Positions 1 through 64,000 of a DNA stretch of 64,000 nucleotides are shown here, one piece after another. The notes beneath the pieces were generated by a model. That model did no database searches. It had not been told where the DNA came from and saw only the letters and a list, made by a program, of their open reading frames with translations. Position 1 is the stretch's first letter; every line of letters begins with the position of its first letter. A program made the translations under genes and the position numbers. The DNA lies in the NCBI RefSeq assembly GCF_000258515.1, contig NZ_AJLF01000002.1:62001-126000 (forward strand). Direction: 5' to 3'. Source of the stretch: Thermococcus zilligii AN1. GTDB lineage: Archaea; Methanobacteriota_B; Thermococci; Thermococcales; Thermococcaceae.

Positions 1-228
1 CTCGGGCAGATCCGGGAAGGGCTCCCCAAACTCGACCTTGACACCCACGAGCACCATTGTGTCCCCAAGCTTAACGAGTGCAGAGCCCTCCGCCTTTTCA
101 ATGAGGCCGGTCCGGATCTCTATGTTTCTGTAGTCTTCAAGACCCCTGCCATCGAGTCTTTTTCCGTCTTTGAGCAGACTGAGTATCCTGTCGCGCATGA
201 GGCTGGCCATTATCTCGACGTCACTCAT
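1..228 (-). CDS. rrp42: Exosome subunit Rrp42, N-terminal part (cut by window edge)
   Basis: This is the non-catalytic RNase PH-like subunit of the archaeal exosome, which alternates with Rrp41 in the hexameric ring that degrades RNA 3' to 5' in the cytoplasm. Only the first 76 codons lie in the window; the rest runs off the left end. The translation opens [19 protein letters not shown] and continues with the KRLDGR motif that starts the RNase PH fold. The ATG overlaps the last eight bases of rrp41, so translation is probably coupled. Position directly after rrp4 and rrp41 supports the call. It is too short for catalytic residues to be judged. Confidence 0.9.
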
Positions 229-970
229 CCCCACCCACCTCCCCGGAGATCTTGAGGTACTTCTCCTTAAGCGCCTCGCGTTGCTTCTGATAAACGGCCT
301 TTGCACCCTTCATTGCGAGCCTGACTGCCTCAAGGAACTCCTCCTTGGTTAAGTACCCGTCCATCTGGAGCAGGGTTATGTCGTTCTTCATGGGCATTAC
401 GGCCACCGGGACGTCGGCCTCCCCGTAGTTGTCCTCCTCCTTGTTCGGATCAAGGACTATCTCACCGTCTATTTTTCCTGCAGCACAAGCTGCCACGAGG
501 TCGCGCATGGGTATTCCGGCGTCAGCTAAGGCGAGAGATGCTGCCGTTATTCCGGCCACCCTGGTTCCGGCATCGGCCTGAAGAACTTCAATGAAAACGT
601 CTATAACAGTCCTGGGGAACATCTCGAGTATGAGAGCCGGTTGGAGTGCCCCGTGGATGACCTTGCTTATCTCAACGCTTCTCCTGTCAGGGCCGGGCTT
701 CTTTCTCTCCTCAACGCTGAAGGGGGCCATATTGTAACGAACCCTCAAAATAGCCGTTTCAGGTCTCTGGAGGTGCTTTGGATGAATTTCCCTTGGGCCG
801 TAAACGGCAGCTATGATTTTGTTATTCCCCCATTCAATGTAAGCCGAACCATCGGCGTTTTTTAGAACACCTACCTCCATACGAATCTGCCTGAGTTCAT
901 GCTTCTTCCTGCCGTCTATTCTTTTCCCGTTCTCGTCGATGAGCTTTAAACCCTCAGGCCTGCCCATCAT
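221..970 (-). CDS. rrp41: Exosome complex catalytic subunit Rrp41
   Basis: Catalytic RNase PH subunit of the archaeal exosome, a phosphate-dependent 3'-5' exoribonuclease. The 249-residue protein has the RNase PH fold, with the basic KKPGPDRRS segment near residues 90-98, [11 protein letters not shown] near 133 and GEADVPVA near 180; the last contains the acidic residue expected for catalysis. The start was set at 970, nine codons inside the longest frame, because GGTGGTGAAGGGC precedes this ATG and the family usually opens MMGRPEGL. It overlaps the end of rrp4 by 17 bases and the start of rrp42 by 8 bases, so the three subunits are read from one message. Confidence 0.95.
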
Positions 971-1730
971 GCCCTTCACCACCCTCTGTTTCACCAAGAT
1001 CCGGAATCTCGTCTATTATTCCTCTCTCCTTGAGATCCTGAAGCCGGGAGAGGAGAAACTCCTTGACCCTGTCGGTTAATCCACTGGTGTGGCTCTCCCT
1101 GTTCACTTTGAGTATCGCCTCCACGGCCAGCTCCTCCAGTTCCCTGTTCGTTCCACTTACCCAGACCCAGCCGTTCTGGCCAACTATTATCCTCGTTCCG
1201 GTGAGTTTTTTGATCATGTTTATCATCGAGCCACCCTTTCCGATTACCCTGGGCACCTTGGAGGAGGTTATCGTCACCAGCTGACCTCCCCTGAGAGGGC
1301 CCCCGTTGAAGGGCATTCCCTTAGTGGTCAGGTCGATCTGGTTCACCTCATCGAACGCCTTAACCTTGGCGTAGATTATGTCCCCGATGTCGAATATCTT
1401 CCTAAGGTCAGTCTTCAGCAGGTCTATCTTCTCTTCCACCGCGTCTTGAGCGCGGAGAGTTGCCTGGTACGGAGCGCCTATGTCAACTGTCCAGGACGAG
1501 AACTTCACGTCAACTATCTTTCCCAGAACGTTGTCCCCAACCTCAGGTATGTAAGGCCCCTCCAGGGGAATAACCTTTATTGTGTCGCCCCTGATCTCAA
1601 CGAGCCCCACAACGGTTGAATAGACCCTGTTACCTTCCCTGAACGTTCCCTTACCTGCCTGAAAGGCTCCCTGCGCAAGCAGAGTTCCAGGAACAACCAG
1701 CTCCCTTGGTTTTACAAAAACTCTCTTCAT
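954..1730 (-). CDS. rrp4: Exosome RNA-binding cap subunit Rrp4
   Basis: Cap protein of the archaeal exosome that binds RNA and guides it into the Rrp41-Rrp42 ring. The 258-residue protein has an N-terminal beta-rich domain, an S1 domain (about residues 60-130) and a KH domain with a VIGKGGSMI loop (about residues 150-160), the order typical of Rrp4. The C-terminal tail is rich in acidic residues and glycine. Its ATG overlaps the SBDS stop in an ATGA junction, which points to coupled translation. The length fits the family. Confidence 0.95.
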
Positions 1731-2437
1731 AGCCCCTTCCTCTCTAGCAGTTTAGTTAAAGCTTCGCCCTTAGTGAGGGCATTGAGTTTTTCGTAAAACT
1801 CCTCCTCGATTCCTCCCGGAATCTCTATTACGAACATCCAGGAGCCGTCGCTGCCCCATTCTTCGCGCTTTATCGTTCCAAACTTCCTGACTTCGCCGTA
1901 GGCTTTTCCAACGTAATCGCTCGGTATCTTGACAGCTATAACCTTCACCTCAAGCTTTATCGGGAGGAGTGACCTTATTGCTTTGATCACCGCCGGAACC
2001 TGTTCCTCGGCATCCTTGAATATGTCAACGTGAACCCCCGCTTCCTCCATGGCCCTGAGGATTCTGTCCACCGGGTGAGGATAGCCAGTTCTGGGATCAA
2101 CGGCGTGCCTGTGGATTATGGTTGCTATGTACCTCTTCTTGTCTTCCAGCATCTGCCTCCTCTGCTCTGCCGTCAGCTGAACCTCGCCCTTACGGAGTAT
2201 TATCTTGGCGACCTCGTAGGGATCGCTGGTGCCGAAGATCTTCTCCATCTCGTGCTCGCTGGCCTTGTCGCCCTTGTGGGCGTCCTTGAAAACGTAGGGA
2301 GTGGCAAGGATCTCCTCAATGGGAACGTCCTTGCCCTCCTTGAAGTCCCTCGCAAGGTATGGGTCAACGAGTATCTCGAAGGTCTCGCCGTGGGTTTTAA
2401 GCCGGGCGATGACGGCTTTATCCACACTTATGGGCAT
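1727..2437 (-). CDS. sdo1: Ribosome maturation protein SBDS (Sdo1)
   Basis: Archaeal orthologue of the Shwachman-Bodian-Diamond protein, which in eukaryotes helps release the anti-association factor eIF6 from 60S subunits; a similar role at the large subunit is inferred for archaea. At 236 residues it has the expected three domains: an N-terminal FYSH domain with the [13 protein letters not shown] segment, a helical centre ([17 protein letters not shown]) and a ferredoxin-like C-terminal domain. It lies between psmA and rrp4, as in the conserved archaeal superoperon. The stop overlaps the rrp4 start by four bases, and the gap to psmA is 11 bases. Confidence 0.95.
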
Positions 2438-2448
2438 CGCCCGTCACC

Positions 2449-3231
2449 TCAGTAGTTCTGATCGAGTTCGGAGTAGTCCTCTTCCTTCATCTCGACCTCT
2501 TCTTCCTTGAGCTCATCAAGGATATCACCGAGGTACTTCCCAACGTCTTCGGTGGAGAGCTTCTTCCAGCGCTTGTCCCCGGTGGTTATGTAGGCGACCT
2601 CTATTCCCTCTGCACTCGGCTCCTCAAGGGTCTTCGCGAGGGCCATTATGGCGAGCTTTATGGCTCCATCCATGTCGAGGTCGTCCCTGTAGTGCTCCTC
2701 GAAGATCGCCATCGCGGTGTTCCTTCCGCTGCCTATTGCCACTGCCTTCCACTCGAAGTAGGCACCGCTCGGGTCAGTTTCGTAGAGTTCGGGCTTGTCG
2801 TTGACGCCGGCCATCAGGAGGGCGGCGCCGAAGGGCCTCACCCCCCCGTACTGGGTGTGGGCCTGCTTCAGGTCGCAGATCTTCTTCACGAGAACGGTGA
2901 GCGGAACCGGTTCGCCGTAGGTGAGGCGGTAGATTTGAGCCTCAAGCCTGGCCCTGTCGACGAGAACCCTTGCGTCAGCTATTATACCGCTCGGTGCCGC
3001 CGCTATGCGGTCGTCTACCTGGAAGATCTTCTCGTAGCTGCTGGGCTCGATGAGCCTGCTGGTTATCCTCTTCTCAACAGCCAAGACAACGCCGTCCTTC
3101 CACTTGACGCCGACGGCGGTAGCCCCGCGCTTCACTGCCTCCCTTGCGTAGTTCACCTGGAACAGCCTTCCATCGGGACTAAAAACCGCGCTCGCCCTGT
3201 CGTAGCCAGCCTGCGGTGGTACAAACGCCAT
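2449..3231 (-). CDS. psmA: Proteasome alpha subunit PsmA
   Basis: Structural alpha subunit of the 20S proteasome; it forms the outer heptameric rings and the gate. The 260-residue protein begins with the alpha-type [15 protein letters not shown] signature and has the RPFG motif (about residue 131). As expected for an alpha subunit it has no N-terminal catalytic threonine. The acidic C-terminal tail is long. It heads the psmA-SBDS-rrp4-rrp41-rrp42 unit. Two TATA-like elements lie upstream (about 3251-3260 and 3283-3295), and GGGGTG sits just before the ATG. The partner beta subunit is at 17583-18188. Confidence 0.96.
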
Positions 3232-3286
3232 GTTCCATCACCCCTTCATCCATTTTTAACCCAAACGAATTCACCGCGAAGTGTAA

Positions 3287-3514
3287 TTAAGCTTTTCCAT
3301 CCCCTTCACTGAGGGCCAGCAGGACCATTCTATGAGCCGTTCTCCTCGCCAGCTCGAGGGGAACCAGCGCCACAGGAAAGAGCACCAGCCCGATCAGCAG
3401 TGAGAGCCTGCCAAAGGGCGCAAATATCAAAAGGGCAAAGGCCAGCAGGAGTATCAACAGACCTGAAAGCATGAGCTTCCGGTATTCCCTCTTCATTGTC
3501 TCAAGCTCAGCCAT
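3287..3514 (-). CDS. Small two-helix membrane protein, unknown function
   Basis: Unrecognised 75-residue protein. A charged N-terminus (MAELETMKREYRK) is followed by two hydrophobic segments, about residues 14-31 and 35-52, separated by a short glycine/arginine turn, then a charged tail. This predicts a hairpin of two membrane helices. It lies 55 bases upstream of psmA on the same strand and has its own TATA-like CCTTAAAAC near 3546-3555, so it may be read alone or with the proteasome-exosome unit. Codon use looks like that of its neighbours. Membership of a Thermococcales-specific family is inferred from its compactness only. Confidence 0.65.
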   Translation of the reverse strand: MAELETMKREYRKLMLSGLLILLLAFALLIFAPFGRLSLLIGLVLFPVALVPLELARRTAHRMVLLALSEGDGKA

Positions 3515-3807
3515 TTTCCCACCCGAAAATGATTAACGGCAGGGAGTTTTAAGGGTTTGGAGGCGATATGATGGATCCTCCTCGACGGCTATCCGGCCAG
3601 CGGGGCCACCTTTTAGCGGCCCCTAAGAGGCATCGGAAAGAGGGGGAGGAGGCCCTTCTGGAGGGGATAAGTGTCCTAAAACCCTCTCCTTCAGAGGGAC
3701 GTTCCACACATCCCCAGATGGAGAGGAGAGAGGAAGGGGCTGGATCCAGGGGAGGTTAGGGAACTGAAGACCCACTTCGATAAGCTTATAAACGCTACGA
3801 GAGACGT
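3515..3807. other. Intergenic region between divergent genes
   Basis: Divergent spacer of about 290 bases. The left end holds the TATA-like box for the minus-strand membrane protein, and the right end holds the MFS promoter. The middle is purine-rich on the plus strand and contains a GGCCAGCGGGGCC...GGCCCC segment (3594-3625) that could fold locally. A 63-codon open frame at 3568-3759 has no ribosome-binding site and looks accidental. No RNA family was recognised. Confidence 0.5.
3783..3792 (+). promoter_or_regulatory. TATA box for the MFS gene
   Basis: AGCTTATAAA lies about 25 bases upstream of the ATG at 3814. At usual archaeal spacing transcription would begin almost at the start codon, giving a leaderless message. 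This also argues against the TTG at 3808 as the start. Confidence 0.6.
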
Positions 3808-3813
3808 TTGACC

Positions 3814-4980
3814 ATGCTCTCCGGGTACAGCAGGGACGCGAAGATACTCATAGCGGCCAACGCCGCTGGCCAGCTATTCCTCCAGTTCTCGGCGTTCATA
3901 ATGCCGTTCTACCTGGGGGCGCTCGGCTATGACATGCGCGCGATGGGAAAGTTCTTCTCGATCCAGACTTTCACGGGTGGCTTTTTCTTCCTCCTCGCCG
4001 GACAGATATCACTCAGGATTGGCTATAAAAAGACCCTCCTCCTGAGCGCGTTTCTCGGCCTCATCGGGAGGCTCCTCCAGGTGGCTGCCCCCAACACTCC
4101 AGTTCTCCTCCTCAGCTTCTTCCTGGTCGGGGTGAACATGGGGCTGAGGCAACCGAACTTCACAGCCCTCCTGAGCGAGGAGGTCGGGGAAGAAAAGAGG
4201 CACCACGCGTTCTCGATAAGCTTCGGGCTGGGAACGATTTTCAATGCCATCGGGGTCCTCGTTGCAGGCTTTGCCCCGGGATTCTTCAGGGGTCTCGGCC
4301 TCTCCGAGGGGGTCGCCTACAGGCTGGTCATCTCGCTCACCATCCTACAGTTCGTCGTCGTAATCCCTGCCCTGCTCATGATAAGGGACGTTCCGGTCAG
4401 GAACCCGCGCATAAACTGGAACCGTCAGCTGGTCGTCAAGATACTCAAGTTCTCGATTCCGAGCGCGCTCATAGGCTTTGGGGCGGGAATAACGATACCC
4501 TACATGAGCATCTACTTCAACATGAGGTTCGGAGAGACCCTCGCCGCGATAAGCTGGATATTCTTCTTCCAGCAACTGGCGATGGGGCTCGGCTCCTTTG
4601 CTCTTCCGAGACTGGTGAACAAAATAGGCCCGGTCAACGTCATAACCTCATTCCAGAGCACAGCGGCGTTTCTCTTCGCGATATTTCCTTCAATAGAGAC
4701 CTTCCTGCTGGCGGCCTTCCTCTACGTGCTCCGCTCGATACTGATGAACATCGTCGGCCCCATAAACGATTCCTTCATGGTGGGCTTCTTCTCAACCGAG
4801 GAGAAGGCAACAGCCGCCGGAATAATGCAGGCGTTCTCAACCTTCATGAGGGGTTGTGGAAACTACGTCGGCGGACTGCTCTTCGCCACCTCACTGAGCT
4901 ACCCGTTCTATGTGACGGCCGTGCTCTACGTTACAGCGACGGCGATATTCTACGCATTCTTCATCAAACACAACAGGTGA
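3814..4980 (+). CDS. Major facilitator superfamily permease
   Basis: A 388-residue integral membrane protein with about twelve hydrophobic helices arranged as two six-helix halves around a short cytoplasmic loop (about residues 185-205, DVPVRNPRINWNRQ). Typical MFS loop features are the basic LRIGYKKT segment after helix 2 and a repeat-like PRLVNKIG segment in the second half. Substrate cannot be read from sequence. The gene stands alone on the plus strand. The ATG at 3814 was chosen because the TATA box lies about 25 bases upstream and no ribosome-binding site is visible, suggesting a leaderless transcript. Confidence 0.85.
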   Translation: MLSGYSRDAKILIAANAAGQLFLQFSAFIMPFYLGALGYDMRAMGKFFSIQTFTGGFFFLLAGQISLRIGYKKTLLLSAFLGLIGRLLQVAAPNTPVLLLSFFLVGVNMGLRQPNFTALLSEEVGEEKRHHAFSISFGLGTIFNAIGVLVAGFAPGFFRGLGLSEGVAYRLVISLTILQFVVVIPALLMIRDVPVRNPRINWNRQLVVKILKFSIPSALIGFGAGITIPYMSIYFNMRFGETLAAISWIFFFQQLAMGLGSFALPRLVNKIGPVNVITSFQSTAAFLFAIFPSIETFLLAAFLYVLRSILMNIVGPINDSFMVGFFSTEEKATAAGIMQAFSTFMRGCGNYVGGLLFATSLSYPFYVTAVLYVTATAIFYAFFIKHNR

Positions 4981-4992
4981 GAAAAGAAAAGC

Positions 4993-5577
4993 TCACTCCC
5001 TTGCGAGCTCTGTACCGCGCTCGAAGGCCCTGAAGTTGGTCTCCCAGAGCTTCCCGGGGAGTGTTCCCTTAATCCCCTCGTAGATGCTCTCCTTCTTAAG
5101 CGGGATCAGGCCTTTGCCGAAGGCGTAGCCGAGCATGAGAACACCGAGCGTCCTCGGGTTTATCTTGTCAGCCTCCTCCTGGAAGTTGGCCATGTGGACG
5201 GGGCAGATTTTTCCTATGGCTTTTTTTATCTCCTCCAGTTCAGGGTAGCGCTCCTTGCCGACGAGGGTCGTTGCCGTGTGAATTGGGTAAGCGTTGACTA
5301 TGGCAACGCTCTTCTTTGAGAGGAAGCGCGCGTTTCTCAAAGCTTCCGCGGGCTCAAATGCGAGCATTAAGTCTGCTTCTCCTTCCCCTATGAGGGGCGA
5401 ATAGACTTCCTCGCCGAAGCGGAGGTAGCTGAGGACACTCCCGTAGCGCTGGCTCATTCCGAGGGTTTCGCCGATCCTGACGTTGTAGCCCTCGTGCATG
5501 GCGGCATTTCCCACTATCCTCGAGAGTGTCAAACCACCCTGGCCACCGACGCCGGTTATTATGAGGTTGAACTCCAC
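4993..5577 (-). CDS. iorB: Indolepyruvate:ferredoxin oxidoreductase beta-type subunit
   Basis: Gamma/beta-type subunit of a 2-oxoacid:ferredoxin oxidoreductase, closest by motif to IorB, which with IorA converts aryl pyruvates from aromatic amino-acid degradation to aryl-CoA and reduces ferredoxin. The 194-residue chain has GVGGQGGLTLSRI at the N-terminus and GMSQRYGSV, both typical of IorB. GTG at 5577 is preferred because GGTGG lies at proper spacing; GTG codons at 5583 and 5586 are alternatives. No iorA gene is next to it, which is unusual because the two are commonly adjacent. It converges on the MFS gene with 12 bases between. Confidence 0.85.
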   Translation of the reverse strand: MEFNLIITGVGGQGGLTLSRIVGNAAMHEGYNVRIGETLGMSQRYGSVLSYLRFGEEVYSPLIGEGEADLMLAFEPAEALRNARFLSKKSVAIVNAYPIHTATTLVGKERYPELEEIKKAIGKICPVHMANFQEEADKINPRTLGVLMLGYAFGKGLIPLKKESIYEGIKGTLPGKLWETNFRAFERGTELARE

Positions 5578-5660
5578 GGGCACCACCGGGGAAAATTGGA
5601 CTGGACAAATAAAAACCTAAGCCCGGGAAAATATTTAAACTCCGGAACCAACCCGGTAAC

Positions 5661-6347
5661 ATGTCCTTCGAGAAATACTACGAGGCGTTCAGGGCATACA
5701 GCGACATTTACTCGGACGAGTACAGGAGGAGGATTGAGACGCTCGAGCCCCTTCTGATGAAGCACATGCCCTCAAGGGGGAAGGTTTTGGACCTCGCCTG
5801 CGGGGCCGGCGGCTTCTCCTTTCTCCTCGAGGATCTCGGCTTTCAGGTCATTGGCCTGGACTCAAGCGAGGCCATGCTCGAGAGGGCCAGGAAGTTCGCC
5901 GCGGATAAGGGCTCAAAGGTCGAGTTCGTTAAAGGTGACGCCAAAGAGCTTCCATTTGAGAACAACAGCTTCGACTACGTGCTCTTCATAGACAGTCTTG
6001 TCCACTTCGAACCGCGGGAGCTGAACCAGGTTTTCAAAGAGGTCGCGCGGGTTCTAAAGCCGGGCGGAAGGTTTATACTCCAGTTCACAGACCTCAGGGG
6101 ACTCCTGCCGGTCTTAATTAACGGAACCGTCGTTGGGGCCGAGTACTGGATCAGCAGGGTCTTGACGGACGAAGAGGAGAAGACGGTTCTGATAGAGTTC
6201 CAGAGCGAGAAGGAGAGCTTCAGGGTGCGCTTCAACGTCTGGGGGAAAACGGCCGTTGAGATGCTCGCAAAGCTCTACTTCGGGCAGATCCACAGCGAGA
6301 ACCTCAACGAGCATACCTATTTCCAGGTCTACGTGCCGAAAAAATAA
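5661..6347 (+). CDS. Class I SAM-dependent methyltransferase, substrate unknown
   Basis: A 228-residue soluble methyltransferase of the UbiE/type-11 kind. Motif I is VLDLACGAGGFSFLL (about residues 41-55), followed by an acidic LDSS at the end of strand 2 and an EVARVLKPGGRFIL post-motif region. The C-terminal half is specific and may bind substrate, which cannot be named. AAAATATTTAAAC at 5628-5640 is a good TATA box about 26 bases upstream of the ATG. It stands alone and converges on lysS. Confidence 0.85.
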   Translation: MSFEKYYEAFRAYSDIYSDEYRRRIETLEPLLMKHMPSRGKVLDLACGAGGFSFLLEDLGFQVIGLDSSEAMLERARKFAADKGSKVEFVKGDAKELPFENNSFDYVLFIDSLVHFEPRELNQVFKEVARVLKPGGRFILQFTDLRGLLPVLINGTVVGAEYWISRVLTDEEEKTVLIEFQSEKESFRVRFNVWGKTAVEMLAKLYFGQIHSENLNEHTYFQVYVPKK

Positions 6348-6350
6348 ATA

Positions 6351-7931
6351 TCAGGCCTCCATGCGGAGGCGCCCTATAACGAACTCTCTCTCCAGGGAAG
6401 CGAGGAATGGAGCGAGCCTCGGCCCGCGGTCTTTTCCTATGAAGACGTTGTAAAGGACTTTGAACCACTTATCACTCGGAACACCCCGCTTTTTGGCGGC
6501 GTCGAAGATAACGTTGTTGAGTTCATCCACGGTGAACTTCCCGTTCCTCTCAAGCCATTCCGCCACTTCGAGCATTGCCTCCCGGATTTCTGGCTCAAGC
6601 TCAATCTCGGGCGGCTTTTCAAGCAGGTGGAACTTCACGTCCTCGGGGGCGTACTTCTCGACCCAGTTTTTAGCCAGGCGAATGCGGAGCTTGATCTTCC
6701 GGACGTCCTCTTCGCCGAGCTCTTTCGGAACGTGCCCCTGCTCCTGAAGAACGCGGATTATGCCGTCCTCATTGAGATGGGGCATCTGGACGAGCGTAAC
6801 GAGGAAGCGGAAGGGTGCCTGGGCGGTCAGTCTCTCCGGAACCCTGGGCATTGACAGCTCGTAGGTTCTCCTGAGCTCCTCTCCCTCCTCGGGGTTCTTA
6901 GCCTTCTCGAGGCCGAAGTAGATGCGCTCAACCCTGTCGAACTCGTCGTAGAGGTTGAGAAGGCCCAAACCTAGGTCAATCTTAATCTCCTTGTTCGGCC
7001 TGGCCTTCGCGTATATGAAGCGGATTATTCCGGGCTCAAGAACCTCGTAGAGGTCGCTGAGGAGGATAACGTTGCCCTTTGAACCGCTCATCTTGCCCTT
7101 CTGACCCTGTATCCCGACGAACTCGTACATGAGGGTCATCGGTGCCGGCCAGCCGAAGACCTTCTCAACTATTTCCTTTCCAGTGTCGTAGGAGCTTCCG
7201 GCGGCGAGATGATCCTTTCCGGCAGGCTCGAAGTCGACCCTGAAGTGGGCCCACCTCATCGGCCAGTCAACGCGCCAGCGGAGCTTAACGTTGCCCTCCC
7301 TTATGTCTGTCTCGCCCTCCCTGCCGCAGTGGGGGCACCTGTAGGAAACCTTCCATTCGCCGTCCCAGGCTACGAATTCGGCCTCCTTCCTGCAGTGGGG
7401 GCAGTAAATCATGACCGGTTGCCAGTCCTCCTTGAGGGGCGGCTGTTTGGCCACCTCATGGTACTTGTCGAGGATTGCCTTTATCTCCTCCCTCTTTTGA
7501 AGGGCGAGCCTTACCTCCTCCGCGTACTCGCCGCTCTTGTAGAGCTCGTAGGCGTGGAGGAAGTCCACCTCGATTCCAAGCCTGGAGATCTCTTCCTCAA
7601 AGAGGGCCATGAAGTGCTCGGCGTAGCTGTTGTGGCATCCCCAGGGGTCGGGAACTTCGCGAACGGGCTTCGTGAGGTGTTCCTCCCACTCGGGCGGAAC
7701 GTTCTTCGGAACCTTTCTGAAGCGGTCGTAGTCGTCCCACATGTGGATGTGGCGAACCCTCTTGCCCCTGTCGCGGAGGGCGTGGCCGACTATGTAAGCG
7801 GTAAAGAACTCCCTGAAATTGCCTATATGAACGTAACCGCTCGGAGTAATGCCGCTCTCGACGACGTACTCCTCCTTGTCACCCCTTTCGCGGATTATCT
7901 TCTCGGCCATGTGGTCAGCCCAGTGAACCAT
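6351..7931 (-). CDS. lysS: Lysyl-tRNA synthetase, class I
   Basis: Charges tRNA-Lys using the class I (archaeal) enzyme type. The 526-residue protein has PSGYVHIGN at residues 30-38 as its HIGH signature, GKMSGSKGN as its KMSKS signature, and two CPHC motifs (YCPHCRK, RCPHCGR) near residues 177-205 that should bind zinc. The start was moved to the ATG at 7931: GGTGGTGAGG precedes it, the family opens MVHWAD, and a TATA box (7962-7972) lies inside the longer frame. Length is normal for the family. Confidence 0.95.
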
Positions 7932-7961
7932 CCTCACCACCGCGCTTAGCTCTTCCAGGCC

Positions 7962-7972
7962 CCTTTTAAGCT
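7962..7972 (-). promoter_or_regulatory. TATA box for lysS
   Basis: Read on the minus strand, GCTTAAAAGG lies about 35 bases upstream of the lysS ATG. It falls inside the longest open frame and therefore supports the shorter start. Confidence 0.5.
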
Positions 7973-8059
7973 TAAGCTTGTCCGGTTGCAACTACTAACG
8001 AAGAAAAGTTTATAAGCAGATGTGGTAAAAACCACCGTAAAACGTAAGGAGGTATCCCC

Positions 8060-8932
8060 ATGGAGGTTGAACTGAAGGGAATGCAGGCATTCTTTCCGGC
8101 GTCGCTCGAGATACAGGAGGAGCTTCTGAAGGCGGGCTTTAAAGTCCCCCACGACAAGGAAACCGGGAGGAAAACGCCGGTTCCGGTCGTGGTGAGCTCG
8201 AGGGGAGGAAAAAAGCTCAGGGAGGACAGGCTTCTCAAGGCGAAAGACTTTGAGGGCGACGGGAAGTTCACCGTAGTGCCCGGGGAGAGGGCAACCATGG
8301 AGATGGAGCTCACAGAGAAGGGCTTCCTGGTACTGAGGCCGAAGCCCCTCGAATACCATCTCGAAGATATCGGCTTCGTCTCGGTTCCTCCAAGGATATG
8401 GGGGACGTGGGCAAGCTTTTCAATACCGTTCCCGTTCTATGAAACGCTGGCAGACTTTTTGAGCGAGTTCAGAAGGGATGAGACTAAAAGCTTCTACCTC
8501 GCTTCCCGGGGGTCAGGGAGGAGGATAGAGGTCTACGCCTACAGGGGAAAGGCCAGAAAAGACCTCGGAATTCCCGTCTTCGGCTACGCCCTCGGCCTGC
8601 ACGGCCTCACGCTCGCGGACGAATACCTCCGTGAGAAGGCCGAGGAGAACGGCGTTCCGGAGGAGAGGCTCCGCTACCTCAAACTGGGCCTGAGGAAGAG
8701 AAAGGAGACCAAAGCGGGCCTGAAAGTCGGAGTAGTTTGGGAGAACGGGAAGCCGAGCGAGATAACGCTGAAACTCTCAACAACCGGGCCGAGGGTGAAG
8801 ATTCAGGGGCTCTACGGCGAATTAATTGGAAAATCGCGCGGAGAACTTACGAGAACAGATGAGTGGTATGTTGTAGTCCATGCTGAGGACTTCGCGGGCG
8901 CGCTCCATAAGGTGATGAACGCTTTCGGGTAA
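8060..8932 (+). CDS. Conserved-looking protein, function unknown
   Basis: A 290-residue soluble protein not recognised. It is rich in charged residues and has no membrane segment, signal peptide, P-loop or metal cluster. Visible features are a basic SSRGGKKLREDR stretch near residue 47, an aromatic-rich centre around residues 107-130 (PPRIWGTWASFSIPFPFY), and a basic region LRKRKETKAG near 213. AGTTTATAAG (8005-8014) is a strong TATA box and AAGGAGGT precedes the ATG, so expression signals are good. It is divergent from lysS. The basic patches could suit nucleic-acid binding, but that is a guess. Confidence 0.75.
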   Translation: MEVELKGMQAFFPASLEIQEELLKAGFKVPHDKETGRKTPVPVVVSSRGGKKLREDRLLKAKDFEGDGKFTVVPGERATMEMELTEKGFLVLRPKPLEYHLEDIGFVSVPPRIWGTWASFSIPFPFYETLADFLSEFRRDETKSFYLASRGSGRRIEVYAYRGKARKDLGIPVFGYALGLHGLTLADEYLREKAEENGVPEERLRYLKLGLRKRKETKAGLKVGVVWENGKPSEITLKLSTTGPRVKIQGLYGELIGKSRGELTRTDEWYVVVHAEDFAGALHKVMNAFG

Positions 8933-8976
8933 AATATATAACCCCCACCCCTCTCTTAGTTTTTGGTGAAATCGAC

Positions 8977-9585
8977 ATGATCAACACTCCCGGGGCGATT
9001 ACAATAGGCGTGCTCTCCATCCTAGGCACCATCGCCTTCACGAAAAAGCTTGGATCGGAATGGGCTTGGATCAACAGGAAGCTGATACACCTCAGCGTTG
9101 TGCCCGCGATACTGATGTTCTACTGGGGGCTTATACCCAGGTGGATTTTTGCCAGTGCGGCGTTTCTCATAAGTTTGATCCAGCTGCAGCCCCACCTGAG
9201 GAGAAGAGAACTGAGCTGGTACCAGATAAGGAACAACTACGGCGAGGTCTTCTTTGCCCTCTCGGCATCAGTTATTTCCGCCACACTTCCGATTGAATAC
9301 GCCACTGCAGTACTCCTTGCGATGGCGGTAAGCGACGGGGTTACAGGCATAATAAGGCACTACTACTTCAGAAAGAACGGGTTCAACGTGAAGCTCAAGA
9401 AACACTGGACCGGGAGCCTGGGCTACTTCGTCACGGCAGTGATAATAGCCTTCATTTTCCTCAGCGCGGGGACAGTTGAAAAAATAGGATGGGCGGCCAT
9501 GCTGACCTTAGCAGAGTACCAGCGCTTGCTCGACGACAACCTGGCCGTTCCCCTCGTCGGGGGTCTTCTCTTCCTTCTCTACTGA
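8977..9585 (+). CDS. Dolichol/phytol kinase-like integral membrane protein
   Basis: A 202-residue protein with about six membrane helices resembling the SEC59/dolichol-kinase and CTP-transferase family, which phosphorylate polyprenols at the membrane. Family-like marks are NRKLIHL near the N-terminus, NNYGEVFFALSA, AVSDGVTGIIRHYYF in the position of the DxxAxxxGxxxG element, KKHWTGSLGYF, and DDNLAVPLVGG near the end. GTAAAATATATAAC (8931-8944) is its TATA box. The substrate could be dolichol, geranylgeraniol or another isoprenoid alcohol. Its end overlaps the convergent DUF366 gene by seven bases. Confidence 0.75.
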   Translation: MINTPGAITIGVLSILGTIAFTKKLGSEWAWINRKLIHLSVVPAILMFYWGLIPRWIFASAAFLISLIQLQPHLRRRELSWYQIRNNYGEVFFALSASVISATLPIEYATAVLLAMAVSDGVTGIIRHYYFRKNGFNVKLKKHWTGSLGYFVTAVIIAFIFLSAGTVEKIGWAAMLTLAEYQRLLDDNLAVPLVGGLLFLLY

Positions 9586-10145
9586 GCCCACCTCACTTTG
9601 AGGCTGTCCTTCTTCACCTTCTCGAACTCGGCAACGAGGGCTTTTCCCGTCCTCTCCATGAAGTCCTCGATATCCATGATGCCGAGCTCTTTGAGGCCGA
9701 TGGCATCCACCCCGGCCGGGATCCCTTTGGCCTCGACGTTTATCCCTATGTGGATCTTGACGCTCACAGGTGAAACCGTGGCTATCGAGATGCTGAGCTT
9801 CCTGCCGTTCACGTAGATATCATCGCCCTTTCTGCCTGTTTTCACGCCGTATTGCTCAAGAACCTCGCAGAGTTTAGCTATGAAAAGCTTCTGAAGCGTC
9901 GAGGCAAAGAGCGCGTTAACGAGGTCAAAAACCTCGATTATGTAGTGCACCATGTCATCGCTTTTAATTTCCTTGCTCTGGCGGAGATCCTCGATGTCGA
10001 TCATCTCCTCAACCCTGACATCGCACTTGCCGCGGAAAACTACGAGGGAATTCCCGAGGATTCCGAAGTTCCTGTAGGCCCAGTGGCTCCGAATCGCTGA
10101 GCCATCGTAATCAATGCGCCCCTCTTTAACAACCAGCAACTCCAT
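9579..10145 (-). CDS. DUF366 family protein
   Basis: A 188-residue soluble archaeal protein of the DUF366 family, function unknown. It contains the alternating strand/helix pattern and polar segments GSAIRSHWAYR and DDIYVNGRKLSISIATVSPVSVKIHIGIN typical of that family. The ATG at 10145 was chosen over the longer frame because GGGGTGGTTGAG precedes it and the sequence MELLVVKEG opens a clean beta strand. It follows a possible 28-codon frame by one base and converges on the kinase-like gene. Confidence 0.75.
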   Translation of the reverse strand: MELLVVKEGRIDYDGSAIRSHWAYRNFGILGNSLVVFRGKCDVRVEEMIDIEDLRQSKEIKSDDMVHYIIEVFDLVNALFASTLQKLFIAKLCEVLEQYGVKTGRKGDDIYVNGRKLSISIATVSPVSVKIHIGINVEAKGIPAGVDAIGLKELGIMDIEDFMERTGKALVAEFEKVKKDSLKVRWAQ

Positions 10146-10146
10146 C

Positions 10147-10233
10147 TCAACCACCCCTTCCGAGAAGTTGCCCGAGCTCTTCAAAAGACTTTACGTAAAC
10201 CCACATCAGTTCCCCCCGGGTTCTCCTTATCAC
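10147..10233 (-). CDS. Possible 28-residue ORF upstream of DUF366
   Basis: GTG-started frame whose end lies one base upstream of the DUF366 ATG. The predicted peptide begins MIRRTRGELMWVYVKSFEEL and ends QLLGRGG, a plausible amphipathic helix. A TATA-like TTAAGCTTAAAGG (about 10257-10269 on the minus strand) sits upstream. The stop-start proximity would allow translational coupling. It is weakly supported: no clear ribosome-binding site precedes the GTG, and it could simply be the leader of the DUF366 message. Confidence 0.25.
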   Translation of the reverse strand: MIRRTRGELMWVYVKSFEELGQLLGRGG

Positions 10234-10446
10234 GTCAGCAGTCCCAGGGGTCAAAACCTTTAAGCTTAACCTCCCCCGATGTTCCAGCTGGCTATCCCCG
10301 CTGGCCCACTCAAGGAACTCGCGGGAGCAAGGAAAGGGCGAAGCTCTTCTCCACGGGTATCGATCAGGCAATCACCGGGATACAACGGTTGAAGGGCTTT
10401 AATTCTTGCGGGGTAGGCCCAACAGAAGAGGCATAGCTGAGTCGCG

Positions 10447-10479
10447 GGGCCGTGCACAGGCGAGCTGGTCTATCAGACG

Positions 10480-10490
<11 letters not shown>
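10447..10490 (-). other. 23S pre-rRNA processing stem, 3' arm with BHB bulge
   Basis: Pairs with 13505-13549. Read as RNA, a long GC-rich helix ending GACCAGCTCGCCTGTGCACG pairs with its counterpart. At the centre, TCTG pairs with CAGG as a 4-bp helix flanked by ATA here and AAA on the other arm. This is the canonical 3-4-3 bulge-helix-bulge cut by the archaeal splicing endonuclease. Confidence 0.9.
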
Positions 10491-13504
<3,014 letters not shown>

Positions 13505-13505
<1 letters not shown>

Positions 13506-13549
13506 ACCGGGCGGGACGTTTCCTGGACCAGCTCGCCTGTGCACGGCCC
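13505..13549 (-). other. 23S pre-rRNA processing stem, 5' arm with BHB bulge
   Basis: Counterpart of 10447-10490. On the transcript, GGGCCGTGCACAGGCGAGCT, then GGTC, CAGG, the three-base bulge AAA and CGTCCCGCCCGG. The 4-bp CAGG/TCTG helix between two opposed three-base bulges matches the archaeal bulge-helix-bulge rule exactly. Confidence 0.9.
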
Positions 13550-13619
13550 TCACCGTGACCCCTGTTCGGGGTCTCAGGCCCTTCCACCCCGAGCTTGGCT
13601 CGGGATGTGCACCTCTTCG

Positions 13620-13697
<78 letters not shown>

Positions 13698-13703
13698 ACC
13701 CGT

Positions 13704-13744
13704 GGCAGGCCCGACATCCCTTAAACCCCCCGGACGGGATTTCC
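13704..13744 (-). other. 16S pre-rRNA processing stem, 3' arm with BHB bulge
   Basis: Pairs with 15283-15323. The transcript has CCCGTCCGGGG, GGTT, the bulge TAA, and then GGGATGTCGGGCCTGCC, which is perfectly complementary over 17 bases to the other arm. GGTT pairs with GACC as the 4-bp helix of a 3-4-3 bulge-helix-bulge. Confidence 0.9.
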
Positions 13745-13750
13745 GGCGAT

Positions 13751-15236
<1,486 letters not shown>

Positions 15237-15282
15237 TGAGCAAGGAGTACGGCCGGTGGGACTTCCCTTAGCGGGAAGTACC

Positions 15283-15323
15283 AAAATTCCCGTCCGGGGT
15301 TTGGTCGGGATGTCGGGCCTGCC
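15283..15323 (-). other. 16S pre-rRNA processing stem, 5' arm with BHB bulge
   Basis: On the transcript: GGCAGGCCCGACATCCC, then GACC, the three-base bulge AAA and CCCCGGACGGG. The outer 17-bp and inner 11-bp helices with the arm at 13704-13744 flank a 4-bp GACC/GGTT helix between opposed bulges AAA and TAA. Confidence 0.9.
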
Positions 15324-15500
15324 TTACCCCCGAGGGTTCCGCCTTTCGGCGTTTCCTCGGGAGCGCACATTTTTGTGACCCGGGCTGGAGGGCGGGGTTC
15401 ATGCTGGGTACTTTGTACCCGTTCCCCCCGACGCCGCCGTCTTGGCGCCCGGGTTTCGTCGCGCCCTGTTCGGGCGCTCCATCCAATAGGGGCAAACCCC
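15324..15500 (-). other. rRNA operon leader with GC hairpins
   Basis: External transcribed spacer upstream of the 16S processing stem. It contains several GC-rich inverted repeats, including GGGCGCC...GGCGCCC-like and GGGTAC...GTACCC pairs. No open frame here has a ribosome-binding site, and no tRNA is present. It probably folds during early ribosome assembly. Confidence 0.6.
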
Positions 15501-15600
15501 TGTGATACAAAATTTTTGCAAAGTGGATGGGAGGGCCAGTTTTTGAAAACAAACAACTCAAAAATTGTGGGAAAGTAGCAAAAAATTTGACACAAAAATG
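15500..15600 (-). promoter_or_regulatory. Probable rRNA operon promoter region
   Basis: A markedly AT-rich stretch between the prs stop and the GC-rich leader. On the minus strand it reads TTGCAAAAATTTTGTATC near 15506-15524, with further A/T tracts up to 15600. The TATA-like element is not a perfect archaeal consensus, so the exact start is uncertain, but the abrupt AT-rich-to-GC-rich change is what is expected for a strong rRNA promoter. Confidence 0.45.
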
Positions 15601-16455
15601 TCAAAGCGAAAGCTGGAGAACCCTGATGATCTCCGGAACAACGCTGATTTTCGATACGGGGGTGGGTATGGTGTTGGTCACCGCAAGCTCGTCCACAGCG
15701 TTACTCACCTTCTCCACAGCGCCTTCGGCAAAAACCCCGTGGGTAACGCCAACGAAGATTTTCTTCGCCCCCAACTTTCTGAGGATTTCAGCCGCCATTA
15801 TCATCGTCCCGCCGGTGCTTATTATGTCGTCCACTATCAGGACGTTCTTCCCCCTGACGTCTATTTCAACCGGCCTCATCTCCACCTGTGTTGGCGAAAT
15901 TCTGCGCTTTTCAAAGTGGCCGTATTCAACCCCGAGCTCCTCGGCGACTCCCCTGGCCCTGGACAAAGCACCCTCGTCAGGGGAAAGAACTACGCCCTCC
16001 CCCAGCTTCTCTCCAAAGTAGTCCGCCATTGACTTAGCCGGGGAGACGTTGAAGGCTTTGCCGGGGAAGAAGTCAAGTGTTTTTGGATTGTGGATGTCCA
16101 CGACGTAGAGCTCATCGTAGTAGAGACCAAGCGTTCTCATTACTGCCCTCACGCTTATGGGCTCCCCTTCCTTCGTTATCCTGTCCTGGCGGGAATAGGC
16201 CAGGTAGGGAACAACCAGCTTCAACCTCTCAAAGCCCCTCTCCCGGAGGGCATCCCCTATCAGAAGGGCCTCAATCAGGTTTTCATTCTGAGGCCTGTAG
16301 GTGGACTGCACAACCGTTGCCTCCCTTCCAGAGAGGGGCACCCTGACGTACTTCTCCCCGTCGGGGAAACGACTTATCTCTATATCCTCCACCTCGGCTC
16401 CAGAGCTGAGCAGCTCATCCTTAAGATGAAGGGCACCCGATCCCACTATTATCAT
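15601..16455 (-). CDS. prs: Ribose-phosphate pyrophosphokinase (PRPP synthase)
   Basis: Makes phosphoribosyl pyrophosphate from ribose 5-phosphate and ATP for nucleotide, histidine and tryptophan synthesis. The 284-residue protein has [19 protein letters not shown], the pyrophosphate/ATP loop YSRQDR (about residue 92), and the PRPP-binding [14 protein letters not shown] (about residues 208-221). The ATG at 16455 follows GGTGGTGAAC. A TATA box CCTTTAAAAAGG lies near 16490-16502, inside the longer frame, which rules out that longer start. It ends just before the rRNA promoter on the same strand. Confidence 0.95.
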
Positions 16456-16522
16456 GTTCACCACCTTTGCCGCAAACATGTAAAACTCCAACCTTTTTAA
16501 AGGTGACCCATTCAAGTAAATG

Positions 16523-17224
16523 TCAAACCAGGAGAACCGCTATGATCCCCGCGAGGAAGATTCCATCAAAGGTTCCCGCACCGCCTATGCTGACCATCTG
16601 GGCCCCGAGGTTCTTGATCTTGCCCCAGTTCATCAGGTCAGCTCCTATCAGAACACCCATTGTTCCGCTCGCGTAGGCTATCAGAGGCCTGTACTCCCCC
16701 CCAATAAGAACAGCAAGAGAAACCGCTATGAGCGGGGGTACGAGGGTTGGCAGGGCTATCCCCACCCCGGGGACGGGCCTGGCCACGATGTTGCTGACCA
16801 GGGCCGCTACGCCCACGGCAACGGCCATTCTAAGCAGGACAGAGTAAGCGCCCAATTGAGACAGCCTCACAACCTCATAGGTGACGAGACTCAACGGTAC
16901 CAGGGCCCCTCCAACGTTGATCGCTATAACGACTTTCTGCTCGGCCCAGTCAAAGTAGGGGACGGGATAGGTGATCCCAAAGAACCTGACTTCCCTCACT
17001 CTTATAACCGGCACGTACGACCTCTCCTCTGCTATCGGGATGTTTATGAAGCTCCCGACCAGAGAAAAGAGGAAGAGCGAGTAAGCAACAGGCAGGGGAA
17101 GCCCAAGCTTGTGAAAGGCCGCCGTCACAACCTCAGAGAGGAGTGTAAAGAAGAGCAGGAGGAGAAGGAGGAATAAAAACACAAAGGGGATTGCCAAGGG
17201 TGGAAAGAGATAGCGGTGCCTCAT
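16523..17224 (-). CDS. DUF1614 family membrane protein
   Basis: A 233-residue integral membrane protein with about seven helices and a DUF1614 architecture: an N-terminal leucine/phenylalanine-rich helix, a central soluble insertion with INIGG-like [11 protein letters not shown], and glycine-rich C-terminal helices including IGADLMNW and [10 protein letters not shown]. Function is unknown; the polar aspartates within helices hint at transport or peptidase-like chemistry, but this is speculative. Its ATG overlaps the ASCH gene stop (ATGA), so it is part of the psmB-ASCH-DUF1614 unit. Confidence 0.8.
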
Positions 17225-17577
17225 GGCCCGTTCACCGGCTCAACGTTTGCCCAGACCTGGGAGCCTCTTTTGATGTTGACTTTTACGGGCTCCTCAAACT
17301 TCTCCGGGTTGTCAAACACCCAGGCGTAAAGCGGCTTTCCACCGGAGTACTCTCTGAGGAGGTCGTAATCAACGAGGTGTTTCTCTCTATGCCCGGCCAG
17401 TTCCTCTGGAGTGAAGGGGCCAACCACGTCAACTAATTCAGCCTTGCCCAGGGCGTAGCCTTCACTGAGGATCAGGATTTCTCCCCGAACCCTGGTTCTT
17501 GACTTCCTGATCTCCCACCTTTTTCTGCCCTCGACGAGCCAGTCCGCAAAGGGGCGCCTGACTATGAGCCCCTTCAT
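17221..17577 (-). CDS. ASCH domain protein
   Basis: A 118-residue single-domain ASCH protein, a PUA-like beta-barrel proposed to bind RNA. It opens MKGLIVRRPFADWLVEGRKR, containing the family's typical K/R-x-W-E/EIRKSRT surroundings, and continues with GEILILSEGYALGKAELVDV, the strand pair that forms the barrel. The ATG at 17577 is preferred, although the preceding ATG at 17580 is possible. The frame begins beside the psmB stop and ends overlapping DUF1614 by four bases, so proteasome beta subunit and ASCH protein should be co-transcribed. The RNA target is unknown. Confidence 0.8.
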   Translation of the reverse strand: MKGLIVRRPFADWLVEGRKRWEIRKSRTRVRGEILILSEGYALGKAELVDVVGPFTPEELAGHREKHLVDYDLLREYSGGKPLYAWVFDNPEKFEEPVKVNIKRGSQVWANVEPVNGP

Positions 17578-17582
17578 CATTA

Positions 17583-18188
17583 TCACTCCTTGAACTCGAC
17601 GAACTCCTCTTTCATGCCATCCCTGGTTATCGTAACGACCTGAACCTTCCTGTCCCCCGTGTAGACGTCCCTCTTTCCGGCCGTTCTGACGGCCCTCACG
17701 GCGAGTTCCTTGGCCTCTTCAACGCTCATGTCCTCTCTATAGCCGTCCTCGATTATGGCTATCGCGAAGGGGCTCCCCGAGCCCGTGGCAGTGTACTCAT
17801 CGAAGACCAAACCTCCGAGGGCGTCCAAGCTGGCGAGCTCGGGCTCATCGACGTAGCCCCCGATGAGGATCTGAACCATGTATGGGAACCACTTGTTCTC
17901 GTTGAGTATGTTGCTGAGCAGGTTGGCCATGGCCCTCGTCTTCATGGGCCTGCCCCACGTGAACTGGTAATAACGCGCCTCCGCCTCAAGCATCCTTGCT
18001 AAAGCCTGAACGTCACCAACACTTCCTGCCGTTGTTATGGCTATCCTATCTGTTATCGGGAGAATCTTCCTTATGTTGAGCGTTTCGACCATGTGGTCAA
18101 GGGAAGCCTGAGTGTCAGCGGCGAGAACAACGCCGTCTTTAACCTTTATCCCTACAGTGGTGGTGCCGGTTTTTTTCTCTCCCACCAT
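17583..18188 (-). CDS. psmB: Proteasome beta subunit PsmB
   Basis: Catalytic beta subunit of the 20S proteasome. The 201-residue precursor has a very short propeptide ending KKTG before T9 of [20 protein letters not shown]; cleavage would expose the nucleophile threonine. The usual catalytic aspartate lies in LAADTQAS, and [10 protein letters not shown] is the conserved beta-subunit loop. The promoter CCTTTAAATTC (18222-18232) and GGAGGTGAGG before the ATG are strong. Thermococcales commonly carry two beta paralogues; which one this is cannot be decided here. It heads the unit containing ASCH and DUF1614. Confidence 0.95.
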
Positions 18189-18221
18189 AACCCCTCACCT
18201 CCGTAAGCGATAGAGGTTGGA

Positions 18222-18232
18222 GAATTTAAAGG
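18222..18232 (-). promoter_or_regulatory. TATA box for psmB
   Basis: CCTTTAAATTC on the minus strand, about 38 bases upstream of the ATG. The predicted leader contains GGAGGTGAGG at good spacing from the start. Confidence 0.65.
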
Positions 18233-18242
18233 TTTGGTGTGT

Positions 18243-18959
18243 TTAGAGGGAGGGTACAACAGCGGTTCCGGAGTTGCCCCTAACGAACTCAAACTTGATC
18301 CCGTAAACCCTCTGAAGAACCTCGGGGGTTAACTCCTCAGTTGGCCCGAACCAGGTTACCTTCCCTTTCTTAAGTATGAGCACATCGTCAGCGTATCTGA
18401 GAGTTAAGTTCAGGTCGTGGAGAACCGCAACAACGATTCTTTCCCTGCCGAGGGACCTGACAAGGCCCATAACTTCGAGGGCGTTGTTCACGTCGAGGTG
18501 GCTGGTAGGCTCGTCGAGGAGGAGAACCCTTCCACCCTGGGCAAGGGCCCTGGCTATGAGGACCAGCTGGTACTCCCCGCCAGAAAGCTTGAGAACTGAT
18601 TCGGATCTCCTTTCCCACATGCCGACTTCCTTCAGGGCCCTCTCCACGCTACCACTGGTGAAGTAAGTTCCCATCTCCACGAACTCTTCAACGGTGAAGT
18701 CGAACTCCGGAAGGGATGATTGTGGAACGTACGAAACGAGCTTCGCCCTCGCCCTGGGAGAAAGTACAGTTATGTCCTTGCCGTCCAGTTCTATTCTTCC
18801 CTCTGGCTTAAGAATCCCGGCTATACACTTGAGTAACGTACTCTTGCCAGAACCGTTGGGGCCTATGACCGCTAAAAGCCTCCCCTCCCTGGCACTGAAA
18901 TCGACACCGTCGAGGGCTTTTTTCTCACCGTAAGAAAAAGATATCTCCACCCTCATCAT
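18243..18959 (-). CDS. FepC/BtuD-type ABC transporter ATPase
   Basis: ATPase of a metal-chelate or cobalamin importer, working with the FecCD permease encoded just upstream. The 238-residue protein shows Walker A GPNGSGKST (about residues 34-42), a Q-loop SYVPQSS, signature LSGGE, Walker B VLLLDEPTSHLD and switch histidine AVLHD. The ATG overlaps the permease stop by four bases. The final part (FEFVRGNSG) is typical of this family. Substrate could be iron-siderophore, haem or B12; none can be selected without the binding protein, which is absent here. Confidence 0.92.
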   Translation of the reverse strand: MMRVEISFSYGEKKALDGVDFSAREGRLLAVIGPNGSGKSTLLKCIAGILKPEGRIELDGKDITVLSPRARAKLVSYVPQSSLPEFDFTVEEFVEMGTYFTSGSVERALKEVGMWERRSESVLKLSGGEYQLVLIARALAQGGRVLLLDEPTSHLDVNNALEVMGLVRSLGRERIVVAVLHDLNLTLRYADDVLILKKGKVTWFGPTEELTPEVLQRVYGIKFEFVRGNSGTAVVPSL

Positions 18960-19966
18960 GCCCTCAGCTCACCTCTCTTGTGCTTTGTGAGGAGGTACAG
19001 GAAGAATCCTCCCCCGATGATTGAGGTCACTATCCCCACTGGAATTTCATTGGGTTTAGCAACGGTTCGCGCAATTATATCAGAGAAAACCATGAGAAAG
19101 CCACCAAAAACGGCGGCATTGGGGGTTAATCTTTTGTGGTTGGGCCCCACGAGGAGTCTGGCTATGTGTGGACTTATCAGACCAACGAACCCAATTATGC
19201 CTGCCGTTGCAACTGCCACGGCCGTCATGAGGGAAATAACGATTATCAGAAGCTTCCTGAATTTATCCACCTCAAGGCCAAGGGCAACCCCTTCCTCGCC
19301 TAAAAGGAGAAGATTGAGTTCTCTCCACTTCCAAAAGAGAAAAACGAGGCCAAAAGCGGTAACTATGGCCATCTCCTGTACTTTACTCCAATCGGAACCG
19401 TTGAAGCTCCCCATCAGCCACATGTAGGTTAAGTGAGCTGTTGAGCCAAGTGTGAGCACTAAGTAGGAGGTTATCGCCCCCGCCATGAAGCCAAAGGCTA
19501 TCCCGGCCAAGAGGAGTGTATCAACCGGAACTCTACCGTCCACCTTCGAAACCCGGTAGACCAGGTACACGGATCCCAGGGCGAAGAGAAACGCTAACTC
19601 CGGGATATGGGAAGGGGCGTATATGAAGCCCAGAACTGCCCCAATCGAGGCACCACCGCTGATACCGATTATATACGGGTCAGCCATGGGGTTTTTGAAA
19701 AGGGCCTGGGAAGCCACGCCGGCGGATGCCAGCGACATTCCAACGAGATACGCCAGAAGAGCCCGTGGAAGCCTCAGCTCCCATACTATGAAGAAATACC
19801 TGGGCTCCAATCCCCCTCCCAGACCCAGGGAACGTTTCAGGCCATAGAGCAGGCATTTAGAGACCTCCAGGGGGCTTATTCTAACGGACCCTGTGTAGAG
19901 ACTCAGGAACAGGGAAAGGAGCGACAAAACCGCGAGGCCAGCAAAAACGACTTTCGAGTCCCTCAT
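18956..19966 (-). CDS. FecCD/BtuC-family ABC transporter permease
   Basis: Membrane subunit of an iron-chelate or cobalamin importer. The 336-residue protein has about ten hydrophobic helices and family marks LRLPRALLAYLVG, MADPYIIGISGGASIGA, GLISPHIARLLVGPNHKRL (the ATPase-contact loop) and the terminal NEIPVGIVTSIIGGGFFLYLL. Its promoter GGTTTAAAG lies near 19990-20000, so transcription starts here, with the ATPase downstream. A substrate-binding protein normally accompanies this pair and is missing from the neighbourhood. Confidence 0.93.
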   Translation of the reverse strand: MRDSKVVFAGLAVLSLLSLFLSLYTGSVRISPLEVSKCLLYGLKRSLGLGGGLEPRYFFIVWELRLPRALLAYLVGMSLASAGVASQALFKNPMADPYIIGISGGASIGAVLGFIYAPSHIPELAFLFALGSVYLVYRVSKVDGRVPVDTLLLAGIAFGFMAGAITSYLVLTLGSTAHLTYMWLMGSFNGSDWSKVQEMAIVTAFGLVFLFWKWRELNLLLLGEEGVALGLEVDKFRKLLIIVISLMTAVAVATAGIIGFVGLISPHIARLLVGPNHKRLTPNAAVFGGFLMVFSDIIARTVAKPNEIPVGIVTSIIGGGFFLYLLTKHKRGELRA

Positions 19967-20002
19967 GGGGATGGATTAAATGTCCATTCTTTAAACCTTT
20001 CG

Positions 20003-21334
20003 CTACTCCAGGGGGCTTCTACCATACTTCAGGAAGACCCTCAGCTCTGGCCTCTCGGCCTTTATGATGTTGAGTAAGGCCATCAGCTCGGCCTCGAAGG
20101 CCTTCGTCTCTATCTTGACGCCCTCGTGGGCCCTCTGGAGCGGCCTGAAGTAGCCGTTGCTTTCATGCCAGAGGATTTCGCTCAAAAGCCCGTCGTTGAT
20201 TTCCCTGTTGCTCTGGAGCAGGTAAATTACCCCGCCTTTCATCGTCCTTATGTAGGCCATCGGGACACCGTTCTCGATGTAATGTTCAACTAGGGGGAAG
20301 GTCTCCCTCAGGAACCTGGGCATCCGGTGGCTTATTGCATTTCCACCCTGGGTTATGACGTAATAACCGGGAATCTCCTCGCCAAAGCGCTTTCTCAGGT
20401 AAGCGTCCAGGTAGGGGACGTCAACGATGTCAATCCCAAGCTTTCCGGTCAGCCTTCTGTTGTAAAAGCTCTTGGCCACGTAAACTAAGCTGACCCCAAG
20501 GAGCTTCTCAAGGGAGTAGAGGTATTCGAGGTAGCTCAGAACCACGTGGACGGCATTGCGGGCATCGTCAAGGGAAAGCTCCCTCTCCTCCCCGTACTCG
20601 TTTAAGAGCTCCTGGAGTATCTCCTCTGCGGTCTTCTCCCCTTTCAGGTACTGGTCCAGCGTTTTTCCGGAGATTCTAACGCTTCTCGGCGTAGTCCCTG
20701 CAAAGTCCCTGACCCTGTAGCCCTCCATGGCGGAGTAGAACTCCTCGAAATCAGCCAGTTTCTCATCGGCAAGGATAACACCGCCGTTGACCTTTCCCCT
20801 CTCCTGGAGCTGGTCTTCGAGTTCTTTGTAATGCTCATCAAGAAGGCGAACGAACTTTTCAATGAGCTCCCTGAGCTTCTCTTTACCGAGGGCGTTCTCT
20901 ATGGTAGTCAAGCCTTTCACGCTCTCGGGGTACACCGGTGGCCTCGTTAAGGAGCCCGTTAAAGTCCCGTCCATCATCACATAGTCGACTCCACCGAGTT
21001 TGGCGGCGAGGTAGCCGAGCTTGTTCTCCAGCGTTTCCATCTGGAGCCTTATAATCTGGTCTGAAATCCCCTGGTTGTAGAGCATGGCGTTGGTATAGAC
21101 CAGCCTGTAAGCGGGCCCGTTGCCGAAGGCGTAGCTTGAAACCGAGTAGAATATCGTCCCGCTGAGCCTCTGCTTCCCCTGGCTACCGTCTATTGCGTAG
21201 ACCCTCGTTTTTCTCCTCTCCTCAGGCAGGGGCATCCACCGGATTTCAGCCAGCCTCCCCTCCGCCTCGCGGTAGCCCCTCTCAAGGAGGGCCTTTATTC
21301 TGTCCACGCTCCCCCTGTCAACGAGCCTGTACAT
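20003..21334 (-). CDS. nurA: DNA end-resection nuclease NurA
   Basis: NurA is a 5'-3' exonuclease/endonuclease that works with the HerA helicase, downstream of Mre11-Rad50, to make 3' tails at double-strand breaks. The 443-residue protein has the first acidic motif YAIDGSQGK near residue 47, MMDGTL near 133, and the C-terminal block with [15 protein letters not shown] and YIRTMKGG. The start overlaps the rad50 stop (TGATG). It is the last gene of the herA-X-mre11-rad50-nurA unit. Confidence 0.93.
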
Positions 21335-23985
21335 CAGCCCACCCCCACTTCCCTCACGACTGAGACACCGTTCTCGAGGCTCACCCTGATGACCCTGTCG
21401 GCGGCGTCCTTGAGCTCTTCATCGTGGGAAACGACTATAACCTGGGGTATCTTCCTGAGGTAGCGCTGCATTATGTCAACGAGTCTTCTCCGCCTTTCGT
21501 CGTCCAGATAGGGTGTGGGCTCATCGAGGATGAGGAGGCTTATCTCACCTGCTAAATAAAGCGACAAGGCAAGCCGGAAGGCCAGACCAAGGGCTATCCT
21601 TTCCCCGCCGCTCAGGAAGCCGAGGCCGTATTCCTTCCCGTTGTAAACAACGCCAAGCCTGACCCCATTCTCCTCGGCCTTAACGGTGACGCCTGAATAT
21701 TTCTCCTCTGTCAGCTCCTCAAAGATCTCGCTGGCGATTTCGCCCACCCTCGCTAAAGCCCCTTCCTTCAGAAGGTTTTTGTAGGCCTTGACCTTTTCCC
21801 TGAGCATCTGAACCCTTTCCCTGGCCTTCCTGAGGTTTTCAAGCTCACCGGCTTTCCTCTTTCTGAGTTCCTTCTCCTCCTTCAGCTTTTCCAGGTTGCC
21901 CCTCACCTCGTCCCTTTTCTCCTCTAAGGCCTTTAAACGGGCCTCAAGACCCGCGAGCTCCTTTGAGAGGTCCCTTGTCCTCACCTTCAGCTCCTCGTGC
22001 CTCCCCTTGTCGTAGGATTTTTCGACTTCCCCAAGTTTTTCCTGGAGGGCCCGGAGGTTCTCCTCGGTTTTGGTTATCTCCTCTCTAACGGAGCCGAGCT
22101 TTAGGTTAAGGGCTTTAAGGGTCTCCTCCTCCTGTTTGAGCTCTTCTCTGGCAGTTTTCAGCCCAAGGTAACGGCTGTAATACGGCTCGAGCTCCCCCAG
22201 CCTGGAGTTGGCCTCCTCCACGCTCTCAAACCCAAGTTTTTTCAGCTCATCGAGGAGGGCCTTCTTCTCGGCCTCAAGCCCGCTGATTTCTCTCTTAATG
22301 GCCTCAAGCTTCTTCCTTAAGGCGTCTCCTCTCTTCAGCTCGTCTTCAAGCGCCCTTATCTTACCCTCTATTTCGGAGAGCCTTGTCTTAAGCTCTTCAC
22401 CCCTCCTGCTGGCCCCTTCAAGGCGCTCCATGTCGTACTCCTTCAGCTTTTCCTCGAGCTCCTTTATCTGCCCGAAGATTTCCCTGAGGGCAAAGAGCTC
22501 CTTCTCGCGTTTTAATGTCTTCTCTATCTCAACCAGCTCGGCCCTTAACTCCCTCTCCCTCTCGTCGAGGCCCTTCATTTCGCCCGATATCTCCCTGAGT
22601 TCTGCCGCGTATTTTTCGAGGAGTTCCGCTCTGTGCTCCTCGGTCAGCTCCCTGCCGCATACGGGGCACCTGCCCCTGGCTTTTTTGAGCTCCATTATGG
22701 CCCGGTTCCTCTCCCCGGCCAGGCTCCTCAGCTCTCCCCTTCTGGAGCCCAGCTCCTCGAGTTCCCTGCTTATCTCCTCCTTCCTCTCTTTGGCCTTCCT
22801 GATGTCCTCTTCCAGCTTTTCTATCTCCTCCTCACTCAGGGTGAGCCTTTTCCTGAGCCTTTCCAGGTTTGCAATCAATTCCCTTGCCCTCTGGTATGCC
22901 GCAACGTCATCTTCAAGCGCATCAAGCTCCTTCTGCAGTTTTTCTTTCTCCTCGACGAGCTTTTTCATTCTCTCCTCTTTGTCCCCGAGCTCACGGAGGC
23001 GCTCTTCGAGGTTCTCAACCTGCTGGGCGTAGCTGGCAAGAAGTTTCTCTACCCTGTTCATGCCATCGCCGAATCTCTTCAAAAAGTCCGATAGTTTCCT
23101 GTATTCCTCTGCCTTCGGCTCCACTTCGCCGAGCTCCTTTACTTTCTCCCCAAGCTTTTCGATCCTATTTTTAACGTCCTCAATCCTGCTCACGAGGCCC
23201 GATTCCTCTGCCCTGAGCTCCCTCAGGCGGCCTTCTACCTCTTTCAGCCCGATCCTGATTTTTGATAGCTCTTCGGCTTTTCTATCGAGCTCTTTCAGTT
23301 CTTCTTCGAGCTTATCAAGTTCCCCCCTGAGCACCGGAATCCTGGGCAAGAGCCCGTTTATCTCCCCGAGGATAGAGACCAGTTCCTTTTCCAGGCTCCC
23401 AATCAGCTCATCGAGGCTTTCTGTGCTCCTGAGGTAGTCCTCCGTCGCCTTTATCCTCGCCTCTATCTCTTTCCTTACATCCAGAAGGTTCTCGTAGGCG
23501 TTCTCGTACCTGTCGAGCCCGAGTACCTGTCTGACTACCTTTTCCCTGCTCTCGTCGCTCTCAAGGATAGCGTCAATCTCGCCCTGGCGGATGTAGACCG
23601 CGTTCAGGAAGACATCGTAGGGGACGAGCTTCTCCACCCATTCGCGCACTTCTTTCTGCCCCGTCTCCAGGAGCTTCCAGGAGCCTCCATCGTAGTAGCG
23701 AAGGGACGCTATTCCCCTCGTTATCTCCCTGTGAAGCTGGTACTCCACGTTCCCCTTCTCGAAGAAGACTGTAATTTCGGTTCCGCTTCCGCCTATGCGC
23801 GAGAAGTCGTCCTTTTTGAGGTCTTTCGGTTTGGTCGGCCAGTAGAGGCCAACCAGAATCGCATCCAGGAGGGAGCTCTTGCCCGAGCCGTTCTGGCCGA
23901 TTATCAGGTTTATCCCGCTCGAGAAGGTCACCTTTGTCAGGGCGTGCGACCTGAAGTCCTTTACTATGAGCTTTTCAATCTTCAT
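21334..23985 (-). CDS. rad50: DNA repair ATPase Rad50
   Basis: SMC-like ATPase that, with Mre11, tethers and processes broken DNA ends. The 883-residue protein has Walker [10 protein letters not shown] at residues 30-38, two long charged coiled-coil arms, the zinc-hook CPVC motif ([10 protein letters not shown]) near the middle, a signature [12 protein letters not shown], and Walker [14 protein letters not shown]. The ATG at 23985 was chosen because it overlaps the mre11 stop (ATGA) and opens [14 protein letters not shown]. Length matches archaeal Rad50. Serine-rich antisense frames across it are shadows of the coiled-coil codons. Confidence 0.96.
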
Positions 23986-25340
23986 CTCCCACCACCGAGC
24001 CACACCAGAAGGTTAGAGCCTTTTGAAGGCCTTTCAGAAGTTTTCTTCTCCCCATTTTCCGGCTTTTCGTTTTTTTCAGCTCCAGTCCCTTTTTCTCCGT
24101 CAATTTCGAGGCCCTTCTCCCCGGTTTCGGGGGGCTTTTTCTCAGGTTTCTTAGCCTCTTTCTCCTCCCACCCACTGCCGAGGAAAAGGCTTACAACGTC
24201 CTCGATGTTTTCAACGCTCTTCTCCCCGGTCAGCGCTATGACCTTCAGCTCCACCGGAAGGAAGTACTCTTCCGGTTTAGGAACCCCACCGGAAGGCGTT
24301 TTCCAGCTGAGCTTTCTCTCGAACCGGGTTCTCACGTAAACGTAGCGCGCCTTAATCAGCTCGGTGAGCTTTGAGACGTCGTAGGGCCTCTCCCAGCGGA
24401 CGTCGAGCCTTACGAAAGCCTCCTCCGGTATCTTAACCGAGAGGTGTTTGAGTTCTCTCGCAACTGTATCCTCGTCCGCGCTGACGCTAACATCCACAAA
24501 CGGCCTTACCCCGAGCTCAACGAACCTGGGCTCCCAGTCCTCGACTATGTAGAAGCCTTTTTGAGTACCAGCTACTGGCCTGAACGCCCTCCCATCCCAG
24601 CGGTATCTTATTTCATAGTCGCCGAAGTCCCAGCGCTGAAGCGAGCCTGGGTAGGTGAGCTTTCCTATGTCGTAGCTCGTCAGAAAAGCCCGGTGGATGT
24701 GCCCGAGGGCGTAGTAAAGGTAGCCCTTTGGAAGGTCTGCGAGCTTTACCTCGTAGTAGTCCCTCTGGCTTTCAGGCAGTTTCCCCATCATCTCCTCCAC
24801 GAGCTCCCGAACCCCCTGGTGGAGCATGAGTATAGAGTCCCCTTCGGGGCGGAACATGTCCTTCGGCGGGTTCTTTTCGAGCCAGGCGGCGCTCATGTAC
24901 TTCATGCCGTGTATTTCGACGGTTTTGCCCCCTTTCTCAAATACACCCTTAACCAGCCATTCCTCCTTGATCCTCTCGCTGGTCAGGTAATCGGTCTCAA
25001 TCCTCTCACTCCTGACGCCAACGAGGTTCAGAAGGCCGAGCTCTTCCAGCAGGTGGTAAGCTGACACCCGTCTCTGGGTTCTGTCGTGGTTCCCTTCAAT
25101 TGCAAAGACGGGGATGTTATTCTCCTTTGCGAGTGAGAGGATGTCAATGGCCTGCTTAAGGGTCTCGGGGCTCGGCCTGCTGGAGTGGAAGAGGTCTCCG
25201 GCGATGAGTATGAAGTCAACCTTTTCAGAGAGGGACTTCTCAATGGCCTCCTCAAAGGCCTTTGCGAACTCCTCGGCGCGGTAGGGCAGGCGATACTGCT
25301 CAAAGCCGAGGTGCACGTCTGCGATGTGGGCGAACTTCAT
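23982..25340 (-). CDS. mre11: DNA double-strand break repair nuclease Mre11
   Basis: Mn-dependent nuclease partner of Rad50. The 452-residue protein shows phosphoesterase motifs ADVHLGFEQ (I), AGDLFHSSRP (II), EGNHDRT (III) and later LHQG and ALGHIHRA. The capping domain follows, and a C-terminal lysine/glutamate/proline-rich linker (about residues 395-440) ends in a short hydrophobic LLVWLGG that may contact the Rad50 coiled-coil base. The ATG overlaps the stop of the preceding unknown gene by four bases, indicating translational coupling. Confidence 0.95.
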   Translation of the reverse strand: MKFAHIADVHLGFEQYRLPYRAEEFAKAFEEAIEKSLSEKVDFILIAGDLFHSSRPSPETLKQAIDILSLAKENNIPVFAIEGNHDRTQRRVSAYHLLEELGLLNLVGVRSERIETDYLTSERIKEEWLVKGVFEKGGKTVEIHGMKYMSAAWLEKNPPKDMFRPEGDSILMLHQGVRELVEEMMGKLPESQRDYYEVKLADLPKGYLYYALGHIHRAFLTSYDIGKLTYPGSLQRWDFGDYEIRYRWDGRAFRPVAGTQKGFYIVEDWEPRFVELGVRPFVDVSVSADEDTVARELKHLSVKIPEEAFVRLDVRWERPYDVSKLTELIKARYVYVRTRFERKLSWKTPSGGVPKPEEYFLPVELKVIALTGEKSVENIEDVVSLFLGSGWEEKEAKKPEKKPPETGEKGLEIDGEKGTGAEKNEKPENGEKKTSERPSKGSNLLVWLGGGR

Positions 25341-25723
25341 TCCATAACACCAACCTTCGAGCTTTTTACAAAACTCAGTGCTTGAGGTGGGACACTCCTT
25401 TCCACATCCATGCCATCAAAATCAGGGTCAAATTTCTTGGCCAGTGCATAATGATGGGCGCCGTCGAGAGCAAGGTTGAATCTCCCCACGGCTTGAATGG
25501 AGGCTTCAAAATCAAGTATCCCAGCGGAGTACGGGGAAGGATCAGAGACCCGGACAAGTTCTGAGGGTGCTAATTTCAGGAACTCCCCTGCCTCAGAGGA
25601 CTTCCCCCGCTCCGGTAAAACTTCAAGGGATACGTTATCCGCGGGGAACATCGGCTTCACCGTCCCACGGCCCTGGGCTGGGGCCCTACGGACGTGTACT
25701 TTTCCCTTCTTCCATCCTTCCAC
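25337..25723 (-). CDS. Unknown protein inserted between herA and mre11
   Basis: A 128-residue frame not recognised. It starts with GTG about 17 bases after the herA stop, with a GAGG-type element just before, and its stop overlaps the mre11 ATG in an ATGA junction. The N-terminal 25 residues are basic (KKGKVHVRRAP); an in-frame ATG 24 codons later is an alternative start. The rest is mixed alpha/beta with acidic DPDFDGMDVE near residue 100 and an HHYALAKKF segment. No signal peptide, membrane segment or catalytic motif is visible. The tight spacing suggests a function in end resection or its regulation, which is inference only. Confidence 0.65.
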   Translation of the reverse strand: MEGWKKGKVHVRRAPAQGRGTVKPMFPADNVSLEVLPERGKSSEAGEFLKLAPSELVRVSDPSPYSAGILDFEASIQAVGRFNLALDGAHHYALAKKFDPDFDGMDVERSVPPQALSFVKSSKVGVME

Positions 25724-25742
25724 CCTCAGTCATCTCACGTTT

Positions 25743-27512
25743 TCAAAAGTCTATCTCAACGCCCTCTTCCCTGTAGAGCTCTTCCTTTTTCCTCTCTTCT
25801 TCCTCGCGCCTTTTCCTGGCGAGCCACCTCTCCACCGCGCCGATGTCCTCCCCTCCGTAGCTGCCACCGAGGGCCTTGAAGTTGTATATCCTGACCAGCG
25901 CAGGCAGGTTTATCGCCTGGCCGACTATAACGGCCTCCCCCTTCCCGAGGCCGGCTATGTCGTTCATCAGCTCCCCGCTAACCTGCTCGCTCGCCCTGAT
26001 GACGTATTCCTGGTCTTTGGGGTTGACTATGCGCATTATTATCTTCGTGTTGGTCTGACTCAGAACGTCCTCGCTCAACCTGCTCGGCCTCTGGGAGACG
26101 AGCCCAAGGCCTACCCCGAACTTCCTGCCTTCCCTCGCAATCCGCCCGAGGACTCTGACTGCTCCCCCCTCCTCGCCTTGGGGCGCGAAGATGTGGGCCT
26201 CTTCAACGATGACCATTACCGGTTCCGCCAGGGCAGGGTACTCCCTCTCAACGCCCCTCAAGAACTCTTCAAGCCCCCTAATCTCTTCTGCAACGGAGGA
26301 GATGCTATCCGAGTAGGCCGTCCTGAGGTGGTCGAGCCTCTTCTTTGCCTTCTCGTAGTCCATCCTCGTCTCGAAAACCTTTTCGAGCAACTTGGCGACG
26401 ACCAGCTTCATCTGGCCCTCGTCGAGTGGGCCGAGGTCGATAACATTGACCTTCCCGGGCTCTATTGACGCGACTATGTCCTCGCTTGAGAGCAGATGGC
26501 CGTAGTTCCTGAGGAAGCGCGAAACCTTCATCGTAAGCCTCGTTATCGTTTCCTTCTCCGCGGACTTTATGTCCCCCAGATCCCTGTACTTGCCGGCGTG
26601 GGGATCCCAGTATTCTCCGCCGCCCTCGCTCACCCACCTCTGGAGCAAATCGTGGAGGAGCTTCACTGCCTCCCTGCCCCCAACGCCCTGGTTCTCGTGG
26701 AGCACGGTGTCCCATGCGCGTAGAAGGTATGACCTCTGTATGCTCGCGTTACTCTGTATCTCCATCAAATCGGCAAGCTCTTCGCCGTCCATGGTTTCAG
26801 GCCTTATCTTTGCCTCGATAAGGTTCACGTACCCCCTTCCCGTCCCGGGGAGGCTGAGCTTCGTGTAATCCCCGTGAGGGTCGAGGACTATCACGGTTCC
26901 GCCGAGCTCTTCAACCAGCTTCCAGAGCATGACCGAAACGGTGTTGCTCTTTCCCGCCCCGGTGACGGCCAAAATGGCGAAGTGCCTTGAGACGAGCTCG
27001 TTCACGTTAAGGTAAACCGGGACGTCCTCCCTTATTATCAGCCTGCCCACCTCAATGTAACCGCTGCCTCCGTAGTAGATGGCCCTGAGGAGGTCGGAGC
27101 TGGCAAGGTAGACCCTGTTGCCGTTGGGGACTGGAACCCTCGTGGGAACCACCTCGGCCCTCTCGCCGTCGAACTTCACCTTCCCGAGGACGTGAACCGT
27201 AACTATTAAAGCCTCGTTCTCGCCTATGCTCTCGCCGTACTCCCTTATATCAAGCTCCAGGGAGGTGTAAGTGCTCTTTCCCTCGCTGAGGAGCCAGTTT
27301 ATGTTCTTCAGACCTCTGATTGTCCCGATGACCCATTCAACGCTATCACTCCAGCGGCAGCCCCTGTCCTTGGCCTCTTTGCAGAGCCTTGCAACGACGA
27401 AGTCGCCGAATTTGAGGTCAACGTCAGGGTGGGCATAGAACTGGAAGGAACTCACCGTCGCTTCGCCCGTGACTATCCCAACGGGCCTGTCAGGGTCCTG
27501 GGCTATCTTCAT
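25743..27512 (-). CDS. herA: DNA translocase/helicase HerA
   Basis: Hexameric bidirectional ATP-driven DNA translocase of the FtsK/HerA class that powers NurA during end resection. The 589-residue protein has the N-terminal HAS barrel ([19 protein letters not shown]), Walker [10 protein letters not shown] (about residues 168-176), Walker [12 protein letters not shown] and a C-terminal arginine-rich lobe ([10 protein letters not shown]). The ATG at 27512 is 46 codons inside the longest frame: AGGTGGAAACC precedes it and a TATA box (27548-27559) sits within the longer version. First gene of the repair operon and divergent from rimI. Confidence 0.94.
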
Positions 27513-27547
27513 GGTTTCCACCTGTCGAACGGATTCCACTTCGGTGG

Positions 27548-27559
27548 CTTTAAACTTTA
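27548..27559 (-). promoter_or_regulatory. TATA box for the herA-mre11-rad50-nurA operon
   Basis: AAGTTTAAAGCC on the minus strand, about 40 bases before the herA ATG. No further convincing TATA box is visible between herA and nurA, in keeping with one operon. Confidence 0.55.
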
Positions 27560-27698
27560 CTCCAGCCAGTAGAGCAAAGAAGGAGAAATCAGCCAGGAAT
27601 CCGGTCATCATCCCACGGTCAGGTTCGAGAGTGCTCATCACGGGAGTCACCCATATAAGCCACCTTAACCTTTTAAGGTTTCGGGAGAAGGTGAGGCC

Positions 27699-28199
27699 AT
27701 GAGCACCTCGGCCAGAGAAGTAACCCGGAGAATACCGCTGGCGATGGTCGTGATAAGACCGGCGAAGATCTTTGACATCCCTGAAATAATGAGGATAGAG
27801 CGGGAATCCTTTAGCGAAGCCTACCCCAGGGGGCTTTTTCTCGTCTTCCTCGAGAACAACCCGGATACGTTCCTAGTTGCGGAATACAACGGGAAGGTCA
27901 TAGGTTACGTAATGGCCTACCTAAGGCCCGACCTCGAGGGCCACATAATGAGCATAGCCGTTGACCCAGCCTACAGGGGCAACGGTATAGGGTCCGCGCT
28001 TCTCACTGAGGCCATAGAGAGGCTAATACAGAAGGGGGCGCGGTACATTGGCCTCGAGGTAAGGGTCAGCAACGAAAAGGCGATCGGACTTTACGAGCGC
28101 TTCGGCTTCAGGAAAGTGAAGAGGGTAATAGGTTACTACTCCGATGGCGAGGACGCTTATTACATGGTCCTTCCTGCGGAGGAATGGAGGGGGAGCTGA
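27699..28199 (+). CDS. rimI: Ribosomal-protein-alanine/protein N-terminal acetyltransferase (RimI/Ard1)
   Basis: GNAT-fold acetyltransferase that modifies protein N-termini. The 166-residue chain has the acetyl-CoA motif [15 protein letters not shown] (about residues 88-102), the preceding SIAV beta strand, and the C-terminal [10 protein letters not shown]. The first 24 residues are not part of the GNAT fold, but the ATG at 27699 has a GGTGAGG element before it; a shorter start at the MVVIRP methionine is possible. The stop overlaps the endA ATG by one base. Confidence 0.88.
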
Positions 28200-28705
28200 T
28201 GATAGTCTTTTACCTCAGCGGGAACAGGGTCTTCTCAACAGATAAGAACGCAATAGACGGCCTCCACAACAACCGCCGCTATGGAAAACTCGTCAACGGA
28301 AAGGTGTTTCTCTCACTCCTCGAGGCGGCCTATCTGATTGAGAGGGGCAAGATAGAGGTAAGGGACGGGAAAAAGACGCTGACCCTCGAGGAGGTCATGA
28401 AGCTTGGAAGGGAAGAGGACGAGCTGTTCGATGCCAAGTACCTGGTTTATAAGGACTTGAGGGACAGGGGCTACACGGTAAAGTCGGGTTTAAAGTTCGG
28501 CTCCCATTTCAGGGTCTATCGCGGGGGAACGGAGGAGCACTCCCGGTGGCTCGTCTGGGTTGTTCCCGAGAACAAGACGATAGCTCCCAACGACATAACC
28601 GCCCGGGGTAGGGTAGCCCACGGCGTCAGGAAGGAGATGATAATGGCGGTCGTTGACGATGACGGTGACGTTACGTACTATAAGGTCGAGTGGGTGAAGT
28701 TTTAG
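28199..28705 (+). CDS. endA: tRNA-splicing endonuclease EndA
   Basis: Cuts pre-tRNA introns and pre-rRNA at bulge-helix-bulge motifs. The 168-residue protein is the short homomeric type. The C-terminal catalytic domain has the family pattern: tyrosine in KYLVYKDLRDRGY, histidine in FGSHFRVYRGG and lysine in VAHGVRKEM. The ATG at 28199 overlaps the rimI stop by one base with a GGAGGGGGAG element before it; the longer frame start was rejected. The rRNA operon in this window carries two perfect substrates for this enzyme. Confidence 0.94.
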   Translation: MIVFYLSGNRVFSTDKNAIDGLHNNRRYGKLVNGKVFLSLLEAAYLIERGKIEVRDGKKTLTLEEVMKLGREEDELFDAKYLVYKDLRDRGYTVKSGLKFGSHFRVYRGGTEEHSRWLVWVVPENKTIAPNDITARGRVAHGVRKEMIMAVVDDDGDVTYYKVEWVKF

Positions 28706-28968
28706 TAACCGCGGCTTTTTTGAGCCCTTTAAAGGACAGCGTCGTTAGCGGGCGGCTCCCCGTGAGGGATAAGGGGGCACAAACATACCGGCCAAGGTCA
28801 AATCCCTTAGTAGCGGTGCGGAGGAGCAATCCCGCTCGATATTGCCCGCATGCTGATCATGTTTAAATAACAAAGGATCCGACGGCCTCTTTTCCTATCT
28901 TTTCAATCCCTCCCCCCGTGAGGCAGGAGTTTAATCCAGTCCCTTGGGTAATGCCCCCCTTTGCGATT
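28706..28968. other. Intergenic region after endA
   Basis: Spacer of 263 bases between the convergent endA and island genes. It has a GC-rich part (28740-28860) with possible hairpins such as GGCTCCCCGTGAGGGATAAGG, followed by AT-rich sequence with GTTTAAATAAC at 28861-28871. No tRNA, open frame with a start signal or recognised RNA family is seen. The word TAGCGGTGCGG at 28811-28821 recurs at 30726-30736 on the other side of the AT-rich island. Confidence 0.4.
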
Positions 28969-29454
28969 TCAAAGCGGAATTGGAATGATTATCCAAAACG
29001 CTAATGTCGCTAAGACAGGTGTAGTAACGTATGCAACTAATTTTCTTTTCTTTGTCTCCAAATTTTTGGAATAGCCCCTGATTAGACCCATGACGAGAAG
29101 GATAAACCCCAGAAGCAACGACAGTTGCTCTAAAAGAGTTCTAAGTTCTATCTCTGAAGGAAAACTCAATCGAAGCACTGCACTGCTGAACCCTGCAATA
29201 GCCAGAGGAGCTGAACAGAATGCATAAAGTTTAAGGGAGGGTGTTCTCTTCAGGATCAGAGTTAGAACTCCAAGTAGGGTTAGGGATTGCAAAATAAACC
29301 TAAGCCCATTCACGAGCAGGGGTAACCATAAACGGGACAGTGGTGCATTGAAAACCCTAAGCATATAATAAAAGCCGACTAACTGGTAGGAATATACAAC
29401 CTCCCCAAGCACCCAAAGAGTCACTGTCCATTTAACCGCTTCTTCCAGTTTCAT
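28969..29454 (-). CDS. Island protein C: multi-pass membrane protein, unknown
   Basis: Unrecognised 161-residue protein with about five hydrophobic helices (roughly residues 7-26, 40-63, 73-91, 102-121 and 136-156) and short basic loops such as KRTPSLK and KNLETKKRK. The ATG at 29454 was chosen because GGGGG precedes it at good spacing. It overlaps the end of the preceding gene by 23 bases in another frame, so both are probably read from one message. G+C is visibly lower than in flanking genes: 23 of 60 bases in 29041-29100. It could serve immunity, export or membrane anchoring for the secreted island protein; this is inference. Confidence 0.65.
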   Translation of the reverse strand: MKLEEAVKWTVTLWVLGEVVYSYQLVGFYYMLRVFNAPLSRLWLPLLVNGLRFILQSLTLLGVLTLILKRTPSLKLYAFCSAPLAIAGFSSAVLRLSFPSEIELRTLLEQLSLLLGFILLVMGLIRGYSKNLETKKRKLVAYVTTPVLATLAFWIIIPIPL

Positions 29455-29770
29455 CTTTAGACCCCCTGAGGATTCCCCAGATTGCAAGTCCCAAGAGTAC
29501 TATGAGAAGCCAGACGGGCCTACTTCCCGCTACTATTGTGAGCAAATCCCCCCTGTAGTCCAACCACCACTGTAGATATTCTTTGAAGAGTCCATAACCA
29601 AGTATTGATCCGATCGGCATCCCAGCCAAGAAAAAAACACTCGTCGGTCTCTGGGAGTAGTATTTCATTCTGGGCTTGGTTATCCAGTTCAACACTAAAA
29701 CAATAACGGCAAACCACGGGTGGAGTGTTGATAGGAGTCCTTCAAGGAATGAGATCATCTCCTTCCTCAC
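29432..29770 (-). CDS. Island protein B: small membrane protein, unknown
   Basis: Unrecognised protein of about 112 residues with three hydrophobic stretches: around WFAVIVLVLNWI, VFFLAGMPIGSILGYGLF and VWLLIVLLGLAIWGIL. The basic KPRMKYYSQRP loop follows the first. GTG at 29770 lies four bases after a strong GGAGGTGAT; ATG at 29758 and GTG at 29779 are alternatives. It lies 66 bases after the secreted island protein on the same strand. G+C is 26 of 60 in 29641-29700. The charged, tryptophan-rich end and small size are compatible with an immunity or holin-like role, but nothing proves it. Confidence 0.62.
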   Translation of the reverse strand: MRKEMISFLEGLLSTLHPWFAVIVLVLNWITKPRMKYYSQRPTSVFFLAGMPIGSILGYGLFKEYLQWWLDYRGDLLTIVAGSRPVWLLIVLLGLAIWGILRGSKDETGRSG

Positions 29771-29836
29771 AGCTATCACCTCCTTTGTGACACCTACATT
29801 GCAATTACAAAAACAAAAAATTTAGGAGCACAATGA

Positions 29837-30511
29837 TTATGTTTCAGTAAATAAAGCCACGTCTATACTAACGCCGGTCAGTAGGGCGCCTATAACACTT
29901 GCTAGCCCTTCTGCACTACCTTCTACTATAAATTGTAGTAGCTTTTTACCTGCCTCACTTGCAACTTTACCGACCCCAATAGCCGCTAAAAAGTTCGCGA
30001 GCCAAGGCCAACTGTTGTAACCAATGACCAGCATCCCATGGGTACCGTACCCAGCATCGAACTTGACTTCTTGCTCCCACCAACCTCCAAAACTAAACCA
30101 ACTGCTGTATTCAGCAGTTAATACCTTAAATCTATATCCTGCAACTTCGTGAGTACTGATAGAATTCAGCTTGAAACGCTCTCCATAGAAGTTGTACGTT
30201 GTCATATCTGGCATTATAACCGCAGTGAAATAGCCTCCCAGAGGCACCCACTTGAATACTGAAACGCTAATGCTTCCTCTTCCATTGTGTTTAACTTGGT
30301 ATGTCTTAACATATGGTGACACCCCGGGAACCCAAGCACGCCCTTCACTTATGACAGCGTCGCCCTTAAGCCACGTGAACACAACTGTTCCAAGGCCTAT
30401 GTTGTGCTCTGGGGCTGGTTGGGTGGGTATGGGTGCCGCCACAGCGCTCCCAGCTGTTATATCAACCATCAACAGTCCGAGTAGGACTGCAAACAGTGGC
30501 TTCCACCTCAC
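29837..30511 (-). CDS. Island protein A: secreted protein with amphipathic C-terminus
   Basis: Unrecognised 224-residue protein. The N-terminus is a classical signal peptide: VRWK, then a hydrophobic core FAVLLGLLMVDI and a probable cleavage after GSAVAA. The mature part begins with a proline-rich segment (PIPTQPAP), has an aromatic beta-rich middle (YNFYGERF, SWFSFGGWWEQE), then from about residue 165 a glycine/alanine-rich amphipathic region (IGVGKVASEAGKKLLQFI, AEGLASVIGALLTGV) that could insert into membranes. GTG at 30511 follows GGGGGTGAAC; GTG at 30520 and 30526 are alternatives. A TATA box lies at 30559-30570. A secreted pore-former or surface protein is inferred. Confidence 0.68.
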   Translation of the reverse strand: MRWKPLFAVLLGLLMVDITAGSAVAAPIPTQPAPEHNIGLGTVVFTWLKGDAVISEGRAWVPGVSPYVKTYQVKHNGRGSISVSVFKWVPLGGYFTAVIMPDMTTYNFYGERFKLNSISTHEVAGYRFKVLTAEYSSWFSFGGWWEQEVKFDAGYGTHGMLVIGYNSWPWLANFLAAIGVGKVASEAGKKLLQFIVEGSAEGLASVIGALLTGVSIDVALFTET

Positions 30512-30558
30512 GAGGTTCACCCCCACAATGATTGTGCAATACTAACTATGCATCCTTT

Positions 30559-30570
30559 CCTTATAAATTT
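30559..30570 (-). promoter_or_regulatory. TATA box for the AT-rich island genes
   Basis: AAATTTATAAGG on the minus strand within a poly-A/T context. It is about 50 bases before the secreted-protein start and the only clear promoter for the three minus-strand island genes. Confidence 0.65.
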
Positions 30571-30935
30571 TTCCTTTTACTTTAAGTACATGTTGTTTCT
30601 TTTTTCTTTTGAGGAAAATTTATTCCAAGTAATGTTTTCCTCTTAGAATCGGTCAAAAGAAGCCTGAGTAAAGAAGTTGCATGACTATGCAACAGAACTA
30701 TGCCGATCCCGATCAAAATCATCAATAGCGGTGCGGGAAGGCTTCGCTCCGGAGAGTTTTCTCAACGACGTCGCCGCGATAACGGCTAAGAGGGCCCTGG
30801 GAGCACTTCTGGAGAGGCACCCGGCTGAGAAGCTTGTACGTGTCAAACCCCCAAGACTGAAGAATGCCGGACAGGCACCCCTGCCTGTTTGGGGTCAGGA
30901 GATAACCCCGAGGGCAAACAAAAGAGGGAAAGGGC
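30571..30935. other. Intergenic region with a possible gene remnant
   Basis: From 30571 to about 30660 the DNA is very AT-rich. From about 30677 to 30935 base composition returns to that of the chromosome, and a plus-strand frame stays open, including FLNDVAAITAKRALGALLER and then HPAEKLVRVKPP, which look like real protein codons. There is no ribosome-binding site, and the frame runs antisense into the kbl gene. It may be the relic of a gene end. No RNA was recognised. Confidence 0.35.
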
Positions 30936-32123
30936 TCACTTCAGGAACCCGGTCTTCTTTCCGAGGTCCTCGAAGGCATCAATTACATACCGCAGGTCTT
31001 CTTTTGTGTGGGCCGCCGAAGGCTCGAGCCTTATCCTCGCTGTCCCGAGCGGGACGGTCGGGTAGACTATCGCCTGGGCAAAGATGTTGTACTCCTCGTA
31101 GAGCCTCCTTGAGAACTCCTGGGCGCGCTTCTCGTCGTAGAGCATAACGGGAGTAATCGGGTGCTTGGTGTTGCCGAGGTTGTAGCCGAGCTCCCTCAGC
31201 CCGTTCTGGAGGAAGTGGGTGTTGTCCCAGAGCCTCTTAACGAGCTCGTCGCTCCTCTGGAGAATCTCAACTGCCGCTATGGCCGCGGCAACGTCGGGCG
31301 GGTTCGGAGCGCTCGAGAAGAGGAAAGGCCTTGCCCTCTGGCGTAGGTAGTCAATGGCCTCTTCAGGCCCAGCAACGTAGCCACCAATGACGCCGAAGGC
31401 CTTACTCAGAGTTCCCATCTCGAAGTCAACCTTGTCGTGGAGCTTGAAGTGGTCGACTATACCCCTCCCGCTGTCACCTAAGACCCCTTCACCGTGGGCG
31501 TCGTCAATGTAAAGAATCGCATCGTACTGCTCGGCCAGCTCCGCCATCTCCGGGAGCCTGGCGAGGTCGCCGTCCATCGAGAAGACACCGTCGCTGACGA
31601 TGATTTTCTTCTTCCTGTCCTTGTTCTCCTTGAGTCTCGCCTCAAGGTCCTCCATGTCGAGGTGCTTGTAGATGACCTTCGGCGCGCCGCTTAGGCGCAT
31701 TCCGTCGATGATGCTCGCGTGGTTCAGTTCTTCGCTTATGAAGACGCCGTCTTCTTCCTTCCTGAGGAGGGCGCTTATGGCCCCAAGGTTGGCGTTGTAG
31801 CCGCTCTGGAAGAGTATGGCGGCCTCCCTCTTCTTGAACTTGGCGAGCTTCTCCTCGAGCTCAACGTGGAGGTCCATGGTTCCTGCTATTGTTCTTACCG
31901 CTCCTGCGCCGACGCCGTAGTCGAGGATGGCCCTTATGGCCGCGTATCTAATCTCCGGGGCAGCTGCTAAGCCGAGGTAGTTGTTGGAGCACATGTTGAG
32001 AACCTTCTTGCCATCAACAACCACCCACGGGCCCTGGGCGCTTTCGAGCTTCCTTATGGTCACGTAGAGCCCCTTATCCTTAAGCTCCCGGAGCTCTTCC
32101 CTAATCCAGTCGAGCTTCCCCAT
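30936..32123 (-). CDS. kbl: 2-amino-3-ketobutyrate CoA ligase / glycine C-acetyltransferase
   Basis: PLP-dependent alpha-oxoamine synthase. The likely reaction is cleavage of 2-amino-3-ketobutyrate with CoA to glycine and acetyl-CoA, the second step of threonine breakdown after threonine dehydrogenase. The 395-residue protein has NNYLGLA near the N-terminus, [24 protein letters not shown] with the PLP-contacting Asp-His, and [13 protein letters not shown] with the PLP lysine. The ATG at 32123 follows CCGGTGGTTCTC, and the TATA box (32153-32163) lies inside the longer frame. Other oxoamine synthases (serine palmitoyltransferase, biotin BioF) share these motifs and cannot be wholly excluded. 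Confidence 0.88.
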
Positions 32124-32152
32124 GAGAACCACCGGTGCTTGTTGGTCACCGA

Positions 32153-32163
32153 GGTATAAAAGT
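32153..32163 (-). promoter_or_regulatory. TATA box for kbl
   Basis: AACTTTTATACCTC on the minus strand, about 33 bases before the ATG at 32123. It shows that the 49 extra codons of the longest frame are upstream of transcription. Confidence 0.65.
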
Positions 32164-32316
32164 TTTGCACTGTCCTCTTCGGTGCAGCCTGAAAAGGCTA
32201 TCAAACCCAGCGGAGAGCGCGCTCTTTGCAGAGGGCGTCGGTATCTGTTTGGGGTTCCGGGCCGTGGCAAAGGCTAAATACCTGAACCCCCATAGCCTTA
32301 AGGGAGGGTGGCAGTT

Positions 32317-35121
32317 ATGTCGGAGGAAGTCAAGGAAGTTAAAATCCTCGAAAAGCCCTGGGTTGAGAAGTACCGCCCCGAGAGACTCGAGGATATAGTC
32401 GGTCAGGCTCACATCGTTAAAAGGCTCAAGCACTACGCCAAAACCGGTTCGATGCCGCACCTGCTCTTTGCCGGGCCGCCCGGCGTGGGGAAAACGAGTG
32501 CAGCCCTGGCCCTTGCGAGGGAGCTCTTCGGCGAAAACTGGCGCCACAACTTCCTGGAGCTTAATGCGAGCGATGAGCGCGGCATAAACGTCATCCGCGA
32601 GAAGGTGAAGGAATTTGCGAGGACGAAGCCGATAGGAGGGGCGAGCTTCAAGATAATCTTCCTTGATGAAGCCGATGCATTAACGCAAGACGCCCAGCAG
32701 GCCCTGAGAAGGACAATGGAGATGTTCTCGAACAACGTAAGATTTATCCTCAGCTGCGTCACGGGGGACACTAAGATATACACGCCCGACGAGAGGGAAG
32801 TCAGGATAAGGGAATTCATGAGCCACTTCGAGAACGGGCTGGTTAAGGAGGTCAGCAACAGGCTCGGCAGGGACACCGTAATCGCGGCGGTCTCCTTCAA
32901 CTCAAAGATAGTCGGCCACCCGGTTTACAGGCTGACCCTCGAGAGCGGGAGGATAATAGAGGCAACCGGCGACCACATGTTCCTCACTCCGGAGGGCTGG
33001 AGGCAGACCTACGACATCAAAGAGGGCTCCGAAGTCCTCGTGAGGCCGACCCTTGAGGGAACCCCCTACGAACCCGACCCAAGGCCGATAATAAACCTCC
33101 GGGAGTTCTACAGCTTCCTCGAAGAGATCGAGAAGGAGCACGGCCTCAAACCCCTCGGTGAGGCAAGAACCTTCAGGGAGCTCGTAACAAGGGACAAGGA
33201 GAAAATCCTGAGGAGGGCCCTTGAGCTTAAAGCCGAGATGGAGAACGGTCTCACCAGGAGGGAAGCTGGGATACTGTCACTCCTCGAAGGGGGCTGGACA
33301 CCGAGGACAGAGCTGCAGGAGAAAGCCGGGATTTCACGTGTCAGGCTCAACCAGATCCTCCGGAACCTTGAGAGGAAGGGCTACATCGAGAGGAAGGTCG
33401 AAGGCAAAAAACAGCTCGTCAGGAAGCTCCGCGACGGGAGGGCGGTCAGGAACGCGATGGATGTCAGGCGCATCCTCGAGGAGGAATTCGGGATAAAGAT
33501 AAGCTACAGGACGGTTAAGAAGCTTCTCTCCGGCCAGGTTGACGGAATCGCCTACGGGATTCTCAGGGAAGTCAGGGAGAAGTGGCTGGTGAGGTATGAC
33601 GACGAGAAGGCTGGAATCCTCGCGAGGGTTCTCGGCTTCGCCCTCGGCGATGGGCACCTCGCCAAAACCGGGGTCAGGGTCCGGTTCAACTCAACCAGGG
33701 AAGAGCTTGAGATGCTCGCAGAAGACCTCAGAAGGCTCGGCCTGAAGCCATCGGAGATAATAGAGCGCGAGTCAAGCTCAGAAACCCACGGAAGGAGGGT
33801 CGAGGGAAGGATTCACATGCTCTACGTTGACAGCGTTGCCTTCCACGCACTGCTCCGCTTCTGGGGGGTCGAGGCCGGCAACAGGACGAAAAAAGGCTAT
33901 GCCGTTCCGGAGTGGATTAAGGAGGGCAACCTCTTCGTTAAGAGGGAGTTCCTGCGCGGTCTCTTCGGTGCCGACGGAACGAAACCGAAGGGAGAGCGCT
34001 ACAGCTTCAACGGTATAAAGCTCGAGATGCGCGCTAAGAGGGAGAGCCTTGAGAGAACCACGGAGTTCTTCAACGACCTCGCCGAACTGCTCAGGGAATT
34101 CGACGTGGATTCCAGAGTAATCGTGTCGCCCGCTGGAGATGGATTCGCGGTTCGCCTGCTCGTCACACCAAAGGATGCCAACTACCTCAACTTCCTTACG
34201 AGGGTCGGCTACGCCTATGCCAAAGATGCCTGCGCGAGGCTCGTTGGGGAGTACATCAGGATAAAGCTCGCCTGCAGGGAGATGATTCTTCCCGAGATAG
34301 CTGAAAAAGCCGTAGAGCTCGCAACAGCCACGAACCCGACCCATGCCGCAAAGGTTCTTGGCGTTAAGAGGGACTTCGTTGTGAACCGGCTCAAGGGCGT
34401 TCCAATCGGCATAACGAGGGACTTCATAACTTTCGAGGAGTTCGTGAGAGAGAGAACCCTAAACGGCTACGTCGTGGAGCGGGTTGTAAAGAAAGAAGAA
34501 CTCGGCTACCTCGACGTATATGACGTCACCTGCGCGAAAGACCACAGCTTCATCTCGAACGGCCTCATCAGCCATAACTGCAACTACTCATCAAAGATCA
34601 TCGAGCCGATACAGAGCAGGTGCGCCATCTTCCGCTTCAGACCGCTGAACGACGACGCCATAGCGGAGCGCATTAAATACATAGCCGAAAACGAAGGCCT
34701 TGAGCTGACCGAGGAGGGGCTTCAGGCGATACTCTACGTCGCAGAAGGCGACCTGAGGAGGGCCATAAACGTCCTCCAAGCTGCCGCCGCCCTCGACACG
34801 AAGATAACCGACGAGAACGTCTTCCTCGTTGCAAGCAGGGCCAGGCCAGAGGATATACGTGAGATGATGGAGCTCGCCTTAGAAGGCAACTTCCTCAAGG
34901 CGAGGGACAAGCTGAGGGAGATCCTCCTGAAGCAGGGCCTCAGCGGGGAGGATGTCCTCATCCAGATGCACAGGGAGGTGTTCAACCTGCCGATCCCGGA
35001 GGACAAAAAGGTCGCCCTGGCCGATAAAATAGGCGAGTACAACTTCAGACTCGTCGAAGGGGCCAACGAGATGATACAGCTCGAGGCCCTGCTCGCTCAG
35101 TTCACCATAATGGGCAAGTGA
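32317..35121 (+). CDS. rfcS: Replication factor C small subunit with intein
   Basis: Clamp-loader small subunit that opens PCNA on primed DNA. The 934-residue precursor is an extein of 326 residues split by a 608-residue intein. The N-extein (146 residues) has [12 protein letters not shown], Walker [10 protein letters not shown] and Walker [11 protein letters not shown]; it ends RFILS. The C-extein begins [15 protein letters not shown], the SRC arginine-finger region. GGGAGGGTGGCAGTT precedes the ATG at 32317; the GTG at 32308 was rejected. TATA-like GGCTAAATACC lies at 32270-32280. The stop overlaps the rfcL start. Confidence 0.96.
32755..34578 (+). mobile_element. RFC intein with LAGLIDADG homing endonuclease
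   Basis: Self-splicing protein element of 608 residues inserted before the cysteine of CNYSSK. It starts [11 protein letters not shown] (block A), has [14 protein letters not shown] (block B), and ends with block [16 protein letters not shown] followed by extein Cys, so all splicing residues (Cys1, block B His, terminal His-Asn, Cys+1) are present. The endonuclease motifs are [10 protein letters not shown] and LRGLFGADG, each with an acidic residue. Between the splicing half and the endonuclease lies an extra region of about 110 residues resembling one or two helix-turn-helix units. It looks functional for splicing and homing. Confidence 0.95.
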
Positions 35122-36623
35122 TGGCCATGCCGCGGGAGATGCCCTGGGTCGAGAAGTACAGGCCGAGAAGGCTCAGCGAGATCGTCAACCAGAAGGAGGC
35201 AATAGAACAGGTCAGGGCCTGGGTCGAGGCGTGGCTCCACGGCAACCCCCCAAAGAAGAAAGCTTTGGTCTTAGCGGGCCCGCCCGGGTGCGGGAAGACA
35301 ACCACAGTCTATGCCCTGGCCAATGAATACGGCTTCGAGGTAATCGAGCTCAACGCGAGCGACGAGCGAACCTACGAGAAGATAGAGCGCTACGTTCAAG
35401 CGGCCTACACGATGGACATCCTCGGAAAGAGCAGGAAGCTCATCTTCCTCGACGAGGCCGACAACATAGAGCCGAGCGGTGCCAAGGAGATAGCCGTGCT
35501 CATCGATAAGGCAAGAAACCCCATAATAATGGCCGCCAACCACTACTGGGAGGTCCCGTGGGAGATAAGGGCCAAGGCCCAGATAGTCGAGTACAAGCGC
35601 CTCACCCAGGGGGACATAGTCAAGGCTTTAGCGAGAATACTCCACATGGAAAAGATCACTGTCCCCAAGGAGGTTCTCTACGACATTGCGAAGCACGCCA
35701 ACGGCGATCTGAGGGCGGCGATAAACGACCTCCAGACGGTTGTGACCGGGGGCGTTGAGGACGCCCAGGACGTCCTGGCTTACCGCGACACGGAGAAAAG
35801 CGTCTTCCAGGCTCTGGCGCAGGTCTTCGCCACTGACAACGCCAGGAAGGCCAGGCTTGCAATCCTCGGAGTGGACATGTTCCCCGACGAGCTCCTCCAG
35901 TGGATAAGTGAGAACGTCCCTTACGCCTACCCCAGGCCCGAGGATATAGCGAGGGCGTATGAAGCACTAAGCAGGGCCGACATATACCTCGGGAGGGCCC
36001 AGAGAACTGGAGTATATTCCCTCTGGGCGTACGCAACGGATATGATGACGGCAGGAGTCGCCGTTGCTGGCCTCAAGAGGAAGGGCTTCGTGAAAATCTA
36101 CCCGCCGAAGACGATAAAGCTCCTCACCGAGAGCAAGGAGGAAAGGACGCTCAGGGACTCAATAGTCGGGAAGGTAATGAAAGAGATGCACATGGCAAAG
36201 CTTGAGGCGCTGGAGACCCTCAACTACCTCAGGGCGATATTCGAGAACAACCCCGAGGCCGCGGCCCACTTCGTGGTATACCTCGACCTTGATTTGAAGG
36301 AGGTCGAGTTTTTGGCGGGGGATTCCGAGAAGGCCAAGACGATATGGGCCAAGAGCATGAACATCGAGAAGAAGCTCAAGAGGGAAGAGGAAGAGGCCAG
36401 GGAAGCGGGGAAAGAGCCCGAAGAGGTTGAAGTAACCGAGGAGGAAAAGGAGCCAGAGGAAGAAGCCGAAGAGACGATAGAAGAGGCCCGGGAAGAGCCT
36501 GAAGAGGAAATAAGCGAGGAAGAGCTCGAGAAGGCAGCGGAGGAAATTGAAGCGGTTGGCAAGAAGAAAGAGGAAAAGAAGAAGGGCAAGCAGGCGACGC
36601 TCTTCGACTTTTTGAAGAAGTGA
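35121..36623 (+). CDS. rfcL: Replication factor C large subunit
   Basis: Large subunit of the PCNA clamp loader, forming a pentamer with four RfcS chains. The 500-residue protein has [14 protein letters not shown], Walker [12 protein letters not shown], Walker [11 protein letters not shown] and sensor 2-like [12 protein letters not shown]. The C-terminal third is a highly acidic/basic tail with repeated glutamate and lysine blocks, ending [11 protein letters not shown], a PIP-box for docking to PCNA. ATG at 35121 overlaps the rfcS stop (TGATG); the ATG at 35127 is an alternative. No separate promoter is visible, so the two subunits are one operon. Confidence 0.95.
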
Positions 36624-36789
36624 GCTCCTTTCCATTCTACCGTGCCATACCCATCGAACTCGCCTAGAATTCCTCGGGGCTCGCGCTTTTCCTCGACTGG
36701 GGATAGCTTCCGAGACGTCGTTTAAATCCCTCAGGGGCCACCTCAATCCAAGCATGTCTTCGAGGAGGAACTTTAGTGGAAGCCAGAGA

Positions 36790-38689
<1,900 letters not shown>

Positions 38690-38735
38690 GGCTTTCCCTG
38701 GGGAAAATTGGGGTCCTTCCTAAAAACGTTTTGCC

Positions 38736-39662
38736 TCACTTCCAGTAGGGCTCGCGCATGAGAACGGCTTTCTTGAGGAGCTCAACTATCTCCTCATCGC
38801 TCGCACCGTTCCTCATTGCGGTCAGGAAATCTATTAAGTCGTCGTTTCTCAGGAGGCAGGTCTTGAACATCCCATCGGACGTAACCCTCAAGCGTGTGCA
38901 GTTGGCGCAGAATGCTGTGTTGTGCATCGCCCTTACAACCTCCACCTCGGCAATGCCGTAATCTGTCGGAATGAAGTACTTCTTCCGCCTGTGCATACTT
39001 CTCTCGCGCGTCTCCACCGCCCTCTTCTCAAGCTCCCTCTCGACCGGCTGGAGGGGGTAGAAGTACCTGCTGAAGAAGGCAGTCCCCTCAACCTCCCTGG
39101 GAACCTCGAGTTCGATGAGCTGGAGTATTGTTCCAGTTTTGGCCGCGAAGTCTATCATATCCCATATTTCGCCCTCGTTCAGGCCCTTCATGACCGTCAT
39201 GTTGAGTTTTACCGGGCTGAGGTATTTTACCGCCTCCTCGATCCCTTCAAGAACAGTTTCCAGCATATCCACGCCCGTTATGCGCCTGTAAACGTCTCTC
39301 CTGAGGCTGTGGAGGGAGACGTTCACCCTGTCGAGGCCGGCTTTGGCAAGGGGTCTGGCGAGCTCCTTGAGTCTGCCCCCGTTGGTTGTCATGCTTAAGT
39401 CCACCACGTAGGGCTTTATGCGCCCCACTATTTCCAGTATGTCCTCCCTTACCGTAGGCTCGCCGCCGGTCAGCTTGACCTTGTTAATGCCAAGGCGCGA
39501 AGCGATTCTAACGAGCCTCTCGATTTCATCCGGGGTCAGCTCCAGCTTTGCGTTGAAGTGCTGGCCCTCCCTGTGGCAGAAGAAGCAGCGGAAGTTGCAC
39601 TCCTGCGTGAGCGATATCCTGAGGTTCGTTACTGGCCTCCCGAAGCGGTCGTAGAGCACCAT
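38736..39662 (-). CDS. moaA: GTP 3',8-cyclase MoaA (molybdopterin synthesis)
   Basis: Radical SAM enzyme for the first step of molybdopterin (tungstopterin in hyperthermophiles) synthesis. The 308-residue protein has the radical SAM cluster C22-x3-C26-x2-C29 ([10 protein letters not shown]), the SAM-binding [13 protein letters not shown], and the C-terminal second cluster [14 protein letters not shown] with a further cysteine in FKTCLL. The ATG at 39662 follows GGTGTTCCC and opens [17 protein letters not shown]. It lacks the GG tail of bacterial MoaA, as is usual in archaea. It stands alone; a TATA-like CTTAAA is not clear. Confidence 0.93.
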
Positions 39663-39794
39663 GGGAACACCAAGGTGATCAACCCCCAAGTTTAAAAAAA
39701 GATTTTGGGTAAACAGATTTGGTTAACACGGGTGAAGGAAAAGGTAAAGTAGGGGAAGGTGCAAGGTTTTACCGGCCCAACTGGAGGGAAACTT

Positions 39795-40553
39795 ATGAAG
39801 GTCGAGAGGGTTCGTGAGGTCATGAACAGGATAGAGGGCCTCCACAGGGAGTTTGAATCCAAGTTTTCTCTCCTGTACGAGGAGAACAGCTACGAGGAGC
39901 TTTATGAGCTCGTCAGGGGGCTTTACAGTCTCGTGAGTGAGAAAATGGATCTTGTGGGTGAGCTTTACAGGGAGATGGTTCCCCTCGGGGAAGAGGTCGA
40001 ACCCGTTGCGAAGGAGCTCCAGAAGAGCGAGCACCAGATGAAGTTCCGCCTTGAAGAGGTAATCGCATTACTCTCAAAGCCCGATGCGTATTCTGAGAGA
40101 ACGAAACTGAAAGCTGCCCTTGAGAGGCTCGTCCAGTTTCACAGGATATACGACTACACCGTGAGGAGGGCCCTCCAGATCATGGGCAAGGAAGTGGAGA
40201 GCCTGGAGTTCGTCGAGAGGATTGGGGGAGAGAGCGAAAACCAGAAAAAGCCACCAACCAGTATAATCAGGAAACTCGAACAAATAGATGATCTGGATAA
40301 AAAACTCCAGAGCCTCGTGAGGTTCACATACAGGCTTTACGCCCATCCCGCTGATGTCCACAAAGTTGAGGACGCCCTGAAAACCTGGCACAGAATGGGG
40401 CTCCTTTGGGTTGAGGAAAGAAATGTGGAAAAGCTCAGCGGCGTCAAAAACGCCGGTGAAATCCTGGAGGGACTCGCTCTCATTGGAGTAGTGGAAAGGA
40501 AGGAACGGGGGGGTGAAAGTGTCTACAGACACAGGAGTTTCAGTTCGGATTAG
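39795..40553 (+). CDS. Coiled-coil/winged-helix protein, unknown function
   Basis: Unrecognised 252-residue soluble protein. Residues 1-110 are predicted helical and highly charged with heptad-like spacing (coiled coil), residues 110-150 are helical, and the C-terminal third (about 165-245) resembles a winged helix with [10 protein letters not shown] as the wing. The ATG at 39795 follows GGAGGGAAACTT; the longer frame was rejected. The end overlaps the next gene (FAU-1) by 41 bases, suggesting a linked role in RNA metabolism. DNA or RNA binding is inferred from the fold guess only. Confidence 0.7.
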
Positions 40554-41934
40554 GGGCATATACAGCACGGCCCTGACGAAGCTCTTGTTGGACAGGGGTT
40601 TCAAGATAGCCCAGCCGAGCCAGAAAATCGCCGAAAGGCTTGGAATCGAGGAAACCTACGACGAGTTCAACGTTGACATCTACGACAAAAAGGACCACCA
40701 TGGAGTCATCCTAACGGGGGAAGCGGTCGAGGAGGTAAAAAAAGTATTCGAGGAAGAGTTTATAGACGTCGTCTTTAGGCGTCTCCCCTACCAGCTCTAC
40801 GGGATTTACAGGGGACTCGTTGTGAAAAGGGACGAGAAGTACGTCTACGTTGACATAGGAAGTGCAATAGGAACGATACCCATTGAGGAAGGCAAACGGC
40901 TCCAGGAAGGGGATGAGGTTCTCGTCCAGGTCAAGAAGCACAACCTCCTCCCTCACCTCAGCCCCACCCTCACGGTTCCCGGGGATTACGCCGTTTTGAT
41001 ACCCAAACCACCGGGAAGCCAGAGGCACGTCAAGATATCCAGAAAGATAAAGGAAAGCTCCGAGAGGGAGAGACTGAGGATACTCGGGCTTAGCATCGAC
41101 CTGGGCGAATGGGGAATCCTCTGGAGGACGGCCGCGGCCTACAAGGACTGGAACACGCTGAGGGACGAGATCGTAAGGCTTTCCAAACTTGCGGAGAAGC
41201 TCAAAAACGCCGACAGTTACTCCGCCCCGGAGCAGATAATCGAGGGCAGGAACATTTATGAGGTCGAGTTCGGGGGAGGGGCCAAGAAGAAGCTCGATGA
41301 GATAAGGAACAGGGTCGTTCCAACCATAGACGGCCACCACCAGCTGAAGGCCTACGACCTGGAGTTCAGCTTTGCCGTCGAGATAGCCGAGGGGATTCTC
41401 GCCGAGGTTCCCAGTCAAAGGGCAAAAGTCAACCAGGGCTTTTGGAACGTCCTACTGAACCAGAAGGGGCCAAAAAAGGGCTGGCTCTTCTTCCTGGAGC
41501 ACGGCAAGCCGGACGGCCAGAAGTTCAAGCTCGGGCCGGGGGAGGTAATGGAGGTCTCAATGAACCCGCTGAGGATAACCCTGAAGAGACACCTAAAGCC
41601 TGGAAAAGTCTACGACGGCCTCGACGTCCCGATAGAGTTCGGGGATTATGCAGTAACTGAGATAGAAGCCGGCAGGTGGTGGTTCGTCCACCGCTACTAC
41701 AATAAGGACGGTAACCTGAAAGGCGAGTACTACAACATCAACACGCCCGTCGAGATATACCCAGACAGGGCACGCTACATCGACCTCGAGGTGGACATCG
41801 TGAAGTGGCCCGACGGGAAGAAGGAGATCATAGACAAGGATAAGCTCAGGGAGCACTACGAGGACGGAATAATAACCGAGAAGCTCTACCGCGCCGTGCT
41901 CAAGATAACGCAGGAGGTTTACGAGAGGGTTTAA
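40513..41934 (+). CDS. fau-1: FAU-1-type RNase E/G-like RNA-binding protein
   Basis: Archaeal homologue of FAU-1, described in Pyrococcus as binding AU-rich RNA and having RNase E/G-like activity. The 473-residue protein has an N-terminal region with a RNase G/E-like [15 protein letters not shown] and an S1-like barrel ([15 protein letters not shown] near residue 117), and a C-terminal DUF402 domain ([22 protein letters not shown], then [12 protein letters not shown]). GTG at 40513 is used with GGGGGG before it; GTG at 40519 is nearly as good. It overlaps the coiled-coil gene, and translation may be coupled. Confidence 0.86.
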
Positions 41935-42212
41935 GGTAACTCTGATGCCCCGCCTTTCGGCCTCCTTTTCAACCTTTTATCGTGGAGGAGATTTTGAAGT
42001 CTCCGAGCGCGCGTTCTGTGCCCCGTTACTCCGTCCTTGGACTGTTCAAGGCTGAGGAGACCACCCTCAAACCCTGCCCATCCCCTTCGACCTCAGCCCC
42101 GAGGTCGGGCACACCAAAGCTGTCACTGCGTCATCGAGAAGGGCAAAGGAAGCTGAGTTGGGGAGGAAGAGCACATCTACAAAGTCGATGAAGCCAAAGT
42201 TTCCGCCGGATA
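41935..42212. other. Intergenic region between convergent genes, possible relic
   Basis: A 278-base spacer between the convergent FAU-1 and radB genes. Short protein-like stretches occur in different plus-strand frames (GLFKAEET; HCVIEKGKG; EEEHIYKVDEAKVSAGYHKI), separated by stops and frame changes. This pattern fits a decayed small gene, but no start signal remains and no family was recognised. TTTTATCG at 41975-41982 is only weakly TATA-like. Confidence 0.35.
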
Positions 42213-42932
42213 TCACAAAATCGATTCCGGGGAGGTTTTGGGGACTTCTTTCCTGCTCTCCCTTCCGAGTTCAACTGAGTCCTCTATCCCCTTCTCCGTT
42301 ATCCTGAAATAGGCCATCAGCCCTTCAGGTCTAAACCGGTGCCTCTCAAGGACGGCAACCCTCCTCCCGGGGGTTGGCAGTCTGTCGAGGCGGAGGATAT
42401 CCTTGCACCTGTAGCCGAGCGTCTGCTCGGCCACGGGCTTTGTCATGCCCGTCTCGCTGTCAAAATGGACCTGATTGATTACCAGGACTGGAATAGAGTT
42501 TTTCCTGGCTATCCAGAGGAGAACCTGGAGCTGCTTGTTCAGCTCAACGTTCAGGGAGCGCCAGTCCTCTTCTGCCCGGTAGTGTGCAGTTATGGAGTCA
42601 ACCACGACGAGAGAAAAGCTCCCGTTGACGATCTTTTTCAGGGATCCTATAATTCTACGCTGTTCCTTGAAATCACCGGGATGAAAAAGCACGAAGCGCG
42701 AAAGCGCCTCCTCCGGGTCAAACCCCCTGAGCCCCGCCATCTGGGAAAGTCTCTCTGGAGAAAAACCTCCCTCGGTGTCAACGTAAGCCACCTTCCCCCC
42801 GCTCAAGATGCCAGCTTGAATAGCCAGAGTGGTTTTTCCGGAAGCATAGGGGCCGTAGACCTGGGTCAGGATCCCCGGAGCAAAGCCTCCACCGAGGAGT
42901 TCATCGAGGGCCCTGGTTCCGGTGGAGAGCAT
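42213..42932 (-). CDS. radB: Recombinase paralogue RadB
   Basis: RecA-family ATPase that modulates the main recombinase RadA in euryarchaea. The 239-residue protein is a bare ATPase core: Walker A GPYASGKTT at residues 27-35, the ALDELLGGGFAPG motif before it, Walker B FSLVVVDSI and the L1/L2 area VLVINQVHFD. It lacks the N-terminal helix-hairpin-helix domain of RadA, as expected. It lies nine bases after the metallo-beta-lactamase-fold gene on the same strand. Confidence 0.94.
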   Translation of the reverse strand: MLSTGTRALDELLGGGFAPGILTQVYGPYASGKTTLAIQAGILSGGKVAYVDTEGGFSPERLSQMAGLRGFDPEEALSRFVLFHPGDFKEQRRIIGSLKKIVNGSFSLVVVDSITAHYRAEEDWRSLNVELNKQLQVLLWIARKNSIPVLVINQVHFDSETGMTKPVAEQTLGYRCKDILRLDRLPTPGRRVAVLERHRFRPEGLMAYFRITEKGIEDSVELGRESRKEVPKTSPESIL

Positions 42933-42941
42933 GGGTCACAC

Positions 42942-43577
42942 CTATACCACGAATTCCTCCCCTGGCCTGAGGACTTTGACAAAGGCAAAGATCCTGCGCC
43001 TCCTCAGTTCTTCAATCAGCTTTTCGGGAGAGGCACTGCTGTAAACCCCATAGTGCATTGGAATGACTATCTTCGGCCGTATGTCCTCGACTATCTGGAC
43101 AGCCTCCCTCTCGTTGGCGGTTGAACGGCCGCTTATCGGAACCATCAGGACGTCCACGCTTCCGCGGAGGTTCTGGAGTGCTGGGAAGGGGTAAGTGTCC
43201 CCGGTGTGGAAAACCTTTTTGTCCCCCTCTATGAGGTAGCCGAGGGGGTACTGGCTCGATGGGTGCTCCATGAATATCGCCGTTACTCTAACGCCGTTTC
43301 CAAGCTCTACTGTCTCGCCAGCCTGGATTTCCCTCACCTTTGTTATCCCATCGGCCACCGCCATCATGTAGACTGTTTTGGGGCCTATAACAGTGGCATC
43401 CCTGAGCCTGGAGAGGAGCTCAACCTTACCGTAGTGGTCGGTGTGCTCGTGGGTTATCAGTATGTAGTCGACGTCCCCGATCCCGTCGTCTTCAACCTCG
43501 GGGTAAGGGTCTATAAGCAGTCTGACCCCGTTCGTCTCTATCCAGAAGCATGCGTGACCGTGCCATATGATCTTCAT
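42942..43577 (-). CDS. Metallo-beta-lactamase-fold metal-dependent hydrolase (UPF0173)
   Basis: A 211-residue hydrolase-like protein of the UPF0173/YtkL type. The metal-binding motif THEHTDH lies near residues 40-46, and further ligands are suggested by [23 protein letters not shown] and IPMHYG. The substrate is unknown. It starts at the ATG at 43577 and shares the intergenic TATA-like element with the divergent protease gene. radB follows nine bases after its stop, so the two are probably one transcript. Confidence 0.87.
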
Positions 43578-43610
43578 CAGGTCTCACCGCATCTTTTTTC
43601 GGGGAGGTGA

Positions 43611-43621
43611 ACTTAAATATT
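43611..43621. promoter_or_regulatory. Shared TATA-like element for divergent genes
   Basis: CTTAAATAT reads as TATA-like on both strands (plus: ACTTAAATATT; minus: AATATTTAAGT). The protease ATG is about 26 bases downstream on one side, and the hydrolase ATG about 39 bases away on the other. No other convincing TATA box lies in the 64-base gap, so one bidirectional element is likely. Confidence 0.5.
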
Positions 43622-43641
43622 TCCCCACCAAATTGAACCCG

Positions 43642-44808
43642 ATGACATCAAAAAAGATCCTCGCAGCTGGACTGGTAGTGCTCATTGCCCTGAGCCTCTG
43701 GGCCGCAGCGGAGCTGGAAAGCCAGGACAGTGAGACTGTCCTCTCAGAGGTCTCAAAGATACTGAAGGCAGTAGAGGAGATCAGGGGCCTGCAGTTTGAG
43801 GAACGGCCGGCAATAATAGTCCTCACAAAGAGGGAAGCAAGGGAGCTCTTCAAGCCCGGGAAGCCGGATATAGATAGAATGAGGCTGGAGGAAGATGTGT
43901 ACAAGATGAGCCTCCTACTCCCACCGGACTACCCCTACGTTCAGGAGAAAGTTGAGCAGGACCTCGGGTGGATAGCCGCAACGGTGGGGAATAAGATATA
44001 CATCATAAGGGAGAACTTTCTCGGGGACGTTAACACTGCCAGGAGGGTAATCGCCCACGAGTCGGTTCACGTTCTTCAGAAGCAATGGTTTGACGCCCCC
44101 TACGGGGGGCCAACCCTTGACACCACGAAGGCCATTCAGGCGGCGATAGAGGGGGATGCAGACCTGGTGGCTGATCTTTACTGCAACGAAACCGGAATAC
44201 CCATTCACAAGATAACAGACCTCTACACGAGGGATCCGGTTACAGGCCTCGGGGTATTCCCCTACGTTTTCGGCGATCGCTTCGTGGAGTACCTCTACAG
44301 GAAGGGGGGCTGGGGGCTGGTTAACTCAATGTACCAAAACCTCCCCAACACCACAAAGGCCGTTATGTTCCCCGAGCTTTACCTCGAAAACTGGACGCCG
44401 GTGGATATCAGACACGAAGTCGAAAAACTCCAGGAAAACCTCAGCGTAAAGTATTCGGGCAGGATGGGGGCCTATTACGTCTTTCTCCTTTACTGGAGCC
44501 ACAATTACTCCAGGGACGTGGCCATGGAAATGGCCCGGGCGTGGGAAGGTGACTGGCTCATCATGGGGGACTTGACCGAAAACGGGACCATCGCCAGGGT
44601 ACTGGTCTGGGGAGTCGTTTTTGAGGACGAAAGCCATGCTAAATCATTTGCCGGGCTGCTCAGGACGTTATCATCAAACAACACCTACGCCAGCTTTTCG
44701 ATAAGGCAAAACGGTGAAACCGTGGTTTTAAAGAGTGTGAAAAACCTGCCGGAGGTTAAAACCCATGAGAACAAAATCGAGGTTAATCTGCCCGATCTGT
44801 GGGGCTGA
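43642..44808 (+). CDS. Membrane-anchored HExxH zinc metalloprotease, unknown family
   Basis: A 388-residue protein with an N-terminal signal-anchor (KKILAAGLVVLIALSLWAAA). The zinc site is H139-E140-x2-H143 (RVIAHESVHVLQ), and a probable third ligand E170 lies in AIEGDADLVAD, the gluzincin arrangement. It should face the outside of the cell. Several N-x-T/S sites (NTT, NYS, NGT, NNT) could be glycosylated. The ATG at 43642 is near the predicted transcription start, so the message may be leaderless. It overlaps the threonine synthase start by 44 bases. The substrate is unknown. Confidence 0.78.
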   Translation: MTSKKILAAGLVVLIALSLWAAAELESQDSETVLSEVSKILKAVEEIRGLQFEERPAIIVLTKREARELFKPGKPDIDRMRLEEDVYKMSLLLPPDYPYVQEKVEQDLGWIAATVGNKIYIIRENFLGDVNTARRVIAHESVHVLQKQWFDAPYGGPTLDTTKAIQAAIEGDADLVADLYCNETGIPIHKITDLYTRDPVTGLGVFPYVFGDRFVEYLYRKGGWGLVNSMYQNLPNTTKAVMFPELYLENWTPVDIRHEVEKLQENLSVKYSGRMGAYYVFLLYWSHNYSRDVAMEMARAWEGDWLIMGDLTENGTIARVLVWGVVFEDESHAKSFAGLLRTLSSNNTYASFSIRQNGETVVLKSVKNLPEVKTHENKIEVNLPDLWG

Positions 44809-45919
44809 GTACAATGGGCCCGTGCAGAGGTGCGAATGCGGCGAACCGGTCGAGTTCGAACCCTTTAAAGGCGAGCCTTACCTGGGAAAAACCGTCTGGG
44901 AGAGGTTTTACGACTTCTGGCCCGTTGAGCCCGAGGTCGAGCTTTCCCTCGGGGAAGGGGACACGCCGCTGGTTAGATCAAAGCTCGGAAAGGAACTCGG
45001 GGTAAAGCTCTACCTCAAGAACGAGACCGTAAACCCGACCTGGAGCTTCAAGGACAGGGGCACGTTTTTGGCCATGAGCTACGCCCTCAAAGCCGGCTAT
45101 AAGGCCGTTGGAACAGTCTCCACCGGCAACATGGCGGCGAGCGTTTCTGCCTATGCCTCACGCTTTGGCTTAAACGCAAAAATCCTCGTCTCAGAAAACA
45201 CGGGCGACGAGAAGCTGAGGGCCGTTTCAGTTTACGGTGCCGACGTGATACGGGTGAAAGGAGACTACGGGAGGCTCTACTTTGACAGCCTGAAGCTCGG
45301 GGAAAGGCTCGGCGTCTACTTCATCAACTCCGACAACCCCTTCCGCGTCGAGGGCTACAAGGGGATAGCCTTTGAAATAGCGGAGGAGGTAACACCTGAC
45401 TACGTTCTAATCCCAACGAGTTCCGGCGGCCTCTTCAGGGGGATAGCGAAGGGCTTCCTTGAACTGAGGGAGAGCGGGTTGATTGAAGAACTGCCAGTTC
45501 TCGTTGCGGTTCAGGCCGAGGGCTGTTCACCGATATGCAGGGCGTTCAAAGAAGGAAAGGAGAGGATAGAGCGCTTTGAAAATCCAAAGACGATAGCGCA
45601 GGCCATAGCGAACCCCCTCCCGCCGAGCGGGAACGCGGTTCTAAGGCTCCTCCGCGAGTTCGGCTGGCCCTGCGTTTCCGTGGGCGACGAGGAAATAATC
45701 GGGGCCCAGAGGAGACTGGCCGGTGAAGGCCTTTTTGTTGAACCTGCGAGCGCAACCGGAATGGCGGCGCTGGAAAAGCTAAGAGAGAGTGGCGTTATTC
45801 CCGAAGGGTCGAGAGTAGTTTCCATCCTCACGGGCTCCGGGCTGAAGGCCCTTTCCCACGTAGAGGGCGGAAAAGTGGTGGAATGCCCACTTGATAAGCT
45901 CGAAAACTGCCTGAGGTGA
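44765..45919 (+). CDS. thrC: Threonine synthase
   Basis: PLP enzyme converting O-phosphohomoserine to threonine. The 384-residue protein begins with a zinc-ribbon (CPICGAEY...CECGE), then a fold-II PLP core with TWSFKDRGT carrying the PLP lysine, VSTGNMAAS (phosphate/PLP loop), SSGGLFRGIAKG and a C-terminal TGSGLK. The ATG at 44765 follows GGAGGTTAAAACCC inside the end of the protease gene. The family also includes threonine dehydratases and cysteate synthase, but the Zn-ribbon and length fit threonine synthase. Confidence 0.88.
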   Translation: MRTKSRLICPICGAEYNGPVQRCECGEPVEFEPFKGEPYLGKTVWERFYDFWPVEPEVELSLGEGDTPLVRSKLGKELGVKLYLKNETVNPTWSFKDRGTFLAMSYALKAGYKAVGTVSTGNMAASVSAYASRFGLNAKILVSENTGDEKLRAVSVYGADVIRVKGDYGRLYFDSLKLGERLGVYFINSDNPFRVEGYKGIAFEIAEEVTPDYVLIPTSSGGLFRGIAKGFLELRESGLIEELPVLVAVQAEGCSPICRAFKEGKERIERFENPKTIAQAIANPLPPSGNAVLRLLREFGWPCVSVGDEEIIGAQRRLAGEGLFVEPASATGMAALEKLRESGVIPEGSRVVSILTGSGLKALSHVEGGKVVECPLDKLENCLR

Positions 45920-45924
45920 TGGAA

Positions 45925-46716
45925 ATGCTCGTCGGGATAGGTTTGATGCCCCACGGCAACCCGGTTTTGGAGCCGCCTGATGAGGAGACGAGAAAGCTGG
46001 CCAGGGTTTTGAACGACATCGGGGAGGCCTTTGGAGACGCCGACTCCTACGTGCTCGTCAGCCCCCACAACGTCAGGATAAGCGACCACCTCGGAGTAGT
46101 GATGGCGGAGAACCTGATCTCGTGGCTCGGCTTCGAGGGAAAAGAACTTCCGGGCGAGTGGAAAACCGACATTGAACTGGCCGAGAAAATCTACAGGGCT
46201 GAAAAGGAAGCCGGGATTCCGATAGTTGACCTGAACTTCGCCAGCAGGAGCGGTCAATACTCGAGGTGGCCCCTCAGCTGGGGGGAGCTCATCCCGCTCC
46301 AGTTCCTTAGGAAAAAGCCCTTAGTCCTGATGACGCCGTCGAGGGGGATCAACAGGAAAACCCTCGTGAAGGCCGGAGAAATCCTCCGGGAAGTCCTCGA
46401 GGAAAGCGGGAAGAGGGTTGCCCTGATAATCAGCGCCGACCACGGGCATGCACACTCCAAAAACGGCCCCTACGGCTACAGAAAGGAGAGCGAGGAGTAC
46501 GACGAGCTTATCATGGAGCTCATCAACGAGGACCGCCTTGGAGAGCTTCTGGAAATCCCGGAGGAGCTGATAAGTAACGCTCTGCCGGACAGCTACTGGG
46601 GGATGCTGATAATGCTGGGGGCGATGAGAAAGGGGGATTTCGAGCTAAAGGAGAGCGCCTACGCCTGTCCGACTTACTTCGGCATGGCCGGGGCGCTGTG
46701 GGTGAGAAAGTCTTAA
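45925..46716 (+). CDS. Class III extradiol dioxygenase-like (LigB/MEMO) protein
   Basis: A 263-residue protein of the LigB/MEMO superfamily. It opens MLVGIGLMPHGNPVLEPP with the N-terminal histidine, has VLVSPHNVRISDH with a second histidine pair, and ISADHGHAHSKNGPYGY with further potential metal ligands. Whether it is a dioxygenase or a MEMO-like redox protein cannot be told; aromatic ring cleavage is not otherwise suggested. The start at 45925 was chosen because GAGGTGATGGAA lies at proper spacing; the ATG at 45919 overlaps the thrC stop. It follows threonine synthase closely and is probably co-transcribed. Confidence 0.8.
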   Translation: MLVGIGLMPHGNPVLEPPDEETRKLARVLNDIGEAFGDADSYVLVSPHNVRISDHLGVVMAENLISWLGFEGKELPGEWKTDIELAEKIYRAEKEAGIPIVDLNFASRSGQYSRWPLSWGELIPLQFLRKKPLVLMTPSRGINRKTLVKAGEILREVLEESGKRVALIISADHGHAHSKNGPYGYRKESEEYDELIMELINEDRLGELLEIPEELISNALPDSYWGMLIMLGAMRKGDFELKESAYACPTYFGMAGALWVRKS

Positions 46717-46749
46717 ATGTCAAAATTTCTAAATGCATCTGGTGATTGA

Positions 46750-47010
46750 ATGTCAGCCATTAAGCATGTGCAGACCGAGTTAGATGAAGAACTCTATAAC
46801 ATGCTAAGGTTGATATCACTGAGGGAGGGCAAGAGCCTCAAGGAAGTCCTGCGGGAGGCAGTGGAGGCCTATGTCAGGATGAACGAGGAGAAAATCCGGG
46901 AAGAGGTTGAAAACGACCCTATATGGGAGGCCTTCGGCGTTGTGGAGCTCAAGGGCAGGAAAACCAGCCACGACGATGACTGGGGCGTGGTCGAATGGCG
47001 AAGCCGCTGA
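46750..47010 (+). CDS. vapB: VapB-type antitoxin
   Basis: An 86-residue antitoxin partner of the PIN-domain toxin immediately downstream. The N-terminal half has the ribbon-helix-helix pattern KHVQTELDEELYNMLRLIS followed by KSLKEVLREAVEAYVR, and the C-terminal half is acidic and would wrap the toxin. Its stop lies 16 bases inside the toxin gene, the usual coupled TA arrangement. A TATA-like TTTCTAAATG near 46724-46733 precedes it. Autorepression by the VapBC complex is typical of the family. Confidence 0.85.
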   Translation: MSAIKHVQTELDEELYNMLRLISLREGKSLKEVLREAVEAYVRMNEEKIREEVENDPIWEAFGVVELKGRKTSHDDDWGVVEWRSR

Positions 47011-47420
47011 AGCCAGAGCTGATATACCTTGACACGAGTGCAATGATAGCCTTACTGGCGAGAGATGACCCCGAACACGGGAGGGCGGTGAGCTTTTTCA
47101 GGGAAGCCGTTTCAGGGGGTTCGCGCTTCGTCCTGGGGAGACCTACGTTAATGGAGTTCCTCAACGGAGTAAGCAAGCACGTTGGAAAGGACGTCGCCCT
47201 TGAGCAGTACAGGCTCTACACGTCGAGCAAGTTCATCTTCATCGAGAGGGAAACAGAGGGCGACTGGGAAAGAGCATGGGAGTTATTCTTCAAATACACC
47301 GACAAGAAAGGCCTGGACATGATAGACGCACTGGCCCTTGCCATGATGGAGCGCTTGAAAATAAGAAAGGCCTTCACCTTTGACAGCGACTTCACGGTTC
47401 TCTTCGAGACCGTTCCCTAA
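46995..47420 (+). CDS. vapC: VapC-type PIN-domain ribonuclease toxin
   Basis: A 141-residue PIN-domain RNase. Metal-binding acids are visible: D13 in IYLDTSAM, glutamate in RPTLMEFLNG, aspartate in LDMIDALALAM and the final pair in FTFDSDF. In this family these residues bind Mg and cut RNA, often tRNA or rRNA. The ATG overlaps the antitoxin by 16 bases. No inverted-repeat operator was identified by eye. Confidence 0.88.
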   Translation: MAKPLKPELIYLDTSAMIALLARDDPEHGRAVSFFREAVSGGSRFVLGRPTLMEFLNGVSKHVGKDVALEQYRLYTSSKFIFIERETEGDWERAWELFFKYTDKKGLDMIDALALAMMERLKIRKAFTFDSDFTVLFETVP

Positions 47421-47558
47421 TAAGCTTACCTCCGGCAGTCCCATACTCCTCCTGAAGCGGACTTTCCGGATTTTATCCCCCCTATCGTGACACGTGCGGG
47501 GTCAGCACAGGCAAAGGTCTTATCAACGGTCGCGCCCAAAACGACCGGAGGGATGGGA

Positions 47559-47996
47559 ATGGAAAAGATTGAGGAGATAGCAAGGAAACTGGGCGCCGAG
47601 GTTCTCGAGATAGGCAAGCCCGTGAAGACCGTTGAGCAGGCCACGGGGGAGACCGGGGCCTCGCCGAAGCAGGTGATAAAGTCGCTCGTGATAATAAGCG
47701 AGAGGGGGCCGTTGCTCGTCATAGTGGACGGGGAATCAAAGGTGGACATGGAAAGGCTGGAGAGGCTCTTCGGGAAGTGCCGCTTCGCGAAGCCAGGGGA
47801 GGTAAAGGAGCTCACAGGATACGAGGTCGGCGGAGTCCCTCCCGTTGGCGTTCCGCTCAGGACAATAGTTGACCCGAGGGTTCTCGAAAACGAGTACGTC
47901 ATAGGTGGGGGCGGTTCGATAGACAGGCTGCTCCGGATAGAGCCCCGGAAAATCCTCGAGTACCAGAACGCGGAGGTCATGGAAGTCAGGAAATAG
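47559..47996 (+). CDS. YbaK/EbsC-family aminoacyl-tRNA deacylase
   Basis: A 145-residue protein of the YbaK/ProX editing family, which hydrolyses mischarged tRNA (for example Cys-tRNA-Pro or Ala-tRNA-Pro) in trans. Family marks are KSLVIISERGPLLVIVDG, with the conserved lysine in PKQVIKSL, and the GGVPPVGVPL loop. The start at 47559 follows GGAGGGATGGGA; the open frame extends 24 codons further upstream, but those lack family features. The precise tRNA substrate is not evident. Confidence 0.88.
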   Translation: MEKIEEIARKLGAEVLEIGKPVKTVEQATGETGASPKQVIKSLVIISERGPLLVIVDGESKVDMERLERLFGKCRFAKPGEVKELTGYEVGGVPPVGVPLRTIVDPRVLENEYVIGGGGSIDRLLRIEPRKILEYQNAEVMEVRK

Positions 47997-48128
47997 CGGT
48001 GCCCTGTTACCCACGCGCCGAGTAAATCGGGACCTGGATTATCCACCCTCTCGCTTGAATGTTTTTCAGTCCACCTGTTTTCTGGCCGAATAAGCCCCAA
48101 CAGAGTCTTGCATTGTTAAACAAAAACC

Positions 48129-48138
48129 GTTATAAATG
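48129..48138 (+). promoter_or_regulatory. TATA box for the cDPG synthetase-like gene
   Basis: GTTATAAATG is a clean archaeal TATA box about 50 bases upstream of the ATG. A GGGGTGAAC element lies just before the start, so the predicted leader is about 25 bases with a ribosome-binding site. Confidence 0.65.
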
Positions 48139-48183
48139 CTAAAAACGATGCACCAATGCCTGACTACAATGGGGTGAACGAAA

Positions 48184-49530
48184 ATGGCCGAGAAGAAAAA
48201 GAGGAGGGTTGTTATCCTGGGGGCCGCCGGCAGGGACTTCCACAACTTCAACGTGTTCTTCAGGAACAACCCTGACTACGAGGTGGTAGCCTTCACAGCC
48301 ACCCAGATCCCGGACATCGAGGGAAGGGTTTACCCGCCCGAGCTCGCGGGGGAGCTTTACCCTAACGGAATCCCGATCCTGAGCGAGGACGACCTTGAGA
48401 AGATAATCAAGGAGCACAACGTAGATATCGTCGTCTTCGCCTACTCCGACGTCTCCCACGAGCACGTCATGCACCTGGCAAGCAGGGCCCACTCGGCTGG
48501 AGCCGACTTCTGGCTCCTCGGGCCGAAGAGCACCATGCTAAAGAGCACCAAGCCGGTTGTGGCTGTCACAGCCGTCAGAACAGGTTGCGGAAAGAGCCAG
48601 ACCTCAAGGAAGGTCGCCCAGCTCCTCCAGGAGATGGGTTACAGGGTCGTCGCCATAAGGCACCCGATGCCCTATGGAGACCTCAGAAAGCAGGTCGTCC
48701 AGAGGTTTGCAAGCTTCGAAGACCTCGACAGGCACGAGTGCACGATAGAAGAGAGGGAAGAGTACGAGCCCTACATCGAGAGGGGGATGGTGGTTTACGC
48801 GGGCGTTGACTACGAGAAGATCCTCCGCGAGGCCGAGAAGGAGGCCGACATAATCCTCTGGGACGGCGGAAACAACGACTTCCCGTTCTACGAGCCGGAC
48901 CTCTGGATAGTCGTTACCGACCCGCACAGGCCCGGGCACGAGCTCAAGTACCACCCGGGTGAGACCAACTTCAGGAGCGCTGACGTTATCATAATCAACA
49001 AGATAGACACGGCCAACCGCGACGACATCCAGAGGGTAAGGGAAAGCATTGAACAGATCAACCCGAACGCCATCGTCATAGATGGAGCCTCACCGCTCTA
49101 CGTCGACAGGCCGGAGCTCATCAAGGGCAAGCGCGTCCTCGTTGTGGAGGATGGCCCAACCCTCACCCACGGCGGCATGAAGTACGGTGCCGGATACATC
49201 GCCGCCAAGAAGTTCGGAGCGAAGGAGATAATCGACCCGAGGCCCTACGCGGTCGGCTCAATCGTCGAGACCTACAGGAAATACAACCACCTCGACGTCA
49301 TCCTTCCTGCAATGGGCTACGGGGCCAAGCAGATCAAGGAGCTCGAGGAGACAATCAACAGGGCCGATGCCGACGTCGTTATCATGGGCACCCCCGTTGA
49401 CCTCAGGCGCTTCATGAAGCTCAACAAGCCGGCCGTTCGCGTCAAGTACGAGCTCGAGGAGATCGGCCAGCCCAAGCTCAGGGATGTGCTCAAGGAGTGG
49501 GTCGAGAGGTGCGAGAAGCTCAGGAAGTGA
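48184..49530 (+). CDS. Cyclic 2,3-diphosphoglycerate synthetase-like protein
   Basis: A 448-residue soluble protein of the family named after methanogen cyclic 2,3-diphosphoglycerate synthetase. It opens KKKRRVVILGAAGRDFHNFN, has an ATP-binding P-loop RTGCGKSQTSRK near residues 133-144, a conserved YGDLRKQVVQRF, LWDGGNNDFPF (Walker-B-like) and a G-protein-like VIIINKIDTA. The last suggests nucleotide handling related to P-loop GTPases. Cyclic DPG is best known in methanogens, so the real product in this organism is uncertain. It has a strong promoter and stands alone. Confidence 0.83.
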   Translation: MAEKKKRRVVILGAAGRDFHNFNVFFRNNPDYEVVAFTATQIPDIEGRVYPPELAGELYPNGIPILSEDDLEKIIKEHNVDIVVFAYSDVSHEHVMHLASRAHSAGADFWLLGPKSTMLKSTKPVVAVTAVRTGCGKSQTSRKVAQLLQEMGYRVVAIRHPMPYGDLRKQVVQRFASFEDLDRHECTIEEREEYEPYIERGMVVYAGVDYEKILREAEKEADIILWDGGNNDFPFYEPDLWIVVTDPHRPGHELKYHPGETNFRSADVIIINKIDTANRDDIQRVRESIEQINPNAIVIDGASPLYVDRPELIKGKRVLVVEDGPTLTHGGMKYGAGYIAAKKFGAKEIIDPRPYAVGSIVETYRKYNHLDVILPAMGYGAKQIKELEETINRADADVVIMGTPVDLRRFMKLNKPAVRVKYELEEIGQPKLRDVLKEWVERCEKLRK

Positions 49531-49557
49531 GCTCCCTTCTTTTCTCCCTTTCGAAAT

Positions 49558-49652
49558 CCTTTTATTGGGAAGGGGGTAACTTCCCCTGCCCGGGGTGCCG
49601 CCGAGGGGGGCCTATGAACTCGGGTGGGTTATTACTCCTTTAGGTGGTCGGA
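49558..49652 (+). promoter_or_regulatory. EamA promoter and GC-rich 5' leader
   Basis: CCTTTTATTG (49558-49567) is a fair TATA box. The predicted leader of about 65 bases contains CCGAG (49602-49606) and CTCGG (49620-49624), which can pair around a 13-base loop, and a further GGGTGGGTTATT segment before the GGTGG ribosome-binding site. No known riboswitch class was recognised. Confidence 0.45.
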
Positions 49653-50069
49653 ATGAAGGATTACATAACCTACGCAGTCCTGTCCGCTTTCTTTGCTTCG
49701 CTCATCCCGATATTCGGAAAGCTCGGCCTTAAGAACGTCGATTCTACCTTAGCAACCGCGGTGAGGGCCGTTATAATGGCGGTTTTCCTGGTGGGTGTCG
49801 CGCTCCTTAGGGGCTCGACAAACGTGGGTGAAATCGACGGCAGGGCACTCCTTCTGATAGTCCTCTCCGGGCTTGCCGGGGCGCTCTCGTGGCTGTTCTA
49901 CTTCATGGCCATAAAGAACGGAAGGGTTCCCGCGGTTATCGCCATAGACAAGGCCAGCGTTGCCCTCTCGATATTCCTGGCGTGGCTCGTCCTCGGGGAC
50001 AAGATGGACTTAAAAACGGCACTCGGGGTGCTCCTGATAGTCATCGGGGCTATCTTAGTGTCTCTATGA
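49653..50069 (+). CDS. Half-size EamA/DMT-family transporter
   Basis: A 138-residue membrane protein with four or five helices forming a single EamA domain. It includes ALSWLFYFMAIKNGRVPAVIAID and the final LGVLLIVIGAILVSL repeat end. Full-length drug/metabolite transporters carry two such domains, so this one should work as a dimer. The start at 49653 follows GGTGGTCGGA; the longer frame was rejected. Substrate is unknown. No second EamA gene is adjacent. Confidence 0.85.
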   Translation: MKDYITYAVLSAFFASLIPIFGKLGLKNVDSTLATAVRAVIMAVFLVGVALLRGSTNVGEIDGRALLLIVLSGLAGALSWLFYFMAIKNGRVPAVIAIDKASVALSIFLAWLVLGDKMDLKTALGVLLIVIGAILVSL

Positions 50070-50096
50070 GCCGGTTCGAATTTCTCCACCTGGGGC

Positions 50097-50480
50097 TCAG
50101 ACGGTGATTGAAGAAGCGAGCGGTGGAATGCCCGAGTTGGCCACCTCAAGTACCTTATCCCTCTTCTGCTCCTTTCTACGATGGAGGACAACGAGGGAAA
50201 GCTTCAGCTTTACCCACTCCTCATTAACTCTTATCTCCGCGTGAAGGCCCTTAATGTTCCTAAGCACATACCTGTCAACGCCAAACTTCTTCGAGGCTCC
50301 CAGCAGCTCAAATCCAACAACACCAAGCTTATCCTCACCCGGCAACAGGCCGAAGTCCAGGATGAGGTCGTCTCCAACCATGATTGAGTACTTATACTGC
50401 CTGCCCGGGACGCTGACAAACAGCGAATCAACGGCGGGGTCATAATCAATGGGCCCGAGCCTCTTTTCAACCTCGACCAT
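50097..50480 (-). CDS. DUF2283 family protein
   Basis: A 127-residue protein. The N-terminal half has the DUF2283 pattern PIDYDPAVDSLFVSVPG, YSIMVGDDLILDFGLLPG and a glycine-rich GVVGFELLGASKKFG. The C-terminal half (RNIKGLHAEIRVNEEWVKLKL) is a further beta-rich extension, longer than in the short bacterial members. Function is unknown. Its upstream neighbourhood is a nonsense-interrupted gene, and no strong promoter was identified. Confidence 0.75.
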   Translation of the reverse strand: MVEVEKRLGPIDYDPAVDSLFVSVPGRQYKYSIMVGDDLILDFGLLPGEDKLGVVGFELLGASKKFGVDRYVLRNIKGLHAEIRVNEEWVKLKLSLVVLHRRKEQKRDKVLEVANSGIPPLASSITV

Positions 50481-50605
50481 CGTCCACCACCTTAATCCTT
50501 TTGCTCGAAGGCTGAGGGAACGCCGTCACCACTCCCCTTAAATCTTTCCAGAGGTTAAGCAACGTTTCGCTTGAATGGCCATCCATCGCAAAAGACACTG
50601 ACTCC

Positions 50606-51019
50606 TCACTCTCCAATAACCTGCACTACAACCCTTCTGTGCCTCGGCCTGACGTCCAGCTCGACGAAGAATACCTGCTGCTAGGTTCCCCTCACCAGGC
50701 GGCCGTCAACGACCGGGAAGCACTCGCTTGCCCCTAAGATGGTGGCACGAAGATGGCTGTGGGCGTTGTCATCTACCCCATCGTGGAGGTAGCCTTTTCC
50801 CGCAGGAACAAGCTCCCTCAGGGCCCTCTTAAAGTCCTCCAGGAGGCCGGGCTCGTGCTCTATCGTCACCACCGCGCCCGTTGCCCCGGGCACGAATACA
50901 AGAACCTGCCCGTTTTCTATTCCGCTCTCCTCAACGGCCCTCTCGACCTCTCCCGTTATGTCAACGAGGTCAATCTCGCCCCCCGTTGAGAAGCGAAGCT
51001 CCCTCGTGAAGACCCTCAT
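50606..51019 (-). pseudogene. yjbQ: YjbQ/UPF0047 family gene interrupted by an in-frame TAG
   Basis: The YjbQ (UPF0047) family has been assigned secondary thiamine-phosphate synthase activity. From ATG 51019 the frame reads MRVFTRELRFSTGGEIDLVD and reaches the family motif NAHSHLRATILG, then DGRLVRGT and a TAG at 50681-50683. Beyond the stop the same frame continues QQVFFVELDVRPRHRRVVVQ to TGA at 50606-50608, exactly the family's usual end, where the motif is GTWQQ. A single TGG-to-TAG change therefore truncates 137 codons to 112. It may be a pseudogene, a sequencing error or a readthrough case. The start overlaps the regulator gene by 50 bases. Confidence 0.85.
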
Positions 51020-51917
51020 TACCCCCACCCCCAAGAACCTGCAGGAGGCGTCCAACCTTATCAACTACTTCAAAGGGATCCCTGCCGAAGATATAGACCA
51101 CGGGCTCAACACCGTGGCCGCCTTCGTCGATAACGGCATCGTACAGGTCAGCCGAGAAGGGGCTGGCTATCTCTTTCACGGCTTCCCTTTCCTCAAGTCC
51201 GGCAGTGCTCATCCTGGCGAGCTTAAATCCAAGGAGCTGTAGGGCCCTCTCAACGTCGTCACCGTAGCGGATGTTGAGGACGCTCCTGACCTCGGGCCTT
51301 AATTTCCCGACCCAGACAAGGATGCCCGCCGTAAACCGGCTTGCCCCGAATTCTGGAGGCAGAGCGTAGGGTTTCCCCTTCGCAAGGGTTATCCTACCTG
51401 GAACTGCCGCAACATCCTCCGGGCCAGAAGGCGACTGCGCAGAGTAAGCGAAGTTGCTCCTAACCTCGGGGATTAGCCCGCCAAAATCCTGGAGGGAGGT
51501 TAAGCGTCTCAAAGCGAGCGAAAGCTTCTCCAGCACTTCCCCCTTTCCGGAGGTAGAATATATCGTGTGGCAGGCCTCCTCGCTGATCCCCGCGTACTCG
51601 GCGTAAAACCTGCAGAGAAATCCGCTCTGGAAGAGCTCAACCAACCGCCTGGAAACGAGAACTGTAGCCCCTTCCCTGGTGCCCCCGTAGAGGATGAACC
51701 TCCCGGCTTCCTCGGCTATCTCGTCTATCCTGCTGGCAAGCTCATCCGGCAGTCTCTTGTACCTGCCAGAGAGGTATTTACTCACCATCGTCTGGGTAAC
51801 CCCGAGGTAGTCAGCGATCTCAGCCTGCCTGAGGTTCCCCCTGTAAAGAACCTCGGCAATCTTCGCCCGCAGGTAGGGCATTATTACCTCAGCGAGATAA
51901 ACCGCTGGAGTCCTCAT
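50970..51917 (-). CDS. thiR: ThiR-type transcription regulator (HTH plus ThiN domain)
   Basis: A 315-residue two-domain protein: an N-terminal helix-turn-helix of the XRE-like kind (LRQAEIADYLGVTQTMVSKYLSGRYKRLP, residues about 29-57) and a C-terminal ThiN domain (thiamine-phosphate synthase-like; PEVRSNFAYSAQSPSGPEDVAAVPGRI to the end). ThiN domains bound to HTH domains are known as thiamine regulators, sensing thiamine phosphate. The ATG at 51917 follows GGTGGTGGTT; the longer frame was rejected. It is divergent from pyrB and overlaps the YjbQ relic, which fits a thiamine locus. Whether the ThiN part still has enzyme activity is not visible. Confidence 0.83.
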   Translation of the reverse strand: MRTPAVYLAEVIMPYLRAKIAEVLYRGNLRQAEIADYLGVTQTMVSKYLSGRYKRLPDELASRIDEIAEEAGRFILYGGTREGATVLVSRRLVELFQSGFLCRFYAEYAGISEEACHTIYSTSGKGEVLEKLSLALRRLTSLQDFGGLIPEVRSNFAYSAQSPSGPEDVAAVPGRITLAKGKPYALPPEFGASRFTAGILVWVGKLRPEVRSVLNIRYGDDVERALQLLGFKLARMSTAGLEEREAVKEIASPFSADLYDAVIDEGGHGVEPVVYIFGRDPFEVVDKVGRLLQVLGGGGNEGLHEGASLLNGGRD

Positions 51918-52003
51918 AACCACCACCGGTGGGGTTGCTACCGGGCCGCGGCCTAAATGGATTGTGGTCGCTTTTAACCATAAAAATGTCAAAAAACGTT
52001 TAA

Positions 52004-52963
<960 letters not shown>

Positions 52964-53419
52964 ATGTCCGAGCTCAAGGTTGAGGTAATACCAGATGGAA
53001 CCGTCATAGACCACATCCCAGTTGGAAAGTGGCTGAAGGTCGTTGAGATCCTGGGCTTAACCAACCCCAACGGTGGGACCCTCCTCATTGCCTCGAACGT
53101 CCCGAGCAAGAAGCTCGGAAGGAAGGACATCGTTAAGGTGGAAGGGCGCTATCTGAGCGAGGAGGAGGTCAACAAGATAGCGCTCGTGGCACCGTCCGCC
53201 ACCGTCAACATCGTAAAGGACTACAAGATCGTCGAGAAGTTCAAAGTGGCGATCCCGGACGAGATAGTTGGAATCCTGAAGTGCCCCAACCCGAACTGCG
53301 TCAGCAACCACGAGTACACAAAGCCGAGGTTCAGGGTCGAGAGCAGGGAGCCACTGAAGCTCCGCTGCCACTACTGCGAGAGGACGATCGAGTGGGACGA
53401 GATACTCGGCAACCTCTGA
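52964..53419 (+). CDS. pyrI: Aspartate carbamoyltransferase regulatory subunit
   Basis: Allosteric subunit that binds CTP/ATP and contacts PyrB. The 151-residue protein has the N-terminal nucleotide-binding region with IDHIPVGKWLKV and the C-terminal zinc domain with a C-x4-C (CPNPNC) and C-x2-C (CHYC) pair. It starts on the base after the pyrB stop. Length is normal. CTP feedback control of pyrimidine synthesis is expected from the family. Confidence 0.96.
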   Translation: MSELKVEVIPDGTVIDHIPVGKWLKVVEILGLTNPNGGTLLIASNVPSKKLGRKDIVKVEGRYLSEEEVNKIALVAPSATVNIVKDYKIVEKFKVAIPDEIVGILKCPNPNCVSNHEYTKPRFRVESREPLKLRCHYCERTIEWDEILGNL

Positions 53420-53457
53420 GGAAGGCTTTTAACTTGTTCTTCCACCCTTTTTCTGTT

Positions 53458-54264
53458 ATGTTCGCGGTGGAGGAAATTCAAGAACTCGTCAGGCAGATTA
53501 GGGAGGAGCACGGCTTTCCGGACAGCCCCTTCAGGATAGACGAGGTTCGCTACGATGAGGGAGGCGACAAGCTCTTCATAATAGCCCACGACAGGACTGA
53601 TAAGAGCGCCCTCATCGGCAACGGCCTGGTCATTGGAAAGCTCAGGGAAAGGCTCGGGGTAAACCAGGTAACGGTCTACTCGAACCTCGACCTCGAGGTA
53701 AAGAAAAAGAAGCTGGAGGAGGCAGAGAAGCTCGTGGAGGGCACGGGGCTGGAGTTTCTGCTCCCAATAATCGAGGCGGAAAAGCACTTCCCACCGAGGA
53801 AATGGCCGGAGGTTAAGGGGGACGTTAAAACGCTCGTCTTCCTCAGCTTCAGCGCTAAGGCCTTAATAGGCTTTGCAGAAAGGCTGAACCTGCCCTATAA
53901 AGCCGTTGGATTAAAGTACACCTTCCCCGAGCTCCAATACGGGCCCATAGGGGGAGAACCGGGGGAACTCCTCTTCCCCAGCGAAGGGAAGCTCGTGGAA
54001 CTCGCAAAGGAAAGGGGGGCAGAGTTAGTTCTCGCGGACTTTCCCTTCGGGCTGAGGTGGAGGGACGGGATAGCGCTCCTCAACCCCTTCCGCTTCCTGC
54101 ACATCGGCTTCTTTGAGCTCAAATACCTCTTCGGCTTTAAGCTTCCCACGGTTATAGACTACGACGCTTTAGTCCGCTTTATAGCCGAGCTAACGTACGA
54201 GGGCCTCATGGAGTCAACGGACGGGGCGGAGATAATATGGCACTACTGGAGGCGTAGAAAATGA
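53458..54264 (+). CDS. Protein with KH-like N-terminus, function unknown
   Basis: A 268-residue protein not firmly recognised. Residues 35-80 look KH-like (KLFIIAHDRTDKSALIGNGLVIGKL) with a GNGLVIG loop in the position of the GxxG RNA-contact. The C-terminal two thirds have mixed alpha/beta sequence with ADFPFGLRWRDGIALLNPF. TATA-like GGCTTTTAACTTG lies about 30 bases upstream of ATG 53458, so a separate promoter is likely; the longer frame through pyrI was rejected. It overlaps the P-loop kinase gene by four bases. An RNA-related role is inferred only. Confidence 0.7.
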   Translation: MFAVEEIQELVRQIREEHGFPDSPFRIDEVRYDEGGDKLFIIAHDRTDKSALIGNGLVIGKLRERLGVNQVTVYSNLDLEVKKKKLEEAEKLVEGTGLEFLLPIIEAEKHFPPRKWPEVKGDVKTLVFLSFSAKALIGFAERLNLPYKAVGLKYTFPELQYGPIGGEPGELLFPSEGKLVELAKERGAELVLADFPFGLRWRDGIALLNPFRFLHIGFFELKYLFGFKLPTVIDYDALVRFIAELTYEGLMESTDGAEIIWHYWRRRK

Positions 54265-54839
54265 TAGTCGGTGTGGTTGGAAAAATCGCCGCAGGAAAAA
54301 CAACCGTTGCAGAGTTCTTTGAGAAAAAAGGCTTCTGCAGGGTCTCCTGCAGCGACCCGCTGATAGACCTGCTGACCCACAACGTCTCTGACTACTCCTG
54401 GATCCCGGAGCTTCCGGGGAAGGCCGAGCCGACGCGGGAAAAGCTCATAGAGTTCGGGAAGTACCTCAAGGACAGGTACGGAGGGGACGTGCTCATCAGG
54501 CTCGCCGTTGATAAAAAGAGGCACTGCAGGAACATCGTCATAGACGGCGTCCGCTCGAAGGAGGAGATAGAGGCCATAAAGAGAATGGGCGGAAAGGTCA
54601 TCTATGTCGAGGCCAGGCCGGAAATAAGGTTCGAGAGGCTAATGGGGAGAAAGGCGAGCAAGGACAGGACTATCAGGGGCTTCGAGGACTTCAGGGCGAT
54701 GGACGAAGCCGAGGAGAAGCTCTACCGCACGAGCGAGCTGAAGGAGATGGCGGATTATATCATTGTAAACGAGGGCACCCTGGAGGAGCTGATGAGAGAG
54801 GTCGAGGGGATAATAAAAGACATCGCGGGGAAGGTTTAA
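54261..54839 (+). CDS. P-loop NTPase, dephospho-CoA-kinase-like (UPF0200)
   Basis: A 192-residue kinase-like protein of the UPF0200/NMP-kinase kind. Walker A GKIAAGKTT is at residues 7-15, the lid and base-binding areas follow (DRTIRGFEDF; IVIDGVRSKEEIE), and VIYVEARPEIRFERL is a typical NMP-kinase strand-helix. The substrate is not known: dephospho-CoA, a nucleotide or a sugar could be phosphorylated. It overlaps the KH-like gene and is probably translated from the same message. Confidence 0.82.
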   Translation: MIVGVVGKIAAGKTTVAEFFEKKGFCRVSCSDPLIDLLTHNVSDYSWIPELPGKAEPTREKLIEFGKYLKDRYGGDVLIRLAVDKKRHCRNIVIDGVRSKEEIEAIKRMGGKVIYVEARPEIRFERLMGRKASKDRTIRGFEDFRAMDEAEEKLYRTSELKEMADYIIVNEGTLEELMREVEGIIKDIAGKV

Positions 54840-54917
54840 AGGGAGCCCGGCGAAAGGAAAGGCGGAAAGCCCAAGCCTGGGGAGCACTCCGGTTAAAAAT
54901 CTTAGGAGTTGAGCAAA

Positions 54918-55493
54918 ATGAACCTCCTCGTCATTGCCCCCTGCCTCCTCAGCCCCTTCTACGTCTACCGCGGGCCGAAGGAGAAGGAGTACGAAACGGC
55001 GAGAAGGCTGAGGGCGCTCATAGGAGAGCTCGGCGATGGGTGGCAGGTTTTAGCGTATCCGTGCCCGGAATACGCGTTAATCGGCTGGCCGAGGGCACCT
55101 GCGAGCAGGGAAGTCTACGAGAAGCTGGGCATGCGGGAAAGGGCGAAGGTAATAGCGGACTTCGTTGGGAGGGTCCTCACCGAAGAAAAGCCGGAAAAGG
55201 TGGTCTTCGTCGGCGTTAAGGGCTCGCCAACCTGCGGCGTCTTCCACACCAGCTCAAGCGACCCGGAGAGGTATCCATACCGGGCCATGCAGGAGTTCTT
55301 CTACCTGAGCAAGGAGGAGAGGTTAAAGCGCTCGAAGGAGCTCGTGGAGGGGCAGGGTTTTAAGCTCAGGCCTTTGCCCGGGATACTCTTCGAGATTCTG
55401 ATGGCGAGGTTCCCGGGGGCGGTTTACGTGGAATTCGATAAAGGGGATATCGAAGGGAGCCTTAAGGGGCTCGCAAACGTCCTTACATTATGA
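54918..55493 (+). CDS. TudS/DUF523-like sulfur-handling protein
   Basis: A 191-residue protein resembling the DUF523/TudS family, which uses conserved cysteines (iron-sulfur cluster) to remove thio groups. Marks include LLVIAPCLLSPFYVYRG at the start, the YPCPEYALIGWPR segment with a CPE element, and FVGVKGSPTCGVFHT. Four cysteines are visible in total. The family assignment is motif-based and moderate; many members act on thiouracil or related compounds. The ATG at 54918 follows GGAGTTGAGCAAA; the frame start at 54909 is TTG and was rejected. Confidence 0.65.
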   Translation: MNLLVIAPCLLSPFYVYRGPKEKEYETARRLRALIGELGDGWQVLAYPCPEYALIGWPRAPASREVYEKLGMRERAKVIADFVGRVLTEEKPEKVVFVGVKGSPTCGVFHTSSSDPERYPYRAMQEFFYLSKEERLKRSKELVEGQGFKLRPLPGILFEILMARFPGAVYVEFDKGDIEGSLKGLANVLTL

Positions 55494-55565
55494 CTCAAAG
55501 CAGGTGCGATGACTGCACAAAGCTTATTAGGAAGTTTCCCGCATAACAACAAGTTGAGGGATCAA

Positions 55566-56621
55566 ATGAACGAGATACTCCTTCGCACCGGGCAGACCCT
55601 GAGCCTCGGTGCAAAGCTCTTAGTCGCGGCTTATCTGTGGCGCTCTTATCGGAAATCACTTAGAAAGTCCGCCCTGATTTTCTCCGTTGCATTCCTCACT
55701 TCCTCCCTCCAGGTTCTCGGCGATTTCATTGGAATCGAAACACTTAAAACCACCATGGAAGCCCTCTTCGCTTCACTCCTCTTCTACGGGAGCCTCAAAC
55801 TCCTCGATGAGGAGGGGCTTTCATTTACGATCAGCCGCGGCTATTACGTCTCCCTGACTCCACTCATCCTCACCCTCTACATGCTCACCGCGGAGCGCTC
55901 AACTCCCCCCAACTGGCTCGCCACGGTTGGCGTCGCATACGCGGTTTCTGGCCTCTTCATCCTCCTCTCGGGTTTTCTGCTCCTTGGTCTGAGGAGCCTC
56001 TACGGCAACTCCCTGAAGTACCTTGGGATTTTGCTGGTTGTGTACGGGGCGCACGAGATGGACTACCCACTGCTCCGGCCGGTTGACTGGTTCGCACCCC
56101 TTGGGTTCTCGCTGAGCGCTACGCTGGCCCTTCTTATCGCCTACTTCTTTGTGAGGTTCGCAGGAGGGGAAGAGTTCCTGAAGCTCCCCCAAGAACGTTC
56201 AAAGCCACTCGAAGAAATCAAGCCCGGACTTACTCTCCTGTCTCCGGAGGAGTACAAAAAGCTCTTACCCACGATCAAAGACCTCCCCATCTTGGCATTC
56301 ACACGGAACCCCCGGGAGGCCCCCGAGAACTGGACCGTTTACACCATAAGCCAGATAGAGCGCGAACGCACGGTATCCCCCACAAACCTCCCCAGGATCA
56401 CAGAAATCGTGAACAGGTACTTAAAAGCCGGAAACGGTGGTGTGGCCCTCATTGACGGCATTGAGTACATCAACATTTACAACGGGTTTGAAGCAACTGC
56501 CAAGTGGCTGAGCACCCTCGGGGACATCGCCTATGTTAACAACGGAAGCGTGATCGTGGTGACCGAGAGGGAACTCTGGAATGAGAGGGAGTGGAACCTT
56601 CTCATGAGGTTAGTGGCCTGA
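55566..56621 (+). CDS. DUF835 domain membrane protein (copy 2)
   Basis: A 351-residue protein with about seven N-terminal membrane helices (residues 10-190) and a cytoplasmic DUF835 domain (about 205-345). Segments GLTLLSPEEYKKLL, NGGVALIDGIEYINIYNGF and the final WNEREWNLLMRLV parallel the first copy (37739-38689). GAGGGATCAA precedes the ATG at 55566; TATA-like AAGCTTATTAGG at 55520-55531 lies downstream of the ATG at 55509, so the longer start is excluded. A receptor or sensory role is inferred from the membrane plus domain architecture. Confidence 0.78.
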   Translation: MNEILLRTGQTLSLGAKLLVAAYLWRSYRKSLRKSALIFSVAFLTSSLQVLGDFIGIETLKTTMEALFASLLFYGSLKLLDEEGLSFTISRGYYVSLTPLILTLYMLTAERSTPPNWLATVGVAYAVSGLFILLSGFLLLGLRSLYGNSLKYLGILLVVYGAHEMDYPLLRPVDWFAPLGFSLSATLALLIAYFFVRFAGGEEFLKLPQERSKPLEEIKPGLTLLSPEEYKKLLPTIKDLPILAFTRNPREAPENWTVYTISQIERERTVSPTNLPRITEIVNRYLKAGNGGVALIDGIEYINIYNGFEATAKWLSTLGDIAYVNNGSVIVVTERELWNEREWNLLMRLVA

Positions 56622-56654
56622 CCCTCCGCCCCAAAGGGAGATTTTAGAAAAAAG

Positions 56655-58007
56655 CTAAAGGATTTCTCCAATGGCCTTCTTCACGAGCTTTTCCGCCCTC
56701 TCCATAAGCTCCTTAGCTTTCTCCTCCGTGTGTGCCTCGAGGGTTATCCTCATTATCGGCTCAGTCCCGCTCGGTCTGAAGAGAACCCACCACTCGTCGT
56801 TCTCTATTCTGATTCCATCGATGTCTATGAGGCGCTTATAGCCGAAGGTCTTGAGGGCCTCCCTCCCTATGATTTCCATCGCTTTAGCCTTCTTTTCGTT
56901 GGGGCAGGGGATTTTTGCCCTCAAAGTCACGTAGCGCGGAACATCCCTGGCAAGCTCGCTTAGCGGGCCGAGTTTGTCGACCATCTCCATGACGAGCGCC
57001 CCCGCAAAGATTCCGTCAGGTGTTAGGTTCCACTGGGGGATTATCCACGTCCCGCTCGGCTCGCCCCCAAAAATCCCTCCGTGCCTGGCAAGTTCGTCCG
57101 CAACCGCAACGTCGCCGACGCGGGCCCTGATTACCTCACCGCCCAGGGGTTTAATATAATCATCCAGAGCAAAGCCGGCGTCAACCGTTGTGATGATTTT
57201 TCCCTTCCCGAACTTCCTCAGCATGTAGCCAGCCATAAGCGAAAGCATAACTTCATACTCAACGAAGTTACCCCCGTCGTCAACGACCCCGATCCTGTCT
57301 GCGTCTCCATCGTGGGCTATACCAACGTCTGCCCCCATAGCTTTCACAGTCTTCGCCAGGGCTGAGAGGCTCTCTGCGTTCGGCTCGAGCTCCCTGACGA
57401 AGAATCCACTCGGGTGGGAGTTGAGGGAGATGACTTTATTCCCGAGCTCGCGCTGGAGGTAGGGGCTCAGAACTGAACCGGCCCCGTTGCCCGTGTCGAG
57501 GACAACGGTGTAGGAGTCCTCAAGCCCGACCATTTCGAGGGCCCTTTTGATGTACTCCCCTCTTGGGTCCGCCTTTCTAACGCTTCCGATTTCGTTCCAG
57601 GCCGCTTTTTTGAAGTTCCCCGAATCAACTATCGCCTCAAGCTGGGCTTCCATCTCGGGGGTATAGGCCATCCCGTCCGGTTGCCAGACCTTTATGCCGT
57701 TGTATTCTGGTGGATTGTGGGAAGCCGTTATCGTCACGCCCGCGTCTGCACCATATAGCCTTATCGCGAAGCCCGTCAAAGGCGTTGGGGCTAAACCGAT
57801 GTCTATAACGTCAACGCCCGCGCTGAGAAGTCCGCTTATTAGAGCATTCTTCAGCATCTCACCGCTCGTCCTCGTGTCCTTTCCAACGACGACCGTCCCT
57901 CCATCGAGATAAGTCCCAAGGGCCTTTCCGACCTTCAAGGCCAGCTCGGGGGTCAGCCTCTCGTTTACGACCTCCCTGATGCCGCTGGTTCCGAAGTACT
58001 TTCCCAT
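56655..58007 (-). CDS. glmM: Phosphoglucosamine/phosphohexose mutase
   Basis: Alpha-D-phosphohexomutase converting hexose 6-phosphates to 1-phosphates, probably glucosamine or mannose for glycan precursors. The 450-residue protein has the phosphoserine loop [11 protein letters not shown] (active Ser within ASHNP), the Mg loop HDGDADRIG, the sugar loop GEPSG and the phosphate loop [12 protein letters not shown]. The ATG at 58007 follows GGTGGTCGTC; upstream TATA-like GGTTATATCTG near 58045-58055. Substrate preference within the family is not certain. Confidence 0.9.
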
Positions 58008-58135
58008 GACGACCACCCGCGAGGGTTATGTCCGGTGGTAAGGAGGGACAGATATAACCTTTTCCCTCAAAGGCTTTCCTTGCCTGAGAAGAATGCGCTC
58101 TTCTCACAGAAAAGAAAGGGGTTGACGGGGAAGCT

Positions 58136-58909
58136 TCATCCCCGAAGTTCTTTCGCCAGCCCGGCCAGTTTCCTCGCCCTTTCAGGGGAAACTTCGTTTC
58201 CGACCTTCCCATCCCGCTTGATCCAAGTGCCGACTATGAAGCCGTCCGCGTGCTTCCAGAGCTCCGGAAGGTTCTCATAGGTTGTTCCAGAGCCGACCAG
58301 AACTGGGACTGGGGAGATCCTCTTCGCCATGGCGAGCCTCTCGATGTCAACCGGTTTCCCTGTAGCTTTTCCGCTTATCACAACGGCGTCCGCCAACCCC
58401 CTCTCGACGGTGTCCCTGAGCGAGTCCTCGAAGTTATCGAAGTGAACAGCGTGCTTCACGTGCACGTCCGCGAAGACCTTGATTTTGCTCGGCAGGAGCC
58501 TCCTCAGCTTTGCGAGCCCGGGGGCAATGCCCTCTATGATCCCCTGGTCCGTGTAAGCCACACCGCTGAGCACGTTCACCCTTATGAAATCCGCCTTTAT
58601 TGCGTAAGCTATCGAGTAGGCGGCGATGCCGTCGTTGCGGAGGACGTTTATCCCGAGCGGGAGGGAAACCTCGTCGCGGATTTCCTTGGCAACAGCGGTG
58701 AAGGCCGCAACAGTCGTTTTGTCAACGTACTTCTGGAACGGAACGTCGCCGAAGTTTTCAACCATTATCGCGTCGAAGCCGGCTTCTTCAATTGCTTTTG
58801 CGTCCCTGAGAGCGGCCTCAATTACCCCATCGAGGTCGTCGTAGAGGTAGGAGCCCGGGAGGGGTTTGAGGTGAACCATCCCTATGAGGGGCTTTTTCCC
58901 GAAGTCCAT
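58136..58909 (-). CDS. BtpA/SgcQ-family TIM-barrel protein
   Basis: A 257-residue TIM-barrel-like protein of the BtpA family (first known from photosystem I stability in cyanobacteria; other members are nucleosidase-like SgcQ). It opens KPLIGMVHLKPLPGSYLY and ends with a phosphate-binding-like GSGTTYENLPELWKHADGFIVG. Archaeal members have no known role; a sugar or nucleotide substrate is inferred from the fold. The ATG at 58909 follows GGTGGTGTC, and TATA-like CTCTTAACG lies near 58940-58950. It is divergent from the PH-domain gene. Confidence 0.83.
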   Translation of the reverse strand: MDFGKKPLIGMVHLKPLPGSYLYDDLDGVIEAALRDAKAIEEAGFDAIMVENFGDVPFQKYVDKTTVAAFTAVAKEIRDEVSLPLGINVLRNDGIAAYSIAYAIKADFIRVNVLSGVAYTDQGIIEGIAPGLAKLRRLLPSKIKVFADVHVKHAVHFDNFEDSLRDTVERGLADAVVISGKATGKPVDIERLAMAKRISPVPVLVGSGTTYENLPELWKHADGFIVGTWIKRDGKVGNEVSPERARKLAGLAKELRG

Positions 58910-58999
58910 GACACCACCTTAGACACAAGGGAGTCTGGCGTTAAGAGGTTTCTGGCGGGGAAAGGTTGATATACTTGGTCATCCAAACTTCATAGGGTG

Positions 59000-59593
59000 A
59001 TGGAAACGGAAAAGGGGGAAACCCAAAAGCTGCCCAAGCCAGTTCTCAGGCATCTCGAGCCAGATGAAAGGGTTCTTTTTTCAATCAAGAAAAAGATGAG
59101 CCTGGAAAAGCCAAAGTGGCTCCTTGTAACTGACAGGAGGATAATCTACCTCGACGAGAAGGTTCTCGGGAGGTACGACTTGAAGGCGCTCCCCTATCAG
59201 AAACTGGAGCAGGTAACCGTGAAGCTGGGCATAATGTCGTCCGAGTTCATAATAGAAGGGGAGGAGAACATAAAGCTCAGGCTTGGCTGGATGAACAGGG
59301 AGGAGGCAAGTAAGGCGATAAACGCGATTAAAGACGCCCTTAACGCCATAGCAATTGAACCCGTTTCGATAGAGGTGAAAAAGGGATTGACGAGCGAGAC
59401 ATGGGTTCTGAAGAAGCCGAAGGAGCTCTTAACGAGAACCATGCCCGCTTACCGGCCGGCCCAGCCGGTCGCGAGAGAGGAGAAGGAAGACCCCCTTGAG
59501 AAGCTCAAGAAGCTGAAGGAGCTCTACGACATGGGCGTCATAAGCCAGGAAGAGTACGAGGAGAAAAGGAAGAAGCTGCTGGAAGAAGTATAG
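59000..59593 (+). CDS. PH-domain and SHOCT-domain protein
   Basis: A 197-residue protein. Residues 15-115 form a bacterial-type PH domain (KWLLVTDRRIIYLDEKVLG, KLEQVTVKLGIMSSEF), and the end carries a SHOCT helix pair (LEKLKKLKELYDMGVISQEEYEEKRK). SHOCT is an oligomerisation element. No membrane helix is seen, so it is soluble or peripheral. The function is unknown. GTG at 58997 is next to the ATG at 59000, which is chosen; TATA-like GATATAC is near 58968-58974. It converges on the protease gene. Confidence 0.8.
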   Translation: METEKGETQKLPKPVLRHLEPDERVLFSIKKKMSLEKPKWLLVTDRRIIYLDEKVLGRYDLKALPYQKLEQVTVKLGIMSSEFIIEGEENIKLRLGWMNREEASKAINAIKDALNAIAIEPVSIEVKKGLTSETWVLKKPKELLTRTMPAYRPAQPVAREEKEDPLEKLKKLKELYDMGVISQEEYEEKRKKLLEEV

Positions 59594-59600
59594 AGAAAAG

Positions 59601-61511
59601 CTACCTGCGCCTTTTAATCACCAGCGGGAGCAGGGAGAAGGCAACAACTGCTACAGGGCCGCAGATGCCTGTCGAAGTCTCTTTTGACTCAGGGGTGGAA
59701 GGTGAAGCGGTTGAAACCGTCGATTGTTCGAAGGGGTTAGCCGGGAGTTCATTCTTTTCGCTGGGGTTCATCAGGAAGACTCCCGCGCTTTCCTTGGCGT
59801 ACTGGTAGAATGTCATCGCGTTTGTTATGTCCCCGGTGGTGTTACCCCTCTCGTAGCTCTCGGCAAACTCGTAGTAGGCTATAGCTATCAGCGGGTGAAT
59901 GCCGCTCATTTGAGCAAGACCTATAGCCGTTCTCGCGGCCTCTTTCATCCTCTGCAGTTTCTCCCTGAGAACCGTCATGTCGTCGATAGCTAAGGTGCCC
60001 AGGAACACCTCCCCGCGGACTCTGGCTTCCATCGCGGTGAATATGGCCGCAGAGTACTTGCCGTCATTGTAGTATTTCTCTGCCTCCTCTATAGCGGACG
60101 TGAGGTCGTTACCGAGGGCATCACCGTACATTGACTCTATGTAGGTGGCTATCAAGCGGGACTCATCTATGTAGTTCCTGGCCGTGGCCCTCAGAGATTC
60201 CCTCTCAATGACCTCGCCACCGGCAAAGCGTTCCCCCAGTTCAGCCCAGAACCTGGCGGTTTGGATTCTCTCGTAAGAGTAGGCGGCCTCACCGACTGAG
60301 TTCCAGTAGTCGGAGTTGTAGTAGTACCTCCAGGCGTTCTGGAGGCTCTTCTTGGCCTCTTCAACCCTTTTCTCGGCGGCCGCAACTGCCTGAAGCATGG
60401 TATAACCTCTTATAGTTAGGCCAGAAACGAACGCCTCCGTGGAATTCAACTCCCTCTGAACGCGGTTGAGGAGGGAAGCTACCTCCTCTGGCCCGGAAAC
60501 TTTCACGTACCACTGAACCTGTCTTATGACTATTCTCGCCTGAAAGTCCTTGCTGAGGGCGCTGTAATACATACCTGAATCCATGTCCCTCCTGGCCCCC
60601 TCTATTATTTGTTTTGCCCGGTCGAGGGCCTGCTTGAGGGCAGTGTAGGTGGAGTAATCAACGTTGCTGTTCCTGAGCTCTTCCAGGACTCTATTGTAGT
60701 AATCGGTCGTGTTTTGATAGTCCCGCTGGGCATCGTCCTTAAGGAAGGACGTGTCTATGACCACGATGGGGGGAACCTCAGGCTTAGGAAGTCTGTGGCC
60801 GGTGAAGTAGTAGACAGCATCGTATATGTCAGCAACCTCCCTAACCTCGAGGCCCCAGCGCTCCTTAGCGTACTCCACAACGTCGACCTTCTCGCTCGTT
60901 GTTGTTATCTGAATAACCCTCCCTATGCTCCTATTCTGGGTCTCCTGAACCACCTGAATCCTCTGGCCCTGGGGGATGAGGAAGAGCTTTGAACCCGCGG
61001 AGGCAGCGGCCGATGCCTTTTCGAGTATGCCCCCCACCGGGCCGATTGTGCCGTCAGGGTTTATCATGCCCGTCATCATGACGTCGTTTCTCACGCTCCA
61101 GCCTTCCAGGGCCGCTATTATGCCAACGGTCATAGTGGCGCCGGCGGATGGGCCGCCGATGATCGGCGTGTCAGCTTTCACCTGAATGAAGACGTCGTAT
61201 CTGCCCATGTTCTTTCCAGTAACTTTGCCCGCTATCTGGGTAGCCAGTCTTGCACTCGCCTGCATATCAACCCGAGCCAAAGGCCAGGTTTCGAGGTAAA
61301 CGTGCCCGCTTCCCGGGGCAACGGTGATGACAAAGGTCGTTGCAACGCCGACCAGATTGCCCCCGGGGGTTTTTGCAACGGCCGGGGCCTTCAGGACCAC
61401 CGTATTACCCCCGCTGGGACACTGGGCGGCCACTGGAGACGGCACCAGGAAGAGACTTCCGAGAACGATAAATGCCAACAGGAAACTAAGCAGGGCCCTT
61501 CTTGAGTCCAT
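59601..61511 (-). CDS. Secreted Lon-type (S16) serine protease with C-terminal anchor
   Basis: A 636-residue protein with a signal peptide (SFLLAFIVLGSLFLV, cleavage near residue 30), a Lon-like protease domain (about residues 35-215) and a long helical region (about 270-600), ending in a hydrophobic VAVVAFSLLPLVI then KRRR. The catalytic Ser122 in GGPSAGAT and Lys165 in GGILEKAS are 43 residues apart, the same spacing as in Lon. There is no AAA+ domain. It should be anchored to the outside of the cell by its C-terminus. TATA-like CCTTTAAGC lies at 61538-61548. Confidence 0.87.
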   Translation of the reverse strand: MDSRRALLSFLLAFIVLGSLFLVPSPVAAQCPSGGNTVVLKAPAVAKTPGGNLVGVATTFVITVAPGSGHVYLETWPLARVDMQASARLATQIAGKVTGKNMGRYDVFIQVKADTPIIGGPSAGATMTVGIIAALEGWSVRNDVMMTGMINPDGTIGPVGGILEKASAAASAGSKLFLIPQGQRIQVVQETQNRSIGRVIQITTTSEKVDVVEYAKERWGLEVREVADIYDAVYYFTGHRLPKPEVPPIVVIDTSFLKDDAQRDYQNTTDYYNRVLEELRNSNVDYSTYTALKQALDRAKQIIEGARRDMDSGMYYSALSKDFQARIVIRQVQWYVKVSGPEEVASLLNRVQRELNSTEAFVSGLTIRGYTMLQAVAAAEKRVEEAKKSLQNAWRYYYNSDYWNSVGEAAYSYERIQTARFWAELGERFAGGEVIERESLRATARNYIDESRLIATYIESMYGDALGNDLTSAIEEAEKYYNDGKYSAAIFTAMEARVRGEVFLGTLAIDDMTVLREKLQRMKEAARTAIGLAQMSGIHPLIAIAYYEFAESYERGNTTGDITNAMTFYQYAKESAGVFLMNPSEKNELPANPFEQSTVSTASPSTPESKETSTGICGPVAVVAFSLLPLVIKRRR

Positions 61512-61678
61512 CAGACCACCCCGGAGGAAATATCCTGGGGAAGCTTAAAGGTTTCCATCAGCGCAACGGGTCATTCTCAACGTTTCCTCTACCCCTGCAA
61601 ATCCTCCGAGCAAAGCGCCTTCAAACGAACGATAATCTTAAAACTTGATATCCTAAAGCAGGCACCGAGGCGAAGGAT

Positions 61679-62224
61679 ATGGGCCTGTTCAGCGAGCTGA
61701 TAGACAGAAAGTTCAGAAACATGGCTGAGAGACGCTACCGGGACATCCTGGAGGAATACCGGGAGTTCTTCCTGAGCGAGGAAGAGATGGTAATCCCCGA
61801 GATAAACTCCATCCTCCTGGTTCTGGATCGGTATTCGGAGAAACCGGAAAAGGAGGTTTACGAGACCATATCGGCCTATCCCCATGCGGAGGTCTGCGTA
61901 ATCTACACCATCGATGAAACCGTCGCCAGGCTTATATCGGCGACCCTCGGCGAAGAGGAAGCCAGGAAGTTCAGGGAGGTTGAAAGGGAACACGGCGAAA
62001 AGCTGCTGAAAGAGGTAGAGGCCTCACTGAAGGAATTCGGCTTCGCAGTTAAGCCCAGACTCCTGTTTGGAGACAAGGGCGAGGTGGTTATAAACAGGGA
62101 GGATAAGTACGACCTCTTCGTCGTCTCAAGAAAATACGGTGGGGAAACGTCCAAAACCTCTCCGGTGAGTCCGCTCGTCATAAAGATAGTGCAGCACGTG
62201 GAGAAGCCAATAATGGTTTACTGA
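61679..62224 (+). CDS. Universal stress protein-like, first copy
   Basis: A 181-residue UspA-like protein with an N-terminal helical extension (GLFSELIDRKFRNMAERRYRD), then the alpha/beta core with SILLVLDRYSEKP, VCVIYTIDE and KYDLFVVSRKYGG. The ATP-binding G-x2-G-x9-G-S/T motif is not conserved (SRKYGGETSKTSPVSP), so nucleotide binding is doubtful. TATA-like CTTAAAAC is near 61636-61643. It is followed nine bases later by the permease gene and is likely in one unit with it. Confidence 0.8.
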   Translation: MGLFSELIDRKFRNMAERRYRDILEEYREFFLSEEEMVIPEINSILLVLDRYSEKPEKEVYETISAYPHAEVCVIYTIDETVARLISATLGEEEARKFREVEREHGEKLLKEVEASLKEFGFAVKPRLLFGDKGEVVINREDKYDLFVVSRKYGGETSKTSPVSPLVIKIVQHVEKPIMVY

Positions 62225-62233
62225 GGTGAGAGT

Positions 62234-63520
62234 ATGACAGTTAGCGGGCAGGAGCTTTTTGCACTCGTGGTCTTCATAGGGGCCTACGCGGCGATAATAT
62301 CGGAAAAGATACACAGAACGGTAGCCGCCATGGTGGGGGCCTCCCTGATCCTGATCGCCAAAACGGTTCCATGGGAAAAACTTCCCGAGTACCTCGACCT
62401 CGACACCATACTCCTCCTGGCGGGGATGATGGTGATCGTGAACATATCCAGGGAAAGCGGTCTCTTTGAGTATATAGCAATAAAGACGGCAAAGCTCTCA
62501 AGGGGTAGCCCCATGAAAGTTCTCCTGCTTTTCGCGGTCGTTACAGCGGGTGTAAGCGCTTTTCTCGACAACGTCACCACCGTCCTCCTCCTGACTCCCA
62601 TGCTTCTCTACATAGCCAGGCAGATGGAGATAAACCCGGTGCCGTTTTTATTAGCCGAGATCTTCGCATCAAACATCGGCGGAACGGCCACACTCATAGG
62701 AGACCCCCCGAACATTATGATAGCCTCCGCAGCTGGACTGAGCTTCAACGACTTCCTGGTCAACATGGCCCCGATAGCTCTCCTCGACCTCTTCATCACC
62801 GTGGGGATTGTCTACCTGGCCTACAGAAGTGCCATGAAAGCCCATAAGGAGCGTGAGGAGAGGATAAAACTGACCATAATGAGCCTCAACGAAGAAGAGG
62901 CAGTAAGGGACAGAAGCCTGTTCAGGAAGTCCCTGACAATAATAGGGCTGGTAATCCTGGGGTTCTTTTTCCACGACAAACTTGGAGTCGAGCCGGCTGT
63001 GATAGCTCTCACAGGCGCCTCAGTACTGCTCCTCTGGAGCAGGGCATCACCCGAGGAAGCACTGGAGAAGGTCGAATGGGCAACGCTGTTCTTCTTTGGA
63101 GGGCTGTTCATCATAGTCGGCGCACTGGTGGAGACCGGGACAATAGCCCAGATGGCCAGCTGGATGATGGGACACATACACAGCGAAGGCGAAGCCATAG
63201 CCATAATAACCTGGTTCTCGGCCCTATCAAGCGCCGTTGTGGACAACATACCCCTTACCGCCACGCTAATACCGATAATAAAAGCGATGGGCGGAACTCT
63301 CAACGTCTACCCGCTCTGGTGGGCCCTCTCTCTGGGGGCTTGCCTGGGAGGAAACGGCACAGCGATAGGGGCAAGTGCCAACGTTGTCGTCATAGGAATG
63401 GCCCACAGGGAGGGAATAAGAATAACCTTCGGGGATTTCCTCAAGATCGGGATGACAATAATGACAATCACCGTCGCCGCGGGGATGGGAATAATATGGG
63501 TGAGGTACGTTGGACTGTGA
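62234..63520 (+). CDS. ArsB/NhaD/SLC13-type anion or cation:proton permease
   Basis: A 428-residue ion-transporter-superfamily protein with about eleven membrane helices. Family marks are SAFLDNVTTVLLLTPM, GGTATLIGDPPNIMIASAAG (twice-repeated NP loop) and, in the second half, VVDNIPLTATLIPI and GGNGTAIGASANVVV. These belong to the arsenite/citrate/Na-H antiport group; the substrate cannot be fixed. The start ATG at 62234 follows GAGGTGAGAGT. It lies between two UspA-like genes with nine-base gaps, so regulation of transport by stress proteins is a possible theme. Confidence 0.85.
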   Translation: MTVSGQELFALVVFIGAYAAIISEKIHRTVAAMVGASLILIAKTVPWEKLPEYLDLDTILLLAGMMVIVNISRESGLFEYIAIKTAKLSRGSPMKVLLLFAVVTAGVSAFLDNVTTVLLLTPMLLYIARQMEINPVPFLLAEIFASNIGGTATLIGDPPNIMIASAAGLSFNDFLVNMAPIALLDLFITVGIVYLAYRSAMKAHKEREERIKLTIMSLNEEEAVRDRSLFRKSLTIIGLVILGFFFHDKLGVEPAVIALTGASVLLLWSRASPEEALEKVEWATLFFFGGLFIIVGALVETGTIAQMASWMMGHIHSEGEAIAIITWFSALSSAVVDNIPLTATLIPIIKAMGGTLNVYPLWWALSLGACLGGNGTAIGASANVVVIGMAHREGIRITFGDFLKIGMTIMTITVAAGMGIIWVRYVGL

Positions 63521-63529
63521 GGTGGTAGC

Positions 63530-63979
63530 ATGAGAATACTGGTTCTGGTAGACGGCTCGAAGTGGAGCCAGAAAGCCGCCCTCCAGGCTTTCTCAATAGC
63601 GAAGAGGAAGAAGGCAAAGGTAATCCTCTACTCTGTCCTCGACAGAAGGGAAGCAAGAGCCATAGCGGTTCAGCTCAGCATGAGAAGGGGCAACATAGAG
63701 GAGCTTCAAAAGTTTGAGGAGACGGTGTGGGAGGAAATGAAGAAGAGCATCCACGAGATAACCACTGCATTGCTCGGCGTGGCGAGGGGAGAGGGCGTAA
63801 ACTGCTCCATAAAGGTAAGGGAAGGAAACGCAAAGGAAGAGGTACTGAGAGAGGCCAACAGTGGAGAATACACCCTAGTGGTCATGGGAGCCTTTGGAAA
63901 GAGCGGAAAGACGAGGATAGGCTCCCTGCTGGAAGAGGTCATAGGGAAGATAAATCCCCCGGTTATAGTAGTTCGTTAA
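63530..63979 (+). CDS. Universal stress protein-like, second copy
   Basis: A 149-residue compact UspA-like protein. It starts [20 protein letters not shown], a typical UspA opening with an aspartate after strand 1, and ends VVMGAFGKSGKTRIGSLLEEV, close to the canonical nucleotide-binding pattern (G-x2-G-x7-GS). Strands KVILYSVLD and SIKVREGNA are present. It begins nine bases after the permease stop, with GAGGTGGTAGC before the ATG. It is probably the last gene of the USP-permease-USP unit, unless the operon runs beyond the window. Confidence 0.87.
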   Translation: MRILVLVDGSKWSQKAALQAFSIAKRKKAKVILYSVLDRREARAIAVQLSMRRGNIEELQKFEETVWEEMKKSIHEITTALLGVARGEGVNCSIKVREGNAKEEVLREANSGEYTLVVMGAFGKSGKTRIGSLLEEVIGKINPPVIVVR

Positions 63980-64000
63980 ACTACCTTTCCGTGGGTAACG

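Follow-up and report, generated by a model that had tools for sequence, protein, structure and literature searches.

The VARTIG modules, among the closest described systems, are built around a large Ig protein, mostly of more than 500 aa, with the C-terminal motif D[ND]NxxxG[GD]; the variable part of this protein is its C-terminal Ig domain (Makarova et al. 2021, PMC8416519). Polymorphic toxin systems combine a constant N-terminal trafficking part with a variable C-terminal part and with adjacent and orphan partner genes (Zhang et al. 2012, PMC3482391), and hyperthermophiles have been reported as tending to lack them (PMC3482391). Archaeocins, such as the halocins and sulfolobicins, are secreted or membrane-associated archaeal proteins active against relatives (review PMC4609331), and in T6SS loci of Vibrio the displacement of effectors has left orphan immunity genes behind in arrays (Kirchberger et al. 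2017, PMC5361080). The locus described here, a three-gene island of Thermococcus zilligii AN1, shares features with each of them and, judged from sequence comparison, is on balance probably one cassette of a polymorphic toxin (effector)/immunity system specific to Thermococcales.

The island is located in the window, that is, the whole stretch of 64,000 nucleotides that was analyzed, between the convergent genes endA (28184-28705, plus strand) and kbl (30936-32123, minus strand), in an interval (28706-30935) that the comparison of gaps across genomes identifies as a cassette-occupied hot spot. The pair brackets three minus-strand ORFs in the order P1 (secreted), P2, and P3 (membrane proteins), downstream of a single TATA promoter. 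P1 and P2 are separated by 66 bp, and the ends of P2 and P3 have 23 bp in common, in agreement with the original prediction of three minus-strand genes under one TATA box, with tight spacing and overlap of the two membrane protein genes. The island is also AT-rich, as predicted, with GC contents of 47.6% in P1, 46.9% in P2, and 42.6% in P3, compared to 54.0% in endA, 57.9% in kbl, and 55.7% in the window. When 1.8-kb stretches were sampled across the 64 kb, the one starting at 28901 had the lowest GC (44.5%), and the dip is therefore not due to chance sampling. A T-rich run in the P1-P2 gap (29808-29823, minus strand) may act as a partial terminator, in which case co-transcription of P1, P2, and P3 would possibly be unequal. 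Another feature of the window is a gene for the Replication factor C small subunit (32308-35121), split by an intein that contains a LAGLIDADG-like domain.

P1 (29837-30511, minus strand) is a secreted effector-like protein of 224 aa belonging to family CL0, of which 21 relatives were aligned. Its GTG start at 30511 aligns with those of the relatives, with GTG at 30526 as the alternative. In the AlphaFold model (mean pLDDT 78), a disordered linker is followed by ten beta strands, three helices, and a last strand; the model comprises a beta-rich domain at residues 44-165 (30017-30382, minus strand) and a Gly/Ala-rich helical segment at residues 168-210 (29882-30010, minus strand), which is the most hydrophobic portion in the P1 relatives and a candidate membrane-active part. 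The sequence and the model thus both show the predicted features, namely a signal peptide, a middle part rich in aromatic residues and beta structure, and a helical C-terminus rich in Gly and Ala. The earlier view that no family is recognized also held, as the searches of P1-P3 against Pfam, NCBIfam, PADLOC, and PHROGs returned nothing above cut-off, naming neither P1 nor P2 and placing P3 only below the threshold of the Yip1 domain family; this assignment was rejected for P3, given a score of 22.2 bits against the Pfam gathering cut-off of 28.6 and a match in one of 20 P3 relatives. Comparison with the PDB by sequence, with the PDB by fold (P1 and P3), and with viral folds gave no convincing relative. 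Foldseek found P1 to resemble cohesin-like and adhesin domains weakly (best E 2.5e-3, with low TM-scores), and no toxin domain or fold was recognized for P1 in the four family libraries or the fold search. No family model in the four libraries supported membership in a known archaeocin family, and the proposed halocin likeness found no support in the same result; the resemblance to archaeocins lies in a secreted archaeal protein acting on relatives, an activity known for archaeocins and proposed for P1.

An initial scan of the genome contigs with P1 found no relatives, and no CL0 member occurred in the 21 genomes that were searched from elsewhere in the phylum. Within Thermococcales, the family has 21 members in the fetched loci and, by profile, approximately 28 full-length copies in 22 of 94 genomes. 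Two P1 relatives (L061:3269-3973 in G002 and L198:1946-2572 in G070) bear a different signal peptide and are nearly alike across two genera, which suggests leader exchange or recent transfer.

The search of the 94 Thermococcales genomes with P1 revealed, in addition to the full-length relatives, more than 100 matches limited to the first ~30 residues, in frames of about 26 to 505 aa. These residues correspond to a shared leader of 25 codons encoding the signal peptide (30437-30511, minus strand), whose profile (consensus xKWKPLFAVLLGLLMVGVTAGSAxA) gave about 221 matches, summed by hand from the match column, in 70 of the 94 genomes. When 84,980 prokaryote species were scanned with a pattern, a method that may miss or omit records, 16 loci were confirmed, all in Thermococcus or Thermococcaceae, and no near-copies of the leader were found outside Thermococcales. 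The true leader start is probably the ATG, GTG, or TTG directly 5′ of (K/R)WK, since the upstream ‘EVN’ residues represent the ribosome-binding site read in frame. The ribosome-binding site region of P1, GGGGGTGAAC (30515-30524, minus strand), is conserved in leader loci as GGAGGTGAAC. Further upstream lies the BRE/TATA promoter element GGAAAAATTTATAAGG (30559-30574, minus strand), conserved at a matching distance in other leader loci, and upstream of the BRE the palindrome TACTTAAAGTA (30578-30588, minus strand), a possible regulator site, for which a Phr-like operator was considered. This palindrome or its variants precede the BRE in many leader promoters, and the upstream palindrome, BRE/TATA, and a TTGCA motif are common to many leader loci, in neither case to all.

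According to BLAST of the fetched loci, the one leader is found on 23 mature clusters, comprising ~20 unrelated mature proteins; a few clusters are very short ORFs or remnants. No toxin family scored above cut-off in 85 leader proteins, and Pfam matched no Ig family in them. One leader protein (L076:3130-4362, G059) contains a C39-like peptidase domain (E 4.6e-9) and is followed by two small polytopic proteins, and the C-terminal domain of a CL7 leader protein (L081:12365-13384, G016) resembles the model of Lsa23, a bacterial surface protein, in a match that stays below the curated cut-off (E 2e-15); hence not every leader protein need be a toxin. Genome G021 carries two effectors with the same type of one-base leader deletion and an otherwise open frame (L026:6249-6323 and L079:3052-3126), possibly reflecting phase variation, recent inactivation, or sequencing error. 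In the part of the literature that was searched, no earlier mention of the leader was found, and the leader proteins apparently form a large, previously undescribed set.

As in VARTIG, the system is restricted to Thermococcales, a secreted variable protein heads a putative operon and is followed by small membrane proteins, the islands are patchy and recently acquired, and the organization is polymorphic-toxin-like. In contrast to VARTIG, the leader proteins are smaller, lack the tail motif, and carry a near-constant leader while the whole mature part varies. VARTIG membership was rejected, as the D[ND]NxxxG[GD] motif occurs in no leader protein and in none of the 3694 ORFs of the fetched loci, and a large multi-Ig protein was likewise ruled out by the size of P1 and of the fetched leader proteins (all below 510 aa) and by the lack of a Pfam Ig match. 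With polymorphic toxin systems (PMC3482391), the locus shares a constant N-terminal trafficking part, variable C-terminal domains, and adjacent and orphan partner genes. However, the constant part here is just a 25-residue leader peptide with an RNA hairpin, the partners sit in the membrane or are anchored, unlike most immunity proteins known from those systems, which are cytoplasmic, and no known toxin domain was recognizable in the 85 leader proteins or in the fold search with P1.

The hairpin, GCAGUCC-N5-GGACUGU, occupies leader codons 8-14 (30472-30490, minus strand) with a stem of 7 bp, and its pairing across 88 leaders, together with an RNAalifold prediction that coincides exactly with it, identifies it as a conserved mRNA element. 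In the leader DNA alignment, it appears as GCAGTCC-N5-GGACTGC within the codons. All seven pairs are kept in 81 of the 88 leaders (68 of these as Watson-Crick), while mature-part synonymous codon usage would yield a mean of 4.5 all-paired leaders and a maximum of 12 in 2000 draws, a contrast that, like the other hairpin statistics, is weakened by shared ancestry and some within-genome homogenization. In the 88-row alignment, 97.4% of cells are paired, a share that falls to 55% or less in controls shifted by 1-3 columns, and with one leader taken per cluster the hairpin is retained in 19.9 of 23 on average. A scan for the hairpin pattern with up to one mismatch gave ~128 matches in total, in 51 of the 94 genomes, versus ~10 in the reversed control. 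The evidence is comparative, since the window leader mRNA folded alone has unremarkable stability (z −0.69); an Rfam search of the region returned nothing. The role of the hairpin is probably a common translational or mRNA control. Alternatively, the inverted repeat could be a DNA site of recombination or homogenization that shuffles effector genes, rather than an RNA element. The 5′ cassettes of different families are slightly more alike within than between genomes (identities of 0.48 vs. 0.44 upstream and 0.739 vs. 0.717 in the leader), and codon bias extends to other leader codons, both in keeping with this alternative; we nevertheless find it doubtful, as most departures inside the stem still allow G-U pairing (A8 only GCG, V9 mostly GTT, G12 mostly GGG, L13 mostly TTG), a property relevant to RNA but not to double-stranded DNA, and neither an integrase nor att repeats are present at the window locus. 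The DNA alternative concerns the hairpin only, is compatible with the toxin/immunity reading, and was graded on a scale separate from that of the explanations weighed below.

P2 (29432-29770, minus strand; 112 aa) and P3 (28969-29454, minus strand; 161 aa) are polytopic membrane proteins and candidate immunity proteins. Relatives of P2 are found behind CL0 effectors and also alone, and those of P3 behind nearly all CL0 effectors, in some loci within a larger protein with 7-9 predicted TM segments. P3 starts at ATG 29454, with TTG 29487 as a start that would extend it, and its model is an all-helical bundle (pLDDT 87). The identities of P1 and P3 correlate (r = 0.83), which co-inheritance alone could also produce. 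Close behind most leader genes lies a small partner, either a membrane protein or one anchored to the membrane. The type of partner, based on transmembrane counts from simple hydropathy and heuristic gene calls, tracks the mature family. That the partners change from one mature family to another beside a constant leader speaks against the export helpers that had been proposed. All five effector families that contain a hydrophobic Gly/Ala stretch have polytopic partners (5/0 vs. 3/8, one-sided Fisher about 0.013, counted by hand), and single-TM partners with large outside domains were found only with non-hydrophobic effectors, of which three families also have polytopic partners; in CL1 and CL9, an adjacent partner is mostly absent. 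Pore-forming colicins likewise have a hydrophobic helical toxin part and small polytopic membrane immunity proteins, about the size of P2 and P3. This is a likeness of working and not of membership, as there is no sequence or fold match, and the archaeal locus differs in its Sec leader and its two linked membrane partners.

Comparison of the loci indicates that partner genes are often kept after effector loss. A broken effector beside an intact partner was found in 11 loci (L026, L028, L051, L058, L069, L083, L087, L144, L173, L174, and L206), several of them in draft genomes, in which an apparent frameshift could be a sequencing error, and no intact effector with a lost or broken partner was seen among CL0 and CL2-CL6. 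For example, in L144, at endA-kbl of G021, only a truncated leader is left and the partner is 98% identical to that of G064, while the CL4 effector of L173 (G008) is gutted and the CL3 effector of L087 (G080) has a deletion and a stop, with intact adjoining partners of 103 and 182 aa, respectively. Furthermore, partners of the CL2 and CL4 types lie behind CL0 operons although the effectors that belong to them are missing there, and L157 and L180 have a P2-P3 pair similar to that of the window but no P1. The Vibrio T6SS arrays (PMC5361080) similarly keep immunity-like genes of other types behind the current effector; the cassette differs in having a Sec-type leader and no T6SS.

At endA-kbl, the gap is empty (25-35 bp) in 10 genomes, and in 14 genomes the gap, or its assembled part, is occupied by cassettes with the leader, or by what remains of them, from five mature families: CL0 (G000, G022, G012, and G081), CL5 (G051, G064, G047, G006, and G092, with a remnant in G021), CL4 (G067 and G008), CL16 (G060), and an unclustered 505-aa protein (G056); in G060, G051, and G081, endA and kbl are on separate contigs. 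At sites such as this one, cassettes thus alternate that have the leader in common and differ in the mature domain and the partner matching it. The empty gaps, the differing cassettes elsewhere, and the restriction of full-length P1 relatives to 22/94 genomes support the predicted acquisition and do not fit the ubiquitous conservation in Thermococcales that would have spoken against it. Only short, chance-like repeats were found in the window when flanking repeats or att sites were sought, and neither plasmids nor IMG/VR matched the cassette, so nothing points to carriage by a plasmid or virus. The gap of many genomes (L131, L132, L133, and others) also holds a membrane protein of ~280 aa, with a DUF835 domain in L131 and similar sequence otherwise. 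A GmrSD-type restriction enzyme is encoded in the gap of G020 (L127:144-1895) and G069 (L136:177-1931), and the hot spot therefore also houses a defence gene.

The toxin/immunity reading is based on the leader shared by 23 clusters, the close partners, the retained and orphan partners, and the five families at one site, and it is weakened by the lack of a known toxin domain, the partnerless CL1 and CL9, and the C39-like and Lsa23-like mature parts. The proposal of a secreted antimicrobial protein with immunity genes accordingly gained comparative support from orphan partners, loci with dead effectors and intact partners, and the many mature domains on one leader, but its export-helper and halocin components were not supported. 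In such a system, P1 would be expressed from the shared promoter-leader unit, exported by Sec, and, from the form of its signal peptide, cleaved after AVA. It would act on other cells, most likely related Thermococcales, its beta-sandwich domain presenting the Gly/Ala-rich helical segment to the target membrane and probably damaging it, while P2 and P3 in the producer membrane would neutralize it.

The leader proteins could instead be variable surface proteins involved in adhesion, self/non-self recognition, or virus evasion, anchored or displayed by their partners. The beta-rich mature parts, the weak likeness of P1 to cohesin-like and adhesin domains, the Lsa23-like adhesin domain that ends CL7, and the hypervariable surface modules with membrane partners known in Thermococcales (VARTIG, PMC8416519) are consistent with this explanation. 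We consider it unlikely, because a display partner should vanish with its client, yet partners are intact in the 11 effector-lost loci and pile up as orphans behind unrelated effectors, and an anchoring tail motif of the VARTIG kind is in no leader protein. It is more improbable still that P1-P3 are a secreted enzyme or binding protein of an ordinary kind and its membrane helpers, which happen to occupy an insertion site that is neutral and AT-rich; although P1 has no known activity and convergent gene gaps are permissive, as the unrelated DUF835 and GmrSD-type genes in this gap illustrate, such a reading leaves the leader shared by unrelated proteins, the partner retention, and the orphan partners unexplained. 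Extending the toxin/immunity reading, we tentatively propose, at rather less than even probability, that a constant promoter-UTR-hairpin-leader unit is combined with swapped, unrelated effector/immunity pairs under common post-transcriptional control by the hairpin, forming an unrecognized arsenal of the Thermococcales.

Little is known about conflict between Thermococcales cells. If the toxin/immunity reading is true, it would contrast with the reported scarcity of polymorphic toxin systems in hyperthermophiles (PMC3482391) and would provide dozens of heat-stable candidate effectors, together with the immunity genes that match them, from an order for which laboratory genetics is available. 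The common leader would serve as a handle for finding more effectors, and its hairpin would represent an unusual mRNA structure, conserved in the part that codes for the signal peptide in genes that are otherwise unrelated.

Follow-up and report, generated by a model that had tools for sequence, protein, structure and literature searches.

yjbQ is interrupted by an in-frame amber codon

In the genome of Thermococcus zilligii AN1 (1.76 Mb, 5 contigs, 99.91% complete), a gene of the YjbQ/UPF0047 family, yjbQ, lies on the minus strand at positions 50606-51019 of the window, which is the 64,000-nucleotide stretch of contig 2 (62001-126000) analysed here. The gene is preceded on the same strand by an HTH-ThiN gene (Table 1). 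The initial annotation had placed a TAG exactly where the family carries the Trp of its GTWQ motif, with the proper C-terminus following in frame up to a TGA, and both statements proved correct.

Table 1. Features of the yjbQ locus (positions are those of the window)
Feature	Position	Strand	Remarks
yjbQ part 5' of the amber codon	50684..51019	-	112 residues from ATG 51019-51017; C-terminal end ...GRLVRGT
In-frame TAG, codon 113	50681..50683	-	TGG (Trp) in 40 other genes compared
24 in-frame sense codons past TAG and natural TGA (50608-50606)	50606..50680	-	QQVFFVELDVRPRHRRVVVQVIGE; last two modelled beta strands
HTH-ThiN gene, upstream of yjbQ, presumably ThiR-like	50970..51917	-	Pfam ThiN 145 bits, HTH_3 25 bits

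The part before the stop exceeds the curated cut-offs of the family without help from the tail, scoring 90.3 bits against Pfam UPF0047 (cut-off 27) and 83.8 bits against TIGR00149_YjbQ (cut-off 67.75). Treating the TAG as a residue raises the scores to 126 and 121 bits, respectively, and makes the match to the family (PF01894, TIGR00149) full-length. In contrast to the family, the T. zilligii frame is interrupted at codon 113, and the encoded product lacks the last 25 residues; it covers the Pfam profile only to position 95 of 117 and does not form a complete YjbQ domain with its C-terminal strands. By sequence, the closest solved structure is 1vph (SSO2532), found with an E-value of 1.7e-29 when the pre-stop part was used as the query.

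The read-through protein, as modelled with AlphaFold (pLDDT 96.6), has two beta strands right after the stop, at residues 114-120 and 127-136. Since truncation removes these last two strands, loss of function appears likely from the model. Among the 16 invariant columns of the alignment, 12 lie before the stop, including H79, N85 and H89, and truncation removes the invariant residues W113, Q114, D122 and R128.

The family is annotated as "secondary thiamine-phosphate synthase enzyme YjbQ", and the HTH-ThiN neighbour, which we take to be ThiR-like, appears in line with this thiamine annotation. We infer an ATG start at 51917 for this neighbour, while the ORF caller started it at 51992 (TTG). 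All 41 loci, T. zilligii included, carry a homologue of it upstream of yjbQ and on the same strand; these homologues reach yjbQ or leave a spacer of about 20-290 bases, apart from one locus with 437 bases, the match of which ends early. The HTH-ThiN frame of T. zilligii extends 50 bases into yjbQ. The corresponding frame reaches yjbQ in 16 relatives, and in 14 of these its stop either overlaps the start of yjbQ or is no more than 7 bases away. The overlap was considered as a second lesion and dropped, because the other two of these relatives have overlaps of 25 bases (L044) and 59 bases (L045) with an intact yjbQ.

Codon 113 is TGG in the relatives

Codon 113 is TGG in all 40 other genes compared, which come from the genus and its close kin, and TAG only in T. 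zilligii. This comparison omitted 8 of the 48 loci L003-L050, namely the duplicates L032-L035, L037 and L038 as well as L047 and L048; all 48, copies included, have TGG at this codon. A wider alignment of 28 rows has Trp at position 113 in the 27 rows other than T. zilligii. These rows were drawn from 39 loci, and the 12 omitted loci comprise five distant bacterial ones with a non-Trp residue at this position (L065, L066, L068, L069 and L070; 30-37% identical), two that are cut or out of frame (L051 and L058) and five that have Trp. On these alignments, Trp 113 is nearly, though not strictly, universal.

An orthologue of yjbQ is present in 59 of the 61 genus genomes, and T. zilligii is the only one of the 59 with an internal stop. 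The frame is thus disrupted in one genome and intact in its relatives, as in a nonsense pseudogene, and the in-frame TAG that decoding would be expected to conserve among relatives is absent from the 40 genes compared.

A stop that falls exactly on a conserved Trp mimics recoding, and caution is warranted, yet TGG is one transition from a stop. It can become one through two different transitions; the only other codons of yjbQ that one transition can turn into a stop are the four Gln codons 38, 114, 115 and 133. Therefore, a hit on Trp 113 is among a small number of likely outcomes.

No dedicated decoding of TAG was found

Pyrrolysine use had been judged unlikely in this lineage, and our searches agree. 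PylS had no match in the T. zilligii genome; the control search gave a match in 13 of 14 named genomes and exceeded the cut-off in one. None of the 44 tRNA hits above cut-off carries the anticodon CUA as typed by ARAGORN, a typing that could miss an intron-bearing CUA tRNA. The tRNA-Trp gene was itself absent from the 44 hits, and a pattern search recovered a single intron-containing gene with the anticodon loop CTCCAGA, the anticodon of which is CCA by eye; ARAGORN made no call on this gene with introns allowed. The lack of PylS and of a detected CUA tRNA argues against decoding of the TAG as pyrrolysine or by a suppressor. Moreover, TAG ends 8 of the 62 long non-overlapping ORFs in the window (mechanical ORFs, with the broken yjbQ possibly among them), which is weak evidence that TAG serves as an ordinary stop.

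With its in-frame TAG and the conserved tail behind it, yjbQ resembles the pyrrolysine-decoded TAG genes of archaea such as the Methanomassiliicoccales (PMC4153887). Unlike those systems, T. zilligii combines the absence of PylS and of a detectable CUA tRNA with the absence of TAG from the 40 other genes compared. In the available portions of the literature on YjbQ/UPF0047, archaeal readthrough, pyrrolysine, ThiR, Thermococcus pseudogenes and tRNA-Trp introns, we noticed nothing directly on this gene.

Constraint on the T. zilligii branch appears modestly weakened

A codon model with codon 113 masked gave an omega of 0.175 for the T. zilligii yjbQ branch vs 0.055 for the background (2dlnL 7.1, p = 0.008). 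The model comprised 39 genes, with L046 and L049 left out of 41, and six branches were tried. The yjbQ branch ranks third of the 39 terminal branches, behind L015 (omega 0.32, p = 0.002) and L023 (p = 0.09), which is very short and uninformative, while L010 (p = 0.003) and L018 (p = 0.047) have an omega below background. Because L015, L010 and L018 also depart, the test evidently varies among intact genes as well. Relative to the best omega, values near 0.08 and near 0.4 each cost about 1.9 units of likelihood, and omega = 1 costs 6.7 units. An omega of 1 over the whole branch thus fits much worse, which indicates that constraint held over most of the branch; if the excess stems solely from neutral evolution that followed the stop, the neutral phase would span roughly an eighth of the branch.

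Assignment of amino-acid changes with an outgroup pointed in the same direction as the codon model. Over 121 codons of yjbQ, 11 changes fell on the branch of T. zilligii and 1 on that of G036, the genome with the best match by yjbQ. The corresponding numbers for 43 other matched frames are 477 and 327, from which the yjbQ ratio differs (Fisher p = 0.034), although the same numbers show a generally somewhat higher rate of amino-acid change in the T. zilligii lineage. G052 served as the outgroup for yjbQ, and either G052 or G008 for the other frames. Ranked by changes per codon, yjbQ comes first of 35 frames, which are the 44 minus nine in the rRNA region, and it is still first when these nine are added. 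The changes at genus-conserved sites include K73A, R81G and I82V.

Two other measures gave no such signal. Counts at strictly invariant sites showed nothing special, with one such site changed in T. zilligii yjbQ (I82V) vs five in L049 and two each in L005 and L046. Similarly, the pairwise dN/dS against G036 is 0.132, which ranks 21 of 51 frames (median 0.115); relaxed selection is not visible in this measure and appears only with branch-assigned changes. The 24 codons past the stop differ from those of G036 by 4 synonymous and 3 non-synonymous changes, a level of conservation that would be expected were the full-length protein still made. These comparisons are suggestive, not proof, of a modestly weakened constraint on T. 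zilligii yjbQ.

An intact paralogue is present

A second yjbQ, with 51% identity and an intact frame, is located at another place in the T. zilligii genome, and a match to this paralogue was found in 57 of the 61 genus genomes searched. In the draft genome G043 (99% complete, 40 contigs), the paralogue was found and the orthologue was not, and in G037 (90% complete, 150 contigs) neither was matched; drafts such as these do not prove loss.

The paralogue of another genome, G001, also contains an in-frame TAG (G001:C1:1515163-1515546, GTWQRILFI*LDGP; locus L071), the only case among the 57 genomes with a paralogue match. This site is GAG or GAA (Glu) in all 21 other paralogues compared, the two closest included, and the G001 orthologue of yjbQ is free of internal stops. 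Since the G001 TAG stands at a different codon and arose via a different change, it gives no hint of a shared recoding signal. By sequence, it would fit an occasional loss of one of the two paralogues.

Mid-gene stops are rare in the surrounding assembly

The quality of the assembly was assessed by a stop scan of about 204 kb of T. zilligii against 271 kb of G036. The scan gave 193 non-overlapping matches of G036 frames, of which ten have a stop inside their middle stretch, and only two of these, apart from yjbQ, lie in genes that Pfam matches. One is a DUF4350 gene, in which a TAA lies 5' of the likely start. The other is a methyltransferase gene on the plus strand (window 5661-6347), the end of which comes 16 residues earlier than in G036 and after the Pfam domains. 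The seven remaining frames have no Pfam match and were taken for non-coding or antisense. Within the ~204 kb, yjbQ is the only recognisable gene that we saw interrupted by a stop in its middle; partial matches, which include a DNA polymerase II large subunit gene and an exosortase-like gene near a stretch end, lie outside the frameshift check. Poor assembly or a substitution error at the TAG is therefore unlikely.

Evaluation of the possible explanations

We consider it probable that yjbQ of T. zilligii carries a real and recent nonsense mutation which inactivates this copy in the presence of an intact paralogue. One transition in the coding strand, from G to A, would have converted the TGG of GTWQ to TAG. 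Translation would then end after 112 residues, yielding a product without the last two beta strands, and the loss of yjbQ may be tolerated because the second, intact paralogue is present and presumably covers its function. This scenario takes the truncated YjbQ to be inactive and the assembled base to be correct. Recent single-nonsense pseudogenes are a class found in prokaryotes, and T. zilligii yjbQ shares with them one stop in an otherwise intact frame, an intact paralogue and, apparently, a modestly relaxed terminal branch; we noticed no notable difference from them. The initial annotation had left the choice between a very recent loss, a sequencing error and readthrough, and it is the loss that is favoured by the modestly raised omega, the intact paralogue and the existence of a near-complete draft genome (G043) that yielded the paralogue alone.

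A sequencing or assembly error in an intact gene comes second after the recent nonsense mutation, and we regard it as unlikely. The TAG is a single substitution seen in one genome only, its tail is intact and the pairwise dN/dS is ordinary, all of which speaks for an error. However, the scan for mid-stretch stops against G036 turned up no second recognisable gene with such a defect, and the raised omega is independent of codon 113. A stable 112-residue protein with a changed or regulatory role is considerably less probable still: most of the invariant columns, with H79, N85 and H89 among them, are retained in the truncated product, yet it loses two strands and four invariant residues, the constraint on the gene appears modestly weakened, and no other genus orthologue (59 of 61 genomes have one) contains an internal stop. 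Readthrough of the TAG by a near-cognate or unrecognised tRNA, with some full-length YjbQ being made, seems very improbable. The downstream frame is intact and conserved, and the TAG is directly followed by CAG CAG, a context that resembles leaky stop contexts known from some viruses. Several results speak against readthrough: neither the 44 tRNA hits nor the tRNA-Trp showed the anticodon CUA, PylS is lacking, the constraint on the branch appears modestly relaxed and the 58 other genus orthologues are free of internal stops. The more specific proposal that a near-cognate tRNA reads TAG at a useful rate without a dedicated suppressor, with the TAG of the G001 paralogue as a second case, is the one to which we give the least credence.

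As a probable recent loss, the yjbQ stop would offer a natural test, on a small scale, of whether both YjbQ paralogues are needed in Thermococcus. Were readthrough demonstrated, the gene would represent an unusual example of an amber codon that is naturally read through in an archaeon lacking pyrrolysine.

Intein-like insertions on the same contig

Intein-like insertions were seen in two other genes of contig 2. To the left of the window, a gene at L127:7379-11008, which we take to encode the MCM helicase, contains an intein-like insert where G036 has none. Within the window, a 937-residue ORF at 32308-35121 aligns in two blocks with a G036 protein of 329 residues, and an insert of about 600 residues separates the blocks; this ORF presumably encodes the replication factor C small subunit, interrupted by an intein.
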